From Polaromonas sp. (GTDB lineage Bacteria; Pseudomonadota; Gammaproteobacteria; Burkholderiales; Burkholderiaceae_C), in the NCBI GenBank assembly GCA_025362315.1, contig JANYGP010000019.1, positions 1-64,000 of the forward strand: a stretch of 64,000 nt of DNA, read 5' to 3'. Positions 1 to 64,000 of the stretch are shown in pieces (positions within the stretch are counted from its first letter, which is position 1; the number at the start of each line of letters is the position of its first letter). The translations under genes and the position numbers were made by a program. The notes under the pieces were generated by a model, which was not told where the DNA came from, ran no database searches, and saw only the letters and a list, made by a program, of their open reading frames with translations.

Positions 1-272
1 TCGGCTTCGCATCTGGCCCCACGCCGTCACTGCCACTGAACCTGCCTTTGCTCAAAGGCGCGTCCATCGTCGGCGTGTTCTGGGGCGGCTTTGCCAAGGC
101 AGAGCCCAAAGCCAACGCCGCCATGATGGCTGAGCTGGCCAGCTGGTATGCACAAGGCAAGATTAAACCAGTCATTGACAGCACCATGCCCATGAGTGAG
201 CTGAAGGCTGCCTACGCCCACATGGGCTCACGCGGTGTCAAGGGCAAACTCGTGATGGTCAATGAGGCATAA
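1..272 (+). CDS. C-terminal part of a zinc-type alcohol dehydrogenase / NADPH:quinone oxidoreductase-like protein, truncated by window start
   Basis: Frame open from the window edge; GFASGPTPSLPLNLPLLKGASIVGVFWGG...GKIKPVIDSTMPMSELKAAYAHMGSRGVKGKLVM is typical of MDR-family C-termini. Confidence 0.8.
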   Translation, partial: GFASGPTPSLPLNLPLLKGASIVGVFWGGFAKAEPKANAAMMAELASWYAQGKIKPVIDSTMPMSELKAAYAHMGSRGVKGKLVMVNEA

Positions 273-526
273 ACAGATCGACACTTCGAAATAGACAGCG
301 CCCGGTATCGTGCATGAATTGAACCGTCACTCAGCATCTGAAATCCGCCCTCTTTGCCAGGCATGAATGAAGCCTCAGACTTTAAGGTGTGGGGCAACAT
401 TGAGCCCTTCATGCTGTTCGGACTGTTTGGATAGTTCACCTACAGTGTTGCGGCGTTCCGGCCGACATTGCCGAATGTCAAAAAAAATTGAATCTACTGG
501 GTGTGGGAACCCGTATCCATCAGACA

Positions 527-542
527 GACGTAACTTTACGTC
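527..542. promoter_or_regulatory. Inverted repeat GACGTAA-CT-TTACGTC upstream of TonB receptor gene (possible operator)
   Basis: Perfect 7-bp arms with 2-bp centre, about 30 bp before the start codon. Confidence 0.35.
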
Positions 543-572
543 ATTGATCAGAACAATTCAGGGAGAATCATT

Positions 573-2741
573 TTGCAAACATCTGGCAGTCAGCCTGCTA
601 ATCAGCGCCAGTTCTTCAAGTTAAGTCAAATTGCTTCTGCGCTTACATGTGGATGTTTGTTTGCCAGCGCAGCTTGGGCCCAATCAAACCCTGCAAATGG
701 TAGCTCTGGCCCTGACTCTGCCTCTGGCCTGGTTGCCAATCCAGGTTCCAACCGCCCAGCAGTTCTGACACCAGTGCAGGTTGTGGGTTCCCGCAACAGC
801 GTACTGGGCATTGCAGGCACGGCCAATGAAGGTGTCATCACGCAGGAGCAGCTTGATGCACGCACGGTTTACCGCCCTGGTGAGTTGCTCGAGGCTGTGC
901 CGGGCCTGGTGGTCAGCCAGCACAGCGGTGAAGGCAAGGCCAACCAGTTTTACCTGCGGGGTTTTAATCTTGACCATGGTACTGACCTGCGCACAACAGT
1001 TGACGGCATGCTGGTTAATCAGCGCAGCCATTCCCATGGGCAGGGCTGGACCGATGTGAATTTCATGATTCCCGAATTGGTCACGTTGCTGGACTACCGC
1101 AAAGGCCCGTTCTATGCTGCAGAGGGCGACTTTGCATCGGCTGGCTCTTTGAATGTGCGCTATGCCGACACCTTGGCAAAAGGCATTGCCAGTATTGGCA
1201 TTGGGCAATATGGTTTTGTTCGTACTTTGCTGGCTGCTTCACCTGAAGTGGGCAGCGGTGAAAGGCAAGGTAATTTTCTTTACGCAATTGAACTTGTGAA
1301 AAACAATGGCCCGTTTACCGTCGGCGATGACTATCGAAAGCGTAATGCAGTGTTGCGTTACAGCCAGGGCACTTCGCAAAACGGTTTTAACGTGACGCTG
1401 ATGGCTTATGACGCCAAATGGCATGCAACTGACCAGATTCCACGCCGCGCAGTAGCCGCTGGCACGCTGGGCCGGTTTGATGCAGTGGATCAATCCGACG
1501 GAGGACGTGCCAGCCGCTACAGCCTGTCAAGCGCATGGCGTCAATCTGAGGGCAATACGTTTACCGAAGTCAATGCCTACGTCGTCAGGCACAGTCTGGA
1601 GCTTTTTTCAAATTTCACCTACTTTCTCAACGATCCAATCAATGGTGACCAGTTTGTGCAGCCTGATCGGCGCACCACGCTGGGTTTGAATGCCAGCCGT
1701 ACATGGTCATCTGAGTTGGCAGGCCGCAGTTCCGACACCACCTGGGGCGTGCAGTTGCAAAACGACAGTATCCGCAACGCGTTGCAAAACTCTGTTGAAC
1801 GCCAGGTGATTTCCACAACCCGTGCAGACCGCATCATCGAGCGCAGTATCGGACTTTATGCAGAAAACAAAACCCAGTGGACAGACAGATTTCGGACCGT
1901 GGCAGGTGTGCGGGCCGACCATTTCCGCTTTAAGGTGAACAGCGACAACCCAGCAAATTCCGGCACCGCGTCGGCTACCAAATTCAGTCCCAAACTGAAT
2001 CTGATATTCGGTCCATGGAACAAAACCGAGCTTTACGCCAGTACGGGCTACGGATTTCACAGCAACGACGCTCGCGGTACAACCATCACACAGGACCCAA
2101 AAACTGGCTTGGCGGCTGACAAGGTGCAAACATTGGTGCGTTCAAAAGGCCTTGAAGTAGGCGTTCGCAGTGAATTTATTCCAGGATTGCAAAGTGCAGT
2201 GTCCCTTTATCGGCTGGATTTTGATTCGGAGTTGACTTTTGCGGGCGACGCAGGCACCACTGAGGCCGGCCGGCCCAGCAGACGGCATGGCGTAGAGTTT
2301 TCAAATTATTTTAAGGTCAACCGCTGGCTGACCGTGGATGCAGACCTGAGCTTCGCGCGTGCCCGTTATAGGGGCAACGATCCGGCAGGAAACCATATTC
2401 CCGGGGCAGTAGAAGGTGTGGCATCCCTGGCAGTGGCAGTCGACAATCTGGGGCCTTACTTTGGTGCGGTGCAGCTGAGATTTTTCGGCCCTCGCCCACT
2501 GATTGAGGACAATTCGGTTCGCTCCAGCAGCACAGCTACGCTGAACGGGCGCGTCGGTTACAAATTCAGTCCGAAAGTCAGGCTTGAACTGGAAGCTTTT
2601 AATTTGACGAATCGCAAAAACTCGGCCATTGACTATTACTATATATCGCAATTAAAAGGTGAAGCCGCGCCTGTTGCTGATGTTCACTTTCATCCAATTG
2701 AAAAGCCATCTTTGAGGTTGACGCTGGTTGCCAATTTTTAG
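573..2741 (+). CDS. TonB-dependent outer membrane receptor
   Basis: 722 aa; plug region (RPGELLEAVPGLVVSQHSGEGKANQFYLRGFNLDHGTDLRTTVDGM) and C-terminal beta-strand ending in F. Confidence 0.88.
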   Translation: MQTSGSQPANQRQFFKLSQIASALTCGCLFASAAWAQSNPANGSSGPDSASGLVANPGSNRPAVLTPVQVVGSRNSVLGIAGTANEGVITQEQLDARTVYRPGELLEAVPGLVVSQHSGEGKANQFYLRGFNLDHGTDLRTTVDGMLVNQRSHSHGQGWTDVNFMIPELVTLLDYRKGPFYAAEGDFASAGSLNVRYADTLAKGIASIGIGQYGFVRTLLAASPEVGSGERQGNFLYAIELVKNNGPFTVGDDYRKRNAVLRYSQGTSQNGFNVTLMAYDAKWHATDQIPRRAVAAGTLGRFDAVDQSDGGRASRYSLSSAWRQSEGNTFTEVNAYVVRHSLELFSNFTYFLNDPINGDQFVQPDRRTTLGLNASRTWSSELAGRSSDTTWGVQLQNDSIRNALQNSVERQVISTTRADRIIERSIGLYAENKTQWTDRFRTVAGVRADHFRFKVNSDNPANSGTASATKFSPKLNLIFGPWNKTELYASTGYGFHSNDARGTTITQDPKTGLAADKVQTLVRSKGLEVGVRSEFIPGLQSAVSLYRLDFDSELTFAGDAGTTEAGRPSRRHGVEFSNYFKVNRWLTVDADLSFARARYRGNDPAGNHIPGAVEGVASLAVAVDNLGPYFGAVQLRFFGPRPLIEDNSVRSSSTATLNGRVGYKFSPKVRLELEAFNLTNRKNSAIDYYYISQLKGEAAPVADVHFHPIEKPSLRLTLVANF

Positions 2742-3082
2742 ACCTTGGGTAAATTAATAGTTGATGATATTTTTTAATCGACCGATCGCAATTGCGGGCG
2801 ACTGACTGTTGTTGCTGTTATTTTTGTTGTTGTTGTTAATTTTGCTGTCGATTAAACATTTTGTTTTAATAACTTTATAGGGACCGCTGCCTGAAAATAG
2901 GAATGAAACCGCCAACACGGTTAAATACGCAGTCGATAACGCAGCTCTCGCTACTGCATTTCCTGCTCCGTTATGGCGTGCAGTCCTACGCTTTTCTTGT
3001 GTTCAATTTTATTGAATCTAATTATCCTTACGGTGCGTAACTGCTTGACAGCATTTGCTGTTTTTAATTTGGAGAAATCACC

Positions 3083-4738
3083 ATGAAAATGAAACCAAGT
3101 CAGTTGTTGAAGGCTTGCCTATTGACAATTGCTACCACCGGGGTTGTAACAGGGGCTCTGGCCTCCAGCCACCGTGAAGCACCCAACATTACCAACAGCC
3201 CCAAGGTTGACGGTACTGACTTTTACATGTTCCGAAGCTATGAAGGCGTTGCTGCCAATGGCGCGGGGGGACGTTCTGACTATGTGACGCTGCTGGCAAA
3301 CTATCAGCCCCTGCAAGCACCGTACGGCGGACCAAATTATTTTCAGATGGACCAGAATGCTTTGTACGAGATCCATGTCGACAACAACGGCAACGGTGTG
3401 GAAGACATCACTTTTCAATTTCGTTTTAAAAACGCCTTGAAGTCCATCCCCCTGACAATTGGGTCAGCCAGCGTGGCCGTTCCGCTGATTCAGGCTGGCA
3501 CTGTCAAGGATTTGAACGACCCCAATCTGAATGTCAACGAAACCTATTCCGTGAATATTGTCCGGGGAGACCGCCGCAAAGGGACGGTTTCGGCCATCAC
3601 CAAAACCGGTGGCGGTTCTAGTTTTGAAAAGCCGGTTGACAACATTGGTGTCAAGACCATCGCTGACTACGCAACCTACGCCGGCAAGCACATTCACACC
3701 GTGACGATTCCGGGCTGCCCTGCCGGCAAAGACCAGGGGAAAGTGTTTGTGGGTCAACGCCAGGAAGGCTTTGCTGTCAATCTCGGGCCGGTTTTTGACT
3801 TGGTCAATGCACCAGCTGGGGTACTGCTTGATCCTGCCAACAAGGACGCGGCAGGACAAGGCGGCAAAAATGTGATTCAACAGGCCAATGTCACTACCAT
3901 TGCATTGGAAGTTCACAAAGACTGCCTGACGGCAGGTGGAGACCCGGTCATTGGTGGCTGGACAACTGCCAGCTTGCGCCAAGGCCGCCTGCTGAACGGC
4001 AAACCTGCTTCTGGCAACGACAATGCCACAAGGCAAGGCGGAGCCTGGGTTCAGGTGTCCCGACTGGGCAATCCGCTGGTCAACGAGCTGGTCATTGGTC
4101 TGCCCGACAAAGACAAGTTCAATGCTTCAAGCCCTAAAGATGACGGTCAGTTTTTGACCTATGTGTCCAACCCGACCTTTCCAGCATTGCTGGGAGTTGT
4201 GCTCGCGGGCGATGCCAAGGCAGTCGCTCCCGTCAACTTGCCGCGTACTGATCTGCTGACCACGTTTCTGACCGGAATTACCGGTGTCAACAAGCCAGCA
4301 ACGCCAACGCCTTCGGAAATGATGCGCCTGAACACTGCAATCGCGCCCGTGCCGTTTGCAAACCAGAATCGTCTTGGCGTGGCAGGTGAAGTGCTGCGTG
4401 TCGGTGGCACAGCCAATCTGGCTCAAGCGACTGATCTGGCTGGCTATCCCAACGGTCGTCGACCCAAGGACGACGTTGTTGACATCACATTGGTGGCAGC
4501 AGTGGGTGGCCTTTGTGCGATCAATGGAGCCAATGACTCGTTGAAACTCAATTCAGTACCTGGTGTCGCGTCACTTACTTCAAAGTGTGATGCAACTGCT
4601 CTGACTGCATTGATGGCGGCACCAGGCGCCAACGGCCTGCCAAATGCAGCTAACATTCATGACGCGGTAGACCAGGCAACTGTGCCGTTTCTTGGAGCTT
4701 TTCCGTATTTGAACACCCCGAACCCCGGTTCCAGGTAA
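3083..4738 (+). CDS. DUF4331 domain-containing secreted protein
   Basis: Signal peptide followed by SSHREAPNITNSPKVDGTDFYMFRSYE, the characteristic DUF4331 N-terminus. Confidence 0.85.
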   Translation: MKMKPSQLLKACLLTIATTGVVTGALASSHREAPNITNSPKVDGTDFYMFRSYEGVAANGAGGRSDYVTLLANYQPLQAPYGGPNYFQMDQNALYEIHVDNNGNGVEDITFQFRFKNALKSIPLTIGSASVAVPLIQAGTVKDLNDPNLNVNETYSVNIVRGDRRKGTVSAITKTGGGSSFEKPVDNIGVKTIADYATYAGKHIHTVTIPGCPAGKDQGKVFVGQRQEGFAVNLGPVFDLVNAPAGVLLDPANKDAAGQGGKNVIQQANVTTIALEVHKDCLTAGGDPVIGGWTTASLRQGRLLNGKPASGNDNATRQGGAWVQVSRLGNPLVNELVIGLPDKDKFNASSPKDDGQFLTYVSNPTFPALLGVVLAGDAKAVAPVNLPRTDLLTTFLTGITGVNKPATPTPSEMMRLNTAIAPVPFANQNRLGVAGEVLRVGGTANLAQATDLAGYPNGRRPKDDVVDITLVAAVGGLCAINGANDSLKLNSVPGVASLTSKCDATALTALMAAPGANGLPNAANIHDAVDQATVPFLGAFPYLNTPNPGSR

Positions 4739-4759
4739 GCAGACTGACAAGGAAACACC

Positions 4760-5005
4760 ATGAGAAAACTTAATGTATCGCTCGCATTGGCAGTGATCAG
4801 TACCGCTGCATTTGTATCCGCATGCGGTAGTAACAGTGACCCAGTAGCTGTGATTGATCCATCGACGCAAACAGGTCAAAGTGTTCAAAAAACACTCGAC
4901 TTCATCATGGGTCTGATTGCCAACAATGACGAAAACAGTGACCCGATAGATATCAATGCCATCACGCTGGCAGTTGATGATGCTGCCGAACCCAGCGCGC
5001 TTTAA
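4760..5005 (+). CDS. Small putative lipoprotein
   Basis: 81 aa, signal peptide with lipobox-like SACG; 22 bp after the DUF4331 gene. Confidence 0.6.
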   Translation: MRKLNVSLALAVISTAAFVSACGSNSDPVAVIDPSTQTGQSVQKTLDFIMGLIANNDENSDPIDINAITLAVDDAAEPSAL

Positions 5006-5041
5006 ATACTTTTGAAATATTTGTATTAGCAAGCGAAACAG

Positions 5042-5085
5042 AAAAGCCCGGCACTGCGCGTCAAGCGGGTTGTCGGGCTTTTTTT
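5042..5085 (+). terminator. Rho-independent terminator
   Basis: AAAAGCCCG...CGGGCTTTTTTT hairpin plus T-run after the lipoprotein gene. Confidence 0.75.
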
Positions 5086-5152
5086 CGCCCTGAATTTTAC
5101 TGCCCACAGATTCGCAAAAGCGGGCAAACTTCAAGAACTCCACAAGCTACAA

Positions 5153-6373
5153 ATGAGCTGCAACAACAAACAAGCTTTTATCGTCCGCCTGGTTCAATGT
5201 GCTGTTCTGACAACAGCGGTATGCCAGTTTCAGCCACTGGCCGCGGGACCAGCTAAGAACCTGCAGCCCGCCACGGATGATGTGGTTCTGGAAGTGTTGC
5301 CTTCCATAACCCGGTCTCGCACGGCGCGCAGCATGTCAGATACCAGACAGGCTGTCGCAGCTTCCTCTGTTGCAAAACCCGTGGATGCCAACGCTGCCAC
5401 AGCACAGGCACGGCAAGACATTGCTGTAGCTCGCCGAACGGGTGACACCCGCTACTGGGGTCGTGCACAGGCAGCGCTGCAGCCCTGGTGGAACCGCCCG
5501 GATGCGCCGGTGGATATAGCTGTTCTGCAAGCTACCGTGCAGCAAGGGCGCCATGAGTTTGAAGCATCGCGAAATATCCTGACAGCAGCATTGGCCCGCG
5601 CACCAAAGCACGCCCAGGGGTGGCTGAATCTGGCGGCGCTGGAGCGGCTATCGGCTCGCTACCCAGAATCATTGAACGCCTGCGATGCTGTGGCGCGTGC
5701 GGGTCAAGCCCTGTATGCCCAGGCCTGCCAGCTTGAAACACAGTCTTTGCAGGGTCAATACAATTCGGCAGCCCAAGGCTTGCAAATGCTGATTGCGCAA
5801 ACCCCCGACGCTGGGCAGCAAAGCTGGCTTTATTCCTTGCTGGCAGAAAGCCAGGAACGGGCGGGGCAAATGCCTGCAGCTGCAAATGCCTATCAGCGCA
5901 GCCTGAAACTTGACGCTGACCTCTACACAGCTATTGCTTATAGCGACTTGCTGCTTCGCTCAAACAAACCACAGCAGGCGCTCAGTGCGCTAGCCACATT
6001 GCCCGATACCGATGCTGTGGTGTTGCGGCGGGCTACTGCCTTGAAGCGTTTAGGTGATACAAACTGGAGCACGGCGCGGGCCCAGCTGAAAGATTATTCA
6101 GCAGAACTGGTGCGCCGGGGCGATGATCCAGCGCTCCACGGCCGCGAGCTGGCACTGGCCGCGTTGTGGCTGGACGAAGACGCACCGGCAGCGCTGGTAC
6201 TGGCACGCCGCAACCTACAGTTGCAGCGTGAGCCTGTTGATTGGTGGGTCGCATTGCAAAGCGCGCAAATGGCCAGGGACGCTGCTGCACTAGCTGAAAT
6301 TCGGACTGCACTGCTTGCTACCGGCTTGCAGGACACTCGCCTGGCAACGCAGGCAACCAAGGCGCGGCCATGA
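5153..6373 (+). CDS. TPR-type secreted/periplasmic protein
   Basis: Tetratricopeptide-like repeats (ARAPKHAQGWLNLAALERLSARYPESLNACDAV; ANAYQRSLKLDADLYTAIAYSDLLLRSNKPQQAL). Confidence 0.7.
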   Translation: MSCNNKQAFIVRLVQCAVLTTAVCQFQPLAAGPAKNLQPATDDVVLEVLPSITRSRTARSMSDTRQAVAASSVAKPVDANAATAQARQDIAVARRTGDTRYWGRAQAALQPWWNRPDAPVDIAVLQATVQQGRHEFEASRNILTAALARAPKHAQGWLNLAALERLSARYPESLNACDAVARAGQALYAQACQLETQSLQGQYNSAAQGLQMLIAQTPDAGQQSWLYSLLAESQERAGQMPAAANAYQRSLKLDADLYTAIAYSDLLLRSNKPQQALSALATLPDTDAVVLRRATALKRLGDTNWSTARAQLKDYSAELVRRGDDPALHGRELALAALWLDEDAPAALVLARRNLQLQREPVDWWVALQSAQMARDAAALAEIRTALLATGLQDTRLATQATKARP

Positions 6374-7785
6374 TCGGCAGGCAGCTTGTGGACAGGTGCG
6401 TCGGCACCGCTGTGCTGCAAATTATGGTTGTGCTAACGCTGGCGGGCAATGCGGGAATCGTACAGGCCCACAAAGGCAGTGATGCATATCTTGATGTCCA
6501 GGAAACAGTGGATCCGGCTGTTGGAAAAACAGCTTCAAACACATCGGCCACTTCAGCTGCCCGCCCGGCAGTGGATCGAAGTTTCAAATTTGTATTTTCA
6601 GTGGCCATCAAAGACCTTGATCTGGTGCTGCCGGTTGATGCCAACGCCGACGGAAAAGTCACCTGGGGTGAAGTTAAAGCCGTTACACCCATGGTGTTGG
6701 CACTGTTGAATGAAACAGTCAACCTTGACCAGGGGCAGGGACAAGCAGCCAATGCCGGGACTTGTCTGCTGGATTGGCGGTCCGATGGTGTCGAACGACG
6801 AAGCGATGGCGCTTACCTGCGCTTTGCTGCGAATCCTCGTTGCCCAGCAATTCAGGCAATTTCATTGCGTTACAGCCTGCTCAAGGAACAGGACGCAACG
6901 CACCGTTTGCTGGTAGCTGGCCGCATTGCAGGGCAAGACCTGTTGACCACCACATCGCCGCTGCAAACAGCAGCCTTGCCGCTTGGCCGTTCAGCCGCGG
7001 TTTTGCCTGCGCCTGCCGCTGGCAACTCAGGAAGCAACATAGCTGCTGTGCCAAACCAAGCGCTGTCCGCGGGTCGCTGGCAAGCATTGCGAGCTTATTT
7101 TTTGCTTGGCGTGCACCACCTGCTGGAGGGTTTTGACCACCTTGCTTTTTTGCTGGCGCTGGTGCTACCCCTGCGGCTTAAATTGCACTTTGAGTCAAGG
7201 CGCAAAGCACATCCGGACCAGGCGCTGCAGTTGCAGACTGCGAGCCGCCAGCAAAGCACACAATCCGATATGAACGGTGCCACTTCAACGTCAGCAACAT
7301 CAGACCCAATACCGCTTACTCGCACATCCGGCAGCAAGGCCTGGCGGGCCTTGTTACGCACCATCACGGCTTTTACCGTTGGACATTCAGTCACGTTGAT
7401 GCTGGCAACGTTTGGCGTGACCCAGGCCTCGCCCGCGTGGGTTGAGCCAGTCATCGCTGTCTCAATTGGTGTGACTGCATTGTTGAATCTTCGGCCCGTA
7501 TCATGGGTACGTGTCGATGTTCTGGCACTGGTGTTCGGCATGGTGCACGGTTTCGGTTTTGCGGGATTGCTGCAGGAAGCAGCTGCCCCAACTGGCCTGC
7601 TACCGTGGGCGTTGGCAGGTTTTAATCTGGGCGTCGAAGCAGGACAATTGATCGCAGTGACTGCCTGGGTGTTGATCTCCCAACTGGTTGTGGACAAACC
7701 TTGGTACGCCAATGTCGTGGTGCGCGGCGGGTCCGCGGTGCTGATCGCTACAGCAGCATTCTGGTTTTGGCAGCGGGTGGTATGA
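6370..7785 (+). CDS. HupE/UreJ-like integral membrane protein with periplasmic N-terminal domain
   Basis: GVHHLLEGFDHLAFLLALVLPL, FTVGHSVTLMLATFG, FGMVHGFGFAGLL motifs; ATGA overlap with upstream TPR gene. Confidence 0.82.
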   Translation: MIGRQLVDRCVGTAVLQIMVVLTLAGNAGIVQAHKGSDAYLDVQETVDPAVGKTASNTSATSAARPAVDRSFKFVFSVAIKDLDLVLPVDANADGKVTWGEVKAVTPMVLALLNETVNLDQGQGQAANAGTCLLDWRSDGVERRSDGAYLRFAANPRCPAIQAISLRYSLLKEQDATHRLLVAGRIAGQDLLTTTSPLQTAALPLGRSAAVLPAPAAGNSGSNIAAVPNQALSAGRWQALRAYFLLGVHHLLEGFDHLAFLLALVLPLRLKLHFESRRKAHPDQALQLQTASRQQSTQSDMNGATSTSATSDPIPLTRTSGSKAWRALLRTITAFTVGHSVTLMLATFGVTQASPAWVEPVIAVSIGVTALLNLRPVSWVRVDVLALVFGMVHGFGFAGLLQEAAAPTGLLPWALAGFNLGVEAGQLIAVTAWVLISQLVVDKPWYANVVVRGGSAVLIATAAFWFWQRVV

Positions 7786-7838
7786 AGATGGTCGGCGAAC
7801 AGCACAAACATGGCAATTGACCATCCACTGACAGCCAT

Positions 7839-7890
7839 GTACTATTAATTTAGTAGCTGCTTGCGCACGTATTACGGTCGTCCCGCAGTA
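7839..7890 (+). repeat. Dispersed ~50-bp repeat, copy A
   Basis: tactattaatttagtagctgcttgcgcacgtattacggtcgtcccgcagta. Confidence 0.65.
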
Positions 7891-7952
7891 TTATTCCAAG
7901 GTAACAATCCTAAAAAACTGCAATGCTTTTTTACCAAGCCAGGTCTAGCAAT

Positions 7953-10535
7953 TCATGGCGCCAGTCTGAGCTCATGCACCGTCCGGACCGGTCTCATTTG
8001 AAGCGGCCGGTATTCCACCTTCGCCCAAGCATTACTCATATCCCGATACCGGCTCGAAAGCACCAAGCCGCTTTGCCCCGTCTGGTAAATGAATTGCGAT
8101 TTTTCCAGATCAGCTAGATCAAACAAAGTGCGCATCGACGCAGCGTGGCGGTTGGCAAATGGCTGCTTTTCTTCATTGGCCCAGTACTGGCCGACGTTGA
8201 CGGTGTACGCGTCTCCGCCGGTGGGTGTGCGCACATCGAAAAATCTGGCCAGCAGCGGCACATTGCCGAATGGTTTGTGGGCTGACAAGGCGTTGTGTGC
8301 CCTGCCCCATGACCATTTGGCAGCGTCCAGTCCGTGGTCGTTTTGCAGGCGGTTGAGTGCTCTTTCCAGTGCTGCGCTGGACTGGGCTGCGCAGCTGCCG
8401 GCGCACCAGTGGGTGTCGTTGCGCGCCATGATGCCCTCAATTGCAGAGCGGAAGTTGCGTTTGCCATACAGGGATTTGAAGGTGGCCTGGCCCAGCTTGC
8501 CGCCCACAATGCCGCGCGTCAGCTCGTCAGCCCATGCGGCAAATACGAGCGGTGCGGCGGTGTCTTCCTGCATCACACCGTCAAAGTTTTGCATCGCGGA
8601 TTTGACCGACGGCGCGGCAGCGTGGGTGCTGGTCTGAAGGGCTGTTTGCAAATACGGCAGCAACACGCGGGCCGCAAGTGAGAGCTGGTCAGCCTGGATG
8701 TTTTGAATGCTGGACATGTCGTGCAGCGGCCTGGCCGTGAGCAGTTGCTCAATGCGGTCAAACCGGTAGGGCACGGCCCAGTCCTGGCTGACAAACAGCG
8801 GATAGCCAGGCGGCGTGATACGCTGATTGGCTGTGGCCAAAAAGCCTTTGGCTTGAATCGCGGCATGGTCTGTTTGCGGGTTTTGCGCATCGGGTGCCCA
8901 GCCTGCCCAGTCGTATCTGGCGTCCCAGCCAGGTGCCGGGGCAATGCCCAAAATATCGTTTTCTGGCTTTCTTAGTGGCAGCTTGCCCACGGCCTTGAAT
9001 GCCGTGCGTCCGGCAGTGTCTGCCACCACCAGGTTTTGCATGGGCGAGTGGTAGCTGCTGTAAGCACTGAGCAATTCGCCAACCGACTGGGCCGAGTTGC
9101 TGCGCAGGCCAGCTACCACGGACAGGTTGTCAGCGTCTAGCGCAGCCCAGCGCAGGGCCAGCACATAGTTGCGGGTGTCCAGCAAATCCGCATGAGACTT
9201 TTGCGCGTCGCTGAGCACAGGGCCGTGGCGGCTTTCACGCACGGTGAAAGCCACATCTGCCTGGCCTTTGACCTTGATGACTTCGCTGCGGGTTTTAAAG
9301 TCAGCCCATGCGGGCGCAGCGCCAGGACCCGGGATGCGGTACTGCGCCGGGTTGGCTGGGTTGATTTGCTCCAGGTACAAGTCCTGCACGTCGGGGCCCG
9401 TGTTGGTCACGCCCCAGGCAACATTGTCAGTGCGGCCCAGCACCACATACGGCAGGCCCGGCAGCGTGGCGCCAATGGCATTGATGGCGGGTGTCACAGC
9501 GGAGGTGTTGGCGCCGTCTGCAGCTTTGCCCTGCGGCGCCTCAATGTGCGCAAAATACCAGATTGCAGGCGCTGACAGGCCCAGATGCGGGTCATTGGCC
9601 AGCAACGGCTTTCCGCTTGCCGAGCGGCTGCCGGCGACCACCCAGTTGTTTGACCCCTTGCCATCCACAGTGCCCAGGCTGCTGGCCCAATCAGTAATGC
9701 TGGTGCCCAGTGCGGCAGCAGAATATGCATCATTTATGCCTGAAGCCCACATATTACGGGCGCTAGCAGCTCCTGTTTTAGTAGCGTTTACTGGCGTGGT
9801 GTTGTACACGCCCAGCCCGGCGTACAGCTTGGCAAAGTCAACATTTGTCACTGGCGCTTCGCCCGGGTATGGGGTAAAGAGCTGCCACAGCTGCGCGGTA
9901 GTCAGCGTTTTGGCAGCGGCGAGGCGTGCAAATTCATTTCCCCAGTTGCCACCCAGATCCAGCGCCATCATCAACGCCCAGCCCATGCTGTCTTGCGGTG
10001 TCCATGCCTTGCCAGACTGACCACCTGGCTTGACACGCAAGATGTGAAATTCAGGTGATAAGGCCTGGCCAGAGTGCGCATAAAAAGCATTGATGCCGTT
10101 GCTGTAAGCCTTCATGGACTCGCGCGCATCAAGCGGCAGCGCCTGCCACTGGCGCTCAGCCGACTGCATGATGCCCAATGTGCGCAGCAGTTTGTCAGTT
10201 TCCAGCGTGGCCGCACCAAAAGCTTCAGACAGCTCGCCATGCATGACCCGGCGATTGAATTCAAGTTGCCAGCCGCGCTCTTGTGCATGCACGTAGCCAA
10301 TGGCAAACCAGGCGTCGTGCGGGTTTTGAGCCTTGATGTGGGTCACGTCAGCCGCGTCCCTTGTCACAGTCACAGCAGCTTTTAAACCGGCCGCTTTCAG
10401 CTCGCCATCAAGCGCTGGCATGGCGCGGGCTGCATACACACCCATGGCTGCAGCCAGCACCAGCAGCAAGGCGGCAAGGACCATGCCCAATCGCTTGAAC
10501 CACAAAAATTTGCGGGGGCTGACTATACGCAGCAT
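7953..10535 (-). CDS. Penicillin acylase family protein (Ntn hydrolase)
   Basis: GSNNWVVAGSRSASGKPLLANDPHLGL motif with the autocatalytic Ser; start taken as ATG with GGAG RBS rather than the upstream TTG. Confidence 0.88.
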   Translation of the reverse strand: MLRIVSPRKFLWFKRLGMVLAALLLVLAAAMGVYAARAMPALDGELKAAGLKAAVTVTRDAADVTHIKAQNPHDAWFAIGYVHAQERGWQLEFNRRVMHGELSEAFGAATLETDKLLRTLGIMQSAERQWQALPLDARESMKAYSNGINAFYAHSGQALSPEFHILRVKPGGQSGKAWTPQDSMGWALMMALDLGGNWGNEFARLAAAKTLTTAQLWQLFTPYPGEAPVTNVDFAKLYAGLGVYNTTPVNATKTGAASARNMWASGINDAYSAAALGTSITDWASSLGTVDGKGSNNWVVAGSRSASGKPLLANDPHLGLSAPAIWYFAHIEAPQGKAADGANTSAVTPAINAIGATLPGLPYVVLGRTDNVAWGVTNTGPDVQDLYLEQINPANPAQYRIPGPGAAPAWADFKTRSEVIKVKGQADVAFTVRESRHGPVLSDAQKSHADLLDTRNYVLALRWAALDADNLSVVAGLRSNSAQSVGELLSAYSSYHSPMQNLVVADTAGRTAFKAVGKLPLRKPENDILGIAPAPGWDARYDWAGWAPDAQNPQTDHAAIQAKGFLATANQRITPPGYPLFVSQDWAVPYRFDRIEQLLTARPLHDMSSIQNIQADQLSLAARVLLPYLQTALQTSTHAAAPSVKSAMQNFDGVMQEDTAAPLVFAAWADELTRGIVGGKLGQATFKSLYGKRNFRSAIEGIMARNDTHWCAGSCAAQSSAALERALNRLQNDHGLDAAKWSWGRAHNALSAHKPFGNVPLLARFFDVRTPTGGDAYTVNVGQYWANEEKQPFANRHAASMRTLFDLADLEKSQFIYQTGQSGLVLSSRYRDMSNAWAKVEYRPLQMRPVRTVHELRLAP
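9739..9786 (-). repeat. Dispersed ~50-bp repeat, copy B (in-frame within penicillin acylase CDS)
   Basis: Reverse strand: cgctactaaaacaggagctgctagcgcccgtaatatgtgggcttcagg; encodes ATKTGAASARNMWAS. Confidence 0.75.
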
Positions 10536-10574
10536 AAAAAACTCCAAAAATTAACGCTGAAATTTGGTAGTGTC

Positions 10575-11450
10575 TCAGTTTGAAATGCGCGGTTTGTAAG
10601 CACCGCGCTTTTTTGCAACAGGCTCAGGTATCAATGCGGCAATCTCTTCGATGCTCCAAATATGGTCACTCAAACCCGCTTCCATTGCTGGCGTGACCCT
10701 CAAAGTTTTATGAATTCGCGCAAAGTTGTAGTGCATGAAGTGCAGCGCTACAGCGTACTCTAGATTTTCAACTTTCTTTGAGAAAGCGTTGGTTAACCGG
10801 GTAAAACGCCGCATCCCCATGCGCATTGTCAAATTCTGACGCTCTACAAAACTTGTTGAAATGTTTGCCATGTCAGGTTTGCCAAAGATTACGCGCTTGT
10901 CAGCCCCGCTAAATTCAGACGGACTGTATCGACGTTGGTCTGTGTTGCTTGCTGGGCCGTAATGCTTCACCAGCATTGCGTAGTCCACATTCGCACCAAA
11001 AGCGCCTTCTACAGACTCTAGGTAAGGTTTGTGGCCGTCTGTGGACAGTTGAACTCGGTTATTCAAACGCTCTGCTAGATCATCAATAAATACCTTTGCG
11101 TAGCCAGCATCACGCTTGCCCACCATGTACGAAACAATGAGCTTTGAATCCGCATCAATGCCCGTCCAGGTGTACACGTCACCAAAGCCCAAAACACCCT
11201 TGTTTTCTGGCGCTACGTTTTTCTCTTTTGAGCTGCAAAACGCCCAAATTTCATCACACTGAATGCGCTTGCTTTTGATGCCCCGAACATGGACATCATG
11301 GTGGAACGCGCATGCAGCACCAGCGTCCTCCAGCAGCTTGGTCACGGTGTTTATTGAACATCCCACAATCCGCTCGATTGACCGCATCGAATTGCCCTCA
11401 ACCAGCAACAGAATGATCTGGGCTTTTTTCTCGATTGGCATGTTGTTCAT
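10575..11450 (-). CDS. IS1 family-type transposase, single ORF
   Basis: HTH N-terminus (MRSIERIVGCSINTVTKLLEDAG), CDEIWAF, STDGHKPYL, FVERQNLTMR, HYNFARIHKTLRVTPAMEAGL; stop codon lies inside the left IR. Confidence 0.88.
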   Translation of the reverse strand: MNNMPIEKKAQIILLLVEGNSMRSIERIVGCSINTVTKLLEDAGAACAFHHDVHVRGIKSKRIQCDEIWAFCSSKEKNVAPENKGVLGFGDVYTWTGIDADSKLIVSYMVGKRDAGYAKVFIDDLAERLNNRVQLSTDGHKPYLESVEGAFGANVDYAMLVKHYGPASNTDQRRYSPSEFSGADKRVIFGKPDMANISTSFVERQNLTMRMGMRRFTRLTNAFSKKVENLEYAVALHFMHYNFARIHKTLRVTPAMEAGLSDHIWSIEEIAALIPEPVAKKRGAYKPRISN

Positions 11451-11547
11451 TTTTACCCTTAAGCATTTGTGTACGTTTGAATTATAGCTTGCTTTTTATA
11501 AAAATGCAAGTAACATACATACTTAATTAACTTTAAATGGGTTTAGC

Positions 11548-12576
11548 ATGGAAGAAGTAACTGGTAAGGCCAAAGGTGGTGTCGAAAAAAATGCACTAAT
11601 GACTGTTCAAGAGCGGAAAAATTTGTCTTTGAAGATGGTTGCCGCGAAAAAAGCTAAAGCACAGCTACCAAAAACTATTTGTGGTACGGACGACAAAAAG
11701 TTAGTTTTTGGGGACATTGAAATTCAATGCTATGTCATAGAGGGAGAGATGCGGGTTTTGACACTAAGAACGTTGCAATCAGGCATTGGAATGTCTGAAG
11801 GTGGAGGAAAAGGGGGTGCGCGCAAAATACCAGCTTTGATGGCTAGATTAAAGGAAAAAGGTATTGGAATCATGGACTTAGATGTGCGCGCAAATAATCC
11901 AATTCAGTTCATATCTCCTTCTGGAGCAATAGCTGATGGCTATGACGCACGAATTCTGCCGGACATTTGCGCGGTACTAATTGAAGCTGATCGGAAAAGA
12001 ATCCTCGACAAACGCTATAAACCTATTGCAGACCGTGCAGCCGTTTTACAGCATGGATTTGCAACGATGGGAATCATTTGGCTCGTCGATAAAGTAACTG
12101 GTTATGAGGATGTCAAAAAGGCGGACGACTTCAGCAGACTGATTGAGGCTTTTGTCGGTAAAGAAATGCGACCATACATTTCCAAATTTCCACCCAAGTA
12201 CTACGAGTTGATTTGCAGACTTAGAGGAATTGCATACGACCCAAATTCCGTAAAAAGACCATCCTATTTTGGACATCTTACAAACAGAATTACTTACTTT
12301 AGACTTGCTCCTGGTGTCTGGCGGGAACTAAAAGGGATGGCAAAAAAAGAAACGAAAGTTAGCCGTCCGCATTTGCATAGATATTTGACTTACGATGTTG
12401 GTGATCCAAGACTAAAAGAAATTATTGATGCTGACATCACGCTCATGACTTTATGCGTAAACACAAATAAATCATGGAATGATTTCATTTATATGCTTAA
12501 CAGTGTTTTGCCTGAATTTAATCAAACATTGCAACTACCGTTCAATGATGAAAATGACACCGGAATTGGAATTTAA
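11548..12576 (+). CDS. P63C domain-containing protein (IS passenger gene)
   Basis: RPSYFGHLTNRITYFRLAPGVWRELKGM...RPHLHRYLTYDVGDPRLKEIIDADITLMTLCVNTNKSWNDFIYMLNSVLPEFNQTLQLPF is P63C-like. Confidence 0.78.
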   Translation: MEEVTGKAKGGVEKNALMTVQERKNLSLKMVAAKKAKAQLPKTICGTDDKKLVFGDIEIQCYVIEGEMRVLTLRTLQSGIGMSEGGGKGGARKIPALMARLKEKGIGIMDLDVRANNPIQFISPSGAIADGYDARILPDICAVLIEADRKRILDKRYKPIADRAAVLQHGFATMGIIWLVDKVTGYEDVKKADDFSRLIEAFVGKEMRPYISKFPPKYYELICRLRGIAYDPNSVKRPSYFGHLTNRITYFRLAPGVWRELKGMAKKETKVSRPHLHRYLTYDVGDPRLKEIIDADITLMTLCVNTNKSWNDFIYMLNSVLPEFNQTLQLPFNDENDTGIGI

Positions 12577-12788
12577 CCCCACCGCGCTGCTGCTGCCTTT
12601 TTAGCAATCTCTGCGCGTTGCTCAGAGGTCAGCTTTGTAGCTCGTACAACGCCGCCAATCAAACCGCCAAGCCGCCCAGAATCTTGGGCGGCTTTTTTCT
12701 TTGGGTCAACTACTGGCCGCTCTGTCGCCTCCCCAGTAGCTTGCTGCACAATAGAAAAAGCAGCCTGATTGATGTCTTTGCGTTTCAT
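12573..12788 (-). CDS. Small basic histone-like protein (IS passenger)
   Basis: RLGGLIGGVVRATKLTSEQRAEIAKKAAAARWG C-terminal motif; converges with and overlaps the P63C gene by 4 bp. Confidence 0.65.
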   Translation of the reverse strand: MKRKDINQAAFSIVQQATGEATERPVVDPKKKAAQDSGRLGGLIGGVVRATKLTSEQRAEIAKKAAAARWG

Positions 12789-13012
12789 ACCCTCAAGCAT
12801 AGCAAATTAAGGCGATTTTAAAGCTTGATTTCAAACTGAGACACTACCTGAAATTTGTATCAATTGACTGGTGTTGACTCGTGGTAACGCGTGTTGACTG
12901 TACGCGACGGCTGGGAGCTGGCGGCAGCTGCTTGCATCACTGTGCAACATGGTGGTGGCAAGGTTATCTGCGGCATTGGGTACTCTACACTTGGGAAAAA
13001 TCGAATCTACAG

Positions 13013-14944
13013 ATGTACAGGCTCCTGCTTTCCAGAACCTTTTTATTTCAGCTGGGCTGGCTGGCAGCTGGTTTTTGGGCGCTTTTTACCAGCATATCGG
13101 TTCATGCACAAATCCAGCGCTCCATCGTCAACCCAAGTTTTGAGCAGGCATTTACCGGGCCCCGGGCCGCTGGGCTGAACCAGTTTTTCACGCTGGTTCC
13201 TGGTCAGTGGATTGCACTTGACGCAGGCGAGCTACCAGGCTGGGAAACCACCCACCCGATTGTTGCCTTGGGTTGCCCCAATGGCAGCTTCAGTTATACG
13301 CCGCAATACAACTGCACACCTATTGAGTTGTGGGCCAACAGCTTTCTTGGCGTGACGCCAGCCAACGGGATTGTGCTGGCTGAACTCAATGCATACACGT
13401 CGTCCAAATTGTTCCAGAATATTTGCATGAACACTGGCGAGACATTTGCGTTTAACTTTGCGCACCGGGGGCGCGCTGGCGCTGACCGGGCCCAATTTCA
13501 GATCGGCGCGGCCAACGCCATCGTGCTGGACGTCACCACCAACACAACAGGCACCGGCGTCATCAACCCAGGAGGCAGCGCAACGGGCAGCAGCGCCACC
13601 AGCATTGCAGGGGGCTGGACACGCTATGCAGGCAGCTACGCCTACCTGGGCGCATCGGGCATTCAGCCACTGGGATTTTCGGCCATCAGCACAGCCAATG
13701 GCAATCTGGGTATTGGCAACCTGCTGGACGACATCAACATATCGCTCAAACCTTATGTTGAATTTATCGGCGCTGCGGGCAGCTCAACCGAAGGCAATGC
13801 CTACACACCGCCGCGCATCAAGATTGCTGGCACTGTGCCAGTGGGCGGGCTGACACTTGGTCTGGCCGTGGCAGGCTCAGCTGCTTTTGGAGCCAGATAC
13901 GACTACGGCGGCACCACCACCCTGGCGGTGGTAACGGGCTCAGCCAGCAGTGTCACGTTGCTGGTGCCTGCAGGCAACTACAGCGATGCCAGCGCCAACA
14001 ACGTGTTCAATGTGCCCATCAGGATCATTGACAACGCAATTGTGGAAGACAACCAGAGCGTTGTGCTGACCATGCCCGCCAACCTGCCCGGCAGCCCGTT
14101 TGTCAATGCCAACGTCACCACCTGCGGCGGTGTTGTCAACCCGGTGTACACGCATACCGTGGTTGACAACGACATCGACCTTCAGACCACCAAATCCAGC
14201 ATCCCGGCCGGTGCCGTGGCATTTGGCAGCACCCTCACTTACACCGTGACTTTTGCCAATGTCACGCCATTGATACTGACAATTGCGCCACTCAATGCTC
14301 ACGATGCCAACACAGTCACCATCAGCGATCTTCAGCCTGCCGGCGTTATTTTCAGTGCATGGACTTGCTCGGCAGCTGGCACTGCTTGCCCTGCAGCAAG
14401 CGGCAGTGGATCTGTTGTGCAAGCGGCTGTGTTGCCTGTGAGCTCGACGCTCACTTATGTCGTCACTGCAGTGGTCGCCAGCCAGGCCTATTGCAGCGCG
14501 GTGCTGACCAACACAAGCACTGTTGCCAGCATTGCCACCAGCCCGGCAGGTGCAACTCTGGCAGAAGCAAACAGTGTGGCGGGCAATGCGGGATATGTGT
14601 TTAAACCCAACCTGGCCACTGCAGGCAACGCCATCTTGCCGTGTGCCAATTTGAACATTGCCAAAACAAACAACGTCAACACATTGACGGCCGGTCAGAC
14701 CACGGTCTACACCATCGTGGCCACCAATGGTGGGCCATCAGCTGCCAACAATGCGGTATTCAAAGACCCAATTGCACCGGGTCTGGTGTGTACCGCGGTG
14801 GCCTGTACAGCAGCCAGCGGCACTGCAGTGTGCCCGGCGCCGCCCAATGTGACGCTGGGCTTGCTGCAAGGCAGCGGGATTTTGCTGGATACGTTTCCTG
14901 CCAACTCCAGTCTGACATTTCAAGTGACCTGTGGGGTGCTTTAA
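13013..14944 (+). CDS. Large secreted DUF11-type repeat surface protein
   Basis: Signal peptide MYRLLLSRTFLFQLGWLAAGFWALFTSISVHAQ; ANLNIAKTNNVNTLTAGQTTVYTIVATNGGPSAANN DUF11-like module. Confidence 0.72.
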   Translation: MYRLLLSRTFLFQLGWLAAGFWALFTSISVHAQIQRSIVNPSFEQAFTGPRAAGLNQFFTLVPGQWIALDAGELPGWETTHPIVALGCPNGSFSYTPQYNCTPIELWANSFLGVTPANGIVLAELNAYTSSKLFQNICMNTGETFAFNFAHRGRAGADRAQFQIGAANAIVLDVTTNTTGTGVINPGGSATGSSATSIAGGWTRYAGSYAYLGASGIQPLGFSAISTANGNLGIGNLLDDINISLKPYVEFIGAAGSSTEGNAYTPPRIKIAGTVPVGGLTLGLAVAGSAAFGARYDYGGTTTLAVVTGSASSVTLLVPAGNYSDASANNVFNVPIRIIDNAIVEDNQSVVLTMPANLPGSPFVNANVTTCGGVVNPVYTHTVVDNDIDLQTTKSSIPAGAVAFGSTLTYTVTFANVTPLILTIAPLNAHDANTVTISDLQPAGVIFSAWTCSAAGTACPAASGSGSVVQAAVLPVSSTLTYVVTAVVASQAYCSAVLTNTSTVASIATSPAGATLAEANSVAGNAGYVFKPNLATAGNAILPCANLNIAKTNNVNTLTAGQTTVYTIVATNGGPSAANNAVFKDPIAPGLVCTAVACTAASGTAVCPAPPNVTLGLLQGSGILLDTFPANSSLTFQVTCGVL

Positions 14945-14968
14945 AAACCGCCCGCCTGTTGTGCAGAC

Positions 14969-15879
14969 TTATTCTCCAAACCTGAAACTGATGGTCGGCA
15001 CCGTGAAGTCTTCAAACGGCGCGCCGAGCGCAATTTCTCCTGGTACAAGCAGCACACATTCCTGCCGCCGCAAGGCCACGATGGCGTCGCTGCCTGCAAA
15101 GCGTATCCTGGTGCCAAAGCTGCTGACATCTTCGAGGTAAAACTTGCCGGCCCGCCAGCTGATCTTGCCGTGAATCCGGGACACACGCGGGTCGTTCACG
15201 ACAAACTGCGTTTCTGTCTCGCGGCCAATGTGGATGGGCAACTGGGCAGAGGTGAATGTGGCTTCATTGTCCAGCCACGACAGCGTGATGGACCCTCCAA
15301 GCGGCACGCTTTTTACAAAAGGTGAAGGGGTCAACCCCGCGGGTTCGGTAAAAAAATCAGACAGCACTTCGCTTTGCCATTCCACGCGGTACACCATGCA
15401 GGCTTCCTGCCGGCCCCGGATTTCCATGGCCCCCAGGGCGCGAAAACGAACTGGCGTGTTGGGCGGCAACTCGTCAATGACTGCTTCAGTTGCCAGAATC
15501 TGCCCCGGGCCCGACAGGTCTGACAAACGCGAAGCCACGTTGACTGCATCGCCAAAATAATCTGCCGCCTGCTCAATGACCTCGCCCCGTGCCGTACCAA
15601 CTTGCAAGTGCATCTTCAGCTTGTCCGGCCAGCTCTTGATGCGTTCAGCATGGATGCGCTGCAGGTCAATGGCAGCGTTGACTGCATACTGGTTCTGGGC
15701 AAATATCATCAGGACGCCATCCCCCAGATTTTGACCACGTGCCCATGATGCGCCGTGCAAACTTGCCCCATCCAGCGGGTCAACCGGGTGATGGCCTGTG
15801 TGGCTTTGGCATTGCCCAGCGCCTCATACACCCCAGTGCTGCCCGTCAGGTCTGCGAAAACGACGGTGACATTTGCCAT
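14969..15879 (-). pseudogene. Adenylate/guanylate cyclase + FHA domain protein, interrupted by one frameshift
   Basis: MANVTVVFADLTGSTGVYEALGNAKATQAITRLTRWMGQVCTAHHGHVVK (from 15879) and LGDGVLMIFAQNQYAVNAAIDLQRIH...FHA (IGRETETQFVVNDPRVSRIHGKI) are in different frames; break near 15720-15735. Confidence 0.8.
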
Positions 15880-15916
15880 GGCTTCGGTCAGATTGTTGTA
15901 ACGGTGAAAATTCGTT

Positions 15917-17353
15917 TCAGGTGAGCGCTGGTTTTAATTGCATCGCTTTGTATTCCAAGAATTCTTCAAAGCCGTACACACTGTTCTCGCGCCCATTGCC
16001 GGACTGTTTGTAACCGCCAAAAGGTGCTTGCGCATTGAATGGTCCACCGTTGATGTCGACCTGTCCGGTCCGCAGGCGCCTGGCAACCCGGATGGCCGCT
16101 TCATCTGTGGCGCCCCAAACCGCGCCGCCCAGTCCGTACACAGTGTCGTTGGCGATGCGCACGGCGTCGTCTGCGTCCTGATACGCAATCACGACCAGCA
16201 CGGGACCAAAAATTTCTTCATGGGCCAGCGTGTCTGAAGGCTTGATGCCCAAAATGGTCGGCTGCACAAAATAACCTGTTGCAAACGCTGGCGCGTCTGC
16301 ACCCCTGGCAATCACATCCGCACCTTGTGCAATGCCGGTTTTGATCAAGCCCAGCACGCGGTCCCGCTGCGCAGCACTGACCAGCGGGCCCAGTTTGCTG
16401 GTCTCGTCCAGGCTGGGGCCAACGCTGTAAGAAGCAATTGCTGCCTGCGCCAAAGCCTTGACTTCGTCATATCGATTCGCAGGTACCAAAAGGCGGGTGT
16501 GAGCCGAACAGGTCTGGCCACTGTTGAGCATGCACGCAGCGACAGTGCCTTTGACAGCTGCGCTGAAGTTGGCATCAGGCAACACGATGCTGGCTGATTT
16601 GCCGCCCAACTCAAGTGCGACACGCTTGACAGTCTGGCTGGCCAGCTCGCCAACGCGCCTGCCTGCACGGGTGGAGCCGGTAAAGCTGAGCATGTCAATT
16701 TCAGGGTGTGTGGCAATCACCTCGCCGACCACCGGCCCAAGACCATTGACCAGGTTGAACACGCCTGGCGGCAAACCCGCTTCATGGATGATTTCAGCCA
16801 GGATTATGGCGTTGACGGGTGCAATCTCGCTCGGTTTAAGCACCACTGTGCAACCGGCTGCCAGGGCAGGCGCTATTTTCAAAGTGATTTGGCTCAGCGG
16901 AAAATTCCATGGTGTGATGCAGCCAACCACCCCAATCGGCTCACGCACAACCAGCGAGTTGCCGACTTTTTTCTCCCATTCAAAGCTGCGTGCCACTTTG
17001 GCAAAATTTCCCCAGTGCCAGGCCGGACCACCCACTTGAATGGCTTTTGCCTGTTTGAGCGGCATGCCGACTTCACGTGCAATGGTTACCGCCAGCTCTT
17101 CAGACCGGGCCTTGACGCCTGCAGCTATTTTGTCCAGGTACCGGGCACGTTCTTCAACCGGCAGCGCAGACCAGCTGTCAAACGCAGATCTCGCGGCGCG
17201 AATTGCTGCATCTGCCTCGCTGGCAGTGCCAGCCGGAACGGTTGCCATCACTTCTTCAGTGCTGCTGTCATGCACGGGGAGCGTCTGAATCCCCTCAGCC
17301 CTGACCCATTGGCCGTTGATGTAATGCGAAAGATATTGTTTTGTAATTGTCAT
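15917..17353 (-). CDS. NAD-dependent aldehyde dehydrogenase family protein
   Basis: [62 protein letters not shown]. Confidence 0.92.
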
Positions 17354-17667
17354 ATTGAAAGCTTACATTGGAAATTTGAGGATGCCCAAAACTGCAAGTG
17401 CCAGAGCATTTACAAAAGTCTACGAAAATAGAAATTACTTGACAACTGGTTACTAACTTGTTGATTTGTATGTTGTTTTGTGTGGACTATTTCATGCTAA
17501 ATCGCTTGCATTTCACGCGCTGCAGATTTAACCTGAAGCCACCTTGGTTCTGTTTGTTATTCAATTTTAAATCTTCACGGGTTTTTAGCCTTCACAGCTT
17601 TTACAGCTTTTCGTGAATTCAGGTTTTGGCAAATTTTTAACGCACCCCATATTTACTTTGGCTTTTT

Positions 17668-18036
17668 ATGCGTTCATTCTTACCGTCATTGAAGCTGCCG
17701 ACATTCATGCCCCAGCTGCGCACCAGTTGCATGGCTTTGCTTGGGCGGGCTGAGCCGGCGCCTGAGGCACTGGGTGCCCGCACTGAAATGATTCGCCAGC
17801 TCATGCTGCAGGAGTTGGGTGAGTATGGCGAGAAAAAATTCCCGGCAATTGCCCGGCGCGTCCGTTACGCGCCTGATGTACAGGGCCTGTGGTACGCCAG
17901 AAGCGACGTGATGGCAATTTTGGCCAACTCCCACGGTGAAACCGCAGCACGCGAAAAAATGGCCATGATCAGCGACCGATTCAATGGCCTGCTGCCAAAG
18001 AGCCTGACTGGCAAAATCAGCTTCAAACTGCGCTGA
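17668..18036 (+). CDS. Conserved hypothetical protein
   Basis: 122 aa ORF with plausible composition; no recognised domain. Confidence 0.6.
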   Translation: MRSFLPSLKLPTFMPQLRTSCMALLGRAEPAPEALGARTEMIRQLMLQELGEYGEKKFPAIARRVRYAPDVQGLWYARSDVMAILANSHGETAAREKMAMISDRFNGLLPKSLTGKISFKLR

Positions 18037-18069
18037 GATTTTCTGCCGAAGGAACTGCGCTGTCTGGTG

Positions 18070-19068
18070 CTAATCCAGATGACCCCAAACCATCAAGGCA
18101 TCCCGGCCCTCAACAGCCAGCGTAATTTTGGCTCCTACTGGCAGCAGCACTTTGGTTGCAACATGGCCAAACGGCAAGCCCATCAAAACCCGGGCCTTGA
18201 CCTGGCTTTGCAAGCGGGCCGCGACCCCTGCCAGATTAAACCCGCTGTCATAGCCGGCAACCAGCTTGTACTGGCTGAACTGGCCAAAAACAACGGCCTT
18301 TTGATTCGCCAGCACGCCAGCATGCAGCAGGTGCGTGAGGATCCGTTCAATGCGGTAAGGATGCTCCCCTACGTCTTCAATAAACAAAATACCGCCTTTG
18401 ACGGTGTGCGGTTTCGGAAAATAAGGCGTTCCAACCAGGCTGGCCAGAACTGCCAAGTTTCCACCCCAAAGTACTGCATTTTTTATGATGTATTGGCTTT
18501 TAGCCGTTGTATTATGGGCGCTGGCAGCTACTGTATTTGTAGCAGTGATATCTTTGGGTTTGGGCATTTGCCATCCAGCGCCCTCACCTTGCCCGCTTGT
18601 CAGGTCCTCAAAACACGCCTCCATGATGTCGTCTGGCGTCTGCTCAGTGCCAAAGTCCTCACCGAGCGCCGGGCCCGCCCAGGTCACAGCGCCTGTTGTG
18701 GCAAGCAGTGCCATTTGCAGCGCTGTGAAGTCACTCAGCCCAACAAACCTGGTGCCTTTGTCAATCGCCTTGGTCAAAGCCCTGTAATCGATGGCGGGCA
18801 AAATGCGCGTCAGTCCGTAGCCACCCCGCGTGATGAGGGCCACATCAGCCCCACTGGCAGCAGCCCTGGCAATGGCAGCAAGCCGGGTGCCGTCATCGCC
18901 AGCAAAGCGCTGAAATTTGGCCAGGGCCGTTGTGTCAATTTCAACGTCATGGCCCAGCGTTTTCAGCCGCTGGATGCCGCGCCTGAAACTGGCTTTGTCT
19001 CGAACTGCGCTGGACGGCGAATAAATATAAATGTGTTTTTTCACTTGGTAAGTATCGCACCTGGGCAA
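18070..19068 (-). CDS. LD-carboxypeptidase (muramoyltetrapeptide carboxypeptidase family)
   Basis: KKHIYIYSPSSAVRD, ALITRGGYGLTRILPAIDY, FVGLSDFTALQMALLATTG, GGILFIEDVGEHPYRIERILTHL. Confidence 0.85.
   Translation of the reverse strand: MPRCDTYQVKKHIYIYSPSSAVRDKASFRRGIQRLKTLGHDVEIDTTALAKFQRFAGDDGTRLAAIARAAASGADVALITRGGYGLTRILPAIDYRALTKAIDKGTRFVGLSDFTALQMALLATTGAVTWAGPALGEDFGTEQTPDDIMEACFEDLTSGQGEGAGWQMPKPKDITATNTVAASAHNTTAKSQYIIKNAVLWGGNLAVLASLVGTPYFPKPHTVKGGILFIEDVGEHPYRIERILTHLLHAGVLANQKAVVFGQFSQYKLVAGYDSGFNLAGVAARLQSQVKARVLMGLPFGHVATKVLLPVGAKITLAVEGRDALMVWGHLD
18500..18545 (-). repeat. Dispersed ~50-bp repeat, copy C (in-frame within LD-carboxypeptidase CDS)
   Basis: Reverse strand: actgctacaaatacagtagctgccagcgcccataatacaacggctaa; encodes TATNTVAASAHNTTA. 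Confidence 0.7.
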
Positions 19069-19082
19069 GTGATACCAGCGTT

Positions 19083-20219
19083 TCAGTTGGATGGCGGGTA
19101 GCGTGCAATCAGACGGTTTTGCCGCTGGTTAAGCCGTGCAAGCGCCAGCACACCCAGGGGTTTGAAACCCCTGAGGCGAAAGGCATTGCCAATGGCAAAC
19201 AGGATGCGCTGCTTTTTAAAAATCATGGCAAAACCGGCAATGACGCCCGTGTTGGGGTCCCACGCCTGGATGGCTTCAGAGCCCGCACCGTTGATTTCCA
19301 TGATGGAAAAAGCGCGGCCTGCCGCCAGCTCTCTCAGGCTGTCAAAACGGACATCAAACCTGCCGAAATAAAACATCGGCATGTCTTTGGCAATTGCATC
19401 TATGGCGCTGGTCAGCTCGGGCGTGATGTACTGGCCACCATCTGCATACAAGCCGCCAACGCGGGTCGAACCAATCGTCGCCAGCCGTACCATTTCGTTA
19501 ACGGCAGGTATTCGCTTGGGGTCGTAGCTGGACTGGTGCCTGGTCGATCTTAGAAGGCGCTGCGCCCGCGGGTCCGCTGCAATCAGCTGGGCAATGCTGC
19601 GCTGGCCATCGCCCGTGATGCGCGGGAAGCTGCGCAGTGCCAGCCCGATGATGGCGCCCGTGTCGGCCCCCGGGTAGCGAACATAAAAAATACCTGCCTC
19701 GCCTTCCTGCGCCAGATACTGCTGCAGCACCACTGTTTCATGCCTCGGAAAGGCAGTCAGATAATCCAGCAGCTCACGAATAGTGGCCACCAGCCGCACA
19801 CCGTGACCACACAGGCCCACATCGGGTTTGGCGATGACAGGAAAGCTCAGGCCCGCATGGTTCATGATGTTTTGAATTTGCTGACCCGTGTACATTCTGC
19901 CCGTCGGTATGGCGCAGTAAGGAGCTGTCGCAGACAGTGCAATTGGCCCCATGCTTTCAAAATATTCCAGTTTGCCCTCACCAACCAGACCGCCTGCAGT
20001 CAGGGCCGGGTTGGCGACTGTAGGCAATGTCAGGCTTTGGTATCGCAGTGCAAGCCACAGCCACTGCAATGTCAGGGGGATGCAGATCAGCCACTTGGGC
20101 ATGCGCTCTAGCAAACTGGGTCTGGCCGCGCGGGGTGTGAGCGCATCAACGGCAGCGTGCACAGCCTGCTGGTTGTACGGGTCAGGTGCAACTTCAGGTT
20201 GGGCAAGCAGATAAGGCAT
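19083..20219 (-). CDS. ATP-grasp domain protein
   Basis: FPVIAKPDVGLCGHGV, VVLQQYL, FYFGRFDVRFDSL...FSIMEINGAGSEAIQAWDP. Confidence 0.75.
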   Translation of the reverse strand: MPYLLAQPEVAPDPYNQQAVHAAVDALTPRAARPSLLERMPKWLICIPLTLQWLWLALRYQSLTLPTVANPALTAGGLVGEGKLEYFESMGPIALSATAPYCAIPTGRMYTGQQIQNIMNHAGLSFPVIAKPDVGLCGHGVRLVATIRELLDYLTAFPRHETVVLQQYLAQEGEAGIFYVRYPGADTGAIIGLALRSFPRITGDGQRSIAQLIAADPRAQRLLRSTRHQSSYDPKRIPAVNEMVRLATIGSTRVGGLYADGGQYITPELTSAIDAIAKDMPMFYFGRFDVRFDSLRELAAGRAFSIMEINGAGSEAIQAWDPNTGVIAGFAMIFKKQRILFAIGNAFRLRGFKPLGVLALARLNQRQNRLIARYPPSN

Positions 20220-20432
20220 GTGTTTGCGGACAGTGAACTTGCCAAAATGGCTGGCCTGCTACAGAGATGTCAGCAAGAATGTGCTGAAGTGACCGCAGAG
20301 GTGACAGAGTGACAGGAAAGCAATACAGATTGTTACCACTTGACCAGAGTTATCACGTACGAAGCCTTACTTAAAGGCTGTAGGCCAATACCGATCAAAT
20401 CTTGTGCAAGTCTTAACAAAAAGCATACTATG

Positions 20433-20482
20433 TTGCTATTTTTACAGTAGCTGCCTGCGCCGGTGTTATGGGGGCTACAAGC
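20433..20482 (+). repeat. Dispersed ~50-bp repeat, copy D
   Basis: tgctatttttacagtagctgcctgcgccggtgttatgggggctacaagc, intergenic next to glmM 3' end. Confidence 0.65.
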
Positions 20483-20498
20483 GTTAATGAAGCTCGAT

Positions 20499-21830
20499 TT
20501 AGCCTGTTACAGCCTTGGCAAGCCTCTCAGCGCAAGTTTTAGCCTGCAATGCATCACGCGCTTCAACCATCAGGCGCAGCAGGGGCTCGGTCCCGCTTGC
20601 ACGAATCAGGGTTCGGCCAGATTGCCTCAGCTCCGCGTCAATGGCGGTAATTTCAGCCTTCAATAAAGCATTGCTTTTCCAGTCCTGACCGGGTTTTAAA
20701 CGAACATTGATCAATGTCTGGGGGAACAAAGTCACATCTTCCAGCAGCTTTTCAAGCGTCTGGCCGCTGCGCACACAGGCCTGAAGAACCTGGAGGGCAC
20801 TGATCAGCCCGTCGCCGGTGGTGTGCCTGTCAAGCGCCAGCAAATGGCCTGAGCCTTCACCGCCCAGCAACCAGCCCCGTTTTTCAAGCTCTTCCAGAAC
20901 GTAACGATCACCCACCTGGGCGCGAACAAATTCAACGCCCTTTGATTTCAGGGCCACTTCGACTGCCATGTTCGTCATCAGCGTGCCCACAGCGCCTGGC
21001 ACTTTTTCTCCTCGGGCCAGGCGTTCATTGACCATCAGAAACAGCACCTCATCGCCATTGAAAAGGCGGCCTGCATGGTCAATAAGCTGCAGCCGGTCGG
21101 CATCTCCATCCAGCGCCACACCAAAGTCGGCCCGGTGTGCGTGCACAGCTTCAATCAGTGCCTCGGGGTGGGTTGCACCCACGCGGTCATTGATGTTCAC
21201 GCCGTCAGGTGTGCAGCCGATGGCCACCACTTCTGCGCCAAGTTCATGAAACACCTTGGGTGCAATGTGATAAGCCGCACCGTGCGCGCCATCGACCACG
21301 ATGCGCAGGCCTTTGAGCGTCAGGTCGTTGGCAAAAGTGCTTTTGCAAAATTCGATGTACCGGCCTGCTGCGTCCTCCAGTCGCCGGGTTTTGCCCAATT
21401 CGGCAGAGTCTGCCCACACGGGCAACTCCAGCAAGGCAGCCTCAACTGCCAGCTCCCACGCATCATCAAGCTTGGTGCCGTGTGCACTGAAAAACTTGAT
21501 GCCGTTGTCAGCAAATGGGTTGTGACTGGCACTGATCACCACGCCCAGACTGGCGCGCTGCGTGCGGGTCAGGTAAGCCACGCCCGGCGTGGGCAGTGGC
21601 CCCAGCAGCACCACGTCCACACCGGCAGAATTGAAACCGGACTCCAGCGCGCTTTCCAGCATGTAGCCAGAGATGCGGGTGTCCTTGCCAATCAGCACCG
21701 TCGGGCGCGACTCTGTGCGCTTGAGCACACGCCCCACCGCATGCGCCAGACGCAGCACAAAGTCGGGGGTAATAGGCGGCTGGCCAACTGTGCCGCGAAT
21801 ACCGTCGGTGCCAAAGTATTGTCTGGTCAT
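20499..21830 (-). CDS. glmM: Phosphoglucosamine mutase
   Basis: [59 protein letters not shown]. Confidence 0.97.
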
Positions 21831-21851
21831 GTTGATTCACTCTTGAGTTTG

Positions 21852-22778
21852 CTAATTTTTTTGAGTTGCCATGTCGGCAGCCGCCCCTGCAGTGCGCCAC
21901 ACTTGAAGTGCCTGCGCTGTCTGTCTAACATCATGCACCCGAATCAGCCTTGCACCGCGCTCTATTGCCATCAACGCTGCGGCAATGCTGGGTACCAAGC
22001 GCTCGGCTGCGTCCATTTCAGAGGCCAGCTCTGGCGATTTGCTGCAGACAGCTGCCAGCGACGACTTGCGTGACCAACCTGCCAGCAGCGGATATCCAGC
22101 TGCCAGAAGTTCTGTCTGGCGGGCCAGCAAGGCAAAATTTTGCGCGACTGTTTTGCCAAAGCCAATGCCCGGATCCAGCACGATGCGTGCGTGCTGGATG
22201 CCTGCTGACTCCACAACCGCAGCACGTTCTTTTAAAAAATCCAACACCTGTATCACTGCATCGCCCTGCATCGGTTGGACCTGCATGGTTTGCGGCTCAC
22301 GATGCATGTGCATCAGGCAAACGCCACATGCCCGATGCGCTGCCACCGCCTGTACGGCCCCAGCCTGACGCAGCGCCCAGATGTCGTTGATGATGTCAGC
22401 CCCCGCATCAAGTGCTGCCTGCATGACTGCTGGCTTGTACGTGTCTACCGACACTGGCACACCCAGCGTGACAGCATGGCGCACAACTGGCATCACTCGC
22501 GCCAGCTCTTCAGCCAAAGGCAGTGGATGGGTGCCAGGCCGGCTTGACTCGCCGCCAATGTCCAGAATGTCAGCACCGTCCTTGACCAGTTGCTCACAAT
22601 GCGCCAATGCGCTGGCCATGCCATTGGCTGGCGCGTAAAAATGGCCACCATCTGAAAATGAGTCCGGCGTGACATTGACAATGCCCATGATTTTGGGCTC
22701 TGTCACATCAATCTGAAAGCGACTGGTTTGCCAGATCAACTGCGCTGTCCATCTGCAATACAACCGCAATAAAAACAA
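21852..22778 (-). CDS. folP: Dihydropteroate synthase (true start probably downstream of 22778)
   Basis: IMGIVNVTPDSFSDGG, DILDIGGESSRPG, SVDTYKPAVMQAALDAGADIINDI. Confidence 0.95.
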   Translation of the reverse strand: MFLLRLYCRWTAQLIWQTSRFQIDVTEPKIMGIVNVTPDSFSDGGHFYAPANGMASALAHCEQLVKDGADILDIGGESSRPGTHPLPLAEELARVMPVVRHAVTLGVPVSVDTYKPAVMQAALDAGADIINDIWALRQAGAVQAVAAHRACGVCLMHMHREPQTMQVQPMQGDAVIQVLDFLKERAAVVESAGIQHARIVLDPGIGFGKTVAQNFALLARQTELLAAGYPLLAGWSRKSSLAAVCSKSPELASEMDAAERLVPSIAAALMAIERGARLIRVHDVRQTAQALQVWRTAGAAADMATQKN

Positions 22779-22802
22779 AAAACCCGGGGCAAGCCCGGGT
22801 TC
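22771..22802 (-). terminator. Rho-independent terminator downstream of ftsH
   Basis: Minus strand GAACCCGGGCTTGCCCCGGGTTTTTTGTTTTT. Confidence 0.8.
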
Positions 22803-22827
22803 ATTGAAATGCTTAAAACCGTTGCAA

Positions 22828-24762
22828 TCACAAATCGTTTCTGGCAGCAGCAGGCGCCGGGTCGGGGTTCACAGCCGGCGCTCCACCGCTCGGGCCGCTT
22901 CCGCCGCTGACCGGTGGTGTACGCGGCGTCCAGTCTTTTGGCGGGCGCGGCTCCTTGCCGGCAATGATGTCGTCGATCTGCTCCGAATCAATGGTTTCCC
23001 ATTCAATCAGCGCCTTGGCCATGGCGTGCATTTTGTCTTTGTTTTCTTCAATGATGGCACGCCCGACTGCATACTGCTGGTCAATGATGCGGCGCACTTC
23101 ACCGTCAACCTTTTGCATGGTGGTTTCACTCATGCTGGTGGTTTTCGTCACTGACCGGCCCAAAAATACTTCGCCTTCGTTTTCGGCATAGACCATCGGG
23201 CCCAATGCTTCGGTCATGCCGTAGCGGGTCACCATGTCACGCGCCAGACCTGTTGCACGCTCAAAGTCGTTGCTGGCGCCCGTGGTCATCTGGTTCATGA
23301 AGACTTCTTCAGCAATCCTGCCGCCAAACAACATGCTGATCTGGCTCAGCATGAACTCTTTGTCGTAGCTGTATCGGTCGGCAGCGGGCAAACTCATCGT
23401 GACACCCAAAGCGCGTCCACGCGGAATGATGGTTACCTTGTGTACCGGGTCGCACTTGGGAAGCATTTTGCCAATCAGCGCATGGCCTGACTCGTGATAT
23501 GCCGTGTTGCGACGCTCTTCTTCCGGCATCACCATGCTCTTGCGCTCAGGTCCCATCAGGATTTTGTCTTTGGCTTTTTCAAAGTCCACCATCTCAACTG
23601 TGCGTGCATTGCGGCGTGCAGCCATCAACGCAGCTTCGTTGCATAAATTGGCCAGGTCGGCTCCCGACATGCCAGGTGTGCCGCGTGCAATCACGCTGGG
23701 GCTCACGTCCTGGCCCAAAGGGACCTTGCGCATGTGCACATTCAAAATCTGTTCGCGACCACGAATATCCGGCAGTGTCACATACACCTGGCGATCAAAA
23801 CGTCCTGGGCGCAGCAAGGCAGCATCCAGAATGTCAGGACGATTGGTAGCCGCCACCACGATCACGCCAACGTTGGTTTCAAAGCCGTCCATCTCCACCA
23901 GCATCTGGTTTAGTGTTTGCTCGCGTTCGTCATTGCCGCCGCCCAAGCCTGCGCCCCGCTGGCGGCCAACCGCATCAATTTCGTCAATGAAAATAATGCA
24001 GGGGGCGTTTTTCTTGGCGTTGTCAAACATGTCGCGCACACGGGACGCGCCCACACCAACAAACATTTCGACAAAGTCTGAACCGGAAATTGAGAAAAAC
24101 GGCACCTTGGCTTCGCCTGCAATGCTTTTGGCCAGCAGCGTTTTGCCGGTGCCCGGAGGGCCGACCAACAACAGACCGCGTGGAATCCGTCCGCCCAGTT
24201 TCTGAAACTTGGTAGGATCTTTCAAAAAGTCAACGACTTCCTTGACTTCTTCTTTCGCCTCGTCACAGCCTGCAACGTCTGCAAATGTCACGGGGTTGGT
24301 GGACTCGTCCAGCAAGCGCGCTTTTGATTTGCCGAAGCTGAAAGCGCCGCCTTTGCCGCCGCCCTGCATTTGCCGCATGAAGTAAACCCACACACCAATC
24401 AGCAGCAGCATCGGGCCCCAGCTGACCAGCAAAGTCATCAAGAGCGAGCCTTCTTCGCGGGCCTTGACGTCAAACTTCACGTCGTTGGCTATCAGGTCAC
24501 CCACCAGCCCGCGGTCAAGATAAGTGGCCGTGGTGCGCACCTTGCGATCGTCGGTCGTGGTGGCAACGATTTCAGTGCCGCCCTGCCCTTCAGCAATGGT
24601 GGCAGCCTTGATGCGCTTGCCCCGAACTTCTTCCAGAAATTCAGAATACCCAAGGTAATTGGCGCCCGCGCTACCACGGGTGTCAAACTGCTTGAAAACA
24701 GTGAACAGCACCATGCCGATCACCAGCCATATTGCAACTTTTGAAAACCACTGATTGTTCAA
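22828..24762 (-). CDS. ftsH: ATP-dependent zinc metalloprotease FtsH
   Basis: [18 protein letters not shown], second region of homology, [12 protein letters not shown]. Confidence 0.98.
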
Positions 24763-24889
24763 GGAAGACTCCGATCAAAAAACCCAGATGCACAACGTGC
24801 GCCATTGACAGGGTAGATGCATCGCATTCTAGGCTTTTCAAGACTTCAAACTACCCATTTGCTGCTTACACCCCTCATGGGGCGCGGTT

Positions 24890-25645
24890 TTAAGGCAATT
24901 GAAGTGGCTTGTCCGGATTCTTCAGACCAAGCCCAACTAAAAATGTCTCGGACGACCCAGGCCGTGATGCTTTGGGTTTGAAACGCTTGACAACGCCAAA
25001 GGTGTCCTTGAACAGCTTGACCATCGGGTCATACGCGCCGCCATGAAACAACTTGACCACCAGCGCGCCGCCAGGTTTGAGGTGCTGGACAGAAAAGTCA
25101 ACCGCCAGTTCAACCAGATCGCTGATGCGCGCAGCATCAGCCGACTCAATGCCTGACAAGTTGGGCGCCATGTCTGACATGACCAGGTCCAGCTTTTTTG
25201 CAGCGCCCCCGGCTGCCAGCGTTTGCTCCAGAAGTTGCAGCACTGCCACTTCCCGAAAATCCCCCTGGATAAAACTCACGCCTTCGATGGGCTCCATGGC
25301 CAGCAGATCAAGCGCCAAAATCTGGCCGTTGAGCTCACCCGTAGCCGCCCCTTTTGGCGACATCTTGCGCCGTGCATACTGGCTCCACGCACCGGGTGTG
25401 CTGCCCAGGTCCACCACCAGGCTGCCGGGTTTGATCAGGCCCAGGTTTTCGTCAATTTCCTTGAGTTTGTAGGCAGCACGAGCCCGGTAGCCCTCACGCT
25501 GGGCCAGTTTGACAAAGGGGTCATTGATGTGGTCGTGCAACCAGGCCTTGTTGACCTTGCTGCCGCGTTTGGCACTGTCAGCATCGGTTTTTTTGATTTT
25601 TTCAGTGCTGGGCTTGACGTTTGGCTTCATCTCTGGATTGTCCAC
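24890..25645 (-). CDS. rlmE: 23S rRNA (uridine 2'-O) methyltransferase RlmE/RrmJ
   Basis: [49 protein letters not shown]. Confidence 0.93.
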
Positions 25646-25658
25646 CGATAATCATCCC

Positions 25659-26135
25659 ATGCCTCAAATACTCTTGACCCCTGCCCAGCGCAAAGACCAC
25701 CGTGCTGAAGCCCACCATTTGAATGCTGTTGTCATGATCGGCTCCGGCGGTCTGACTGCAGCAGTCAAAAAAGAAGTCGATGCCGCGCTCAATGCCCACG
25801 GCCTCATCAAAGTGCGCGCACAGATGGACGATCGCGCTGCCCGTGAAGTGATTTTTCAGGAGCTTGCAACGAGTTTGAATGCCGCGCCAATTCAGCACAT
25901 TGGCAAGCTGCTGGTGCTGTGGCGGCCCATGCCTGAGAAAGAAAAGAAAGTCGATGACGACCGCAAGGCGGGTCCGCGTGAAGTCAAGGTGCTGAAAAAC
26001 AGCTCCAGGTACGGGCAGCGGCCTGAAGTCAAGGTGCTGCGTGTGCTGGGCAACCAGCGGCTTACGCCGGGCGGCACCGTCAAACGCGCCAAAAAGCCGC
26101 AGCTCAAAAGCCTGAAAAAACGCTCGCAGGATTAG
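25659..26135 (+). CDS. yhbY: YhbY family RNA-binding protein
   Basis: LTPAQRKDHRAEAHHLNAVVMIGSGGLTAAVKKEVDAALNAHGLIKVR; divergent from rlmE. Confidence 0.88.
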   Translation: MPQILLTPAQRKDHRAEAHHLNAVVMIGSGGLTAAVKKEVDAALNAHGLIKVRAQMDDRAAREVIFQELATSLNAAPIQHIGKLLVLWRPMPEKEKKVDDDRKAGPREVKVLKNSSRYGQRPEVKVLRVLGNQRLTPGGTVKRAKKPQLKSLKKRSQD

Positions 26136-26170
26136 TTTGCATTCAGCAGTTTTGACCCCAGCTACAAACC

Positions 26171-28219
26171 ATGACACTCCAAAATTCACTGCTCGACAAT
26201 CCGCTGCTTGATTTTTCTGACGCACCGCTGTTTGACCGCATCCGGCCCGAGCATGTGGGCCCTGCCGTTGACGCGTTGCTGGTTGATGCTCAGGCGGCAC
26301 TGAGCCGCGTGACTGCCAGAGACTTTGCAGCGAGCTGGCAGGGCATGTCTGCCGTGCTGGATGCGGCCACTGAAAAACTGGGCCGCGCCTGGGGCGCCGT
26401 GAGCCACCTCAATGCCGTGGCAGACACGCCTGAGCTGCGCGCTGCCTACAACGCTGCCCTGCCAGTCATCACCGAGTTTTATACCCGGCTGGGCGCTGAC
26501 GAAGCCTTGTATGCCAAATACAAATCAATCGACGCAGGCAGCTTGAATACCGAGCAAAAACAGGCCCACAAAAACGCCATGCGCAACTTTGTGCTGTCTG
26601 GCGCTGAGCTGGTGGCCACAGACAAGGAACGTTTCGCCAAAATTCAGGAACGCCAGGCTGAACTGAGCCAGAAATTCAGTGAAAACGCGCTAGACGCTAC
26701 CGAGGCTTTTGCTTACTTTGCAACAGAGCCTGAACTTGCAGGCGTGCCGCAGGATGTGATTGACACCGCATGTGAGCTGGCCAAAACTGAGGGCAAGATG
26801 GGCTATAAATTAACGCTGAAAATGCCCTGTTATTTGCCCGTGATGCAGTTTGCCACCAGCAGCGCGCTGCGTGAAATTTTGTACCGCGCATACAGCACGC
26901 GTGCCAGTGACCAGGCACCCGCCGAGTTCAGCAAGTTCGACAACAGTGCTGTGATTCAGGAAATTCTGGCGCTGCGGCTTGAAGAATCAAAACTGCTGGG
27001 TTACAAAAATTTTGGCGAGGTGTCTGTTGTAGCCAAGATGGCGAAATCGCCTGACGAAGTCATCACTTTCCTGCGTGATCTGGCACGCCGCGCCCGACTT
27101 TTTGCTGAAAAAGATGTGGCGGACTTGCGCACCTTTGCTGCAGATAACCTGAAGTTGCACGACCCCCAGCCCTGGGACTTTGCGTACATCGCTGAAAAGC
27201 TCAAGGAAGCGCGCTACGCCTTCAGTGAGCAGGAAGTCAAACAATATTTCACTGCGCCAAAGGTCCTGGCGGGTTTGTTCAAAATCATTGAAACGCTGTT
27301 CGAAGTGGTGGTCAGCCCTGACACTGCCCCGGTGTGGAAGCCGGGTGTGCAGTTCTTTCGCATTGAACGCGCAGGACATCTGGTTGGTCAGTTTTACCTC
27401 GACCAGCCTGCACGCACTGGCAAACGCGGCGGCGCCTGGATGGACGATGTGCGTGCCCGCTGGCTGCGGCCTGACACCGGCGCGCTGCAAACGCCGGTTG
27501 CGCATCTGGTGTGCAACTTTGCAAGTGGCATGGGCGGCAAGCCTGCGCTGCTCACCCATGATGACGTGACCACGCTTTTCCATGAATTTGGCCATGGTCT
27601 GCATCACATGCTGACGCAGATCAACGAGCGTGATGTGTCAGGCATCAGCGGTGTGGAATGGGACGCGGTTGAGTTGCCCAGTCAATTCATGGAAAACTTT
27701 TGCTGGGAATGGGATGTGCTCAAGCACATGACAGCGCATGTCGATACCGGCGAGCCTTTGCCCAGAGCCCTGTTTGAAAAAATGCTGGCCGCCAAAAACT
27801 TTCAGGCCGGCATGCAGACGCTGCGTCAGGTGGAGTTTTCATTGTTTGACATGCTGCTTCACACGGCGCATGACCCGGCTGGCGATGTGATGACACTGCT
27901 GAATGCTGTCAGGGCTGAAGTTGCCGTTATCCAGGCGCCACCGTACAGCCGCACGGTGCATACTTTCAGCCATATTTTTTCGGGTGGTTATGCGGCCGGA
28001 TATTACAGTTACAAATGGGCTGAAGTGCTGTCGGCGGATGCGTATGCCGCGTTTGAAGAAGCAGCCAGCGCAGGCGTTCCGCAAATTGAAATTGGCCGGA
28101 AGTATCGCCAGGCAATTCTGGAAGCAGGCGGAAGCCGGCCAGCGATGGACTCTTTCAAGGCTTTCAGGGGCCGCGAGCCGTCCATTGATGCGTTGCTGCG
28201 TCATCAGGCGATGACTTGA
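26171..28219 (+). CDS. prlC: M3 family oligopeptidase A
   Basis: TLFHEFGHGLHHML zinc motif and full-length M3 architecture. Confidence 0.93.
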   Translation: MTLQNSLLDNPLLDFSDAPLFDRIRPEHVGPAVDALLVDAQAALSRVTARDFAASWQGMSAVLDAATEKLGRAWGAVSHLNAVADTPELRAAYNAALPVITEFYTRLGADEALYAKYKSIDAGSLNTEQKQAHKNAMRNFVLSGAELVATDKERFAKIQERQAELSQKFSENALDATEAFAYFATEPELAGVPQDVIDTACELAKTEGKMGYKLTLKMPCYLPVMQFATSSALREILYRAYSTRASDQAPAEFSKFDNSAVIQEILALRLEESKLLGYKNFGEVSVVAKMAKSPDEVITFLRDLARRARLFAEKDVADLRTFAADNLKLHDPQPWDFAYIAEKLKEARYAFSEQEVKQYFTAPKVLAGLFKIIETLFEVVVSPDTAPVWKPGVQFFRIERAGHLVGQFYLDQPARTGKRGGAWMDDVRARWLRPDTGALQTPVAHLVCNFASGMGGKPALLTHDDVTTLFHEFGHGLHHMLTQINERDVSGISGVEWDAVELPSQFMENFCWEWDVLKHMTAHVDTGEPLPRALFEKMLAAKNFQAGMQTLRQVEFSLFDMLLHTAHDPAGDVMTLLNAVRAEVAVIQAPPYSRTVHTFSHIFSGGYAAGYYSYKWAEVLSADAYAAFEEAASAGVPQIEIGRKYRQAILEAGGSRPAMDSFKAFRGREPSIDALLRHQAMT

Positions 28220-28284
28220 AAACGTTGAACAGAAGCTGCATACTTGGCAGCATCATTTTCAGATGTCAATGACGGAGAATCATC

Positions 28285-28986
28285 ATGAACACTCATTTCC
28301 ATGTCGATGCAAACGTTAAAACAAATGTCAGGTACAAACTGCCGTTTGGTGCCGTTGCTATCAAGCTGGTAGCTGCTTGCGCACTAGTTACCTGCGCTAC
28401 AGCCACTTCTTACGCCCAAAGCGTGTTTCGGATTGTGGGTGCGGACGGCAAGGTGACGTTTTCAGACAAGCCACCGGTTGAGGCCAACGCAAAAACAACT
28501 TCTGGCGTTTCTGCATCAGGTGGCGGTATTGCCAGCAGCCAGCTGCCTTTTGAGCTTCGCCAGGTTGCCCAGAAGTTCCCTGTCACGCTGTACACGGGTG
28601 ACAACTGCGGCCCTTGCCAGTCAGCCCGGACCATGCTTTTGAGCCGCGGTGTGCCATTTATTGAAAAAACGGTCAATACCAACGACGACACGCAGGCACT
28701 TCAGCGCCTGAGTGGTGACAACTCATTGCCGTTCGCCACCATTGGCGGCCAGCAACTCAAGGGTTATTCAGATTCGGAATGGACGCAGTTTTTAAATGCG
28801 GCGGGTTATCCGGCAACTTCCATCCTGCCGGCCAGTTACCGTCAGGGCGCTGCCATGCCGATGGTGGCTGTGTCTGCAGCGGCAAATGCGCCAGCTTCAG
28901 CACCGCGCGTTGCACGCGCAGCCCAACCCGCCCCGTCTACCGCGCCGCCTCCCGCTGCAGCCAATCCGGCAGGCATTCGTTTTTAA
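28285..28986 (+). CDS. Secreted DUF4124/glutaredoxin-domain protein
   Basis: Signal peptide, [18 protein letters not shown] (DUF4124-like), [30 protein letters not shown] (glutaredoxin CxxC). Confidence 0.82.
28355..28404 (+). repeat. Dispersed ~50-bp repeat, copy E (in-frame within signal peptide)
   Basis: ttgctatcaagctggtagctgcttgcgcactagttacctgcgctacagcc encodes [16 protein letters not shown]. Confidence 0.72.
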
Positions 28987-29666
28987 CTCGCGGGCTTAAA
29001 AGTCAGGGTCTGTATGCCTGAGTCAGCTGCCAGCAAACACACACTGGCTTTTTGAAATGCAAACACGCCAACAGTCACCACCCCCGGCCAGTTGTTGACC
29101 TCGGCTTCAAATGCCAGGGGCTGCAGAATCTTCAAACCAGTGACATCCAGGATGTGTTGCCCGTTGTCGGTCACGAGCGGCCCGCCTGCTTTAACACGCA
29201 AGGTTGCCATGCCGCCCATGGCAGCAAATTGCTTCGCGATACGCCGTGCAGCCATCGGGATCACTTCAACCGGCAGCGCAAACCCGCCCAGCGTCTGAAC
29301 CCGTTTGGACGCATCGGCAATGCACACAAACTGCCTGGCCAGCGCTGCCACGATTTTCTCGCGCGTCAATGCCGCGCCGCCGCCTTTGATCATGTAACCG
29401 GCGTGGTCAATCTCGTCCGCACCGTCAATGTAGACTGCCAATTCATCGATTTCAGACGCGTCAAAAACCTCAATGCCAAGCGCCTGCAAACGCTGTGTGG
29501 AAGCGATGGAGGACGACACCGCGCCCTTGATCTGCCCAGCGATAGTGCCTAGCGCGTCGATGAATTTATTGACAGTGGAGCCGGTGCCCACGCCCACAAT
29601 GCTGCCGGGAAGGACATAGGCCAATGCGGCTTGGCCAACGCGTGTTTTGAGTTCGTCTTGAGTCAT
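28983..29666 (-). CDS. rpiA: Ribose-5-phosphate isomerase A
   Basis: [48 protein letters not shown]. Confidence 0.95.
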
Positions 29667-29767
29667 GGTGTGGAAAGTTAAAGCTGGATTGAGTTTGAGA
29701 CAATGAGGCAAGCTGACAATCCAGCAAGTTCAAATAACTGGTTCAAATAACAAGTGCAAATTATCTG

Positions 29768-30823
29768 ATGGCATTCCTTCCTTACGCGCTGGCCCGACCT
29801 TTTTTATTTGGCCTGGACGCTGAAACAGCTCATGACGTCACCATGGGCAGTCTGGCGCGTACCCAGGGCACGCTGCTGGAACTGGCTTACCGCTGCACAC
29901 GGGTGGATGATCCCATCGAGCTGGCGGGCCTGAAGTTTGCAAACCGCGTGGGCCTGGCCGCCGGGCTGGACAAAAATGCCCTGTGCATTGATGCGCTGGC
30001 TTCCATGGGTTTTGGTTTTGTTGAAGTTGGCACCGTGACGCCCAAACCGCAAGCCGGCAATCCCAAGCCGCGCATGTTTCGGCTTCCCGAGGCCAACGCG
30101 CTGATCAATCGGCTTGGCTTTAACAACGATGGCCTGGATGCGTTTGTTGCCAATGTCAAAAAGTCGAAAATTCGTCAAATCAAAAACCCGTTGATCCTTG
30201 GCCTGAACATCGGTAAAAACGCAGCCACGCCCCTTGAAAATGCGGTCGACGACTATTTGATTTGCCTGGACGGCGTGTACCCGCATGCCGACTATGTGAC
30301 AGTCAATATCTCCAGCCCCAACACCAAAAACCTGCGCGCACTGCAAAGCGACGAAGCACTGGATGCGCTGCTAAGCGCCGTTGCCAAACGCCGGGACCAG
30401 CTGGTCAAACAGCACAGCAAACGCGTGCCGATATTTGTCAAGATTGCCCCCGATTTGAACGAATCGCAAATTGACGTGATTGCCGCCACACTCAAGCGCC
30501 ATGACATGGACGGCGTTGTTGCCACCAACACCACGCTCAGCCGCGATGCCGTACAAGGACAGCGCCATGCTGAAGAGGCCGGCGGCCTGAGCGGCTCACC
30601 TGTACTGGTTGCCAGCAACCGCGTGATCAGCCAGCTGCGTTCGGCGTTGGGCAAAAGCTTTCCGATCATGGGTGTGGGCGGCGTGATGGGTGCGGCAGAC
30701 GCGGTGTCCAAAATCAAGGCGGGTGCTGACGTAGTGCAAATTTACACCGGCTTGATTTACAGGGGCCCAGGGCTGGTCACAGACGTTGCCAGGGGCTTGA
30801 AAAAGATGAAAAATAGCTGTTAG
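29768..30823 (+). CDS. pyrD: Quinone-dependent dihydroorotate dehydrogenase
   Basis: [63 protein letters not shown]. Confidence 0.97.
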
Positions 30824-30862
30824 CGCACTAGACACGGGCGCTAACAGCTACTGTTTAAGTAG
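30812..30862. repeat. Dispersed repeat, copy F: near-perfect palindrome, likely bidirectional terminator
   Basis: TAGCTGTTAGCGC (30814-30826) / GCGCTAACAGCTA (30838-30850), 13-bp arms, 11-nt loop, spans both stop codons of convergent genes. Confidence 0.8.
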
Positions 30863-31951
30863 CATATTGGCTACATATTCACCAATGGCAAGCGAGCTGG
30901 TCAAGCCTGGCGACTCAATGCCGAACAAATTGACCAGGCCCGGCACACCGTGAACATCCGGGCCCTGGATCACAAAATCTCCAGCAGACTGCCCCGGCCC
31001 GTGCAGCTTGGGCCTGATGCCTGCGTAGTCGGCTTGCAGCATGCCGTCTTGCAGCGCTGGCCAATATTTTCTGACCTCGGCATAAAAAGCATCGCCCCGG
31101 CTGGGGTCAACGGCCAGGTCATCTGGTGAATCAACCCACTGGACATCGGGGCCGAACCTTGCCTGTCCACCCAGATCCATTGTCAAATGTACGCCCATTC
31201 CGGCGGCTTCAGGCACGGGGTAAATCAGGTGGCTGAAGGGTGCCTTGCCTCGCAGCGTGAAGTAATTGCCCTTGGCCCAAAACGTTGGCGGCACATGCTG
31301 CGCGTCCAGACCCTTGATGCGGCTGGCAATTTGTGGGGCATTCAGTCCGGCAGCGTTGATGACCATGCTGGCAGACAGAGCGGTGCCGTCAAACGCTATC
31401 ACATCAATAGCTGCTTGCGCCCGTATCATGTGGGCTATAGCCGTATTAAGCACTGTCGCACCACCTGCATTTTCCATATCACCCTGCAGCGACAGCATCA
31501 GAGTGTGGCTGTCCACAATACCGGTACTGGGTGAGGCAATCGCAGCAACGCATGTGAGTTGCGGTTCCCTGGCCCGCGCCTCCCCGCAGGTCAGCAGCAC
31601 CAGATCATCGACGCCATTGCGGGCGGCTTTGGCAACGATGCCTTGCAATTGACTCACTTGTGATGCATGTGTGGCTACCAGCAGTTTGCCGCAGCGGCTG
31701 TGGCCAATGCCCCGCTCGGCACAGTAGGCATACAGCAGGTGTTTACCTTGCACACAAAGCCGCGCTTTCAGTGAGCCTTCAGGGTAATAAATGCCCGCAT
31801 GAATGACTTCGCTGTTGCGCGAACTGGTGCCAGTGCCAATGGCGTGGGCAGCCTCCAGCACCATGACCTCACGGCCGCGCAACGCCAGCGCCCGGCCAAT
31901 GGCCAGGCCCACAACGCCTGCTCCGACGACGATGCAATCAACTTTGTCCAA
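30848..31951 (-). CDS. NAD(P)/FAD-dependent oxidoreductase, L-2-hydroxyglutarate oxidase-like
   Basis: [62 protein letters not shown]. Confidence 0.9.
31394..31444 (+). repeat. Dispersed ~50-bp repeat, copy G (antisense within FAD oxidoreductase CDS)
   Basis: cgctatcacatcaatagctgcttgcgcccgtatcatgtgggctatagcc. Confidence 0.7.
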
Positions 31952-31963
31952 CCTGGCTGCCCT

Positions 31964-32947
31964 TTAAAGTTTGCGAGTGTCTGTTTTGACAAGCAACTCT
32001 ACCAGCGACTGCAAATGTTTTTTCAATGGCGCAAAACCGGGCGTGACTTCCAGGGTGTCTTCAGACATGTACAGCTTGCGATTGATTTCCAGCTGAATGC
32101 TGTGACGCTGCGCATCCGGGTTGCTGTAGCGGCGCACCAGTTCCACGCCTTTGTACGGATGGTTATACGACACGCTGTAGCCAAAACCTTCGAGCAGAGC
32201 GCAGATTTTTTTCGACAAGGCAGGATCAGCGGTTGTGCCGTCCCGATCACCAACGACGAAGTCAGCATGCGCCTCGCCCGGGAATTGAGTGGCATGGCTT
32301 GACGCGATGGCAGGCATGGAATGGCAGTTGATGTGAATGCTGTAGCCATGGCTGGCATGGGCGGTGTCAATGGCACTGGATACTGCGTCGTGGTACGGCT
32401 GCCAGCAATTGGCAATGCGTTTCTGCAGCTCGGCAGCGCTGAGCTTTCGGGCGTAAATGGGCATGCCGTCGTCCAGCGAACGCCAGATCAGCCCTTTGCC
32501 CAACCGCACTTTTGACATGATGCTGGCATCGGTTTCAATCAGGCCCGGCCAGGGCGTTTCTAGCAGAGTTTCATCAATCTCGGTTGTGTTGCGGTTGGTG
32601 TCCAGGTAACTGCGTGGAAATTTGGCTTCAACCCAGTGGACCCCGAGGCGGGGGGCAAAGTCGTAAAGCTTTTCTACGTGCGTGTCTTCAGCGCGGCGCA
32701 AGGCCTGCGCATCGCAGCTGAACTGAAAGTCTGCCGGATACTGCGTGCCGCTGTGGGGAGAGTCCAGCACCAGCGCGGTATTGCCCGGTATAAAGTGAAT
32801 CATTGAAGACATTGAAGACATTGAAGACATTGAAGTCGTTGCAGACATTGCAGACGCTGAAACCATTGATGCGGTTGATGTCATTGTGCCCATGCCCAAA
32901 CGCGAACACCTTTCGCGTTTGATCAACAACAGGCTTGCCGGGTGCAT
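31964..32947 (-). CDS. N-formylglutamate amidohydrolase family protein; true start uncertain
   Basis: LVLDSPHSGTQYPADF, THVEKLYDF, INCHSMPAIASSHATQFPGEAHADFVVGDRDGTT. Confidence 0.85.
   Translation of the reverse strand: MHPASLLLIKRERCSRLGMGTMTSTASMVSASAMSATTSMSSMSSMSSMIHFIPGNTALVLDSPHSGTQYPADFQFSCDAQALRRAEDTHVEKLYDFAPRLGVHWVEAKFPRSYLDTNRNTTEIDETLLETPWPGLIETDASIMSKVRLGKGLIWRSLDDGMPIYARKLSAAELQKRIANCWQPYHDAVSSAIDTAHASHGYSIHINCHSMPAIASSHATQFPGEAHADFVVGDRDGTTADPALSKKICALLEGFGYSVSYNHPYKGVELVRRYSNPDAQRHSIQLEINRKLYMSEDTLEVTPGFAPLKKHLQSLVELLVKTDTRKL
32802..32882. repeat. Degenerate 9-bp tandem repeat (ATTGAAGAC)n at 5' end of the amidohydrolase ORF
   Basis: Three perfect and several degenerate nonamers; codes for SMSSMSSMSSM on the minus strand. 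Confidence 0.85.
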
Positions 32948-33918
32948 CAGTCCAGACTGATCTTGGCAAATTTGGCGATGCGCTGCATTTTGTCAATTTC
33001 TTTTTTGATTTGAATACCAAAGTCATCTGGCGCTGTGCCCGTTGCAAACAAGCCCTGGGCGGCCAGCTTGTCCCGAATGGCGGGCTCCTTCAACGCCTGG
33101 GCAACGGCATCGTTGATGCGTTTGACGGTTGCCGCTGGCGTGCCCGCAGGGGCAACCAGACCAAACCACGACGGGTCGTTGTTGGAAAACAATGCCAGCT
33201 CACCGTAAGTTGGCACATTCGGCAACACGTCCAGCCGCTTGCCCCAGGACACAGCAATGGCACGCAGTTTGCCCGACTGAATGAAAGGCAAAGACGACGC
33301 GACCTGGTCAAAGTACATGTTGACTTGCCCCGCCACCACGTCGTTCAGTGCGGGGCCTGCACCCCGATACGGAATGTGCACCATGAAGGTATTGGTCGTG
33401 CTTTTGAAAAGCTCGCCCCACATGTGGCCAATCGTGCCATTGCCCGGGGACGCAAACGTCACCTTGCCCGGATTGGCCTTGAGGTATTTGATCAGTTCAG
33501 CGTAATTGGTCACGGGCAACGCTGCATTGACCACCAGCACGCCCGGCGCCTTGACCAGTTCTGTCACGGGTGCAAAGTCTTTGATCGGGTCATACGGCAG
33601 TTTTTTGTACACCGAAGGGTTGACACCATGCGTTGACAACGTGGCCACGCCCAGCGTGAAACCATCGGGCGCAGACTTGGCAACTTCGCTCATGCCAATG
33701 GAGCCGCCTGCACCTGCGCGGTTTTCAACAATCACGCTCTGGCCCAAAATACGCGACAAAGGCTCCGTCATGACCCGGGCCGTGATGTCGGTAGCGCCAC
33801 CCGGCGGGAAAGGCACCACCAGACGCAGCGGCTTGGTCTGCTGCGACCATGACAGTCCGGGGAGCAATGACGCGCTGCTCAAAATTGCCAGGTTTTGAAG
33901 CAATTGCCGTTTTTTCAT
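32947..33918 (-). CDS. Bug family tripartite tricarboxylate transporter substrate-binding protein
   Basis: KPLRLVVPFPPGGATDITARVMTEPLSRILGQSVIVENRAGAGGSIGMSEVAKSAPDG. Confidence 0.93.
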   Translation of the reverse strand: MKKRQLLQNLAILSSASLLPGLSWSQQTKPLRLVVPFPPGGATDITARVMTEPLSRILGQSVIVENRAGAGGSIGMSEVAKSAPDGFTLGVATLSTHGVNPSVYKKLPYDPIKDFAPVTELVKAPGVLVVNAALPVTNYAELIKYLKANPGKVTFASPGNGTIGHMWGELFKSTTNTFMVHIPYRGAGPALNDVVAGQVNMYFDQVASSLPFIQSGKLRAIAVSWGKRLDVLPNVPTYGELALFSNNDPSWFGLVAPAGTPAATVKRINDAVAQALKEPAIRDKLAAQGLFATGTAPDDFGIQIKKEIDKMQRIAKFAKISLD

Positions 33919-34023
33919 GAAGTCTCCAGTTGTGTTGATAGCGTCATTGTGAAAGTCAACACACTTTGTGACAAATGAAGCTTCAGACTTACTTCATTCC
34001 TGGATGGCATAAACTACGGGCCT

Positions 34024-34929
34024 GTGAAACGCCTCCAACCGCCCCTGCATTTGCTGAAAGCTTTTGTCACCACCGCACGTTTTGCAAATGTGTCCAGGGC
34101 CGCTGAGGCATTGCATTTGAGCCAGAGCGCGGTGAGCAAACAAATTGCCGAACTTGAAGACATGACAGGCGTGCTGCTGTTTGAACGCATTCGCAAAAGG
34201 TTGATCCTGAGCCCGGCAGGCATGCGCTATGAAGCCGCCATCAAGCCCCTGTTGGCCCAACTGGAGGCAGCTACGCTGGAGCTGATCACCAGTGGCGATG
34301 GCGGCGGTGCGCTGCACCTGTCAACACTGCCAACCTTTGGCGCGAAATGCCTGATACCGTGTTTGCCAGCATTTCAGGCACTGCACCCGCAAATCACACT
34401 GCATTTTGTGCCCTATGTCCAGGGCTATGACTTCACGCGGGCCGACCTGGACTGCTCGATATTGTTTGGCGATGGCACCTGGCCTGGCGCTGTGGCTGAA
34501 TACATCGCCGGCCATGAAATGGCCCTGATTGCACCGCCATCCTTGAGAGTTGCCACGCCTCAGGAACTGGCTGGCATGACGCACCTGCACCATGTCAGTG
34601 TGCCGCAGGCGTGGACCCACTGGAGCAACGTGCATGGTGTGAGCAAATTCAACCTGCTGGCCGGCCCGCAGCTTGACCAGTTTCACAGCCTGATACGGGC
34701 TGTCATGGCCGGCATGGGTGTTGCGTTGGTGCCGCATTGTCTGGTCAGGGACGACATTGCTGCAGGCCTCGTGTCAGCACCATTCAAAACAGATGACCAT
34801 GGAGGTTACGGTGGCTATGTTGGCAGCACAGGTTACTACCTTTGTTACCCCGAGGCGCGCAGGCACCCGGTGCCGCTCAGCCACTTTCGCGACTGGTTGC
34901 TGGCCCTGACCTTACCTGAATTAACCTGA
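34024..34929 (+). CDS. LysR family transcriptional regulator (GTG start)
   Basis: HLLKAFVTTARFANVSRAAEALHLSQSAVSKQIAELEDMTGVLLFER HTH. Confidence 0.92.
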   Translation: MKRLQPPLHLLKAFVTTARFANVSRAAEALHLSQSAVSKQIAELEDMTGVLLFERIRKRLILSPAGMRYEAAIKPLLAQLEAATLELITSGDGGGALHLSTLPTFGAKCLIPCLPAFQALHPQITLHFVPYVQGYDFTRADLDCSILFGDGTWPGAVAEYIAGHEMALIAPPSLRVATPQELAGMTHLHHVSVPQAWTHWSNVHGVSKFNLLAGPQLDQFHSLIRAVMAGMGVALVPHCLVRDDIAAGLVSAPFKTDDHGGYGGYVGSTGYYLCYPEARRHPVPLSHFRDWLLALTLPELT

Positions 34930-35018
34930 CCTGAATTAACCTGACCTGAATTAATCTGACCTGAATTAATCTGACCTGACTTAACCTGACCTGACTTAAC
35001 CTGACCTGAATTAACCTG
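34915..35018. repeat. 15-bp minisatellite, 7 units (CCTGAATTAACCTGA)
   Basis: Tandem units with C/A and T/C variants; first unit contains the LysR stop codon. Confidence 0.95.
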
Positions 35019-35199
35019 CGAAACGCTGGCTATGGGTTTTAAAGGGTTTTAAAAGTTCAGTCCTACAGGCGCAGGCTAAATGGACCTACAGACCCGAAAT
35101 GCCAGTCTGCTTATATTAAAAGCATCTTTCGCAGCATGACATGATGCGTGCCGAAGGTTAAACCTCACTGGTCTTTCACAACACTTATCAGGACGCAAA

Positions 35200-35898
35200 A
35201 TGATTCAAAAACGCAAGCTGTCGATCGCACTTTCAACCGTGTTGGCCTCCCTGGCCATGGCCGGGTTGGCTCAAGCCCAGACGAGTTCAGGGTCTGGAAC
35301 GACTTCTGGAACCACCAGCACCACCGCAACAGGTTCAGGACCAACAACCAGTTCTTCGTCTGGCATGTCATCGAGCGCCATGTTCGGCGGCGATGGTTCC
35401 ATGTTTGCAGCTGGGTCCGGGTATCTGGGGTTTAACCTTGGCCAGTCGACCTATCGCCTGAACAATGGATTGGGTGGTTTTGGTTCACAGCAACGTAAAA
35501 ACTCCTACAACATCTACGGCGGCGGCTATTTCAGTGAAAACGTTGGTGTCCAGCTGGGCTACACCGACTTTGACCGCATCAGCCGTGCAGGCGGAACAAC
35601 GTATGCCAATGGCTTTACAGTCAGCCTGGTGGGCCGTTTGCCAGTTGCACCGTCATTCAACTTATTGGGCCGCCTGGGTACCACCTACAGCCGTACCGAC
35701 GTTTCTTCCAATCCGGCTTCGGGCATTGCTGCTGGCAAGGCAAGTGGTTGGGGTGCGTCCTACGGCGTTGGTGCTGAATACATGTTCAGCCCCAATTGGT
35801 CTGGAGTGGTGCAGTACGACGAATATCGCATGAAGTTTGCAGGCACCGGCCGTGAAAAAATCAACGTTGCCAGCCTGGGCGTGCGTTACAAGTTCTGA
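35200..35898 (+). CDS. OmpA-like beta-barrel outer membrane protein
   Basis: Signal peptide, Ser/Thr-rich linker, barrel strands with C-terminal SLGVRYKF. Confidence 0.75.
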   Translation: MIQKRKLSIALSTVLASLAMAGLAQAQTSSGSGTTSGTTSTTATGSGPTTSSSSGMSSSAMFGGDGSMFAAGSGYLGFNLGQSTYRLNNGLGGFGSQQRKNSYNIYGGGYFSENVGVQLGYTDFDRISRAGGTTYANGFTVSLVGRLPVAPSFNLLGRLGTTYSRTDVSSNPASGIAAGKASGWGASYGVGAEYMFSPNWSGVVQYDEYRMKFAGTGREKINVASLGVRYKF

Positions 35899-35914
35899 AG
35901 TCCCGGAATTGAAA

Positions 35915-35962
35915 TGCTATTGATAGGGTAGCTGGTCACGCCCGTCATTGTTGGGCTCTGGT
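35915..35962 (+). repeat. Dispersed ~50-bp repeat, copy H (diverged)
   Basis: tgctattgatagggtagctggtcacgcccgtcattgttgggctctgg. Confidence 0.55.
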
Positions 35963-35976
35963 CTTAAAAGATTCTA

Positions 35977-36008
35977 AACCCTGGAAACACATGTTTTCAG
36001 GGTTTTTT
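35977..36008 (+). terminator. Rho-independent terminator
   Basis: AAACCCTGGAAACACATGTTTTCAGGGTTTTTT. Confidence 0.75.
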
Positions 36009-36038
36009 ATCGAGCCAACTTGCTCTGGCCAATAGGTT

Positions 36039-36752
36039 TCACTTCATCTGCACTGAACCATTGACATTCACCTGAACAGCACTTTTGCCTGCCTCTACCG
36101 GAATGGCTGAGTTTTCAGCATCTGCCGAACGCGCCATGGCCATCATTGGGCGACCTCTGGGCTGAAAGCCCTGGTCATTGGCGTTGATGCTGACTTCACG
36201 CAGTGTGTAGCCAGTAAACCCAAAACCTTTGGCAACTTCAATTGCCTTGGCCTTGAACCGTTCAATGGCCATGGCTTGGGCTTCGCCTTCAGCTTTAGAG
36301 CGTTGCTCCCGGCTCAGTGCAAAGCTGACGTTGGCCAGGCTCAATGTCTGGATTTTGCCTGCCGTTCCCGTGATGCGAGTGAAGTCCCGGCCCTCCAGCA
36401 CCAGTTCTGTCGTGCCCTGCCAACCATTGATTTTGCTGTTCTTGTCATAGCGTGGGTAAAGGCTGAAATTGCCCGTCCGAACATCCATCTGGTTGGGTGC
36501 TGCCTGCGATTTGGCAACCGCAAGGGCAGCGTCCAGCGCCTGTTTTAGCTGCGTTTGCACGCTATTTGCATCAGCCCCGCTGAGGGTGGTGCTCATGGCA
36601 ATCGACAGCAGGTCCTGTTGAACTTCAACGCTGGCATTGCTGCTGAGCTGGGCAATATTCTGCAAAACGTCGCGTGCGCTTGATTGTTGTGCAAACAGAC
36701 CTGTAACGCAGGTCATCAGTGCGCAGGCAGCTATTGATTTTATAGTCAGCAT
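36039..36752 (-). CDS. SIMPL (DUF541) domain periplasmic protein
   Basis: Signal peptide; EQRSKAEGEAQAMAIERFKAKAIEVAKGFGFTGYTLREVSIN is SIMPL-like. Confidence 0.8.
   Translation of the reverse strand: MLTIKSIAACALMTCVTGLFAQQSSARDVLQNIAQLSSNASVEVQQDLLSIAMSTTLSGADANSVQTQLKQALDAALAVAKSQAAPNQMDVRTGNFSLYPRYDKNSKINGWQGTTELVLEGRDFTRITGTAGKIQTLSLANVSFALSREQRSKAEGEAQAMAIERFKAKAIEVAKGFGFTGYTLREVSINANDQGFQPRGRPMMAMARSADAENSAIPVEAGKSAVQVNVNGSVQMK
36703..36747 (-). repeat. Dispersed ~50-bp repeat, copy I (in-frame within signal peptide)
   Basis: Reverse strand: actataaaatcaatagctgcctgcgcactgatgacctgcgttacagg encodes TIKSIAACALMTCVTG. Confidence 0.68.
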
Positions 36753-36980
36753 GATTTAACCCTTAAAAAGACGGGAAGCTTAAAAACAGGCGAGTAGCCA
36801 ACTGTGCTGCAGATTATTGGGTATTTTCAGCTTTGCCTGTCAAAGGCAATCCGTTCAGGATGTTTGACTACAAGCGCGCTGGCTCTGGTGGAATTGTCTG
36901 ACAGAAATCCAGCAACTTTTGTAACATTGTGTCAAACCAACGCGATTTAACGACAAAACACTTCAATTCACCATCAAAAT

Positions 36981-37745
36981 GTGCCTGTTACAAATTACTG
37001 GATGCCTATGACACAAGTTGCTACTCCTCCACGTGCTGACAAGATCCTGATTGTTGATGACGATGCCCGCATACGTGACTTGCTCCGCCGATATCTGGCG
37101 CAGGAAGGTTTTGAAGTGATGCTGGCTGAAGACGGCAAGTCACTGAGCCGCATCTTGCTGCGTGACTCAGTCGATTTGATCGTGCTTGATCTGATGATGC
37201 CGGGTGAAGATGGCTTGTCCATTTGTCGCCGCCTGCGTGCCGCCAATGACCGCACGCCCATCATTATGTTGACCGCCAAGGGGGAGGACGTTGACCGGAT
37301 CGTCGGCCTGGAAGTGGGTGCTGATGACTATTTGTCCAAACCTTTCAATCCGCGTGAACTGTTGGCCCGGGTCCATGCTGTGCTGCGCCGCCGCCCTACC
37401 CTGGAAGTGCCAGGCGCGCCATCGCTGGATCAGGAAGTCATTACGTTTGGACAGTTTTCGTTTGACCTGGGTTTGCGTTCACTGCATAAAAACGGTGAAG
37501 AGTTGCCGCTGACCACAGGCGAATTTGCCATGCTCAAAACGCTGGTGCGCCACCCACGGCAACCGCTGTCGCGTGAAAAGCTGGCGCAACTGGCCCGCGG
37601 TCGGGAATTTGAGCCCTATGATCGCAGTTTAGACGTGCAAGTTTCGCGCCTGCGCAAACTGATTGAAGCCGACGCTGCAGCGCCGCGCTACATTCAGACT
37701 GTGTGGGGCGTGGGCTACGTTTTTGTGCCGGATGGTACAAATTGA
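36981..37745 (+). CDS. ompR: OmpR-type response regulator (true start probably 37002 or 37008)
   Basis: ILIVDDDARIRDLLRRYLAQEGFEV receiver plus winged-helix output domain; followed by envZ-like kinase. Confidence 0.9.
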   Translation: MPVTNYWMPMTQVATPPRADKILIVDDDARIRDLLRRYLAQEGFEVMLAEDGKSLSRILLRDSVDLIVLDLMMPGEDGLSICRRLRAANDRTPIIMLTAKGEDVDRIVGLEVGADDYLSKPFNPRELLARVHAVLRRRPTLEVPGAPSLDQEVITFGQFSFDLGLRSLHKNGEELPLTTGEFAMLKTLVRHPRQPLSREKLAQLARGREFEPYDRSLDVQVSRLRKLIEADAAAPRYIQTVWGVGYVFVPDGTN

Positions 37746-37793
37746 ATCTGCAGTAAAGACAAAAACGAAGCCAACAGCCACATCGCACATTGA

Positions 37794-39173
37794 ATGCAAG
37801 CCACAGGTCCCATCGCATTAGAAACAATCCCCGCATCACTTGAATCAAGACCGCGCCGGGGCTTGAGTCTTTTCTGGCGCACTTTTTTGTTTTTGTCGTT
37901 GCTGCTGATTGGCTCCATCGTGGCTTGGCTACAAACCTACCGGGCCCTTGAATCCGAGCCCCGTGCGGTGCAAAGCGCGCAGCAGTTGGCCTCGCTGGTC
38001 AACCTGACCCGGGCCGCCCTGCGCTACTCAGACGCCATTGCCCGTGTCTCGCTGATCAAAACGCTGGCCGAAGAAGAACGTGTGCGGATCACACTGCGCG
38101 AGCCTGGCGACAAGTTTGAGTTGTTTGACAACGACTTGCTGGGCAAACGCACCAGTGAGGAGCTCAAGCTCAGGCTCGGGGCCAGCACCGTGGTAGCCAC
38201 TCAGGTCAATGGCCAAAAGGGTTTGTGGGTCGGATTTTCAATTGACAAAGACAGCTATTGGCTCCAGACCGACGAGTCCCGTGTTGGCCCGTCCAAAGGC
38301 AGTACCTGGCTGATATGGCTGGTCACAGCTGCAGCGATGTCCCTGGTCGGCGCAGCGTTTATTGCGCGTTTGATCAACAGCCCGCTCAAGCAGCTGTCGT
38401 TTGCAGCCAGCCGCATGAGGGATGGTGACTTTGACGCCAGCCTGCTGGACGAGAAAGCCGCCACCAGTGAAGTGCGCGCCGTCAACATTGGCTTTAACCG
38501 CATGGCCGAGCAACTGTCAAAAATTGAGCAGGACCGCGTCATCATGCTGGCTGGCATATCGCATGACCTGCGCACCCCGCTGGCCAGGTTGCGCCTGGAA
38601 ACAGAAATGAGCGTTGCTGACGACGACGCGCGCGCGCACATGGCCGCTGACATTTCGCAGCTTGATTCAATCATCGACAAATTTCTGGATTACGCACGCC
38701 CGGAGCCTGCCCAGCTGGCAACTGTGTCTTTAAGCGCAGTGGTCGATGCCGCCATGTACGGCTTGGGCACGATGCAGGACATGCGGGTCACCATCGACAT
38801 CCCGGACAAGCTGTATGTGCTGGCCGATGAGGTGGAGTTGCTGCGGGTGATTTCAAACCTGCTAGAAAACGCCCGGCGCTATGGCAAGACGCCTGAGACC
38901 GGAATTGCCCTGATTGACATAGCTGCCAAAACACGCGACCAGTGGGTGCTGATCAAGGTGCGGGATCACGGCATGGGGGTTTCCAGTGAGACACTGCCCA
39001 AGTTGACACGGCCATTTTTCAGGGGCGATGCAGCCCGCACAGCTGCGACAGGCGCAGGCTTGGGCCTGGCCATTGTTGAGAAAACAATTCAGCGCATGGG
39101 CGGCGTGTTTGGGCTGGCCAACACGGCATCGGGTGGACTGGCCGCGCACATCAAATTGCGGCGCGGAGATTGA
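37794..39173 (+). CDS. envZ: EnvZ-type sensor histidine kinase
   Basis: HAMP, MLAGISHDLRTPLARLRLETEM, NLLENARRYG, GAGLGLAIVEK. Confidence 0.9.
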   Translation: MQATGPIALETIPASLESRPRRGLSLFWRTFLFLSLLLIGSIVAWLQTYRALESEPRAVQSAQQLASLVNLTRAALRYSDAIARVSLIKTLAEEERVRITLREPGDKFELFDNDLLGKRTSEELKLRLGASTVVATQVNGQKGLWVGFSIDKDSYWLQTDESRVGPSKGSTWLIWLVTAAAMSLVGAAFIARLINSPLKQLSFAASRMRDGDFDASLLDEKAATSEVRAVNIGFNRMAEQLSKIEQDRVIMLAGISHDLRTPLARLRLETEMSVADDDARAHMAADISQLDSIIDKFLDYARPEPAQLATVSLSAVVDAAMYGLGTMQDMRVTIDIPDKLYVLADEVELLRVISNLLENARRYGKTPETGIALIDIAAKTRDQWVLIKVRDHGMGVSSETLPKLTRPFFRGDAARTAATGAGLGLAIVEKTIQRMGGVFGLANTASGGLAAHIKLRRGD

Positions 39174-39266
39174 ACTGAATTTTTTGTGCGCTGTGTTGGC
39201 ACAGCCGCAGATTTCAGTTCAACTTCTTACCTATTCAGACAAGCTTTTATCAATTGGAACTGACAC

Positions 39267-39968
39267 ATGAACAAGACAACTCTGATGTTTGGCTCGATAG
39301 GCACGCTGATGGAAACGTCAGATGTCCAGCGGCGTGCCTACAACCAGGCACTTGCCGAAGCTGGACTCAAATGGGTCTGGACACGCGACATCTATGCCGA
39401 GCTGCTCAACCAGTCGGGCGGACAGGACCGGCTTCGAATGCTGGCGTCAGCCACCGGAACAGTCCTGTCGCCGCAGCAGATTGAATCCATTCACACCCGC
39501 AAAACTGACATCGCCTGCCAGGAGCTGGCGTCCACGCACACGCCTCTGCGGCCTGGCGTGGCTGAACTTCTGGCACTGGCCAAACAGCGCGGCATGAAGC
39601 TGGCTTTTGTTACGACGACCAACCAGGCCAACATTGACGCTATTTTCCAGTCGGCCGGAGACGCGCTGCACAAGAGCGACTTTGACTACATCGGCTCGAA
39701 TACGCAGGTCAGCAAAGGCAAGCCCTGGCCTGAAGCCTATCTGAAGGCACTTGAACGTCTGGGCAGTACAGCGGTGCAAACCTTGGCAATTGAAGACACG
39801 GCGGTGAGCGTGATGTCGGCAAAACGAGCCGGCTTGCAAGTAGTGGCAACCCCTGGCGATATTTCAGGTGGGCAGGATTTCTGGCAGGCCGACCTGGTGT
39901 GCAAGTCTTTGCTGGATACGCAAGGTGCCACTGATGCTGGCGTATTGGCTATGCTCGGCCATGATTAA
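39267..39968 (+). CDS. HAD superfamily hydrolase (CbbY/beta-phosphoglucomutase-like)
   Basis: MFGSIGTLMETSDVQRRAYNQAL, IEDTAVSVMSAKRAGLQVVATPG; typical DxD at N-terminus replaced by GSIGT. Confidence 0.78.
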   Translation: MNKTTLMFGSIGTLMETSDVQRRAYNQALAEAGLKWVWTRDIYAELLNQSGGQDRLRMLASATGTVLSPQQIESIHTRKTDIACQELASTHTPLRPGVAELLALAKQRGMKLAFVTTTNQANIDAIFQSAGDALHKSDFDYIGSNTQVSKGKPWPEAYLKALERLGSTAVQTLAIEDTAVSVMSAKRAGLQVVATPGDISGGQDFWQADLVCKSLLDTQGATDAGVLAMLGHD

Positions 39969-40740
39969 AACGGCCCTTTCGCCTTTTGGTACCGCCGTCA
40001 GCGGCTTTGACATTCAGCACATCGGCCCAGCCATGTCGCTTGAACTTGCGGAACTGATTGCTGCATCAAGGGTGGTGGTGTTTCGGTCTCAAACGTTGGA
40101 CGACAACGCATTTGTCAACTTTTTAAGAGGCTTTGGCCCACTGACATTTACCGAAGGTGAAGTGCCAGTCGATGGCGCACCTGATCTGAATGTAGTCTCC
40201 AATGTGGGACGAGTCACCCCGCCGCGCAGCGTCTTTCACACAGATACCAGCTATGTGCCAGAGCCACCTTCATTTACGGCGCTCAAGCCTGTATTGCTTC
40301 CTTCATCTGGCGGAAACACACTGTTCACTGACCAAGTCAATGCAGCTGCCCGCCTGCCGGCTGCGGCACGAAATTATCTGCTGGGGCGCACAGTGCTGCA
40401 TCAGGCAACCGGCCTGGACGGTCAACACGAGGCCACTCGTCAACCACTGCTGAGGCGGCATGCGATCACTGCCGAAACTTCACTGTATTTGTCAACACCC
40501 AAACGCTGCAGCGAATTGAGCGGCGTAGATGCTGCAACCAGCCAGCGCATCATTGCAGCACTATATTGGCACAGCATCCGCTACTCCTTGCTGTACACCC
40601 ACCAATGGCAAGCTGGTGATGTGCTGATTTGGGACAACCGCGTGACACTGCACCGGGCGGATCATGACAATGTCGTGCAAGACCGGGTATTGCACCGGGG
40701 CATGGTCAGCGGTGAAGCGCCGCTTTTTGCGGCACATTGA
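39961..40740 (+). CDS. TauD/TfdA family Fe(II)/2-oxoglutarate dioxygenase
   Basis: VFRSQTLDDNAFVNFLRGFG, FHTDTSYVPEPPSFTALKPVLLPSSGGNTLFTDQ, WDNRVTLHRADHD. Confidence 0.88.
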   Translation: MIKTALSPFGTAVSGFDIQHIGPAMSLELAELIAASRVVVFRSQTLDDNAFVNFLRGFGPLTFTEGEVPVDGAPDLNVVSNVGRVTPPRSVFHTDTSYVPEPPSFTALKPVLLPSSGGNTLFTDQVNAAARLPAAARNYLLGRTVLHQATGLDGQHEATRQPLLRRHAITAETSLYLSTPKRCSELSGVDAATSQRIIAALYWHSIRYSLLYTHQWQAGDVLIWDNRVTLHRADHDNVVQDRVLHRGMVSGEAPLFAAH

Positions 40741-40795
40741 GCGACGGGCTTGCAAACGTTTGCATCAGGCCCAGTCACCTGTTTTAACTATCTGG

Positions 40796-41293
40796 TCAGG
40801 CAGCTTGCTGATTGACCGCTGATTCAGCCAACTCAGTCATCAGCTCGTCAGACTGATACATCTCCTTGACCGCCGCCTGCAGCTTGATACGGTCGTCGTC
40901 ATGTTGCAAAGCTTTGGCAAATGCCGACACCGTGCCAAAGCCGGTGATGCCGTAATGCGTCATGCGCTGGTACTGGGCGATGATGGCAGCGTCCAGCACC
41001 GGGCCTGACTCGGGCGCTTCTTCAATCGTGTGTTTGATGGCTTCCGTTGCCAGACCTTCCATGCCCTTGCAGTGTTCTTTGTTAACTTCATCGTCATGCA
41101 TTTCGATCAGCGATTTCAACAACTCGGTGTGCTTGGCAATGCCGGTCTGCGAGTTTTGCAGCATGGTTTGGAGCTTGGGGTTGGTGGCCTGCGGCGCAAT
41201 CTTGGTCAGCGCACGGACCATCTGGTCATTGGCAGACCAGAGGTCTTTCAATTCGTCAACATAAAGCTCTTGGAGGGAAGAAATTTGAGACAT
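40796..41293 (-). CDS. DUF892 (YciE/YciF) ferritin-like protein
   Basis: SLQELYVDELKDLWSANDQMVRALTKIAPQATNPKLQTML. Confidence 0.88.
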   Translation of the reverse strand: MSQISSLQELYVDELKDLWSANDQMVRALTKIAPQATNPKLQTMLQNSQTGIAKHTELLKSLIEMHDDEVNKEHCKGMEGLATEAIKHTIEEAPESGPVLDAAIIAQYQRMTHYGITGFGTVSAFAKALQHDDDRIKLQAAVKEMYQSDELMTELAESAVNQQAA

Positions 41294-41500
41294 ACACATC
41301 CTGTTTAAAAGTGGTTGAAAAACGCAGGATGTCATGCTAATTGTTCCTCTACAAAATCGTTTAGTCCAGCGACGCAACGGTTTGTAGGCAAGTGGCTCAT
41401 GTGATGTGATCTTGCTGTAAACAGACAATTTCATCGCGAATTTACAGCACTTTTACAACAGGGTGTTTTGCTCGTTGAGCAGCCAAAGCGCCAGTCTTTA

Positions 41501-41776
41501 TCACTTCAATTCGATTTCAACAAACGAAAAATCAAAATCATTGATGTTGACAACATTGTGAGCCACACCGGTCAGTCGCGCGTACGACTGCCCAGCCACC
41601 AGGTCCACATCCCTGACGCCTGTTGGCTCCAGCAGCCTGAGTTTGCCCGTTGTCAGCGGCACCACAACATAGTCCAGGCCATGCACGTGGTCGCCCGTAT
41701 CCGCACCAGGTGCAAAGCGCCATTGGGTCACAACAACGCGGTCGTTGTCGATTTGTACAGTCGGAATTGCGTTCAT
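41501..41776 (-). CDS. Small cupin-like protein
   Basis: RFAPGADTGDHVHGLDYVVVPLTTGKLRLLEP. Confidence 0.72.
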   Translation of the reverse strand: MNAIPTVQIDNDRVVVTQWRFAPGADTGDHVHGLDYVVVPLTTGKLRLLEPTGVRDVDLVAGQSYARLTGVAHNVVNINDFDFSFVEIELK

Positions 41777-41888
41777 GGTGGGCGCCTAAAAAGTGGATGT
41801 TGTTTTAGCACTGTCATGCACCTTTTGTCCATCATTTTCCGGGTGTGCATCAGGTTGTTGCATGTCATTGACCATTCGTGATGCACGT

Positions 41889-42320
41889 TCATGGAGGTTT
41901 CTGACATGTTTTGGCCACACCCCGATCGGGCAGCACGCGAGCCATCAATGGCGTGTCTGCATACTCCTCATACCGAATAATTTTTGCATCCTGGAAGTGG
42001 ATCACAAACACGTAGTCGTTGTCATACCGCTGGCCATCACGAGCCAGGTTGTTGCCCTTGGCCTGCACAACAATGACATCACCACCATCAATGATGCGGG
42101 TAGCAACCGTAGCGCGCTCAACGAGTGCACGATTCAAAGGTCGAAATATTTCCTCATCGATGGTTTGTTTGCCAGCAAACTCACCGCTCCATGAAGTGGT
42201 GCCAACGGTGCGCCAGACAATTACATCGCTGCATGCTTCCCAAAAAGATGCGCCATCGCCTTTGGCAAGGTCGTTGAAGATGGTGGTAAAGAGTTGTGCG
42301 TTTGGGAAGAAGCTGTTCAT
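41889..42320 (-). CDS. SnoaL/NTF2-like protein
   Basis: FNDLAKGDGASFWEACSDVIVWRTVGTTSWSGEFAGKQTIDEEIFRPL. Confidence 0.78.
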   Translation of the reverse strand: MNSFFPNAQLFTTIFNDLAKGDGASFWEACSDVIVWRTVGTTSWSGEFAGKQTIDEEIFRPLNRALVERATVATRIIDGGDVIVVQAKGNNLARDGQRYDNDYVFVIHFQDAKIIRYEEYADTPLMARVLPDRGVAKTCQKPP

Positions 42321-42441
42321 GAAACTGCAGCTTTCGTGAGGACATCGATGAAACAAGTTGTGCAGGCGAACACCAACGCTGCTCACCTGGTAAAGCTACC
42401 CCAGTGTAAGAAAGCATCATTTATCATCACCATTAATCAAA

Positions 42442-42687
42442 ATGCGAACCATCATTGATCTTGAAGTTGGCCAAGCCAGCAGGCTGGATGCTTGGGCAAA
42501 AGCTGAAAAAGTCAGCCGGGCGGAGGCTGTGCGCCGGGCTGTGAACCAGATGCTGGAGCGAGCAACTGCACCGCCGGGCACTGGCTTTGGGTTGTGGGCG
42601 CAGGGCGACGTGCCTGGCAGCAAAGTGCCGCCCGAGCGCGACGGGCTGGTGTTGCAACGCACCATGCGTGACGAATGGGACGATTAG
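42442..42687 (+). CDS. Ribbon-helix-helix antitoxin (VapB/CopG-like)
   Basis: RTIIDLEVGQASRLDAWAKAEKVSRAEAVRRAVNQML; followed by PIN gene. Confidence 0.82.
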   Translation: MRTIIDLEVGQASRLDAWAKAEKVSRAEAVRRAVNQMLERATAPPGTGFGLWAQGDVPGSKVPPERDGLVLQRTMRDEWDD

Positions 42688-42701
42688 GCAACCGTACAAA
42701 C

Positions 42702-43067
42702 ATGATTGCACTTTTTGATTCCAACATCGTTATTGACTACTTGAACGGCATACCCCAGGCGGCAGCCGAGTTGGTCCAGTACAAGCAGGCTTACATCAGC
42801 CCGATTACATGGATACAAGCACAGGTGAAAGCGCCACTTGGCCTGGAAGAGGCCACACGTCAAGCCATCGATGCCAACTTCAAATGCATCGAGCTAAGTC
42901 AAGCAGTTCTACAAGAAAGCCTGAACCTTCGCCGAACCCACCGATTGAAACTGCCTGATGCCATGATTTGGGCCAGCGCCCGAGTCAATGGCTGGCAGCT
43001 GGTGACGCGAAACACCAAAGACTTTCCGCCGGACTGGGCTGGAATTCGGTTGCCTTATGTGATTTGA
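42702..43067 (+). CDS. PIN-domain toxin (VapC-like)
   Basis: ALFDSNIVIDYLNG, RLKLPDAMIWASARVNGWQLVTRNTKDFP. Confidence 0.88.
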   Translation: MIALFDSNIVIDYLNGIPQAAAELVQYKQAYISPITWIQAQVKAPLGLEEATRQAIDANFKCIELSQAVLQESLNLRRTHRLKLPDAMIWASARVNGWQLVTRNTKDFPPDWAGIRLPYVI

Positions 43068-43606
43068 ATTAATCGGGCATTTGATTTAAATCTAACCCTG
43101 ATTGCTTCAAGCTTTTTGAAAAAAATCAGAAATTATGAGCAGCCTGAGCGCGTGTGTTCGCCTTAGACCAGCTCTTTCCTCAGCTTCAGCCTTACGGACG
43201 CGGAGCGGGTAAATAAACCGCCATCAGACGTCCCCTTCTTTTTATTACACGCTGCAGGCTAACCTAATATTTTCTATTGAAATGTGCGGGGATTGCAAAA
43301 ACAATTCGAACTGACTTCCGATATTTCAGGGCATCCCAACGAGATATGTGTGCACCCGGCGCAGTAACAGAACCACCACACCGCCTTCAGCAAGCGTCCT
43401 GAATCAAAAACGCTTCCATTGCAGTCGACAGTCCAGGATGATTCTTGATATCTACCTTATGGCAGTACAGGGTGTTACTGCCGTCGGTTTCACAAGCACT
43501 ACTGTCAATGGAATCTGGAAATAGCATGAATAAGTTAGGCGGATGTGAATATCAATCGTTAGCAGAATTGGGGTATCACTCCGACAGATTTTTTATCAGC
43601 TAAAAA

Positions 43607-43918
43607 TCAAACACGCGCGCTAGCAGGCGTTGCATGCAGCTGCAACCCCAGGGCCGTAATTACTTTAAGAATCGTTGCAAATTCAGGGTTGCCAGTTGGC
43701 GAAAGTGCCTTGTACAAACTCTCGCGCCCGAGGCCTGCGTCACGTGCTGTTTGCGTCATACCTTTGGCGCGGGCTATATCGCCAAGTGCAGTTGCGATCA
43801 GCGCCGGGTCTTGCTCCTCCAGTGCCATCTCAAGATAAGCTGCCATGTCTTGTTCGGTTTTCAGATGCTCAGCAGGATCCCACAAGGTGGTTGCTGTTTT
43901 TGCGATTGCTTTGGTCAT
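43607..43918 (-). CDS. HTH antitoxin of HigBA-like TA system (addiction module antidote family)
   Basis: ALGDIARAKGMTQTARDAGLGRESLYKALSPTGNPEFATILKVITALGLQL. Confidence 0.85.
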   Translation of the reverse strand: MTKAIAKTATTLWDPAEHLKTEQDMAAYLEMALEEQDPALIATALGDIARAKGMTQTARDAGLGRESLYKALSPTGNPEFATILKVITALGLQLHATPASARV

Positions 43919-43928
43919 TGATCTGCTC

Positions 43929-44219
43929 CTATAAATTGCGCGCGAGCGCCTTTGCCAATTTAATATCCCGGTCTTGCATTGCCTTGTCACCGCCAGCCAG
44001 CAACACAACAAAAACATCTGCGTTTTGGGTGAAATAAACGCGGTAACCGGGTTCGTGGTCGATACGCAGCTCTGAAACACCTTCGCCAACAGCCTTCACA
44101 TCGCCTGGGTTACCTAGTGAAAGTCGGCGTATCCGAATGTCGATTCGCATCTTGGCAATTCGATCACGAAGCGAGTCGTACTATTTTGCGTAAACGGTGG
44201 TTTGGCGAATTTCAAGCAC
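43929..44219 (-). pseudogene. HigB/RelE-like toxin with internal amber codon (44181-44183)
   Basis: In-frame upstream extension VLEIRQTTVYAK*YDSLRDRIAKMRIDIRIRRLSLGNPGDVKAVGEGVSELRI; only the C-terminal part is open. Confidence 0.78.
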
Positions 44220-44283
44220 AGGCGAATTGTATCGCATGGGATACGGAAATAAGCCACCACAAAATGGGACAAATACGTCCCAA

Positions 44284-44580
44284 TTAAATCGTCCGCTGAT
44301 TCACCCGCTTGCTTAACGCCTCAGCACTCTCCTTGCGCTCGCTGTACCGGTCCGTCAACCCGCCAGAGCAACCGCGCGTGAGCAGCGTGAACTTGACCAG
44401 CTCTTCCAATACATCAACGACCCGGTGGTAATGCGCTGAAGGCTCCATACGCCCTGCTTCGTCGAACTCCAGAAACGCTTTGGCAATGGACGACTGGTTG
44501 GGGATGATACGCATGCGCATCCAGCGGCCGAGGATATGCATTTGGTTGACCGCGTTCAACGACTGGCTGCCGCCGCTGGC
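44284..44580 (-). pseudogene. arsH: 3' fragment of arsH (NADPH-dependent FMN reductase)
   Basis: [68 protein letters not shown]...[21 protein letters not shown] resembles the ArsH C-terminus. Confidence 0.82.
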
Positions 44581-44593
44581 GAGGTCTGCCCCT

Positions 44594-44796
44594 ACCGGCC
44601 TGGCCATCCCGCCACAGCGCATTGGGGTTACGCAGACCCATCTGCAGGCGATGGAGATGATGACCACAAGCGAGCAGCCTTCAGGCAAACATGGCGTGCA
44701 CTGCGCCGCTGGCTGGAACTGCTGGTCAATTTGCGTGCAGCCAGCGTGGACCGCATGGCACTGGAGACCACCGCCCGCAGCCTTGCCAAAGCATGA
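44594..44796 (+). pseudogene. arsC: 3' fragment of an arsenate reductase (LMW-phosphatase-type ArsC)
   Basis: [66 protein letters not shown]. Confidence 0.75.
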
Positions 44797-45040
44797 GCCA
44801 GTCACATCTGAGAGCCCAGCTGATCGCTGAATTTATCGGTACCCCGCCCTTCTCTGCGCCGTAATTGGCTCGGGCGTCATGGCCGTGAACTTGAGCGGCG
44901 GCAATGACGGTGAAGCGCTGCTGGCCAATACGCTGGCCACAGTATTTGCGCTGTATGTTTTGATTGAACTGCTGGGGCCGGTCAGTGGGGCGCAATTCAA
45001 CCCTCTGGTCACACTGGTTTGCTTTTTAGGGCATCAAATG

Positions 45041-45091
45041 AGGCTACAGTGCCCATAATTCGGGCGCGAGCAGCTCTTTTATTTATAGCAT
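45041..45091 (-). repeat. Dispersed ~50-bp repeat, copy J (within aquaporin pseudogene)
   Basis: Reverse strand: tgctataaataaaagagctgctcgcgcccgaattatgggcactgtagcc. Confidence 0.68.
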
Positions 45092-45257
45092 TCCATCTTG
45101 CTGGCGCAATCGCTGGTACATGGCTCGCCAACGCCATGTTTGACCTGAGTGTGCTTCAGTTCAACAGCAGGGTAAGTGGCGGCTGGGAACAATGGCTAGG
45201 CGAAGTGGTGGCAACAGTTGGGTTGATTCTGACAGTGCTGCGTGCCCCGCCGGGCAA

Positions 45258-45289
45258 GGCTGCTGGGCTGCTGGGCTGCTGGGCTGGTG
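45258..45289. repeat. 8-bp tandem repeat GGCTGCTG x3 plus one degenerate unit
   Basis: GGCTGCTGGGCTGCTGGGCTGCTGGGCTGGTG at a frameshift position in the aquaporin pseudogene. Confidence 0.85.
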
Positions 45290-45492
45290 GCCTGCTACAT
45301 CGGCGCGGCCTACTGGTTCACGTCCAGTACTTCATTGGCCAACCCGGCTGCGGTCATCGGCCGCATATTGTCTGACAGTTTTGCCGGCATTTCCCCTGGC
45401 AGTACAGCAGCCTTTGTTGCAGCGCAGTGCGCGGGGGCAGTTGCTGGTGTGCTGCTGCACCGGGCGCTGGGAAAAAGTTAATCAGAAACCGA

Positions 45493-46242
45493 TCAAAACC
45501 GCGCGCCCACTGACAGCCGCAACATGTCTTGCGGTGTGAAATTGACCTTTGGGTCCCACGCCACCCGCACAAAATATTTCGGCCAGTCATAGGCCACCGA
45601 CAAGCCCGTGCCCCGAATGGACAAGCCAGCTACCAGCCCCTTTTTTTGCAGCAAGTCAACGGTCAAGCGATCACCGCCATTGATTGGGGTACGGTAGACG
45701 AGATGCACATTTTGCTGGTCAGGGTTTTCGCGGTTGTCGCGTACCACCTGCAGTGCCAGTGAGCGATTGTCAGCCCAGCGGTAGCCGCCAGACAGCATCC
45801 ACGCATCATTCGGGTCAAAATTCAGGTTGGCGTAATTGCGCAGATTGGTACGGCCCAGGCCAGCACCCGCAAACCAGGTGTCGCCTGTTTCAACCATGGC
45901 ACTGCCGCCCACAAAACCGCCAGAGGCAATTTGCAGCGACGGCATCAGGCGTACAGGCCCCACCGTGTAGCTGCTGTCCCAGCCGGCGCGCACCTGCTTG
46001 ATGTCCTGCGACGGTGAGCCGTACCAGCCCAGCCACGCATTGCCAAAATTGCCGGTGGCACGCAAATTCACGTCCAGACCTGTTGCAGCGGGCAGGCCTG
46101 CACCTGTCAGTTGGTAGATGCCTGTGGTGAGCTTGAACGCTACCGGCTTGTTGGTGTCGTCGGCGGCATGGGCAAAACCAATACACGCCATTTGCAGAAT
46201 GGCCAATACCAACGCATAAAACTGAACAGAAATTTGAGTCAT
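45493..46242 (-). CDS. Putative secreted/outer-membrane protein
   Basis: Signal peptide and barrel-like alternating C-terminus (QDMLRLSVGARF). Confidence 0.65.
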   Translation of the reverse strand: MTQISVQFYALVLAILQMACIGFAHAADDTNKPVAFKLTTGIYQLTGAGLPAATGLDVNLRATGNFGNAWLGWYGSPSQDIKQVRAGWDSSYTVGPVRLMPSLQIASGGFVGGSAMVETGDTWFAGAGLGRTNLRNYANLNFDPNDAWMLSGGYRWADNRSLALQVVRDNRENPDQQNVHLVYRTPINGGDRLTVDLLQKKGLVAGLSIRGTGLSVAYDWPKYFVRVAWDPKVNFTPQDMLRLSVGARF

Positions 46243-46252
46243 GGCCGCAAGT

Positions 46253-46777
46253 TTACGACGCGTCAGGTGCCGCGCCAAGCCACTTTTGCATAAACAGGGC
46301 GCTGCCCATGGCCGGGTCCAGCTGGTAGCCGGCAAAGCCAATGCGCTCGTACAAAGTCACGGCGCTGGCGTTCCTGCTCAACACTTCCAGCGTCAGTTTG
46401 CAAGCGCCGCGCTGCGAGGCAATTTGCTCAGCCAGCGCCAGCATTTTCTGGCCCACACGCTGACCGCGGTGGCTGCCAAGTACCACCACATCGTGCACGT
46501 TGACCAGCGGCTTGCAGGCAAAGGTGGAAAAGCCCTCAATGCAGTTGACCAGGCCCACAGGCACAGCGCCATGCGTTGAGACATCGAATGCCAGCACGCT
46601 GAAAGCTTGCGGACGTTTGGCCAACTCTTGCACCAGGCAAGTCTTTGCAAAATCACTTAGTGCTTTTGCGCCACCAGCCGGGTCTTGGGCGTAGGCGTCC
46701 AGCAGATTCACAATCGCTTGCGCATGCAGAGGGTTGGTGTAGTCGGCTTGCAGTACTTCAAACGTGTTCAATGTCAT
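46253..46777 (-). CDS. GNAT family N-acetyltransferase
   Basis: VVLGSHRGQRVGQKMLALAEQIASQRGACKLTLEVLSRNASAVTLYERIGFAGY. Confidence 0.9.
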   Translation of the reverse strand: MTLNTFEVLQADYTNPLHAQAIVNLLDAYAQDPAGGAKALSDFAKTCLVQELAKRPQAFSVLAFDVSTHGAVPVGLVNCIEGFSTFACKPLVNVHDVVVLGSHRGQRVGQKMLALAEQIASQRGACKLTLEVLSRNASAVTLYERIGFAGYQLDPAMGSALFMQKWLGAAPDAS

Positions 46778-46791
46778 GCTTTCATTCGTTC

Positions 46792-46855
46792 GCAGCTTTC
46801 AATCGTAGCTTTCATTCGCAGCTTTCATTCGCAGCGTTCATTCGTGGCTTTCATG
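46792..46855. repeat. 13-bp tandem repeat (GCAGCTTTCATTC), about 5 units, upstream of GNAT gene
   Basis: gcagctttcaatc gtagctttcattc gcagctttcattc gcagcgttcattc gtggctttcatg. Confidence 0.9.
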
Positions 46856-46879
46856 TATTGCGGTGATGCCAACAGGTTT

Positions 46880-47599
46880 TTATATTTCGCCAGCAGCAAC
46901 GCGGCGCAGCGCGTTTTCAAACACCTCTACAGGCTGGCCTCCAGAGATCAAATGTTTGTCGTTGATGATGACCGCAGGCACCGAATGGATGCCCTGGCCG
47001 TTGTAGAACTGCTCGGCCTCGCGCACCTCGGCTGCAAATTGACCGGATGTCAACACTGCTTTTGCAACCGCGACGTCCAGCCCCACCTGCCCTGCAACAC
47101 GCACCAATACTTCGTGCGAGCCAGGGCTTTGCCCATCCGTGAAATAGGCCGTAAAAAGCGCTTCTTTAAGCGCTTTCTGCCTAGCCAGGTCTAAGCTGCC
47201 TGCCCAATGCAGCAGGCGGTGCGCATCAAAGGTGTTGTAGATCCGGCTGCGACCACCGCCGGGCTCGCTGGCCAGCGCAAATTTGAAGCCCAACTCGGCA
47301 CCGCGCTGGCGAATGTTTTCACGGTTGGCGTTGGCCTGGCTTTGAGTGATGCCGTATTTTTGCGTGATGTGTTCAGTGATGTCCTGGCCAGCAGCTGCCA
47401 TGTTCGGGTTCAGCTCAAAGGGCTGAAAGTGAATGTCTGCCGTGATGTCAGCCCCAACATTGGCCAGAGCCTGGTCAAGTGCTTTCAGGCCAATCACGCA
47501 CCAGGGGCACGACACATCCGATACAAAATCAATTTTCAGGTGTCGGGTTGTTTGCTTGACACTAGCTTGCGCAGCTTGTTGGTTGGGTGGTTGATTCAT
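46880..47599 (-). CDS. DsbA family oxidoreductase (FrnE-like)
   Basis: IDFVSDVSCPWCVIGLKALDQAL, FTDGQSPGSHEVLVRVA, IHSVPAVIINDKHLISGGQP. Confidence 0.9.
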   Translation of the reverse strand: MNQPPNQQAAQASVKQTTRHLKIDFVSDVSCPWCVIGLKALDQALANVGADITADIHFQPFELNPNMAAAGQDITEHITQKYGITQSQANANRENIRQRGAELGFKFALASEPGGGRSRIYNTFDAHRLLHWAGSLDLARQKALKEALFTAYFTDGQSPGSHEVLVRVAGQVGLDVAVAKAVLTSGQFAAEVREAEQFYNGQGIHSVPAVIINDKHLISGGQPVEVFENALRRVAAGEI

Positions 47600-47636
47600 G
47601 GGGACACCTTGCTGTTGCACAACGATAATCTTCATC

Positions 47637-48212
47637 ATGATAAAGCCCGCTCCCTCTGGCCTGAATCAGCCTGAATCGCTGACCGATTTGTTTGTGTCTT
47701 TCACGCTGCTGGCGCTGCAGGGCTTTGGCGGCGTGCTGGCAGTGGTGCAGCGCGAGCTGGTTGAAAAAAAACGCTGGATGACGCGAGAAGAGTTCGTGGA
47801 AGACTGGGCGGTTGCGCAAATCATGCCCGGGCCCAATGTCGTCAATCTGTCGCTGATGATTGGCAGCCGTTATTTTGGTTTCAAAGGTGCCATGGCCGCT
47901 TTGGCAGGCATGCTGGCTGCACCTCTGGTGATTGTGCTGATGCTGGCGCTGGTATATGCACAGTTTGCCGACCACCCGGGCGTGCAGGGTGCGCTGCGTG
48001 GCATGTCGGCGGTCGCAGCGGGTCTGATTGCCGCCACCGGCCTGAAGCTGTTTGGCGCGCTGCAAAAAAACGTGCTGGGCTTGCCGCTTTGCATTGCCTT
48101 GGGTGCAGCGTGCTTTGTGGCTGTTGGCTTGCTGCGCTGGCCATTGGCGTGGGTGCTGCTGGGGCTGGGCGGTGCAGCCTGCATGCTGGCCTGTCGAAAG
48201 CTGACGCCGTGA
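47637..48212 (+). CDS. chrA: Chromate transporter, N-terminal-type subunit
   Basis: LTLLALQGFGGVLAVVQRELVEKKRWMTREEFVEDWAVAQIMPGPNVVNLSLMIGSRYFG. Confidence 0.85.
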   Translation: MIKPAPSGLNQPESLTDLFVSFTLLALQGFGGVLAVVQRELVEKKRWMTREEFVEDWAVAQIMPGPNVVNLSLMIGSRYFGFKGAMAALAGMLAAPLVIVLMLALVYAQFADHPGVQGALRGMSAVAAGLIAATGLKLFGALQKNVLGLPLCIALGAACFVAVGLLRWPLAWVLLGLGGAACMLACRKLTP

Positions 48213-48793
48213 CCGAACCGCTTCAACTGGCGCTGACTGTTCAGGACTGGTTGAGCCTGTTTGCGCATTACCTGTCGCTGTCGCTGCTGGCCATCGGCGG
48301 GGCCATCACCACCGCGCCTGACATGCACCGGTATCTGGTTGACCAGCAGGGGTGGCTGAGCGATGCGCAGTTCAATGCATCGATTGCGATTGCGCAGGCA
48401 GCGCCCGGGCCAAATGTCTTGTTTGTTGCCCTGATGGGCTGGAATGTCGGCATGAATGCCGGCGGTTTGGTGTCGGGCCTGCTGGGTGTTTTTACGGCGA
48501 TGCTGGGCATTTTGATCCCCAGCACGACGATGACTTACCTTGCTGCGCGGTGGGGACACCGCAACCGTGAGCTGCGTGCAGTGCGTGCCTTCAAGCAGGG
48601 CATGGCACCCATTGTGGTGGCGCTGCTGGTGGCCACAGGCTGGATACTGGCAACATCCAATGGACCCAGCATGGTGCATTGGCCTGTCTGGCTTCTGACT
48701 GCTGTAACAGCGCTTGTTGTGTGGCAAACCAGAATCCACTTGCTGTGGCTGCTGGGGGCTGGGGCCTTGCTGGGCTGGTTTGGCTTGATTTGA
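48209..48793 (+). CDS. Chromate transporter, second short-chain subunit (GTG start overlapping previous stop)
   Basis: SLLAIGGAITTAPDMHRYLVDQQGWLSDAQFNASIAIAQAAPGPNVLFVALMGWNVG. Confidence 0.83.
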   Translation: MTEPLQLALTVQDWLSLFAHYLSLSLLAIGGAITTAPDMHRYLVDQQGWLSDAQFNASIAIAQAAPGPNVLFVALMGWNVGMNAGGLVSGLLGVFTAMLGILIPSTTMTYLAARWGHRNRELRAVRAFKQGMAPIVVALLVATGWILATSNGPSMVHWPVWLLTAVTALVVWQTRIHLLWLLGAGALLGWFGLI

Positions 48794-48799
48794 GCCTGC

Positions 48800-49567
48800 T
48801 CAGATCTTTGGCTCAACAGCGCGGCGCTGGCGCAAGGCTTCATACAGACACACGCCGCTGGCCACTGACACGTTCAGGCTCTCCACTGCGCCATGCATCG
48901 GGATACTGACCAGCTCGTCACAGGTCTTGCGAGTTAGCTGCCGCATGCCCTCGCCTTCAGCGCCCAGCACCAACGCGACGGGCCCTGTCAACGTCACGTC
49001 GTAGATTGTTTTTTCAGCGTCATCAGCCGTGCCAACGCACCAGATGCTCCGCTCTTTGAGCTCATTGAGCGTGCGCGCCAGATTGGTCACCATGAAATAC
49101 GGCATGGTCTCAGCCGCGCCGCTGGCAACTTTAGACACAATGGCGTTGATGCCCGCTGCGTGGTCTTTGGGTGCTATCACGGCGTGAGCACCGGCACCAT
49201 CGGCCACACGCAGGCAAGCGCCCAGGTTGTGCGGGTCAGTCACGCCGTCCAGCACCAGCAGCAATGGGTTTGTTATGCCCGAGGCTTCGAGATTTTCAAG
49301 CAGCTCATCAAGCGACGTGACCTGCGCCAGCGCATCAACCCGCGCCACCACGCCCTGGTGGCCATGGCTGCCGCACATTTTGGCCAGCCGCAGGCCATCA
49401 GACTCGACCAGTTTGATGCCGCTGTCGCGCGCGCGGTCCGTGAACTGCCGCATGCGCGCATCGCGGCGCTGCACGTCGTAGAACACTTCATAAACAGACT
49501 TTGGCGCGGTTTTGATGCGCACGCCGACTGCGTGAAAGCCGAAGAGGTTTTTCGATGTGGTTGCCAT
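48800..49567 (-). CDS. rlmB: 23S rRNA (guanosine-2'-O-)-methyltransferase RlmB (TrmH family)
   Basis: FGFHAVGVRIK, LLVLDGVTDPHNLGACLRVADGAGAHAVIAPKD, VALVLGAEGEGMRQLTRKTCDELVSIPMHGAVESLNVSVA. Confidence 0.95.
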   Translation of the reverse strand: MATTSKNLFGFHAVGVRIKTAPKSVYEVFYDVQRRDARMRQFTDRARDSGIKLVESDGLRLAKMCGSHGHQGVVARVDALAQVTSLDELLENLEASGITNPLLLVLDGVTDPHNLGACLRVADGAGAHAVIAPKDHAAGINAIVSKVASGAAETMPYFMVTNLARTLNELKERSIWCVGTADDAEKTIYDVTLTGPVALVLGAEGEGMRQLTRKTCDELVSIPMHGAVESLNVSVASGVCLYEALRQRRAVEPKI

Positions 49568-49615
49568 CGCATGATTATCCCAGCATGCAGATCCGCCGGT
49601 TTTAAAAAAAGTAAA

Positions 49616-49664
49616 TGCTATATTAACCATAGCTGCTGGCGCACATATGAATTGCGCTACAGCC
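49616..49664 (+). repeat. Dispersed ~50-bp repeat, copy K
   Basis: tgctatattaaccatagctgctggcgcacatatgaattgcgctacagcc, upstream of rlmB. Confidence 0.72.
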
Positions 49665-49697
49665 TTAAAAGCATGTTGAATAAGGCTGTTTTGCCAT

Positions 49698-50459
49698 TTA
49701 ACAGTTTTCCATCGCTGATTTGCGAATGTCGTCATGATGCCTGGCTGACGGGTTGACCACGCGCATGCAGCCCCCTGCTGAAAACTTGATCAAACGCGTG
49801 CCGTCGGCCATGATTGTCTCGGAAACAATGCTTGAACCAGCTGGTGCCAGCCTGGCAAAAGCAAGCGTTTCTGGGACGTGTGCATTTTCACTTTGCATCG
49901 CATCGACCGCTGCGGACAAACCTGATTTGCGCCGTTGCAGCTCGACCGACTTTGCTGCACGGCTGGTGTCCAGATTCAATGCTGCAGGGGCTTGCGCGGG
50001 TGTTTGCACTGTTGCTGGTTGAGTCACCACTTGTGCCCCACTGATGCTCTGCGATGCATCTACAGACCCTTGCCCCTGCCCCTGCCCCTGCCTTTGCCCT
50101 TGTTGTCCAGGATTCGCTTCGGGTTTTAAAACTGTGTTTGCACGCCTGGCTGGCCGCACATTTGCAGATGGCTCAGTTTCCAGCGCCGACAACGTCTTGA
50201 GCGCCGGCGTTTTGCTTTGCAGCGGCAGAGGGTCTGTCAGTTGCACCACCATTCGCTGGGCAGAAACAACTGCTTGATCAACCCTTGCCTGCCCGTTCGG
50301 GCTGCTGCACAGTGCCCACCAGCCCAATGCCAGATGCACTGCCAGCGATGCAAATGCGGCGATTCTGAAGGTGCGAAATATTTCAGTCACCCGGCCTGTA
50401 CACCAGCAAATCACCGGGCTGGCAATCCAGAAAAGCGCAGATTTTTTCAATCGTGTCAA
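49698..50459 (-). CDS. Hypothetical membrane-anchored, Q/P-rich linker protein; start uncertain (possible GTG near 50390)
   Basis: TM segment FRIAAFASLAVHLALGWWALC, linker with GQRQGQGQGQGS. Confidence 0.55.
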   Translation of the reverse strand: MTRLKKSALFWIASPVICWCTGRVTEIFRTFRIAAFASLAVHLALGWWALCSSPNGQARVDQAVVSAQRMVVQLTDPLPLQSKTPALKTLSALETEPSANVRPARRANTVLKPEANPGQQGQRQGQGQGQGSVDASQSISGAQVVTQPATVQTPAQAPAALNLDTSRAAKSVELQRRKSGLSAAVDAMQSENAHVPETLAFARLAPAGSSIVSETIMADGTRLIKFSAGGCMRVVNPSARHHDDIRKSAMENC

Positions 50460-50592
50460 AGCGCACGCCCTTGACCTTGCCCTGCTTGAGCAACGACAAA
50501 TTGGCCTCGGTGATGCCGATGTGCTCAGCCAGTGCTTTTGAGCGCACCTTGCGCCGGGCCAGCATCACGTCCAGTTCTACAACGATAGGCAC
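50383..50592 (-). CDS. Small Cro/CI-type HTH regulator
   Basis: MLARRKVRSKALAEHIGITEANLSLLKQGKVKGVRFDTIEKICAFLDCQPGDLL. Confidence 0.9.
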   Translation of the reverse strand: MPIVVELDVMLARRKVRSKALAEHIGITEANLSLLKQGKVKGVRFDTIEKICAFLDCQPGDLLVYRPGD

Positions 50593-50613
50593 AGCGTCAA
50601 GCTCAGTGTTGCG

Positions 50614-51189
50614 TCAAACAAAACGCGCGTTTTCATCAGCCAGCTGCTGGCCTTGCGCGATAACTGCGGCCATCAGCCACACCATGCCCGCAAAAAACAG
50701 TGCAATGATCTGCTCGGTGCTCACGCCGATTGCAACTTGCCGCATGCCTGGCATGTTGTTGATGGTTAGCAGCGTTGACAGCGCCGTTTCGGCCACAAAG
50801 CTTGAAGCAAAAGAAACGGTTGCCAATTTGGCAAATCGGCGCAAAGCCAATGCAGCAGGCAAACTAAAAACCTGACCCCGTGCAAACAGGCTTAAACATC
50901 TGCGCGCCTGCCACATGCCTGCCAGCAACAGGCCAAGCGGCACGGCAGTGATCAACCCGCCCACCACACGCTGCCAAACCATCAGTGGGCCCTGAACAAT
51001 ATTGGCAGGTAAAGAAAGCTTGCTGGCCATCTGAGCTGGCGTTGCTACTGCCCAAAACCAGGCAAACAGCACCGGCAAAACAATGATCAAGATCCAGCAG
51101 GTCAGGGCCATAAAGCGGCTCAGTCGCTGAAGGCGTTTCATGTCGGCTTGCGCAGCCAAAGCTTCAATCTCGTAATCAGGAGTCGTCAT
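50614..51189 (-). CDS. DUF2975-type membrane protein
   Basis: Four predicted TM segments directly upstream of a small HTH gene, the usual DUF2975 arrangement. Confidence 0.7.
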   Translation of the reverse strand: MTTPDYEIEALAAQADMKRLQRLSRFMALTCWILIIVLPVLFAWFWAVATPAQMASKLSLPANIVQGPLMVWQRVVGGLITAVPLGLLLAGMWQARRCLSLFARGQVFSLPAALALRRFAKLATVSFASSFVAETALSTLLTINNMPGMRQVAIGVSTEQIIALFFAGMVWLMAAVIAQGQQLADENARFV

Positions 51190-51293
51190 GCTTGGATTGT
51201 TTGTTTGTTTTTTTGTTTAAGCAATAAAATGATTGAAATTAAACAACAATTTTCTGTGGAACAATAATATACCATCGACCAACTTTTTAAACC

Positions 51294-52004
51294 ATGCATC
51301 CAAACCGCCTGACTCCCAAATGTCTTTTCCCCAGCCCTGCTGCAGTCAAGCGACTACTCACCTCGTCGTCTGTTCTTGCAATGGTCTGCGCATTGTTAAC
51401 GGCCTGCTCCGGCATACCCATGTCGTCCATCCCCAGGTTGCTCAACCTCAACGGGCAGTTGCTCGATGCCAGACCAGCTGAGTTCAGCATTGCCATCCAG
51501 ATTGATGCGCGCTTGATACCACCTCCTGGAAGTGGGCCGGTGCTGGAAGTGTCTGTCAGGCCACGCGTGGTCGGCGCATTTGAAGAAATCAACAAAAAAA
51601 TTCCGCTGAACCTGGCCAATCCCGGATCAACAACCGACGCGAATTTGCTGCCCGTCAGCTTGGGGCTGCAAGCGGCGCCAAGCGGCAGGCGCTGGCTGGT
51701 TTACAACTTTGGTCCTGCAGCCCAGGCTGAACTGACCCAGATCCAAGTCACCATCAAAAAATTGACAAGTGACAAGAAAGCCGGCAGTGGCCCGGGCAAG
51801 GACGGCGGTTTGATATCGGTCGGCATTGCCCAAGACAGCATGATTGGGCGCGATGCTGCATTTGCCAACACCCGGTGGGAGAGCTGGTTGCAGTCCCGAA
51901 AGGCCGATGGGTTTTTTGAACTGTGGTCAGGCACGGTGGGTGGTTTGCTCAAACAGACAGGCCTGGGTCGGCCAGCGCCGACAACACCTGTGCAGCAGCA
52001 GTAA
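51294..52004 (+). CDS. Putative lipoprotein
   Basis: Signal peptide with lipobox LLTAC; no recognised domain. Confidence 0.65.
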   Translation: MHPNRLTPKCLFPSPAAVKRLLTSSSVLAMVCALLTACSGIPMSSIPRLLNLNGQLLDARPAEFSIAIQIDARLIPPPGSGPVLEVSVRPRVVGAFEEINKKIPLNLANPGSTTDANLLPVSLGLQAAPSGRRWLVYNFGPAAQAELTQIQVTIKKLTSDKKAGSGPGKDGGLISVGIAQDSMIGRDAAFANTRWESWLQSRKADGFFELWSGTVGGLLKQTGLGRPAPTTPVQQQ

Positions 52005-52023
52005 TTTGAATACGATACTTTTT

Positions 52024-52072
52024 TGCTATACTAACAGGAGCTGCTAGCGCCCGTATTACATCCGCTACAGCC
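52024..52072 (+). repeat. Dispersed ~50-bp repeat, copy L
   Basis: tgctatactaacaggagctgctagcgcccgtattacatccgctacagcc. Confidence 0.78.
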
Positions 52073-52082
52073 CTGTTTAGCT

Positions 52083-52787
52083 TCAATCCAGCCTGATCTG
52101 CCCAGCCTCAATCACAATCCGCCGCTCACAACGCGCTGCAATGGCTTTGTCGTGCGTGACCAGCACCAGCGTGGTACCCAGCTCGCGGTTCAGCTCAAAC
52201 ATCAGCTGCATCACCGTGTCGCCAGTGGCAAAGTCAAGGCTGCCGGTCGGCTCATCGGCCAGCAGCACGGCGGGTTGCACCACAAAGGCCCGGGCCAGCG
52301 CCACACGTTGTTGCTCGCCACCTGACAAAACTTTGGGGTAATGACCCAGGCGCTCACCCAGTCCAACGCGCTTGAGCATCTCCAGCGCCTGTGATCGTGC
52401 GTTCTTGGTGCCTGACAACTCCAGCGGCAGCATCACGTTTTCAAGCGCTGTCAGGTTGCCCATCAGCTGAAAACTCTGAAATACAAAACCGACTTTTTGC
52501 GCCCGCAGTGCGGCGCGGTCGTCTTCACTGATTACAAAAATGTCCTGCCCTGCCAGCCGTACTGTGCCGCTGGTGGGTGTGTCCAGCCCGGCGATGATCG
52601 ACAGCAGCGTACTCTTGCCTGAGCCGGATGCGCCGACAATAGCGGCGGTCTCACGCGGAGCCAGGGCAAAGTCAATATCGCGCAAAATGGTCAAAGTCCC
52701 GGTCGAATCGCTGACGGACTTGAAAATATGCTCAACAGCAACAATTGATTGACTGGATCCCGAGCCAGAAACTTCAGAAACAGACAT
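52083..52787 (-). CDS. ABC transporter ATP-binding protein (YbbA/LolD-like)
   Basis: [64 protein letters not shown]. Confidence 0.93.
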
Positions 52788-53493
52788 GACCGCCTTATTT
52801 AAAACCTTGCGCCTTGAACCTATGCACCAGTCCAAGCTTACCAAGCTCTTGCAGCAGCCCCGCGCCATGGGGATAAAACTGCTTGCAGTGTTATTGGCTT
52901 TGCTCGCGTTTTCAGCCCCGGCGATGGCTGCGGGGACTGACACTGTTTTGATTGTGGGCGATTCGCTCAGTGCTGAATATGGCCTGAAGCGCGGGACCGG
53001 CTGGGTGCCCCTGCTTGATAAAAAACTGGCCAATGAAAAAATAAGCGCAAAGGTTGTCAATGCCAGCATCAGTGGCGACACCACCTCAGGCGGCCGCTCC
53101 CGCATCGGCGCTCTGCTGGCAACGCACAAGCCATCAGTGGTGGTGATTGAACTGGGCGGCAACGATGCCCTGCGCGGCTTGCCGCTGGACATGACGGCTG
53201 CCAATCTGACGGCCATGACCCAGGCTGCGAAAAAGGCCGGTGCCAAAGTGCTGCTGCTTGGCATGCAGGTGCCGCCCAACTATGGCGGTGCCTATGGCGC
53301 AACATTTTCGGGTATGTTTGCCAACGTAGCCAAGGCTGAAAAAGTGGCGTTGATGCCGTTTTTCCTGGCCGGTGTTGCAGATGTGCCCGATGTAGCAGCG
53401 CAATTTCAGGCTGACCGCATCCACCCCAACGAGCAGGCGCAGCCCAAAATGCTGGCCAATGTCTGGCCCGAACTGAAAAAATTGCTGAAATGA
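52786..53493 (+). CDS. Arylesterase / TesA-like SGNH hydrolase
   Basis: DTVLIVGDSLSAEYGLKRGTGWVPLLDKKL, VVIELGGNDALRGLP, DRIHPNEQAQPKML. Confidence 0.9.
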   Translation: MTALFKTLRLEPMHQSKLTKLLQQPRAMGIKLLAVLLALLAFSAPAMAAGTDTVLIVGDSLSAEYGLKRGTGWVPLLDKKLANEKISAKVVNASISGDTTSGGRSRIGALLATHKPSVVVIELGGNDALRGLPLDMTAANLTAMTQAAKKAGAKVLLLGMQVPPNYGGAYGATFSGMFANVAKAEKVALMPFFLAGVADVPDVAAQFQADRIHPNEQAQPKMLANVWPELKKLLK

Positions 53494-54542
53494 GTTTGAC
53501 ACGGCTGACTGCTGACGATGCGTTGACCCGGCTGGGTCATTTTTCAGACATCATTGACGCCAGATCTGAAGGCGAATTTGCCGAAGACCACTTGCCCGGC
53601 GCCATCAATTGGCCGAGCCTGAACAACGTTGAGCGCCAGCTGGTCGGCACTGAATACAAGCAGATCAGCGCCTTCGATGCCAAAAAACGGGGCGCGGCAC
53701 TGGTGGCCAAAAACATCGCCCGCCATCTTGAGCGCGACGTGATTCACAAACCGCGCGACTGGCAGCCGCTGGTGTACTGCTGGCGCGGCGGCAAACGCAG
53801 TGGCTCACTGGCTTTGATCCTGGACCAGATTGGTTTTAATGTGACACTGGTTGACGGCGGCTACAAGGCCTTTCGCGCAGCTCTGGTGGCGGATTTGCCG
53901 CAGCTGGCCGCGCAATTTGACTACCGCGTGATTTGCGGCACGACAGGGTCAGGTAAGACACGGCTGTTGCAGGCCCTGGCAAGCCAAGGCGCGCAGGTGC
54001 TGGACCTCGAAGCACTGGCCAATCACCGTTCGTCGGTGCTGGGGCTGATACCCGGTGTGTCCCAACCCACGCAAAAAGCCTATGACACCTTAATTTGGGC
54101 AGCACTGAAAAGTTTCGATGCCAGCCGGCCTGTGTATGTTGAAAGCGAAAGCAAAAAAGTTGGCAATGTGGCCATCCCCGAAGGCCTGATCATCGCCATG
54201 CGTGCCGCGCCGTGCCTGCAGCTTGATCTGGGTGAAGACGAGCGGGTACAACTGCTGCTGGAAGATTACGATTTTTTCGTCAAGGACATCGAATTCTTCT
54301 GCGACCGCCTGAGCGCGCTGACCCAAGCCCGAGGCAAGGACGTGGTGCTCGACTGGCAAACACGCTCTCGAAGTGGCGACGTGGCCAGCGTGGTGCGCGA
54401 GCTGCTGGTCAACCACTACGACCCGGTGTACCTGCAGTCGATGCAGCGCAACTTTGCGCAGTACCAAAAGGCAGCGGTGATCGCGCCAGCTGATCGCAGC
54501 ATGGACGCGATGCAGGTGCTGGCAGTGCAGCTGCTTGACTAG
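53490..54542 (+). CDS. mnmH: tRNA 2-selenouridine synthase (rhodanese + P-loop)
   Basis: IIDARSEGEFAEDHLPGAINWP, LVYCWRGGKRSGSLALIL, GTTGSGKTRLLQAL. Confidence 0.93.
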   Translation: MSLTRLTADDALTRLGHFSDIIDARSEGEFAEDHLPGAINWPSLNNVERQLVGTEYKQISAFDAKKRGAALVAKNIARHLERDVIHKPRDWQPLVYCWRGGKRSGSLALILDQIGFNVTLVDGGYKAFRAALVADLPQLAAQFDYRVICGTTGSGKTRLLQALASQGAQVLDLEALANHRSSVLGLIPGVSQPTQKAYDTLIWAALKSFDASRPVYVESESKKVGNVAIPEGLIIAMRAAPCLQLDLGEDERVQLLLEDYDFFVKDIEFFCDRLSALTQARGKDVVLDWQTRSRSGDVASVVRELLVNHYDPVYLQSMQRNFAQYQKAAVIAPADRSMDAMQVLAVQLLD

Positions 54543-54586
54543 CGTAGATTTGATTGCTTTGCTCGGCTTTTCAATGATTATTTGAC

Positions 54587-54624
54587 GCTGTAGCCCGCAC
54601 AAAACGGGCGCCAGCAGCTATCAA
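54587..54624 (-). repeat. Dispersed ~50-bp repeat, copy M
   Basis: Reverse strand: tttgatagctgctggcgcccgttttgtgcgggctacagc. Confidence 0.68.
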
Positions 54625-54638
54625 ATTTGACTTGCAAG

Positions 54639-55199
54639 TCAACGTCCGTATCGGGCCTCAACGCTCGCCTTGCCCAGCGCATTGCCATTGACCATGAACC
54701 CGGTCAGCGAGGCAGTGGCGTTGGCAGGCAGGTCCAGTTTGTCGACACCCAGCGCATACACGGTGAACGTGTAGCGGTGCGGCGCACGACCTTGCGGTGG
54801 GCACGGCCCACCCCAGCCGGGTGCGCCAAAGTCGGTGTTGATCTGGCGCGCGGCTTCGGGCATTGCCTTGCTTGCCGCGCCACCTGCTCCTTGACTCAAG
54901 CCCGTCATGGTTGCGGGCAAATTCACCACAACCCAATGCCAGAAGCCCGCGCCGCCGGTTGGTGCATCGGCATCGTGCACCATCACGGCAAAACTCTTGG
55001 TGCCAGTCGGTGGGTTCTTCCACTCAAGAGCAGGCGAGACGTTTTCACCTGTGCAACCAAAGCCATTGAAGACATGCTTCATGGCTATCGGCTGGGCAGG
55101 TGAAATGTCCGGGCTGGTGAGTTCGAACGATTGCGCGTGGGCAGCAGCGCCCATCAATGCAGCAGCTGCAAATGCGACGATTGCAGGCGTGTTTTTCAT
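54639..55199 (-). CDS. YbhB/YbcL family (PEBP, Raf kinase inhibitor-like) secreted protein
   Basis: FGCTGENVSPALEWKNPPTGTKSFAVMVHDADAPTGGAGFWHWVVVNLPA. Confidence 0.93.
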   Translation of the reverse strand: MKNTPAIVAFAAAALMGAAAHAQSFELTSPDISPAQPIAMKHVFNGFGCTGENVSPALEWKNPPTGTKSFAVMVHDADAPTGGAGFWHWVVVNLPATMTGLSQGAGGAASKAMPEAARQINTDFGAPGWGGPCPPQGRAPHRYTFTVYALGVDKLDLPANATASLTGFMVNGNALGKASVEARYGR

Positions 55200-55235
55200 G
55201 ACGATTCCTTTCAATTGGTTAGAGGTCGGGTTGAC

Positions 55236-55928
55236 TTACTTGGCTTGCAGCGCTGCCACGACATGGTTTGCCACCAGGGTGCTTGACTGCGGGTTTTGCC
55301 CCGTGATCAGGTTGCCGTCGCGCACAGCGTAGGGCTGCCACATTGGGCCGCTTTCAAAAAGGGCGCCCAACTCCTTCATGCGGGTTTCCAGGTGAAACGG
55401 CACCACGTCCATCAGGCCCGCGGCGGTTTCTTCTTCGTTGGTAAAGCCGTTGACTTTTTTGCCAAACAAAATGCTTTTGCCATCGGGCCGCAGAGCCTTG
55501 ACCAAACCGGCGGGGCCGTGGCAGACCGCTGCGGTCGGCTTGCCTGCATTGAAGCTGTCGGCCACCAGTCGCTCAGTGGCGTCGTCATTGGCGGTGTCCC
55601 ACATCGTGCCGTGACCGCCGGGTAAAAATACCGCGCTGTAGTCCGCTGCATTGATGCTGGCGGTCGTGTGCGTGGCGTTGAAGCTGGCCATGGCACCTGC
55701 GTCGTTTAAAAACCGTTTCACTGTGCCTTCGTTGTCATCTGCAACAGCTTTCACAGACTCAGCCGCAAACGGCGGCTTGCCGCCTTTGGGGGATGCCAGA
55801 ACCACGTCATGGCCGGCGTCCATCAGCGCGTAGTACGGGGTGGTCAGCTCTTCAGCCCACAAGCCAGTGGGTTTGCCGGTGTTGCCCAGCTGGTTGTGGC
55901 TGGTAATGATCATTAAAACGGGTTTCAT
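55236..55928 (-). CDS. DJ-1/PfpI (type 1 glutamine amidotransferase-like) protein
   Basis: AVFLPGGHGTMWDTANDD, AVCHGPAGLVKAL. Confidence 0.9.
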   Translation of the reverse strand: MKPVLMIITSHNQLGNTGKPTGLWAEELTTPYYALMDAGHDVVLASPKGGKPPFAAESVKAVADDNEGTVKRFLNDAGAMASFNATHTTASINAADYSAVFLPGGHGTMWDTANDDATERLVADSFNAGKPTAAVCHGPAGLVKALRPDGKSILFGKKVNGFTNEEETAAGLMDVVPFHLETRMKELGALFESGPMWQPYAVRDGNLITGQNPQSSTLVANHVVAALQAK

Positions 55929-56068
55929 GTTGAAGTCCTTTAAGGTGAATGGCAAAAGCGCCATGAACCAAATATATTCCTTATTTTTTGAAAGTAAATA
56001 TCTAAAATATTCAATTACCTTATACATTATGTAATTAATCAAACGCCCAATTGCATTGCTACTTCGCC

Positions 56069-56977
56069 ATGTCCAACAACACAGCACAGCTCACCACCAT
56101 CGCGCTTTTTTGCAAATCAGCAGAACTTGGCAGCTTTTCAAACGCTGCGCAGGCCATGGGCCTCACGCCTGCTGCAGTCAGCCGGGGTGTTGGGCGACTT
56201 GAAGACCGCCTGGGAATAAAGCTTTTCCGGCGCACCACGCGCAGCATGTCGCTGACCGACGACGGGCGTCTGTACTTTGAGCAATGCCGCGCTGCCATTG
56301 CACAAATCGACGACGCTGAAAAAAACATCACCGGGCAACGTGGCGAGGTGCGCGGCCTGCTGCGGATCAGCGCGCCGTCCACCTATGCGCATTACCGGCT
56401 GCTGCCGCGGCTGGCACTGTTTAAAAGCCGCTACCCATTGATTGAGCTGGACATCAACATTGCCAACCGCAACATTGATTTTGTAGAAGACGGCTACGAC
56501 GTCGCCATACGCCTGGGCGAGCCGCCTGATTCACAGCTGATTGCCCGCAAGCTTGAAGATGCGCGTACGGGAATCTATGCCTCAGCCGCTTACCTCGCAA
56601 AGCATGGCATTCCTGAAACATTGGGCCAGCTGAAAAACAAGCGCGCGCACACGCTCATCCCTTTTGTTTTGCCCAGCACAGGCAAAATACTGCCGTGGAT
56701 CTTCATGCAGGGTGGACAGCAAACCGAGCTGCTGCCGCACAGCACTGTGCAGGTGTCTGAAGGCCCGACAGGCTGCGTGGTACTCGCACGATCAGGCATG
56801 GGCCTGGTACAGACTTTTGACTGGATTGCCAACAGCTACCCAGGCGAATTGACAGAGGTGCTGAAAGAATTTTCAGGTGCCACACGTCCGTTTTATCTGC
56901 TGTATCCGCAAAATCGGCACTTATCCGTCAAAGTACGGGCACTGGTTGATTTTTTAATCCAAACATCGAAAGCCTGA
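56069..56977 (+). CDS. LysR family transcriptional regulator
   Basis: FCKSAELGSFSNAAQAMGLTPAAVSRGVGRLEDRLGIKLFRRTTRSMSLTDDG; divergent from DJ-1/PfpI gene. Confidence 0.95.
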   Translation: MSNNTAQLTTIALFCKSAELGSFSNAAQAMGLTPAAVSRGVGRLEDRLGIKLFRRTTRSMSLTDDGRLYFEQCRAAIAQIDDAEKNITGQRGEVRGLLRISAPSTYAHYRLLPRLALFKSRYPLIELDINIANRNIDFVEDGYDVAIRLGEPPDSQLIARKLEDARTGIYASAAYLAKHGIPETLGQLKNKRAHTLIPFVLPSTGKILPWIFMQGGQQTELLPHSTVQVSEGPTGCVVLARSGMGLVQTFDWIANSYPGELTEVLKEFSGATRPFYLLYPQNRHLSVKVRALVDFLIQTSKA

Positions 56978-56980
56978 ATC

Positions 56981-57295
56981 ATGATTTACGAAATGCGCAC
57001 TTACGACGTCAAACCCGGCCTGCTGAACGCCTACCTTACCCTGTTCAATGATGTGGGCTTGCCAGAGCGCAAACCGCACAACAACCTGGTCGGGTTCTGG
57101 ACCACTGAAACGGGCACATTGAACCAGGTCGTGCACATCTGGCGATGGGACAGCCTGGACCAACGCGCCGTACTGCGAAGCGCTCTGCTGAAGAATGCGA
57201 AATGGGCGCAGGACTTTTTGCCTGTTGCCATGCCGATGCTGGACCGAATGACAAGTGTCTTCATGAACCCGACTTCGTTTTCCCCGCTGCCATAA
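56981..57295 (+). CDS. NIPSNAP family protein
   Basis: MIYEMRTYDVKPGLLNAYLTLFNDVGLPERKPHNNLVGFWTTETGTLNQVVHIWRWDSLDQRA. Confidence 0.92.
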   Translation: MIYEMRTYDVKPGLLNAYLTLFNDVGLPERKPHNNLVGFWTTETGTLNQVVHIWRWDSLDQRAVLRSALLKNAKWAQDFLPVAMPMLDRMTSVFMNPTSFSPLP

Positions 57296-57331
57296 ATCGG
57301 GTTTGAATCAGTGCTTACACACCAGTTGTTC

Positions 57332-57380
57332 TGCTACATTAAAAATAGCTGCTTGCGCCCGTATTAATTGGGATACAGCC
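57332..57380 (+). repeat. Dispersed ~50-bp repeat, copy N
   Basis: tgctacattaaaaatagctgcttgcgcccgtattaattgggatacagcc. Confidence 0.78.
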
Positions 57381-57428
57381 CTAAATTGTAGATAAAACGC
57401 ACATCAATTATTGACAAATGGACACACC

Positions 57429-58844
57429 ATGCTAGAAATCGAAACCGACTACCTGGTCATAGGCGCAGGCGCGGTGGGGCTGGCGTTTGCCGACACCCTG
57501 CTGGCTGAGACCAACGCCCACATCACCCTCATTGACCGGCATGGCAAGCCAGGCGGGCACTGGAACGATGCTTACCCGTTTGTGGCGCTGCACCAGCCAT
57601 CGGCTTTTTACGGTGTCAACTCAATGGCGTTGGGGTCAGACCACAAAGACACTTTTGGCGCGAACAGTGGTTGTTATGAGCTTGCGTCGGGCGCTGAAGT
57701 CTCCAGTTATTTTGACAAGGTGATGCACCAAAAGCTGCTGCCCAGTGGCCGCGTCCGGTACCACCCCATGTGTGACTACGTGGGCAATGGCAGGTTTGTG
57801 TCGATTCTGTCGGGCGACGAAACGCAGGTCACTGTCCGCAAAAAAACAGTGGATGCAACCTACTACGGCACAACGGTGCCCGCCACGCACACACCCAAAT
57901 ACGCGGTCGCCGATGACGCCTGGCTGGTCACGCCCACCGGGCTGGCCCAGCTGTGGCAACAGCAGGCAGCAGGCAAGCCGCGGCGTCCGCAGCATTTTGC
58001 GATTCTCGGCGCGGGCAAAACAGCCATGGACGTTGGCGTGTGGCTGATCAATTCAGGCGCGTCACCCGACAGCATCAGCTGGGTCATGCCGCGTGATTCC
58101 TGGCTGGTCAATCGCCTGCACACGCAGCCTGGCATGGCGTTTTTTGACCAGGCCATTGGCGGGCAGGCCAACCTGATGGAGGCGTTTGCCAAAGCAGCTT
58201 CACTGGACGATCTGTTTGCCCGGCTGGAAGCCTGTGATGCCATGCTGCGCATCTTTCCAGACCACCCGCCCAGCATGTTCCACTACGCCACGATGTCCAA
58301 AGGTGAGATCAGGCTTTTGCGCAAAATCAAAAACGTGATCCGCATGGGGCATGTGCATGCAGTGGAGCGCACGGCGCTGCAGCTGGCGCAAGGCCGTGTC
58401 GAGCTGCCTGACTGCACGGTGTGCATTGACTGCACAGCCTCTGCCGTTGAACGCCGCCCTTCAGTGCCGATATTCAACGGCAACACACTGACGCTGCAAA
58501 TGGTCCGCGTGCCACAACCTGCTTTCAGCGCAGCGCTGGTTGCCTACATTGAAGCGCACTACGCTGACGACGCCGCCAAAAACAAACTGTGTATCCCGGT
58601 ACCGCTGCCAGATGATTTGCGCAGTTATCTGCCCGCAACCATGACCAGCATGATGAACCAGTTTGCCTGGGGTCAGGACAAAGCTTTGCGCAACTGGATA
58701 CACAGCAGCCGCCTGGATGGTTTTGGCAAGGTGATTGCGGCGGTTGATCCGCTAGACGCGCCCAAAATGGCAATTCTGGAGCGGTTCAAAACCAATGCAA
58801 AAGGTGCTATTGCCAACATACCGAGGCTGATGGCAACGACTTGA
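57429..58844 (+). CDS. NAD(P)/FAD-binding oxidoreductase
   Basis: TDYLVIGAGAVGLAFADTLLAETNAHITLIDRHGKPGGHWNDAYPFVALHQPSAFYGVNS. Confidence 0.82.
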   Translation: MLEIETDYLVIGAGAVGLAFADTLLAETNAHITLIDRHGKPGGHWNDAYPFVALHQPSAFYGVNSMALGSDHKDTFGANSGCYELASGAEVSSYFDKVMHQKLLPSGRVRYHPMCDYVGNGRFVSILSGDETQVTVRKKTVDATYYGTTVPATHTPKYAVADDAWLVTPTGLAQLWQQQAAGKPRRPQHFAILGAGKTAMDVGVWLINSGASPDSISWVMPRDSWLVNRLHTQPGMAFFDQAIGGQANLMEAFAKAASLDDLFARLEACDAMLRIFPDHPPSMFHYATMSKGEIRLLRKIKNVIRMGHVHAVERTALQLAQGRVELPDCTVCIDCTASAVERRPSVPIFNGNTLTLQMVRVPQPAFSAALVAYIEAHYADDAAKNKLCIPVPLPDDLRSYLPATMTSMMNQFAWGQDKALRNWIHSSRLDGFGKVIAAVDPLDAPKMAILERFKTNAKGAIANIPRLMATT

Positions 58845-58856
58845 CAAATGCCTGTT

Positions 58857-58900
58857 TGCTCCTAAAAAAGTAGCTGCCAGCGCCCACATTGATTGGCTTG
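58857..58900 (+). repeat. Dispersed ~50-bp repeat, copy O (diverged 3' half)
   Basis: tgctcctaaaaaagtagctgccagcgcccacattgattggctt. Confidence 0.6.
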
Positions 58901-58949
58901 GGGACTAATATGGTACTTAAAAACACTTCTGGATGGGTTTTTGGACGCT

Positions 58950-59126
58950 TCAGGCTTGCGGTTCAGGTGCGGGTGCACCGTCGGCTGGGAATTCCCCGTC
59001 CACATCGGTTCCGTCATCTGGCTCGTCAGGTTTGCCTTCGGCCTTGCGCTTTAACTTGTCTTCTTTTTTGCGCTTCTTGGCCAGCTCTTTCTGACGTTTT
59101 TCGTAACCATAATTGGGAGTTGCCAC
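58950..59126 (-). CDS. Small highly charged conserved hypothetical protein (58 aa, GTG start; missed by the ORF track length cutoff)
   Basis: VATPNYGYEKRQKELAKKRKKEDKLKRKAEGKPDEPDDGTDVDGEFPADGAPAPEPQA*. Confidence 0.7.
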   Translation of the reverse strand: MATPNYGYEKRQKELAKKRKKEDKLKRKAEGKPDEPDDGTDVDGEFPADGAPAPEPQA

Positions 59127-59152
59127 AGGCTGCTTTCGTTTGTATGTTTGGT

Positions 59153-60376
59153 CTACTGTAATGCATCGCCCTGATTCATTTTCAGCAGGGCCTGGGCCAG
59201 GTCTGCCTGCAAATCAGCAACTGCTTCCAGCCCAACAGAAAAGCGCACCAACCCTCCCGGGTAGGCCCAAGGTGTGGTGCGCAGGCTGGGAACGTCGTAC
59301 GGCGCGCACAGGCTCATCGGTCCGGCCCAGCTGTAGCCCAACTTGAAAAGCTGGAGGCTGTCGCAAAAACGGTCAATCTGCATTTGCGTGAACTCAGGCT
59401 TGAACACCACACTGAACAGGCAGGCCGCTGCCGTGCAGTCGCGTTTGAAAATTTCATGTCCGGGCGAGCCGGGAAGTGCCGGGTGCAGCACGGCGGCTAC
59501 TTGCGCCTGGCCTTGCATCCACGTGGCCACTGAACGCGTGGCGGTGTCCTGGGCTGCGTAACGCAGGGCAATCGTGTTCAAGCCGCGCAGCACCAATTCA
59601 GCGTCATTGCCTGCCACACCGTAGCCAACCCGCATGTGACAAAAATGAATCAGATGGTGCAGCGCTTCGTTTCGGGTCACGATCGAGCCCATCAGCACAT
59701 CGGCCCCGCCGCTCGGGTATTTGGTCAGCGCATGGGCAGAAATGTCAGCACCCAGGTCAAAAGCATTGAAAGCAATGCCTGCGCCCCAGGTGTTGTCAAG
59801 CGCCGTGACGATGCCTTGCGGGTGGCTGTCGGCATGTGCCTTGACTGCTGCACACAGCGCCGGCAGGTCAGGAAACTCCAGCGTAATACTGCCGGGTGCT
59901 TCAAGCCAGACCAGGCGCGTCCTGGGGCTTAATTTAGCGGCCAGATCTGCCGGATTTATCGGGTCGTAGTACTGGTGCGTCACACCCCAGGCTGCCAGCT
60001 CGCCGCTGGCAAACGCCTTGTTCGGACCGTATGCGTTGTCCGGGATCAGCAGCTCATCACCACTTTTCAAAAGCGCCATGCCCACCAGTACCACTGCTGC
60101 CAGACCGCTGGGCACCAGCGTGCAGTATTGGCCGCCTTCCAGGCTGGCAATTCGCTCCTCCAACAAAAACGTGGTGGGTGTGCCGTGCAGGCCGTAGGTG
60201 TAGCCGGTCTTGTGCCGCCAGTCCCTGGCCCGCAGAGCAGCCACATTCGGGAAAATAACGGTTGATGCCCTGTGAATGGCGGGCGGGACAGCTTCAAATC
60301 CTGGCGGCGGCTTGTAGGGATGGTGAATCAGCGCCGTGGGCAGTTGGGGGCTTGGTGGGGTCATTGGATCGGTCAT
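59153..60376 (-). CDS. metC: Cystathionine beta-lyase / Cys-Met metabolism PLP-dependent enzyme
   Basis: YTYGLHGTPTTFLLEERIASLEGGQYCTLVPSGLAAV, ALDNTWGAGIAFNAFDLGADISAHALTKYPSGGADVLMG. Confidence 0.9.
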   Translation of the reverse strand: MTDPMTPPSPQLPTALIHHPYKPPPGFEAVPPAIHRASTVIFPNVAALRARDWRHKTGYTYGLHGTPTTFLLEERIASLEGGQYCTLVPSGLAAVVLVGMALLKSGDELLIPDNAYGPNKAFASGELAAWGVTHQYYDPINPADLAAKLSPRTRLVWLEAPGSITLEFPDLPALCAAVKAHADSHPQGIVTALDNTWGAGIAFNAFDLGADISAHALTKYPSGGADVLMGSIVTRNEALHHLIHFCHMRVGYGVAGNDAELVLRGLNTIALRYAAQDTATRSVATWMQGQAQVAAVLHPALPGSPGHEIFKRDCTAAACLFSVVFKPEFTQMQIDRFCDSLQLFKLGYSWAGPMSLCAPYDVPSLRTTPWAYPGGLVRFSVGLEAVADLQADLAQALLKMNQGDALQ

Positions 60377-60515
60377 GCATTTATGGTAACGCCTCGCCTG
60401 GCTTGAACTTCATGACAGCAAGTCAGGAAAGTCGCTGACAGGTTTCAATGACCGGCCTTGATACCGTCTGTGTGAGTCTCAAAACCAAATGCCAGTTATG
60501 GCATCAATCTAAAAA

Positions 60516-61016
60516 ATGGACTGGAAAATCTGGACGTTCAACACGCCAATTGTGCTGGTATCAGCCGCCTTGATGGAACCCTTTGCCTGGTTTGTGCACC
60601 ATCATGTGATGCATGGCTTTGGCTGGGGCTGGCACGCGTCGCATCACCGCGGCCAACACGCCAGCTCAGCGCTTTTCGAGCGCAATGATTTGTACGCTGT
60701 TGTCTTTGCAGCAGTGGCAATTGTTTTGATCGCTGTGGGCACGTATACGTATGACCCGTTGCGATGGGTAGGTTATGGCATGACCTCATACGGCCTGATT
60801 TACTTCGTCGTGCATGACGGCATGGTGCACCAGCGCTGGCCCTTCACATGGGTTCCAAGGCGCGGCTATTTGAAGACGTTGTATCAGGCCCATCGACTGC
60901 ACCATGCAAGCGCCCACCAGGTCAACACGGTGTCCCTGGGCTTTCTTTATGCTTCGCCTGCAAATCGCCTCAAGCAGCAGTTTCAGGCTGACCAAAAAAA
61001 TCAGGGTGTCAAGTAG
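60516..61016 (+). CDS. crtZ: Beta-carotene hydroxylase (sterol desaturase/CrtZ type)
   Basis: HHHVMHGFGWGWHASHHRGQHASSALFERNDLYAVVFA, HDGMVHQRWPF, YQAHRLHHA. Confidence 0.9.
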   Translation: MDWKIWTFNTPIVLVSAALMEPFAWFVHHHVMHGFGWGWHASHHRGQHASSALFERNDLYAVVFAAVAIVLIAVGTYTYDPLRWVGYGMTSYGLIYFVVHDGMVHQRWPFTWVPRRGYLKTLYQAHRLHHASAHQVNTVSLGFLYASPANRLKQQFQADQKNQGVK

Positions 61017-61054
61017 AAGTTGCACACCATCGATGACGCCATCCAGGATTCAAT

Positions 61055-61987
61055 TTACAAAGGTCGGGTCCACAACATCGCAGAGCGGGGGCATGGCCGA
61101 TGCATCTGTGCCGCAAGCGCAATTGCGGCCCCGCTTGCGACAAACCACAGCTTGACGGCTGGGGACGAAGCAATGCGCTGGTCCCATGCGCAGGCGCCGT
61201 GCGACTTCACATTTCTGCCAATGTTGCGGTAAACACCGTGTGCAGTGGCAACAGACCAGGCCGACCGCAATGGCAACGCACCAATGCCATGGCTCGCAGA
61301 CAGGTAGTAAGGGTCTGCTGCATCGACCAGCCGGGTTGCCACCCGCCCCAGAGCCGCCCGCTTCTGACTGTCCAGAATTTGGGCCGTGAAGTGAATGCCT
61401 TCTTCCAGCAACCACTCACGCGGCAGGTACACACGGTTGACAGTTGCGTCTTCCACCACGTCCCGGGCAATGTTGGTCAGCTGAAACGCCATGCCCAAAT
61501 CACTGGCGCGGTCCAGCGTGGCCGCATCGCGGCGCCCCATCACCAGGCTCATCATCACGCCCACCACACCGGCCACCCGCCAGCAATAAGCCAACAGCAT
61601 GCCCAGGCTGTTGTAACTGGTGTGTTCAACGTCCATCCGGTAGCCGGCCAGATGCTCCAGCGGATAGTGCCCCGGGATGTCATGGCGCTGAATCACTTCG
61701 GCCAGACCCATAAAAACAGGGTGATCTGTGGGCGTTCCGGCAATGGCCAGGCGGGTGAGGTTTTCTAGCTTGTCCAGTCTGCGAAGGCCATCCCACTGCG
61801 CGCTTTCGCGTTGACCAAATCCCAGATTCTGCCCGTCGATCGTGTCATCACAATGGCGGCACCAGGCATACAGCATCATGGCGCTTTCACGGGTTGGTGC
61901 CTGGAACAGGCGCGAGGCAGCGGCAAAACTTTTGGAGCCGGCTGCAATGCATTGGGCTGCGTTTTTAACCACCAGATCGCGTTTCAC
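61055..61987 (-). CDS. crtB: Phytoene synthase
   Basis: KSFAAASRLFQAPTRESAMMLYAWCRHCDDTIDG, LGMAFQLTNIARDVVEDATVNRVYLP. Confidence 0.95.
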   Translation of the reverse strand: MKRDLVVKNAAQCIAAGSKSFAAASRLFQAPTRESAMMLYAWCRHCDDTIDGQNLGFGQRESAQWDGLRRLDKLENLTRLAIAGTPTDHPVFMGLAEVIQRHDIPGHYPLEHLAGYRMDVEHTSYNSLGMLLAYCWRVAGVVGVMMSLVMGRRDAATLDRASDLGMAFQLTNIARDVVEDATVNRVYLPREWLLEEGIHFTAQILDSQKRAALGRVATRLVDAADPYYLSASHGIGALPLRSAWSVATAHGVYRNIGRNVKSHGACAWDQRIASSPAVKLWFVASGAAIALAAQMHRPCPRSAMLWTRPL

Positions 61988-62013
61988 ATGTGCCTCATGA
62001 ATTGCTGCAACGA

Positions 62014-62068
62014 ATTGCCTCGTAATTGCCTCGTTATTGCCTCGTTATTGCCTCGTTATTGCCTCGTT
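62014..62068. repeat. 11-bp tandem repeat (ATTGCCTCGTT) x5 in crtI-crtB intergenic region
   Basis: ATTGCCTCGTA then four ATTGCCTCGTT units; overlaps the crtI stop codon. Confidence 0.93.
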
Positions 62069-63563
62069 ATTGCGTTTCCGTCAGCGTTTCCAGCATCAGG
62101 CCAGCCGTTGCTTTGGCAGAGCCCACCACGCCGGGAATTCCGGCGCCAGGATGCGTTCCAGCACCCACAATGTACAAGTTGGAAATGACCGAGTCGCGGT
62201 TGTGCGGCCTGAACCAGGCGCTTTGTGTCAAAACAGGTTCAAGCGAAAAAGCTGAACCGTGTTCTGCCGCCAGCTCGTCTCGAAAGTCAGCAGGCGTGAA
62301 AATCCGGCAGGTGAGCAAGTCGCTGCGAAGCCCCGGAATGTAGCGCTCTTCCAAATAAGCCAAAATCCGGTCCCGCAGCTTGGGGCCCTCAACTGCCCAA
62401 TCAACCGGCGCATGCCCTAAGTGTGGCACCGGTGCCAGCACACAGTGGGCAGAGCATCCCGGTGGTGCCAGGCTGGCGTCAGTCACGCTGGGGGAATGCA
62501 GGTACAAAGAAAAATCTTCAGGCAATTCGTGGCCGTGAAAAATATCGTGAATCAGGTCGCGATACCCGGCCCCAAAGCAGACAACATGGTGGCGCAACTG
62601 GGGCTGCTCTTTTTTCAAACCGAAATGGATCACAAAGAGCGACATGCTGAATCGCTTGGACTGCAGGCGTTGCGTCTCTTGAATGCCTCTGGCCTCCCCG
62701 GCCAGCAAATTGCGATAGGTGTGCACCACATCTGCGTTGGACGCAACCTGGTCAAACGGCAGCTGTACGCCGCCTGTCCATACCGCCACGGCCCGGTTGC
62801 CCTTGAGTTCGATCCGCTCGACTGGTGAATTGAGTTTGAGCGTGCCACCCAGCTCTTTGAACAGCTGCAGCATGGCGCGCACCAGTGCGCCAGTACCGCC
62901 GCGCGGAAACCACACGCCGCCATGCCGTTCGAGCGCATGAATCAGTGTGTAGATCGACGACGTCTCAAACGGATTGCCACCCACCAGCAGGCAGTGAAAC
63001 GAAAACAACTGCCGCAAATGCTCATCTTCAATAAACCGGGACACGGTGGAGTAAACGCTTTTCCAGGCCTGCAGGCGCAGCAGTTGCGGGCCAGCCTGCA
63101 CCATGCTGCGAAAGCTTAAAAAAACCGTGCTGCCCAACTTGACATAGCCCTGGTCAAAAGCTGCTTGTGAAAATTTTAAAAATTCACGATAACCGGCGAC
63201 ATCGTCCGGGTTCAGGGCAAAGATTTGACGGTCCAGCTCCTCTTGGTCGTCGGCATAGTCAAAGTGGGTGCCGTCCTCCCAGCACAGCCGGTAAAAAGGC
63301 GCCACGGGGAGCAAATCCACATAGTCAGAAAGCTTGCGCCCTGACAATGAAAACAGTTGCTCCAGAGACACTGGATCGGTAATGACAGTCGGGCCCGCAT
63401 CAAAGGTAAAGCCGCTGTCTTCATACACATAGGCACGGCCACCGGGCTTGTCTCGCGCTTCCAGTATGGTGGTGCTGATGCCGGCTGATTGCAGCCGTAT
63501 TGCCAGGGCAATGCCGCCAAATCCGGACCCAATCACAACAGCAGTTTTAGGCGATGAACTCAT
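62067..63563 (-). CDS. crtI: Phytoene desaturase
   Basis: AVVIGSGFGGIALAIRLQSAGISTTILEARDKPGGRAYVYEDSGFTFDAGPTVITDP; C-terminal GAGTHPGAGIPGVVGSAKAT. Confidence 0.96.
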   Translation of the reverse strand: MSSSPKTAVVIGSGFGGIALAIRLQSAGISTTILEARDKPGGRAYVYEDSGFTFDAGPTVITDPVSLEQLFSLSGRKLSDYVDLLPVAPFYRLCWEDGTHFDYADDQEELDRQIFALNPDDVAGYREFLKFSQAAFDQGYVKLGSTVFLSFRSMVQAGPQLLRLQAWKSVYSTVSRFIEDEHLRQLFSFHCLLVGGNPFETSSIYTLIHALERHGGVWFPRGGTGALVRAMLQLFKELGGTLKLNSPVERIELKGNRAVAVWTGGVQLPFDQVASNADVVHTYRNLLAGEARGIQETQRLQSKRFSMSLFVIHFGLKKEQPQLRHHVVCFGAGYRDLIHDIFHGHELPEDFSLYLHSPSVTDASLAPPGCSAHCVLAPVPHLGHAPVDWAVEGPKLRDRILAYLEERYIPGLRSDLLTCRIFTPADFRDELAAEHGSAFSLEPVLTQSAWFRPHNRDSVISNLYIVGAGTHPGAGIPGVVGSAKATAGLMLETLTETQ

Positions 63564-64000
63564 GAATTGGCTCCACTGGCACGATTGGACCGATCAGCAC
63601 GACTGGCCAAAGCGCGCGGTGTGATAAACGCCGCACGCAGGGCAGCGCCCATGGCCACAGGCGGCTTGCCGGTGAGGATGCGTAGCTTGTCAAACGGATT
63701 GAGCCGTGCTGCATAAAACCGCTTGATAAGCGGCAGCGGCAACCCATAAAAACGCTCAAACACCCGCCAGCGCTCGTTGGGCACTGCGGCAAAAAACAGC
63801 ATGCGGTTCAGCAACCTGAAAAAGCCCTGTTCATGCCAGCGCCGGATGGCGTGGGTTTGCATTGAGCCAAACAAATTTTCTGCGCCCATTTGCGCGGGCG
63901 AAAGCGATGCAAGATGATCGGCAAACCGAACCGCATCTGGCAGGCTGTAACCAGTCGCAGGGTTGAAAAAACCGCCAGCCAAACCTGATTTCACGACACC
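63560..64000 (-). CDS. crtY: Lycopene beta-cyclase, truncated by window end
   Basis: GLAGGFFNPATGYSLPDAVRFADHLA...FRLLNRMLFFAAVPNERWRVFERFYGLPLPLIKRFYAARL; ATGA overlap with crtI. Confidence 0.9.
   Translation of the reverse strand, partial: GVVKSGLAGGFFNPATGYSLPDAVRFADHLASLSPAQMGAENLFGSMQTHAIRRWHEQGFFRLLNRMLFFAAVPNERWRVFERFYGLPLPLIKRFYAARLNPFDKLRILTGKPPVAMGAALRAAFITPRALASRADRSNRASGANS

Follow-up and report, generated by a model that had tools for sequence, protein, structure and literature searches.

The uptake sequences of the Pasteurellaceae (USS) and Neisseriaceae (DUS) occur in hundreds of copies on both strands and are not transposed (PMC2346458, PMC2397512, PMC7811141). In coding DNA they occupy permissive places, mostly in one orientation or frame, and in USS the AT tracts adjoin the core. 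The motif described here shares these properties, but it is about 95 bp long with a phased tail, compared with 10–30 bp for USS and DUS, and occurs in a different bacterial family; an uptake role for it would be by analogy. Strong gyrase sites and BIME/REP elements also have a composition phased over tens of bp and prefer 3' or convergent intergenic positions (PMC6379681). Our motif resembles these sites in both respects, as a candidate gyrase site would, and differs in having a near-invariant core and one phased arm, and in lying also inside genes.

Within the same family and genus group, spaced motif pairs have been described in the Comamonadaceae: Polaromonas naphthalenivorans CJ2 carries 125 copies of the pair ATAGCT(N)22CAAAAG, 14% of them in genes, and Rhodoferax ferrireducens T118 has the most spaced pairs, 140 (PMC5217627). 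Like the present motif, these pairs contain ATAGCT and are dispersed, mostly intergenic and often between convergent genes. Compared with the published description of the CJ2 pair, our motif has another spacing and its right half is GCTACAG; its phased tail and its overlay on signal peptides are absent from that part of the report in which the spaced pairs are described. In Y. pestis, the RU-2 repeat supplies a portion of the signal peptide predicted for YPO1552 (Delihas 2007, PMC2759123). RU-2 and the Rickettsia palindromic elements resemble our motif in being dispersed repeats that are translated in frame as a portion of a protein, once as a signal peptide, but they are held to be inserted mobile elements, whereas no insertion was seen between orthologues here. 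The BRE repeat of Bordetella and other Betaproteobacteria is about 90 bp long, 63.7–78.9% GC and tandem or VNTR-like in Bordetella (PMC3110155). Compared by description rather than by sequence, it is likewise dispersed, present in Comamonadaceae and in some copies wholly within coding sequences.

The window analysed, the whole 64-kb stretch of Polaromonas sp. DNA, contains two genes for predicted exported proteins in which the initial annotation had placed copies of one repeat. Both copies were recovered within 1–4 bases of the positions given there:

28285..28986, plus strand: DUF4124 and glutaredoxin (GRX) protein of 233 aa, predicted to be exported (ORF; Pfam PF13511, PF00462)
28357..28404, plus strand: motif copy E, across the core of the GRX signal peptide (HMM 33.0 bits, E=4.7e-8; 26/26 fixed bases)
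36039..36752, minus strand: SIMPL (DUF541) protein of 237 aa, predicted to be exported (ORF; Pfam PF04402, E=3.5e-32)
36699..36745, minus strand: motif copy I, across the core of the SIMPL signal peptide (HMM 29.3 bits, E=7e-7; 21/26 fixed bases)

The Pfam assignments bear out that the mature domains are unrelated. The HMM used to score E and I was trained on 44 other copies, with E left out, and reversed sequence gave no match to it at E≤1. Copy I encodes the peptide TIKSIAACALMTCVTG. Following synonymous recoding with genome codon usage, 2 of 20,000 versions of copy E and 6 of 20,000 versions of copy I matched the observed score; because so few recodings reach these scores, the match of both copies lies at the DNA level.

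The repeat has the layout GCTAT-N8-TAGCTGCTNGCGC-N13-GCTACAGCC, with 26 fixed bases. GCTAT precedes the core TAGCTGCTNGCGC, which is near-invariant across 12 bases; GGGCTACAG follows at a fixed distance 3', and A/T tracts then recur every 10.5 bp. The genome was sampled as 20-kb pieces amounting to 1.26 Mb (36% of the genome), in which 215 copies were found at E<0.01, far above chance on both strands (109/106); the reversed-sequence control of the same sample gave none at this threshold. Copies were densest between convergent genes (1.84/kb), followed by co-oriented (0.76/kb) and divergent genes (0.24/kb). The core was also found in several genera of Comamonadaceae. The other copies in the window are as follows:

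7842..7875, plus strand: motif copy (37.2 bits)
9737..9782, minus strand: motif copy in a predicted gene, sense, in the same open frame (33.8 bits)
18496..18537, minus strand: motif copy in a predicted gene, sense (23.3 bits)
20435..20482, plus strand: motif copy (33.1 bits)
30812-30847, plus strand: weak copy opposite the next one (12.3 bits)
30816..30863, minus strand: motif copy overlapping both 3' ends of a convergent gene pair (24.2 bits)
31395..31442, plus strand: strongest copy of the window, lying antisense within a gene (30848-31951, minus strand) predicted to encode an oxidoreductase (46.9 bits)
45041..45089, minus strand: motif copy (27.7 bits)
49617..49665, plus strand: motif copy (40.8 bits)
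52025..52072, plus strand: motif copy (31.6 bits)
54587..54627, minus strand: motif copy (31.2 bits)
57339..57381, plus strand: motif copy (41.8 bits)
58864..58903, plus strand: weak motif copy (19.6 bits, E=8e-4)

Copies E and I are both read as NTA GCT GCN TGC GCA. This agrees with the initial annotation, which had noted an identical frame of the repeat within both signal peptides, and the pattern recurs in nine genes of the sampled 36% of the genome. One sense frame of the motif reads TAG, a second often meets TAG or TAA, and the third encodes [IV]AA[CSG]A. Among intragenic copies, 35 of 41 sense copies occupied a single open frame, as did 31 of 36 antisense copies. Because stops close or mostly close the two other sense frames, the common frame of E and I carries no functional information. 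In the sampled sequence, nine sense copies lay within the first 25 codons, compared with 3.2 expected (p = 0.0036), and eight of these nine genes belong to export-type Pfam families, including SCO1, LolB, DsbD and TctC; family and sequence features served to call signal peptides. Genome G014 did not show the N-terminal excess (1/10). Scores at gene starts within the genome were bimodal, with few intermediates.

Approximately 30 orthologues each of GRX, SIMPL, PepN and PgeF were aligned, and the motif was scored at the same aligned site with a model trained on the copies of genome G000, under which a relative's own variant of the motif would score low. Scores at this site graded from 0 to 33–39 bits, and no 16-aa insertion gap was present in any of the four alignments. 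Where the motif was absent or scored at an intermediate level, the orthologue had its signal peptide in the corresponding position, in most cases with little or no difference in length, and no empty site of the kind left by an inserted mobile repeat (MITE, RU/ERIC or Rickettsia palindromic element) was observed in GRX or SIMPL, whose orthologues at 0 bits were of the same or similar length. Since signal peptides are present in these 0-bit orthologues, the export signals are independent of the motif; judged from predicted signal peptides, the motif is dispensable for export. Some genic copies are accompanied by length differences from their orthologues (11 aa in a Tex-like gene, 8 aa in PepN and 4 aa in PgeF), and a pairwise gap test between G000 and G014 drew on just three pairs with a motif-free orthologue.

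Among the four genes, only GRX gave a clean contrast between clades. The motif is present in G000 and G012, the corresponding signal-peptide stretch in the sister lineages G015, G038 and G059 is equally long and scores 0 bits, and the outgroups G006 and G044 also score 0 bits. All GRX outgroups were motif-free (0 to 8 bits), yet their signal peptide was conserved. A single gain with a later loss and two separate gains are equally likely here. In SIMPL, orthologues at 0 bits encode the same or nearly the same peptide (e.g. TSRLIAACAVAACTTALFAQ, KKATHLFAACALLAASTGLFAQ) from unrelated GC-rich codons. The initial annotation had held that the same peptide encoded by unrelated DNA in distant genera would speak against a repeat; the unrelated DNA was found, but within one genus only.

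Little kinship was detected among the copies themselves. Mean pairwise identity was 0.479 at the variable positions and 0.291 in the flanks, and column shuffles gave the same values (0.479 and 0.291), so that variable positions and flanks shared among copies, as common descent would leave them, were not found.

The preferred reading is that the motif is probably a dispersed, family-wide DNA-level signal, gained and lost in place where the sequence is permissive, including over pre-existing signal peptides, with a candidate protein that bends or wraps DNA. It appears from the alignments to have been written over existing export signals, not inserted and recruited to make them. In coding DNA it survives mainly in one sense and one antisense frame, those least closed by stops; the open sense frame gives a hydrophobic, Ala/Cys-rich stretch that is tolerated in signal-peptide cores, so that copies in this frame accumulate over existing signal peptides. 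We infer that some protein reads the core and bends or wraps the DNA that follows it, and that substitution or homologous recombination favours variants fitting that protein, with DNA uptake, gyrase or nucleoid organisation, or another role as candidate functions. The initial annotation had instead proposed that insertion of a mobile repeat at the 5' end of each gene supplied, by co-option, a hydrophobic export signal. E and I are indeed bona fide family members, the N-terminal excess is in keeping with this proposal and RU-2 in YPO1552 is a comparable published case, but it is very improbable given ungapped orthologues that have the signal without the motif, a nearly identical SIMPL peptide from other codons, near-independence of variable positions and flanks between copies, and a common frame forced by stops. 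Insertions in an ancestor of the genus or family that decayed unequally, leaving the peptides as repeat relics, are unlikely, if less so. The ungapped, graded scores across the genus at SIMPL, PepN and PgeF could have arisen by ancient insertion and decay, and the core is found in several Comamonadaceae genera; against this stand the motif-free GRX outgroups with a conserved signal peptide, the motif-free GRX sister clade of the same length and the near lack of shared ancestry at variable positions.

The downstream tail bears on what such a signal might do. A/T tracts phased at 10.5 bp extend to about +80 on one side of the core only, with an amplitude of 0.083 over +41 to +83, compared with a rotated-null maximum of 0.023, and no phasing was detected upstream of about -20. 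The phasing was observed in G000, G014 and 80 loci of other Comamonadaceae, in genic and intergenic copies alike, which suggests bending or wrapping of the DNA by some protein. A strong gyrase-type or nucleoid-protein wrapping site managing supercoiling, by analogy with BIMEs or the Mu strong gyrase site (SGS), is a tentative candidate: the phased stretch from about +37 to +83 is about as long as a single periodic arm (46–47 bp) of the gyrase motif of E. coli (PMC6379681), copy density is highest between convergent and lowest between divergent genes, and the Mu SGS likewise relies on one flexible arm. However, the E. coli motif is degenerate, unlike the 12-base near-invariant core, and where a gyrase site has a phased arm on either side of a degenerate centre of cleavage, 10.5-bp phasing was found on one side, the second arm being missing. 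Rather more doubtful is an uptake signal that would, like the USS of Pasteurellaceae, bias the import of kin DNA in natural transformation. The many copies, their even split between strands, their gain with no insertion and one preferred coding frame are consistent with it, as are phased A/T tracts on one side of the core, as in USS (PMC7811141; PMC2346458), the ComEC (192 bits) and DprA (240 bits) families, and, provided that viruses of related hosts are well represented there, just 52 single matches in 2.9 million viral contigs (IMG/VR). Within the family, natural transformation has been reported for Verminephrobacter eiseniae (PMC4212676). ComEC and DprA are, however, widespread in control searches, also in bacteria without a known uptake sequence, and the two AT tracts of USS span much less DNA than the phased region here; our literature search found no published reports of uptake sequences in Comamonadaceae, and the even spacing of some uptake sequences was not seen (coefficient of variation 1.0 in G014, and 0.72 in G000, a value biased by the 20-kb pieces). 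A role as RNA, for instance as a terminator or a structured RNA, would suit the convergent preference and the possible pairings GCTG/CAGC and GCCC/GGGC, but is extremely unlikely: phased positions carry A/T instead of T, sense and antisense copies in genes are similar in number, and the reading was dropped when Rfam gave no match for the motif and six copies showed no common fold (z-scores +1.3 to -4.3).

More broadly, and tentatively, the motif may be a Comamonadaceae-wide signal of about 95 bp read by a protein, comprising a sequence-specific core and a one-sided, helically phased tail, that is kept in place, for example by biased uptake, and, with no insertion, rewrites both signal peptides and segments of housekeeping enzymes. 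If so, we know of no earlier uptake-type or wrapping-type signal of this kind in the family. The results argue against the appealing account of a repeat that became a secretion signal and favour a broader one, in which a family-wide DNA-level signal shapes proteins, and does so most plainly in signal peptides, since these tolerate the one open frame. The long phased motif offers a testable target in an environmentally important bacterial group, and a match between the N-terminal peptides of unrelated proteins is no proof of a common origin by insertion.

At the oxidoreductase locus that carries the strongest copy in the window (31395..31442), the G014 orthologue aligned without gaps and scored 16 bits. 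At the variable positions there was a small surplus of similar pairs of copies (48 vs 25 at ≥75% identity), so that some copying between motif copies is possible.

Two members of one DNA repeat lie in frame over the signal-peptide cores of two unrelated proteins:

28357-28404, + strand: copy E, N-terminus of the DUF4124/glutaredoxin (GRX) protein
36745-36699, - strand: copy I, N-terminus of the SIMPL protein

A motif profile trained on 44 copies, E left out, scored copy E at 33.0 bits and copy I at 29.3 bits. Only 2 (E) and 6 (I) of 20,000 synonymous recodings scored as high, and the match is therefore at the DNA level, beyond the peptide alone. This confirmed what the initial annotation had observed; its interpretation is partly supported, though not in the point that an inserted repeat was co-opted as a hydrophobic export signal.

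The genome of the window (3.48 Mb in 122 contigs; completeness 88.5%, contamination 6.3%) contains 104 exact matches to the pattern CTAT-N6..12-TAGCTGCTNGCGC, 52 per strand, and none to the reversed pattern. A profile search of the window plus 60 stretches (1.26 Mb, 36% of the genome) identified 215 copies at E<0.01; the same sample, reversed, gave none at this threshold. The exact core and right half are also present in Polaromonas, Rhodoferax, Acidovorax, Ottowia, Simplicispira, Alicycliphilus, Giesbergeria and Variovorax records. Spaced motifs without known function were reported in Comamonadaceae by a statistical survey (PMC5217627). At one gene's 3' end (L100:1625-1667), sense matches overlap with antisense ones, so the motif is able to form a near-palindrome.

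Among 77 intragenic copies, a single phase was used by 35 of 41 in sense and 31 of 36 in antisense orientation, and a related genome, G014, was alike (10/10 and 17/19). By inspection, sense phase 0 has TAG within the core itself and phase 2 usually encounters TAG or TAA farther along, which accounts for the sense bias. The remaining phase is NTA GCT GCN NGC GCN, encoding [IV]AA[CSG]A. The shared frame of E and I is thus expected and has no special meaning. Uptake sequences are already known to show orientation and position bias inside genes (PMC2346458), and DUS originated at least partly via recombination (PMC2397512).

A survey of the 36% sample bore out the recurrence of the repeat over export signals. 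Nine sense copies fell in the first 75 nt of a predicted gene, where gene lengths would give 3.2 (p = 0.0036), with starts predicted by a simple codon-usage script and hence uncertain; 1 of 36 antisense copies did so. When 1,158 genes were scored independently over their first 130 nt, the same nine came out at 39-61, followed by a fall to 20 and 4. These encode SIMPL, DUF4124/glutaredoxin, SCO1/SenC, DUF1223, LolB, DsbD, polysaccharide deacetylase and TctC receptor proteins; the ninth had no Pfam match. LolB takes its lipobox-like LIAGC from the motif. Other genomes added a GspD-like secretin, a DUF1775 protein and a DUF3047 protein; in G014 by itself the N-terminal excess was not significant (1/10). 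A repeat, RU-2, is reported to form part of a signal peptide in Y. pestis (PMC2759123). A DsbD gene (L128:3214-5412, +) carries two copies in the same frame, the first in the signal peptide and the other next to the last transmembrane region.

About 30 orthologues were aligned for each of four genes (SIMPL, GRX, PepN and PgeF). SIMPL orthologues scored from 0 to 36.8 bits in an alignment insertion-free in all but one, and those at 0 bits encode nearly the same peptide from GC-rich codons, which argues against co-option. The GRX motif scored 33.0 bits in the window's genome (G000), 23.5 in its relative G012 and 0 to 8 in outgroups. Relatives G015, G038 and G059 scored 0, with a signal-peptide stretch identical in length, which also speaks against insertion. 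In the tree, the sister group of G000 unites G012 with the G015/G038/G059 clade, so the motif was either gained before the G000 split and then lost once, or gained twice; under either history, the stretch kept its length. PepN and PgeF showed the same graded scores within ordinary enzymes. From these alignments, the motif appears to overlie already existing signal peptides rather than to have created them.

Ancient insertions, slowly decaying, are still conceivable at SIMPL, PepN and PgeF, and some copies do lie near small differences in length. At variable positions and flanks, between-copy likeness was on average no higher than in column shuffles, with similar pairs slightly in excess at variable positions. 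The motif occupies one and the same site in acetoacetate-CoA-ligase-like genes of two genomes (L367:5413 and L148:12939); the G000 stretch is 12 nt longer than in most orthologues and equal to that of its four nearest relatives.

Around aligned copies, A/T tracts recur at about -16, -5, +18, +28, +38, +49, +60, +70 and +80, a period of 10.5 bp that on only one side runs well beyond the 48-bp repeat. This tail occurs in G000 and in G014, where it fades earlier; both genic and intergenic copies have it. Phasing amplitude from +41 to +83 was 0.083 in G000 (maximum of 500 rotations, 0.023) and 0.066 in G014 (maximum 0.027). In 80 loci from other Comamonadaceae, tracts at +38 and +49 were clear and later ones faded. 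Intergenic copies were densest between convergent genes and sparsest between divergent genes; RNA folding of motif copies was inconsistent. The pattern suggests a putative DNA-bending or wrapping protein, which would bind the core and bend or wrap the downstream DNA. DNA uptake and gyrase binding are candidate roles: the motif resembles the Haemophilus USS, likewise with AT tracts beside its core (PMC7811141), and a single arm of the gyrase motif of E. coli (PMC6379681). The genome encodes ComEC and DprA, which are common.

Other repeats were also seen. An isoleucyl-tRNA synthetase (L151:87-3011, +) has a motif copy near its C-terminus. A second peptide in this protein, SPQPSPVLGRGG...PLAPGERAGVRVG, is in frame and insert-like and appears to be a further dispersed repeat. 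The window also holds two tandem arrays:

34896-35033: 15-bp unit CTGACCTGAATTAAC, directly upstream of an outer-membrane barrel gene at 35200
62014-62073: 11-bp unit ATTGCCTCGTT
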